Origin: an uncultured Propionibacteriaceae bacterium | GTDB taxonomy: Bacteria; Actinomycetota; Actinomycetes; Propionibacteriales; Propionibacteriaceae | Length of the DNA stretch: 11,871 nucleotides | Reading direction: 5' to 3' | NCBI GenBank assembly: GCA_937859105.1 | Contig: CALMAD010000336.1 | Coordinates: 1-11,871, forward strand | Part shown: piece after piece, positions 1-11,871 of the stretch | Position numbering within the stretch: the stretch's first letter is position 1 | How the letters are laid out: each line of letters begins with the position of its first letter | Translations under genes and position numbers: made by a program | The notes under the pieces: model-generated | Databases searched by the model: none | Seen by the model: the letters and a program-made list of their open reading frames with translations, nothing else | What the model was told of the DNA's origin: nothing

Positions 1-25
1 GCTGGGGCGGCGGGCGTCCTGACGC

Positions 26-51
26 GCGGACGCCGCACCGGCGGCGTCCGC
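26..51 (-). terminator. GC-rich hairpin after the urea transporter gene, possible terminator
   Basis: An 11-bp perfect stem (26-36 pairs with 41-51, arm GCGGACGCCGC) closes on a 4-base loop, about 57 bases past the transporter stop codon in the direction of transcription. There is no T-tract on either strand. It could end the urease operon, as T-less hairpins often do in GC-rich actinobacteria, or serve a gene beyond the left edge. The rest of 1-107 shows no recognisable gene. Confidence 0.45.
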
Positions 52-107
52 TCTGCCGACGAGGGACGACCCGAGCGAGGCCCTAGCCGGCCGGACGACG
101 CGGCCGC

Positions 108-989
108 TCAGTCGCGCCCGCGGGCGATGAGGAGCAGCGCCCACGTGGTCAGGATGAACGGCCAGGTGTACCCCGGGATCGGCGTCAGGGCGAGCAACTG
201 CGTGACGCCCCAGGTCACCGCGGCACCGGCAATCCCCCACGCCCACGCGCGCGGCCCCGGCTTCAGGAAGACCGCGGCCAGCGCGATCGCGGTCAGCACG
301 GGCGAGAACCCGGCCAGCCCCGCGGCGACGGCGGCGGGAGGCGTCCCGGTGAGGAGGGCGATGCCCGTGCCGACGGCCGAGCCCGCGGCGGCGGCGACGC
401 CGACGCGCCAGCCGGCCACGAACAGCCCGGCCAGCATCACGGCCCCCGACAGGGCGCCCTCGACGAGCACCACCTGCGACACGCCCGACAGCCACCCGGC
501 GGCGATGTCGAGCAGGCCGCCGCCCGTCGCCGTCGTGGACGCCGCGCCCGGCACCAGGGCCCGCGCGATCAGGAGCGTGAGCCCCGCGACCACGCAGAAC
601 GGGGCCGTCAGCACCGGCAGCCGCAGCGGCCGGAGCAGCCAGGCCAGCCAGCCCGAGACGGCCGGGCAGGCAGCCGCACCGAGCACGGTCGCGAGCAGCG
701 CCGGCCCGAAGGACCCGCTGAACGTGACCCACGCGGCGCACCCGACGAGCGCCCCGTTGTAGCCGTCGAGGCCCTGGCTGCGATCGTCGGCGGGCAGGCC
801 GAGGGCGGCGGCGGCCAGCGTCTGCGCGAGGGTCCCGAGGAGGGCGAGCAGGGCCATCAGGGGGCTGCCGATCGCGATGCCGACCAGGATGAGCGCCCCG
901 GTCAGCACATTCGGCTGCAGGTAGATCTGCCCGACCCCACGGCCGAGCACGGCGAGGGGTGACGGGGTCTTCACGGCGAGACCGGTCAT
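108..989 (-). CDS. Urea transporter (UT family)
   Basis: This 293-residue, almost entirely hydrophobic protein should sit in the cytoplasmic membrane and pass urea inward to the urease encoded just upstream. It shows the internal duplication of the UT channel family. The first half carries GLDGYNGALVG (73-83) and LPVLTAPF (124-131); the second half carries the matching GLAGFSPVLTAIAL (224-237) and IPGYTWPFI (271-279). The N-terminal QPNVLTGALILVGI segment (25-38) is also typical. Length fits bacterial UT proteins. The ATG is preceded by AGGAGCTTCGC, a good ribosome-binding site with normal spacing. It is the last gene of the urease operon, 59 bases after ureD. Family assignment is firm; that urea rather than a related amide or ammonia is carried is inferred from family and context. 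A gene symbol is omitted because naming varies. Confidence 0.9.
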   Translation of the reverse strand: MTGLAVKTPSPLAVLGRGVGQIYLQPNVLTGALILVGIAIGSPLMALLALLGTLAQTLAAAALGLPADDRSQGLDGYNGALVGCAAWVTFSGSFGPALLATVLGAAACPAVSGWLAWLLRPLRLPVLTAPFCVVAGLTLLIARALVPGAASTTATGGGLLDIAAGWLSGVSQVVLVEGALSGAVMLAGLFVAGWRVGVAAAAGSAVGTGIALLTGTPPAAVAAGLAGFSPVLTAIALAAVFLKPGPRAWAWGIAGAAVTWGVTQLLALTPIPGYTWPFILTTWALLLIARGRD

Positions 990-1048
990 GCGAAGCTCCT
1001 AGCGGGAGTTGGTGTCGAAGGGACGCCCACGGTGCGGGCGCCGGGGCG

Positions 1049-1951
1049 TCAGTACTTGCGGAGCACCGGCGGTGACCCGCCGCGCAGGAGGGCCATCACG
1101 GCGAGCAGCCGCCGCTGCAACGAGTCGGTGTCGAACCCCAGCAGCCGGACCGCCAGCCCGGGGCACCCCAGCCGCGACACGCCCCACCGGACGCCGCGGC
1201 GTCCGGGACGGTCGGGGCCGGGACGGTCGGGGCCGCGACGGTCGGGGTCGCCGGGCAGCGGACCCTCCAGCAGGGCGGCCACGGCGTCCACGCGGGCCTG
1301 GTCGATGCCGGGCGCGACGGCGAGCAGCGACCCGACGTGCGTGTGCCCCTCCAGCCCGCCGACGACGCCGTCGCGGGGCGCGAGCAGCAGGTTGTCGAGC
1401 ACCTCGAGCCGTCCGGCGACGACGACCTCCGTCCGGCTGCGGACCCACTCGTAGCGAAACGGCGTCCCGTCGGGGGCCCAGCCGGGCGTCACGATCTCGG
1501 CGGCGACGTAGCCGGCGTCGGCGGCCATCTCGACCCGGGTCCGCTGGTCGTAGCGGGCGTCCGCGTAGGCGATGACCTGGTCGGGCACGAGTTCGAGCGT
1601 CGCGTCGGCGTCCAGGACGACGGTCGTGTGTTGGGTGGCCGGCGCGGTCGGCGTCCGGTAGATCCGGGTCGCCGACTGCGTCGTCACCAGGGCGGACGCC
1701 GCCCGCCCGACCTCGAACCGCTGCCGGTAGGCGTCCCCACCGAGGTAGCCGCCGCCGGGGTTGACGATCACCGAGGTCACGAGCCCGCCGGGTTCGAGGT
1801 AGAGGGGGCGCAGCGTGCGCAGCGAGCCCTCGTGCCACTGGCCGGCCACCACCGACCGGTCGCCCCGGCGCTCCACGCGCAGGGCGACCGAGCCCATCGC
1901 GGCGCGATCGACGCCGGCGATCGGGGCGGGCGGTGCGTCCACGATCGTCAT
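1049..1951 (-). CDS. ureD: Urease accessory protein UreD (UreH)
   Basis: UreD is the scaffold that binds urease apoprotein and works with UreF and UreG to deliver nickel to the active site. The 300-residue product has the family's landmarks: [12 protein letters not shown] (64-75), [11 protein letters not shown] (90-100), [12 protein letters not shown] (123-134), [12 protein letters not shown] (201-212), and a C-terminal RKY. The ATG overlaps the ureG stop as ATGA (1948-1951), which implies translational coupling. Residues about 235-250 are a short PDRPG-type repeat encoded by three 15-bp DNA units. They fall in a variable stretch between conserved blocks, and the frame stays open, so function is probably unaffected. 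Confidence 0.93.
1205..1249. repeat. 15-bp tandem repeat, three units, inside ureD
   Basis: Units lie at 1205-1219, 1220-1234 and 1235-1249. The first two are identical (plus strand GGGACGGTCGGGGCC) and the third differs at two bases. A 15-bp period keeps the reading frame and encodes repeated PDRPG in UreD residues 235-249. It is likely a slippage-prone, length-variable spot. Confidence 0.85.
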
Positions 1952-2571
1952 CCGAGATCCAGCATCAACACGTCGTGCCGCAGCCAGGTCAGGACGCCGT
2001 CGAGCCCCTCGTCGGTGCGCAGGTTCGTGAAGCAGAACGGACGCTCACCGCGGAACACGCGTGAGTCGGCCTCCATGACCGCGAGGTCGGCGCCCACATG
2101 CGGCGCCAGGTCGGTCTTGTTGATGACGAACAGGTCGGACCGGATCATCCCCTGCCCCGCCTTCCGCGGGATCTTCTCGCCCTGGGCCACGTCGATGATG
2201 TAGATCGAGAAGTCGACCAGCTCGGGGCTGAAGGTCGCCGACAGGTTGTCGCCGCCCGACTCCACGAAGACGAGCTCCAGGTCGGGGTGTCGCGCGACGA
2301 GGTCGGCGATGGCGGTCTCGTTCATCGACGTGTCTTCGCGGATCGCCGTGTGCGGGCAGCCGCCCGTCTCGAGGCCGACGATCCGGTCGACCGGCAGCAC
2401 GCCGGTCGCCGCGAGGATCTTCGCGTCCTCGATCGTGTAGATGTCGTTCGTGACGGCGGCCATGGAGATCTCGCCGGCCATGGCGGCGGCGATCCGCTCG
2501 ATCAGGGCGGTCTTGCCGGCCCCGACGGGGCCGCCGACGCCGACCCGGACGGGTCCTCGGCTGGTGGGCAT
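1948..2571 (-). CDS. ureG: Urease accessory GTPase UreG
   Basis: UreG is the SIMIBI-class GTPase whose GTP hydrolysis drives nickel insertion into urease. The 207-residue protein shows the P-loop GPVGAGKT (14-21), the invariant nickel-binding CPH motif (72-74, within [15 protein letters not shown]), ESGGDN (104-109), and the guanine-specificity motif NKTD (151-154). Length is normal. A strong ribosome-binding site, GGAGGAG, overlaps the ureF stop codon and sits 13 bases or fewer before the ATG. The stop overlaps the ureD start. Nothing is missing from the family pattern. Confidence 0.97.
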
Positions 2572-2584
2572 CTGTTTCTCCTCC

Positions 2585-3283
2585 TCAACTCATGAACAGG
2601 CGCGCCCGCTGGCGCTCGTGGCGCATCTGCGCGATCTCGAGGCCGGGCGCGACCGCGCCCAGCGCCTCGATCGGCAGCTCGGACGCCGCCGCGGCCGCCT
2701 GGGCGACCCGCGGCTGCACGTGCGCGAGCACGTACTGGCCGGCGTCCTGGCCGAGGGGCACCGCCCGGACGGCGTTCTGCGTCAGCGACGTCACCGCCGC
2801 GTGCAGCACGATCGCGACGACCGTGGACGCCGGCGCCCCCAGCGCCCTCCCCACGAGGGCGGTCGCGATCGCCGGATGGCCCGCCGCGAGGCCGGCCTCG
2901 ATGCGTTCGGCGTAGGCCAGCAGCCAGGGTGAGGGATGGTTCGCCGCGGCGATGGCGACGGTGCGGCGTCCGAGATGGGCGCCGGCGTCCCGGACCTGCC
3001 TCGGCAGGGCCTGGGCGCGCAGGAGGTCGTCGACCTCCCAGACCGTCTCGATCGCGGACGCCGTCGCCGTCAGGTGGGCGGCGAGAGCGTCCGTGGTCGT
3101 GAGTTGGTCGCGAACGTAGGCGTCCAGCCAGGCGGCGCAGCTGTCGCGGTCGTGCACGACGCCCTCGGCGACGTAGGTCTCCAGCCCGAAGCTGTGGCTG
3201 AACGCCCCGGTGGGCAGGGCCGAGTCGGCGAACTGCAGCAGCGGCAGCAGGTACGCCGGCAGGTCAGTGGGTGTGGGCGGCAT
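2585..3283 (-). CDS. ureF: Urease accessory protein UreF
   Basis: UreF bridges UreD-bound urease and UreG in the nickel-insertion complex. The 232-residue, alanine-rich helical protein contains the family's opening block [19 protein letters not shown] (15-33). Its start overlaps the end of ureE by 20 bases (3264-3283). No other plausible start lies nearby in this frame, and GGAGGTG is present about 12 bases upstream, so the overlapping ATG is preferred. It ends 13 bases before ureG. Confidence 0.93.
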
Positions 3284-3749
3284 GCCGGAAGGGCACCTCC
3301 ATCACCCGCTCGACGACGGCGTACGGCGTGCCTTCATGGTCGAGGAAGTGGGTGACCGTCCGGTCGTGCTGCACGACCATGACCCCCGCCGACGTGTCGA
3401 GGCCCGGGGCCTTGAAGTCGGCGAAGAACTGCGCGGGCAGGTGCCGGTTGCCGAGCCCGTGCGCCACGCGCAGCGCCTCGACGACGCTGCGCGGGGCGAT
3501 CACGATGACGTCCTGCGAGACGACCGACACCGCGACGACGTCGCTCCCCTCGCGGAGCAGGATGTCGCCGTCGCGCAGGTCGGCGTCCGCAGCCAGCCGG
3601 AGGCCGAACTCGCGCCCGTGGTCGGACCTGACGCGCTGGATGCGCTTCGTCAGGTCCGCCGAGGCGAGCTGGACCCGTTCGACGTGCAGCTGTTCGCGCT
3701 CGGCGGCGGGCAGGTCGGCCAGGTTGCCCTCGATCGCGGTGATGATCAC
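3264..3749 (-). CDS. ureE: Urease nickel metallochaperone UreE
   Basis: UreE binds nickel and hands it to UreG. I start it at a GTG (3749), giving 161 residues beginning VIITAIEGNLADL, which matches the usual UreE opening (MII..I.GN). The frame stays open further upstream inside ureC, but that extension is arginine-rich out-of-frame ureC sequence. The start lies 10 bases after the ureC stop, behind a weak AAGGG. The C-terminal domain has the ferredoxin-like nickel-binding region and ends in a short histidine-bearing tail (RHAAHTH), far shorter than the long polyhistidine tail of Klebsiella UreE. Its last 20 bases overlap ureF. Confidence 0.93.
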   Translation of the reverse strand: MIITAIEGNLADLPAAEREQLHVERVQLASADLTKRIQRVRSDHGREFGLRLAADADLRDGDILLREGSDVVAVSVVSQDVIVIAPRSVVEALRVAHGLGNRHLPAQFFADFKAPGLDTSAGVMVVQHDRTVTHFLDHEGTPYAVVERVMEVPFRHAAHTH

Positions 3750-3759
3750 GCGGCGGCCC

Positions 3760-5472
3760 TTAGAAGAGGAAGTACCGCTGGGCCATCGCCAGCTCCATGG
3801 CCGGCACCGACTCGATGAGCTCCCCGTCGACGTGCACCTGGTACGTCTGCGGGTCGACCTTGACCGTCGGTGTCGCGCTGTTGTGCACCATGTCGGCCTT
3901 CGTGAGGTTCCGCACCCCGGACGCCGCGTGCACCTGCTTGCGCAGCCCCAGCTTCTCGGGGACGCCGGCGTCCAGCGCGGCCTGCGAGACGAACGTGAAC
4001 GACCCCTCGTGCACGGCCGACCCATACGCGCCGAACATGTCCCGCATGAGCGTCGGCTCGGGCGTCGGGATGGACGCGTTGGCGTCCCCCATGACCGCGT
4101 GCGTGATCTGGCCGCCCTTGAGGATGATGTCGGGCTTCACGCCGAAGAACGCCGGCTGCCAGATGACCAGGTCGGCCCACTTGCCCACCTCGACCGACCC
4201 GACGACGTCGCTGATGCCGTTGGCGATCGCCGGATTGATCGTGTACTTGGCGACGTAGCGCTTGATGCGGTTGTTGTCGTCGAAGTCCGCGTCGCCCTCC
4301 AGCGCGCCGCGGGTCTTCTTCATGTGGTTCGCCATCTGCCACGTGCGGATGATCGTCTCGCCGACGCGCCCCATCGCCTGGGAGTCGGAGCTGGTCATCG
4401 AGAAGATGCCGAGGTCGTGCAGGACGTCCTCGGCCGCGATCGTCTCGGGCCGGATGCGGGAGTCGGCGAACGCCACGTCCTCGGGGATGTCGGGGTTGAG
4501 GTGGTGGCACACCATGAGCATGTCGAGGTGCTCTTCGGCGGTGTTGCGCGTGAAGGGCAGCGTCGGGTTCGTGGAGCTCGGCAGCACGTTGGGCAGGCCC
4601 GCCATCACCATGATGTCGGGCGCGTGGCCGCCGCCGGCGCCCTCGGTGTGGAACGTGTGGATGACCCGCCCGTCGATGGCCTTGATCGTGTCCTCGACGA
4701 ACCCGCACTCGTTGAGCGTGTCGGTGTGGATCGCGACCTGCACGTCGTACTCGTCGGCGACCTTGAGCGAGGTGTCGATGCAGGCCCGCGTCGTGCCCCA
4801 GTCCTCGTGGATCTTCAGGCCCATCGCGCCGGCGGCGAGCTGCTCGGCGATCGGTTCGGTCGCCGAGGCATGCCCCTTGCCCATGAAGCCCAGGTTCATC
4901 GGGAACTGCTCCGCCGCCTGCAGCATGCGCGCGAGATGCCAGGCGCCCGGGGTGATCGTCGTGGCGTTCGTGCCGTCGGCCGGGCCGGTGCCGCCGCCGA
5001 TCATCGTCGTCACGCCGGACGCCAGCGCCGTGCCGATCTGGGTGGGCGAGATGAAGTGGATGTGGGAGTCGATGGCGCCCGCGGTCACGATCTTGCCCTC
5101 GCCCGCGATCGCCTCTGTGGCAGTGCCGACGATGATGTCGACGCCCGACTGGGTGTCGGGGTTGCCGGCCTTGCCGATGCCGACGATGCGGCCGTCCTTG
5201 AGGCCGATGTCGGCCTTGACGATGCCGGAGGCGTCCAGGATGAGGGCGTTCGTGATGACGGTGTCGACGGGGCCCTCGTCGCGGGTGAGGCGTCCGTTCT
5301 GGCCCATGCCGTCGCGAATCACCTTGCCACCGCCGAAGACGACCTCGTCGCCGTAGTGGGTGTAGTCCTTCTCGACCTTGGCGAACAGGTCGGTGTCGGC
5401 CAGGCGGACGGAGTCGCCCGTCGTCGGCCCGTAGAGATCGCTGTACTCGCGACGGCTCAATTCTCGGCTCAT
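3760..5472 (-). CDS. ureC: Urease alpha (catalytic) subunit UreC
   Basis: UreC carries the di-nickel site that hydrolyses urea to ammonia and carbamate in the cytoplasm. The 570-residue length is standard. Visible ligands and catalytic residues are His137 and His139 (DSHIHF), the lysine to be carbamylated Lys220 and His222 (GLKIHEDWG), His249 (VAIHTD), His275 ([14 protein letters not shown]), the flap Cys322-His323 (MVCHHLN), and Asp363 ([10 protein letters not shown]). The protein ends AQRYFLF, as in other UreC. ATG at 5472 follows AAGGAG with good spacing, 16 bases after ureB. No lesions are seen. The opposite strand is open over much of this gene, which is a codon-bias shadow. Confidence 0.98.
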
Positions 5473-5488
5473 GGGTGGGTTCTCCTTC

Positions 5489-5797
5489 TCAGTCGAGGGG
5501 GCCGTCGGTGAGGTTCGCGAGGCCGTAGACGGCGCGGTCGCCGCCGATGGCCGTCAGCGTCACCGTGCGCGCGTCCCCCGGCTCGAAGCGGGCGGCCGTG
5601 CCGGCGGGGATATCGAGGCGGAAGCCGTGGGCGGCGTCCCGGTCGAAGCGGAGCGCCGGGTTCACCTCGGCGAAGTGGTAGTGGGAGCCGACCTGCACGG
5701 GGCGGTCTCCGGTGTTGGTGACCTCGACCTCGACGGTCGGGCGGCCCTCGTTGATCGCGATCGGCCCGTCGGCCAGGTGGTATTCGCCGGGAATCAT
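5489..5797 (-). CDS. ureB: Urease beta subunit UreB
   Basis: The small structural beta subunit of the (alpha-beta-gamma)3 urease. The 102-residue product has the family signature from [20 protein letters not shown] through [17 protein letters not shown] (GSHYHF at 37-42) to [18 protein letters not shown]. It is separate from ureA, unlike the fused subunit of Helicobacter. AAGGAG lies eight bases before the ATG. It is 16 bases upstream of both neighbours, in tight operon spacing. Confidence 0.97.
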
Positions 5798-5813
5798 CGG
5801 TTCTCCTTCGGCC

Positions 5814-6116
5814 TCAGCGGATCGGATCGTGAACGGTGACGAGCTTCGTGCCGTCCGGGAACGTCGCCTCGAGCTGCACGGCGTGGATCATCTCCGGGAC
5901 GCCGTCCATCACGTCGTCGCGGGAGAGCAGGGTCGTGCCGTAGGACATCAGGTCGGCGACCGTCCGGCCGTCGCGGGCCGCCTCAAGCAGCTCGGCGGTG
6001 ATGAAGGCCACCGCCTCGGGATGGTTGAGCTTGAGACCGCGCTCGCGCCGGCGGCGCGCGAGGTCGCCGGCCACGACGATGAGCAGCTTCTCCTGCTCAC
6101 GTGGTTCGAGGTGCAT
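5814..6116 (-). CDS. ureA: Urease gamma subunit UreA
   Basis: The gamma subunit, first gene of the urease operon. I choose the ATG at 6116, which gives exactly 100 residues ([13 protein letters not shown] to VHDPIR), the standard gamma length. The open frame extends further upstream, but that part does not resemble UreA. GGGAG lies upstream at usable spacing. Typical blocks are [20 protein letters not shown] and [20 protein letters not shown]. The 179-base gap ahead holds the likely control region. Confidence 0.97.
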
Positions 6117-6155
6117 AGATACTCCCGTGGTTGGCAGTGAAGCGCGGCGCGTCCG

Positions 6156-6181
6156 CGAAACCCCTGGGACCAGGGGTTTCG
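6156..6181 (-). other. Perfect hairpin/palindrome between lacI-type gene and ureA
   Basis: Arms CGAAACCCCTG (6156-6166) and CAGGGGTTTCG (6171-6181) pair perfectly across a 4-base loop, 40 bases before the ureA start. No T-tract follows on the minus strand. It may be a terminator for the upstream regulator gene, a leader hairpin of the urease mRNA, or a protein-binding palindrome. The sequence alone does not decide. Confidence 0.6.
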
Positions 6182-6199
6182 GCGTGCGCCGCCGGTGGC

Positions 6200-6225
6200 A
6201 CCGTAGCCCCCGACTGCCCCTCCAA
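6200..6225 (-). promoter_or_regulatory. Weak candidate urease promoter
   Basis: On the minus strand TTGGAG (6220-6225) and TACGGT (6200-6205) resemble -35 and -10 boxes, but the spacer is only 14 bases. Its position just downstream of the GlnR-like box is the main argument for it. The true start site could be elsewhere in 6117-6242. Confidence 0.2.
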
Positions 6226-6242
6226 CGCGCGTGCCCAGGGCC

Positions 6243-6280
6243 GTTACATGGCTCTAACACGTCCGTAACGCAACGGTAGA
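6243..6280 (-). promoter_or_regulatory. GlnR-like nitrogen regulator box upstream of ureA
   Basis: Four 5-mers are spaced by exactly six bases on the plus strand: GTTAC (6243-6247), CTAAC (6254-6258), GTAAC (6265-6269) and a weaker GTAGA (6276-6280). The actinobacterial GlnR consensus is a series of gTnAC/GaAAC half-sites separated by six bases. GlnR is known to control ureA in Streptomyces. The box lies 127-164 bases before the ureA ATG. Whether it would activate or repress cannot be read from the sequence, and the glnR gene is not in the window. Confidence 0.6.
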
Positions 6281-6295
6281 GACGCCCGGACGCCC

Positions 6296-7324
6296 CTACG
6301 AGGCCGGCGGCGCCACCGACTCGCGGATCACCTCGGGGCACTCGACGCGGGTGACCCCGGGCGGAGCCGGGTCCTCCACGACGCCGAGCCGCGACAGCAG
6401 CGCCCCCACCGCCAGCTGACCCATCACCCGGTGCGGCAGCGCCATCGTCGTCAGCGCCGGGTACAGTTCGCTGGCCACGTTCTCGTAGTCGTCGAAGCCG
6501 ACCACCGACAGGTCATGCGGGATCGACAGCCCCAGCCGCCGGGCGGCGTGGTAGACCCCCATCGCGGCGATGTCGTTGTAGGCGAAGATGGCGGTGGGCC
6601 GGTCCGGCGCGTCCAGCAGCGGCAGTGCGGCCTCCTCGGCCGGCTTCGACCCGAAGTGCACCTGCTTCGGGACCGCGACCCGGCCCTCACCGAGGCCGGA
6701 TTCGGCCAACGCCGCCTGAAAGCCCTCAAGCCGGAGCTGACGGGCCAGCCCGTCGCCCGCCGGCTCGCTGAGGTGAGCGATCCGCCGGTGCCCCTGACCG
6801 ATGAGCAGCCGCACCGCCGACCGAGCGGCGGCGAAGCCGTCGGGCACGAAGCAGGGCACCTCAGGGTCGTCAGTGACGGCGTCCAGGCCCACCGTGGGGA
6901 CGCCACGGGTGCGGCCATCGAAGTCCAGCCGTCGGTGGTACATGGCCGCGAAGATGAACCCGTCGACCTGGCGGGCGGCCAGCGCTGCGACCGCGCGGTC
7001 CACCAGCGGCGGCTTGTTGTCGGTGCCGAGCCAGAACAGCAGGTGATCATGCTGCCAGGCCACCTCCTGCGCGCCGAGCACCATCGCCGAGGCGCTCCCC
7101 GAGGTCAGCACCGAGTCGCTCACCACGCCGATGGTGCGGGTGCGCCGCGTGCGCAGGCTGCGCGCGGCCAGGTTGGGCGTGTATCCGAGCTTCTCCGCGG
7201 CGGCCCGGACGCGCGCCTCCGTCTCCGGCGTGATGCGGTCGCTGGTGCCGTTCAGCACCAGCGAGACGGTGGATGGGGACACCCCGCACTCCGCCGCCAC
7301 GTCCTTCAACCGGACCTGAGCCAT
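6296..7324 (-). CDS. LacI-family transcriptional repressor
   Basis: A 342-residue regulator starting at ATG 7324. A GTG two codons upstream is possible, but [10 protein letters not shown] is the usual LacI opening and GGGGTGATC precedes the ATG. The helix-turn-helix [21 protein letters not shown] (6-26) is followed by the hinge helix NLAARSLR (51-58), then a periplasmic-binding-protein-like sugar domain containing [19 protein letters not shown] and LSVVGFDD. It is the last gene of the sugar-uptake operon and intact. Its probable target is the long palindrome ahead of the binding-protein gene, so the inducer is likely the imported sugar or its breakdown product. The ligand itself cannot be named. 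Confidence 0.92.
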
Positions 7325-7347
7325 GATCACCCCGCATTTCCCGCCGT

Positions 7348-7395
7348 GCGAGCGTACCTCAGGGCCGATTCTCCACCGCAGCCAGGGACGCTCGC
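7348..7395. other. Weak inverted repeat between hydrolase and regulator genes
   Basis: GCGAGCGT (7348-7355) and ACGCTCGC (7388-7395) are inverted repeats with a 32-base loop, filling most of the 73-base gap between the hydrolase stop and the repressor start. It could be a weak attenuating structure or chance in GC-rich DNA. Confidence 0.25.
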
Positions 7396-7397
7396 GT

Positions 7398-8321
7398 TCA
7401 GGTTTCGCGCACGATCGGCACCGGGTCGAGGATCTCCCCGACGAAGGCTCCCTCCACCAGGTCGCTGAACCCCAGCAGTTTGGGGACGCCGTCGATGTCC
7501 TCGATCACCCGCGCCGCGTACAACGAGTCATGGTCGACGCGGCGGGCGCGGCCCAGATCCCACGGGCCGAGCAACCCCGGCCCGTCCACCAGCCACATGC
7601 CGCCGCGCTGGCCAGGCGGATGCTGCGCCGGATCCAGCTGCCCCACCGCGGTGCAGAACGCGAGGTGAGGACGCCCGTCCAGCTCGACGTACTGGATCAC
7701 TTCCGCCTGGAAGAACTTGCTGGGCTGGGAGAGGGGCGGCCGCACCTCCCACCGGTCCAGATCCTTCGACCAGGCGTGGCCGACGACACCGCGGGAGAAC
7801 GGCTGACCGCTGGCGGACCGGGCCGTGATCAGCATGTGCCAACCGTGTCCGCCGGGGTCCGCCACGACCCACGGGTCACGCCATGCCTCGTCGTGCCACG
7901 GCCCCCCGAGCTTCTCGTACCAGCGCGGATCCGCCTCCACCAGCGGCTCGTCACCGAACCGCTCCCAGTGGACGAGGTCCTCCGAGTCGGCTCGCCCGAT
8001 GCGCTGCACCAGGCAGCCCTCGGCGCGCGAACCACCGGTGTAGAAGAGGTGGTAGCGGCCGGACGGGCCCTGGATCACGGAGCCGGTCCAGGTCGTCCCG
8101 TCGTCCCAGCCGGGCTCGTGACGGGGCTCGAGCGCAGTGGGCAGCACCGTCCACGTCCGCCAGTCGTCGCTGACCGCGTGACCGATCGAGGGGCTCATGT
8201 GGCGCGCCTCAGGGTCGCCCAGGGCCCGCTCCGCCTGCAGGAAGAAGAGATGATGCCGACCGAGGTCGTCCGTGAACGGCCACGAATCCCACACCCACTG
8301 ATGCTCGAGCCTCAGGCTCAC
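7398..8321 (-). CDS. Cytoplasmic GH32/GH68-like glycoside hydrolase (five-bladed propeller)
   Basis: A 307-residue enzyme starting at GTG 8321, which overlaps the ancestral permease stop as GTGA. The frame is open further upstream, but that part is shadow of the permease gene. It has three acidic motifs spaced as in the beta-fructosidase superfamily: VWDSWPF with Asp12 as candidate nucleophile, AWRDP (Arg148-Asp149-Pro150), and QAEV with Glu207 as candidate acid/base. WDSWP resembles GH68 more than the WMNDPNG of classic GH32. No signal peptide is seen, so it should act in the cytoplasm on imported sugar, perhaps sucrose or a fructo-oligosaccharide. It lacks the C-terminal beta-sandwich of GH32. 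GH43-like activity is an alternative. The exact substrate is unknown. It is intact although the transporter genes upstream are broken. Confidence 0.75.
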   Translation of the reverse strand: MSLRLEHQWVWDSWPFTDDLGRHHLFFLQAERALGDPEARHMSPSIGHAVSDDWRTWTVLPTALEPRHEPGWDDGTTWTGSVIQGPSGRYHLFYTGGSRAEGCLVQRIGRADSEDLVHWERFGDEPLVEADPRWYEKLGGPWHDEAWRDPWVVADPGGHGWHMLITARSASGQPFSRGVVGHAWSKDLDRWEVRPPLSQPSKFFQAEVIQYVELDGRPHLAFCTAVGQLDPAQHPPGQRGGMWLVDGPGLLGPWDLGRARRVDHDSLYAARVIEDIDGVPKLLGFSDLVEGAFVGEILDPVPIVRET

Positions 8322-9265
8322 CCCTTCACCCCCGAACTGGCGATCGACGAAATGAACGCCCGCTGGAACATGAGGAAGATGATGATCACCGGAATCGTGA
8401 TCAGGCTGGTGTAGGCCATGATCTGCCCCCAAGGCATCCCCTCCGCGGTACCCGAGGAGAAGAATTAGCGCATGCCCACCTGCACCGGCCGCATGTCTTC
8501 GTTTTGAATGACCGGCCACAGGTACGAGTTCCACTGCGGGAGGAACGTGAGGATCGCCGAGGTAGCGAATGCGGGGCCCGCCAGCGGGGACACCACGGAG
8601 CGGTAGATGCGGAGCCATCCGGCCCCGTCGACGCGCGCGGCCTCGTCGAGCTCCTTCGGAATCGAGCTGTAGTACTGCGTGAACAGGAAGATCGAGAAGG
8701 CGTTCGCGATGAACGGGATGATCAGGACCTCATAGCTGTTCGCCCACCCCATCCGAAAGGCGAATCCGTCGGAGTGCAGCACCACCCGCGGCAGATTCGA
8801 GACGAGGTACACCATCGGGATGGCGAAGGTCTCGAAGGGCACGATCAGCGTGGCGATGATGGCCCCCAGAATGAGCCCCCGACCGCGGAACCGTAGCCGC
8901 GCCAGCGCGAAGCCGGCCATGGAGTTCACGACGAGCCCCAGCACCACGATCGACACGGTGACGATGGTCGAGACGAGGAAGAACTGGCCCACCGGGACGC
9001 GGTCGAAGACGCCGACGTAGTTGTCCATGGACAGGTCCCCCACCGGGACGAACGCTCGCCAACTCGTGAGGTCGTTGAGGATCTGATTCCGCGGTTTGAA
9101 GCTCGAACTGATCATGAACAGCAGCGGAAGAATGAAGGTCAGCGACAGCAAGACCAGCGGGATATAGGTCCACGGATTTCCGCGATCGGTCCCGCTCGCA
9201 CGGATCGTTTTCGTGACGGGTTGCGCCTGCACCGTGGCGGCGGCCGCCTGGGTTTGAGTGCTCAT
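8318..9265 (-). pseudogene. Sugar ABC permease 2 (MalG type), broken by an in-frame TAA
   Basis: The gene reads from ATG 9265 (behind a strong AAGGAGGACT) to a TAA at 8465-8467, codon 267. Reading on in the same frame gives 48 more residues that fit the family's C-terminus (FFSSGTAEGMPWGQIMAYTS, then a last membrane helix LITIPVIIIFLMF, ending SSGVKG) before the natural TGA at 8318-8320. The original protein was 315 residues. Five or so membrane segments and the EAA loop (ELDEAARVDGAGWLRIYRSV, from 205) are retained, and the last helix is lost. The stop probably replaces a tyrosine codon (VGM-R-Y-FF), one base away. The inner-membrane partner would be permease 1. A base-calling error is the main alternative. 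Confidence 0.9.
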
Positions 9266-9269
9266 GGCT

Positions 9270-10184
9270 CTAGTCCTCCTTGGTGAGAGCCCGCTGGAGC
9301 AGCGTGACGGCCAAGACGATGATGAAGAAGATCAGACTCAGGGCCGATCCGTAGCCGACGTCGCCGCGTCCGGAACCCATCTGAATGATGTGGTAGACGA
9401 GCGTGGTCGTCGCGTTCGCGGGGCCGCCGCTGGTCACCACGTCGATCTGCGTGAACAGCGAGAACGCGGAGATCGTGATGGTGATGAAGATAAAGACGAA
9501 CGTCGGCCGCAACCCCGGCAGGGTGACGTTGAGGAACTGCTGCCACTTGGTCGCCCCGTCCAGGGCGGACGCCTCGTAGAGGTCATGGTTGATCGTCTGC
9601 AGCCCCGACAGCCACAGGATCATGTGGAACCCGACCCCCTACCAGATCGACATGACGATGACGGCCGGGAGCGCCGTTGACGGCTCTTTCAGCCAGTCCA
9701 CATTGAAGCCGAAGATGGCGTTGACGAGGCCGTCCTGCTGGTACATGAAGCGCCACAGCATCGCGACGACCACCATCGACGTGACCACCGGCATGAAGAA
9801 CATCACCCGAAACGCGGTGACGCCTCGCAACTTCTGGTTGACGAGCAGCGCCAGGACCAGCCCGAGGCCGCCCTGCACCGGCACGACCACGAACACGAAG
9901 ACTGCGATGTTACGCAGGCCGGCCCAGAACGTCGGGTCGGCGGTCAGGGCGCGGAGGAATTGCGCCAACCCCACGAACTCGGGGGCGTAAGCGGACCCGA
10001 GCCGCGCGTTCGTAAAGCCCAGCCCGAACGACATGAGGACGGGGACGACGAGGAACAGCAACAGCAGGATGACGGCGGGAGCGAGGAACCAAAAGGCCGC
10101 TCTCTCTTCTGGGGCGTCCACAGATTCGGGGCGCTTCGGCACATTGCGCGAACGAGGGTTCGCCTTGGTGACAGTCGTTGACAT
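9270..10184 (-). pseudogene. Sugar ABC permease 1 (MalF/UgpA type), broken by an in-frame TAG
   Basis: I start at ATG 10184 (MSTTVTKANP), which has GGGGAG seven bases upstream, rather than a GTG seven codons earlier that overlaps the binding-protein stop. An in-frame TAG at 9639-9641 is codon 182. The frame resumes at once with GVGFHMILWLSGLQTINH and runs to a natural TAG at 9270-9272, for about 304 residues in all. In relatives the interrupted spot reads IW-Q-GVGF, so CAG to TAG is the simplest change. The coupling loop that contacts the ATPase (YEASALDGATKWQQF, from 203) lies after the stop, so the truncated product could not work. Permease 2 starts four bases downstream. Confidence 0.9.
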
Positions 10185-10201
10185 GAAAGGCTCCCCTCGG
10201 C

Positions 10202-11502
10202 TCACCGGTTGTACCGGGCGGCGTTGATGTCGGCGTCGATCTCCCGCACGGATTGCTCGAGCACCTGCTCAGGAGCCTTGCCTGCGACGAGATCCTGGAA
10301 TTGCTGCTGGAAGACCTGACTCACCACCGGATACGCCGGCGTGGGCGGACGCACCAACCCGAAGCGGCGTGACATCTCGGTGAGGAAGGCCAGCGGCTGG
10401 CCGGGCCCGTAGTAGCCGGCGGTGGTCTGCGCGGCCGCCGTCGTGGTGGCGGGGATCAGCGACGTCACATCCGAGAACTCCGCGATGTAGCGATCCTGCA
10501 TCGAGAACCGCAGGTACGCGAGGGCGCCCTCCTTCTGTCGAGCGGTGCACGCGCGCGTGAGGCCGTACTGCCACGAGCCGACGCCCACCTTGGGGCCGGC
10601 CCCGAAATCAGGCGGCGGCAGAATCACCAGGTCATCACCGAAGGCCTGGTAGTTCTTGAGGTAGCTCCAGTTGCCGCTGTACTGCATCGCGACGCGCCCA
10701 TTCTCGAACTCGGTGCGGTCCTGGGCGTTGGATCGCGGCGCGAACCCCTCGGTGAACTGCTTCTGGAACCACTCGGCGAACGCGAGGGATTTCGGACTGT
10801 TCAGGACGCCGTCGGCCGTCTCGTAGTTCTCCCGGTTGATGAGATCGCCCCCGAAGCTTTGCAGCAGTGGCGAGTACGCATAGGTGTACCACTCGCTCTG
10901 GTCGCTGGGGCCCCAGTCGACCGCCCACTCGAAGTCGCCAGACGCCTTGATGCGCTGCTCCGCCTCTGCGAACTCCTGCGCCGTCCGCGGGCGATCCACG
11001 CTGGGAATACGGATGCCGTACTTCTCTCCAAGACGGACCGCCGCGAGAACAGCGCGGTCGTGGCGTCCCAGTAGCCCACCGTGTAGATCTGGCCGTCGTA
11101 GCGGCCGACCGTCGACGGAAGGAAGTTCGCGACATCCTTCTCCGTCAGGCCGGGCGGCACCAACCAACCGTTCCACGCCCACCTCGGCATGATCGGTCCG
11201 TCGACATCCAGAATGCACGGCAGGTCATTGGACGCCGCCGCACCCTGCACGGACGTGTTGTAGGCGTCCTGCGGGAAGTCCTGCCGAACCACCTCGTAGT
11301 CGCTTTGCGAAGCATTGAACTCGGTGATCATGCGGGAGATCACCTTCATCTCGCCCTCATTGCCCGCCGAATGCGACCAGAGGCTGATGGGCACCGGGCC
11401 CGTGCCGTCCCATCCGTCCCGGTCCTGGCTGCTGCACCCCGCCAGGACAAGCGGCGCCATCACGGCCAGGCAGGCCACGAGGGCGAGTCCGCGTCGAACC
11501 AT
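10202..11502 (-). pseudogene. Sugar ABC solute-binding lipoprotein, frameshifted
   Basis: The start codon is ATG 11502, behind AAGGGGGAC. The lipoprotein signal MVRRGLALVACLAVMAPLVL is followed by the lipobox LAGC, with Cys23 to be lipidated and anchored outside the membrane. The frame is good to Glu159 (YWDATTALFSRRSVLE). Two extra bases in the TC repeat at 11023-11028 then shift it, and the true protein continues in another frame as KYGIRIPSVDRPRTAQEFAE through to INAARYNR at 10204. Removing the two bases restores 432 residues, the usual length of a family 1 sugar-binding protein. The upstream frame ends after 233 residues. Downstream landmarks such as YAYSPLLQSFGGD and ENGRVAMQYSGNWSY are well kept, so the lesion is recent or an error. 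Confidence 0.9.
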
Positions 11503-11519
11503 CGCTGTCCCCCTTCGAA

Positions 11520-11567
11520 CTGAGGCTGCTGCTTACGCTCCAGCGGGCCTCGGCGCCCGCGCCTCAG
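11520..11567 (-). other. Possible leader stem-loop of the sugar operon
   Basis: In the untranslated region ahead of the binding protein, GCGGGC/GCCCGC (11543-11548 with 11555-11560) forms an inner stem and CTGAGGC/GCCTCAG (11520-11526 with 11561-11567) an outer stem, with a 16-base one-sided bulge. CTGCTG (11526-11531) can pair instead with CAGCAG (11565-11570). No known riboswitch is recognised. Confidence 0.3.
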
Positions 11568-11581
11568 CAGAAGAGTGCGGC

Positions 11582-11612
11582 TGCTCAAACGATTTAGTGA
11601 ATCGTTTGAGCA
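11582..11612 (-). promoter_or_regulatory. Perfect long palindrome, likely LacI-type operator of the sugar operon
   Basis: Arms TGCTCAAACGATT (11582-11594) and AATCGTTTGAGCA (11600-11612) are a perfect 13-bp inverted repeat around TAGTG, 80 bases before the binding-protein start. It stands out as AT-rich within a GC-rich region. The two-fold symmetry and the adjacency to an operon that encodes its own LacI-type protein make it the likely operator. A -35-like TTGATA lies just upstream, so bound repressor would cover the promoter. Confidence 0.7.
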
Positions 11613-11631
11613 CCGTTATCAAACCGTTATA
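11612..11631 (-). promoter_or_regulatory. Candidate promoter elements and direct repeat for the sugar operon
   Basis: ACCGTTAT occurs twice, at 11612-11619 and 11623-11630, an exact 11-base period. On the minus strand the same stretch supplies TTGATA (11617-11622), a candidate -35, and TATAAC (11626-11631), a candidate -10. Neither has an ideal partner: TTGATA faces no good -10 at 17 bases, within the palindrome. The promoter is probably here but its exact boxes are uncertain. Confidence 0.4.
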
Positions 11632-11671
11632 AGTGACCTGGGGTGCCCGCCGCCACGCGCCTCACACGCAA

Positions 11672-11703
11672 GGACGCCCCCGCTCGCGTGAGCGGGGGCG
11701 TCC
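11672..11703 (-). terminator. groEL terminator hairpin
   Basis: A perfect 14-bp stem (arm GGACGCCCCCGCTC at 11672-11685, mate at 11690-11703) with a GCGT loop starts 22 bases after the groEL stop. There is no U-tract, as is common in GC-rich actinobacteria. It should insulate the sugar operon from chaperonin transcription. Confidence 0.85.
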
Positions 11704-11725
11704 GGGTGTTTCGGGAGCGGCTGGA

Positions 11726-11871
11726 TCAGAAGTCCATGCCACCCATGCCGCCGTCGGCGCCGGCCGGCATGGCCGGGGCCTTCTCCGGCTTGTCGGCGAC
11801 GACGGCCTCGGTCGTCAGGAACAGCGCCGCGATGGACGCCGCGTTCTGCAGCGCCGAGCGGGTGACCTTGA
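11726..11871 (-). CDS. groEL: Chaperonin GroEL, C-terminal end (cut by window edge)
   Basis: The last 47 residues are visible, beginning [20 protein letters not shown] and ending in the Gly-Met repeat tail GGMGGMDF. The tail lines the folding chamber of the 60-kDa chaperonin. [14 protein letters not shown] is a near-invariant part of the equatorial domain. Actinobacteria often carry two groEL genes; the Gly-Met tail, rather than a histidine-rich one, points to the housekeeping copy. The start lies beyond the right edge. Confidence 0.96.

Follow-up and report, generated by a model that had tools for sequence, protein, structure and literature searches.

Organization of the operon and its disruption

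The window, the whole 11,871-nt contig analysed here (C336), derives from a 2.61 Mb assembly of 486 contigs that is 73.85% complete and is probably a metagenome-assembled genome. On its minus strand, downstream of the end of groEL, lie genes for a solute-binding protein (E), two permeases (F and G), a hydrolase and a LacI-family regulator, followed by urease genes (Table 1). UreC was assigned through a family scan; the names of the other urease genes, a putative urea transporter and groEL are presumptive or come from an earlier, sequence-only reading of this DNA. The presence in a single operon of a solute-binding protein and two BPD_transp_1 permeases identifies the importer as CUT1 (MalEFG-type). 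SBP_bac_8 was found in both pieces of E, with the N-terminal piece at 26.3 bits, just below the 27-bit cut-off. F scored 69 bits when read through its stop, and its N-terminal piece by itself gave no Pfam match. In actinobacteria, MalK-type ATPases with an OB domain are often encoded away from the importer operon, and the one OB_MalK match, on another contig (C368), was in frame with an ABC ATPase, a candidate for a shared ATPase. By homology, the operon is predicted to encode a LacI-controlled CUT1 importer together with a clan GH-J hydrolase, possibly served by this ATPase.

Table 1. Coordinates of the operon, its lesions and the operator-like repeat in the window
Feature	Position	Strand	Remarks
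E, solute-binding protein gene, broken	10202..11502	-	net two-base frame change at ~11024-11029; open in relatives
TC dinucleotide tract with the E frame change	11024..11029	-	from the sequence and comparison with relatives
F, permease gene, broken	9270..10184	-	in-frame TAG at 9639-9641
In-frame TAG in F	9639..9641	-	one residue in that column in 106/108 homologues
G, permease gene, broken, two residues short	8318..9265	-	in-frame TAA at 8465-8467
In-frame TAA in G	8465..8467	-	one residue in that column in 116/116 homologues
Junction of the six-base in-frame shortfall in G	8512..8513	-	from homologue alignment
Clan GH-J (GH32N) hydrolase gene, open	7398..8321	-	GTG start overlapping the natural G stop
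LacI-family regulator gene, open	6296..7324	-	
Inverted repeat, putative LacI operator	11582..11612	.	upstream of E

The frames of E, F and G are all broken relative to open orthologues, as in pseudogenes, and the three lesions of the sequence-only reading, one per transporter gene, are all present. In E, a net two extra bases were found in the TCTCTC tract compared with all three aligned relatives; the sequence-only reading had put the change at 11023-11028, one base away from where we place it. A fourth lesion had been missed: G is six bases short, in frame, and lacks a two-residue spacing that is kept in all of the aligned homologues (119 listed relatives per gene, length-filtered to 116 of at least 290 aa for G, 108 for F and 112 for E). 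Open frames were found for the hydrolase and LacI as well as for the putative urea transporter and the urease genes, and the groEL end reads through to its natural stop, in agreement with the earlier statement that the urease genes, hydrolase, repressor and groEL end carry no lesion.

The nearest genome with the operon belongs to the same genus as the source, presumably Propioniciclava. Propioniciclava soli (L013/L020) and Piscicoccus intestinalis (L019) carry E-F-G-hydrolase-LacI in the same order, with 71.8-97.5% protein identity per piece and the same overlap of the hydrolase GTG start with the G stop, which was seen in 4/4 relatives shown. They differ from the window in their flanking genes and in having open frames, with 0 stops in the compared pieces. 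The 18 kb examined on and beside the operon in P. soli contained no urease match, and a groEL end was absent from the P. soli stretches that were covered; P. soli ureC lies ~27 kb away on the same contig and the opposite strand. Among 198 genomes of the family, 27 have a match at E<=1e-75 and five, the window's own included, at >=73% identity. This patchy distribution fits an accessory operon that is gained and lost. The P. intestinalis operon (NBRC 104926, L019, 4757-9976) is closer to the window than that of P. soli in the second F piece (97.5% vs 93.4%) and in LacI (80% vs 72%), and for G the order is reversed (P. soli 88.8%, Piscicoccus 82.8%). These uneven identities suggest horizontal exchange of the operon.

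Lesions in the assembly and on public contigs

As controls we used 144 matches to domains of four transporter families, all taken from this assembly but not from the operon (26 to PF00528, 63 to PF00005, four to PF13416 and 51 to PF07690; 86,649 bases in all). Inspection revealed three frameshifts (C471, C328 and C204) and no confirmed in-frame stop. The count of three is a lower bound, as inspection covered only some of the partial matches (C136:7969-8715 and C407:9921-10745, for example, lie outside it), and some partial matches sit at contig ends (C143, C219 and C346). At this rate 0.11 frame-breaking lesions would be expected in 3,185 bases where three were observed (P = 2e-4, for a region picked post hoc), and with four to six control lesions P would be 5e-4 to 1.5e-3. 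PF00528 has 28 matches in the assembly, with stops in only two, both in this operon. The clustering of lesions on the operon, as proposed in the sequence-only reading, looks real. The contrast between broken transporter and intact hydrolase and repressor, which was part of the same claim, is not established and carries little weight, because lesions placed uniformly over the operon would all spare the hydrolase and LacI with a probability of 0.24. Over the whole coding sequence of the window, the chance of all three falling in E, F and G is 0.023.

Confinement of such lesions to this operon is not supported either, since frameshifts are present in three or more further transporter genes of the assembly. 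Two encode MFS transporters (C328:13561-14572 and C204:786-1267), and an ABC ATPase gene (C471:5228-5658) changes frame ahead of its signature motif. These other frameshifts may be errors. A further MFS gene on C66, flagged for a TGA, proved not to be broken; the TGA lies beyond an intact 415-aa frame.

We searched for public copies of the broken genes. Truncated F (181 aa) was found as one sequence on 13 public contigs, the longest of 32,001 bases. Truncated G was present as four sequences on nine contigs and the second-frame E piece as five sequences on five contigs, the window being the longest contig in both cases. The next clusters were at 85% (F), 89% (G) and 81% (E) identity, apart from one partial cluster for F at 86% and one for E at 82%. 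No near-identical full-length copy of F, G or E was found among the best 120 matches for each within the searched size range; two of these searches scored just the ~8,000 candidates with the most shared words. Had the same species contributed a full-length copy, we would expect to see it as a near-identical match. Its absence among these best 120, together with the truncated F on 13 contigs, makes a one-off error unlikely, though the contigs behind the counts may be re-assemblies of one sample.

Sequencing error, faulty assembly or a mosaic of strains, in which some or all lesions would be consensus errors or strains with one lesion each would have been merged, is a less likely source of the pattern. 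The assembly is fragmented and has frameshifts elsewhere, the E lesion falls within a dinucleotide tract, and few missense changes accompany the two stops. In addition, the 32,001-base contig, which is longer than the window, counts for F, and the longest contig listed for G and for E is the window; F may lie at the end of that contig, or its neighbours there may be different. Against an artefact stand the identical truncated F on 13 contigs with no near-identical full-length copy among the matches listed, the 144 controls without a confirmed in-frame stop, and the six-base in-frame loss in G, which we judge not to be a typical read error. The error question is narrowed, not closed. Our literature search found no paper on pseudogene artefacts in metagenome-assembled genomes and none on sugar use in metagenome-assembled Propioniciclava.

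We also considered that the genes might still function through stop readthrough, translation restart or split subunits. An in-frame ATG does occur at the sixth codon past the F stop and at the tenth past the G stop. The second half of E, however, would have no signal peptide, relatives keep single open frames, and G also lacks two residues of an invariant spacing; reassignment of stop codons is argued against by the same controls. We consider continued function very improbable.

Conservation and selection since the break

The broken genes show little extra amino-acid change. Identity to Piscicoccus was 0.806 for the window and 0.801 for P. soli in E, and 0.895 and 0.888 in F; in G the window was slightly more diverged (0.845 vs 0.874). 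Of 378 conserved columns, the window violates eight (3/147 in G, 1/131 in F and 4/100 in E), P. soli six (one, two and three in G, F and E) and Piscicoccus five (four, none and one). The loss was called perhaps recent in the sequence-only reading because the rest of each protein is well conserved, and this observation stands. The expectation that the permeases would be relaxed relative to the hydrolase and repressor was not borne out. In branch tests with five taxa, omega on the window lineage showed no difference for E (p 0.78), F (p 0.85), G (p 0.25) or LacI (p 0.57), and the sole nominal rise was in the hydrolase (p 0.044, uncorrected); synonymous sites are saturated, which leaves these tests with low power and a recent break still compatible with them. 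We regard the five-taxon model as uninformative for relaxation, as the p of 0.003 for Piscicoccus G shows noise under saturation. Neither omega nor violations of conserved sites rose in E, F and G since the break, which points either to a recent loss or to too little power in these tests.

Third-position GC was 0.88-0.93 in the five measured pieces of the broken genes (E1, E2, F1, F2 and G1). For comparison, the urease genes with the putative urea transporter had 0.91-0.97, and E, F and G of P. soli had 0.96-0.98. AT-ward drift was rejected as a signal of decay: another transporter operon of the assembly (C230) has a third-position GC of 0.90-0.95, and decay so strong should give missense changes in large numbers, which is not what was seen.

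Given two stops, ~11-17 decay changes would be predicted at conserved columns, and the observed excess was two to three over a background of 5.5 violations estimated from two genomes. The joint probability under neutrality is at most 0.014-0.037 for opportunity ratios of 14-8. This imbalance between stops and missense changes hints weakly at selection, a strain mosaic or an artefact. Were it due to selection, loss of the importer would have been favoured and lesions would have accumulated faster than by neutral decay, possibly as parallel alleles of co-occurring strains merged in one contig. We consider positive selection of this kind improbable. AT-biased mutation lowers the opportunity ratio to 5.4-6.1, which is outside the joint test and would give a milder result, the background rests on two genomes, an artefact or mosaic yields the same imbalance, and additional hits bring no benefit once function is gone.

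The hydrolase, the regulator and the probable loss of uptake

The hydrolase (307 aa) has a PF00251 match of 58.8 bits, the only one in the assembly. The three acidic positions of clan GH-J (GH32/GH68-like; D, RDP and E) are present in the window and in 48/48 matches from 53 loci, two of which are the same P. soli locus. The role of each of these acidic residues is presumed. The closest solved sequence match, a weak one (E 1.2e-4), is the beta-fructofuranosidase 3wpy, a GH68 enzyme. The short hydrolase carries WVWDSWP in place of the usual GH32 nucleophile motif. Its start codon (8319-8321) overlaps the natural stop of G, and translation of G ends 147 bases early in the window. Because of this overlap, hydrolase translation is probably impaired, with its output reduced unless ribosomes restart.

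Upstream of E, the repeat is a perfect inverted repeat with 13-base arms and a 5-base loop (fold z -6.2 vs shuffles) and a putative LacI operator. Of the seven relatives shown, P. soli, Piscicoccus and Arachnia have a single AAACGATT box upstream of E; the second, inverted AAACGATT box occurs only in the window among the seven relatives compared. No second copy of the 21-base core of the repeat was detected, allowing <=3 mismatches, in the ~74% complete genome, and the search with this core thus gave no second LacI target. The idea that enzyme and regulator serve another role fits poorly with an operator-like core that is unique in the genome and with hydrolase translation that looks coupled to G.

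Taken together, we think it probable that the importer of this LacI-controlled CUT1 operon was recently lost in this lineage and that its partner genes then began to decay. Of the earlier proposal, recent loss of the uptake system is retained as the best reading, together with the conservation of the proteins; relaxed permeases, confinement of the lesions and another role for the enzyme and regulator are not. The E, F and G importer, under LacI control and probably with a shared MalK-type ATPase from elsewhere, would have fed a fructoside-type substrate to the clan GH-J hydrolase. One lesion would have abolished function and the remaining genes of the pathway, no longer selected, would have taken further hits, among the E frame change, the F stop, and the G stop and two-residue loss; the order of these events and the loss of transport itself are inferred. 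Hydrolase output would fall through the coupling of its start to the end of G, a drop that the ATG past the G TAA, which lies behind a GGAGG stretch, could soften. If the lesions are real and fixed, the locus captures an accessory operon for sugar uptake at a stage very shortly after its loss. As the enzyme, the regulator and the operator-like site have stayed in place, it would then be useful for learning the order in which operon parts decay. Fructoside use by this assembly should not be predicted from the hydrolase alone.

The case looks like ordinary, recent pseudogenisation of an accessory nutrient system. Decay of partner genes after the loss of one pathway gene is reportedly the subject of the 'Domino theory' of gene death, said to have been put forward by Dagan and colleagues in 2006 for obligate symbionts and pathogens; the likeness lies in the decay of partners and the difference in the organisms. 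A comparison of many isolates of Salmonella Paratyphi A describes truncation of uhpB, uhpC and uhpT (PMC9241588). These truncations affect nearly a whole sugar-phosphate uptake system in one lineage and resemble the window in this, although in another organism and a different type of transporter.
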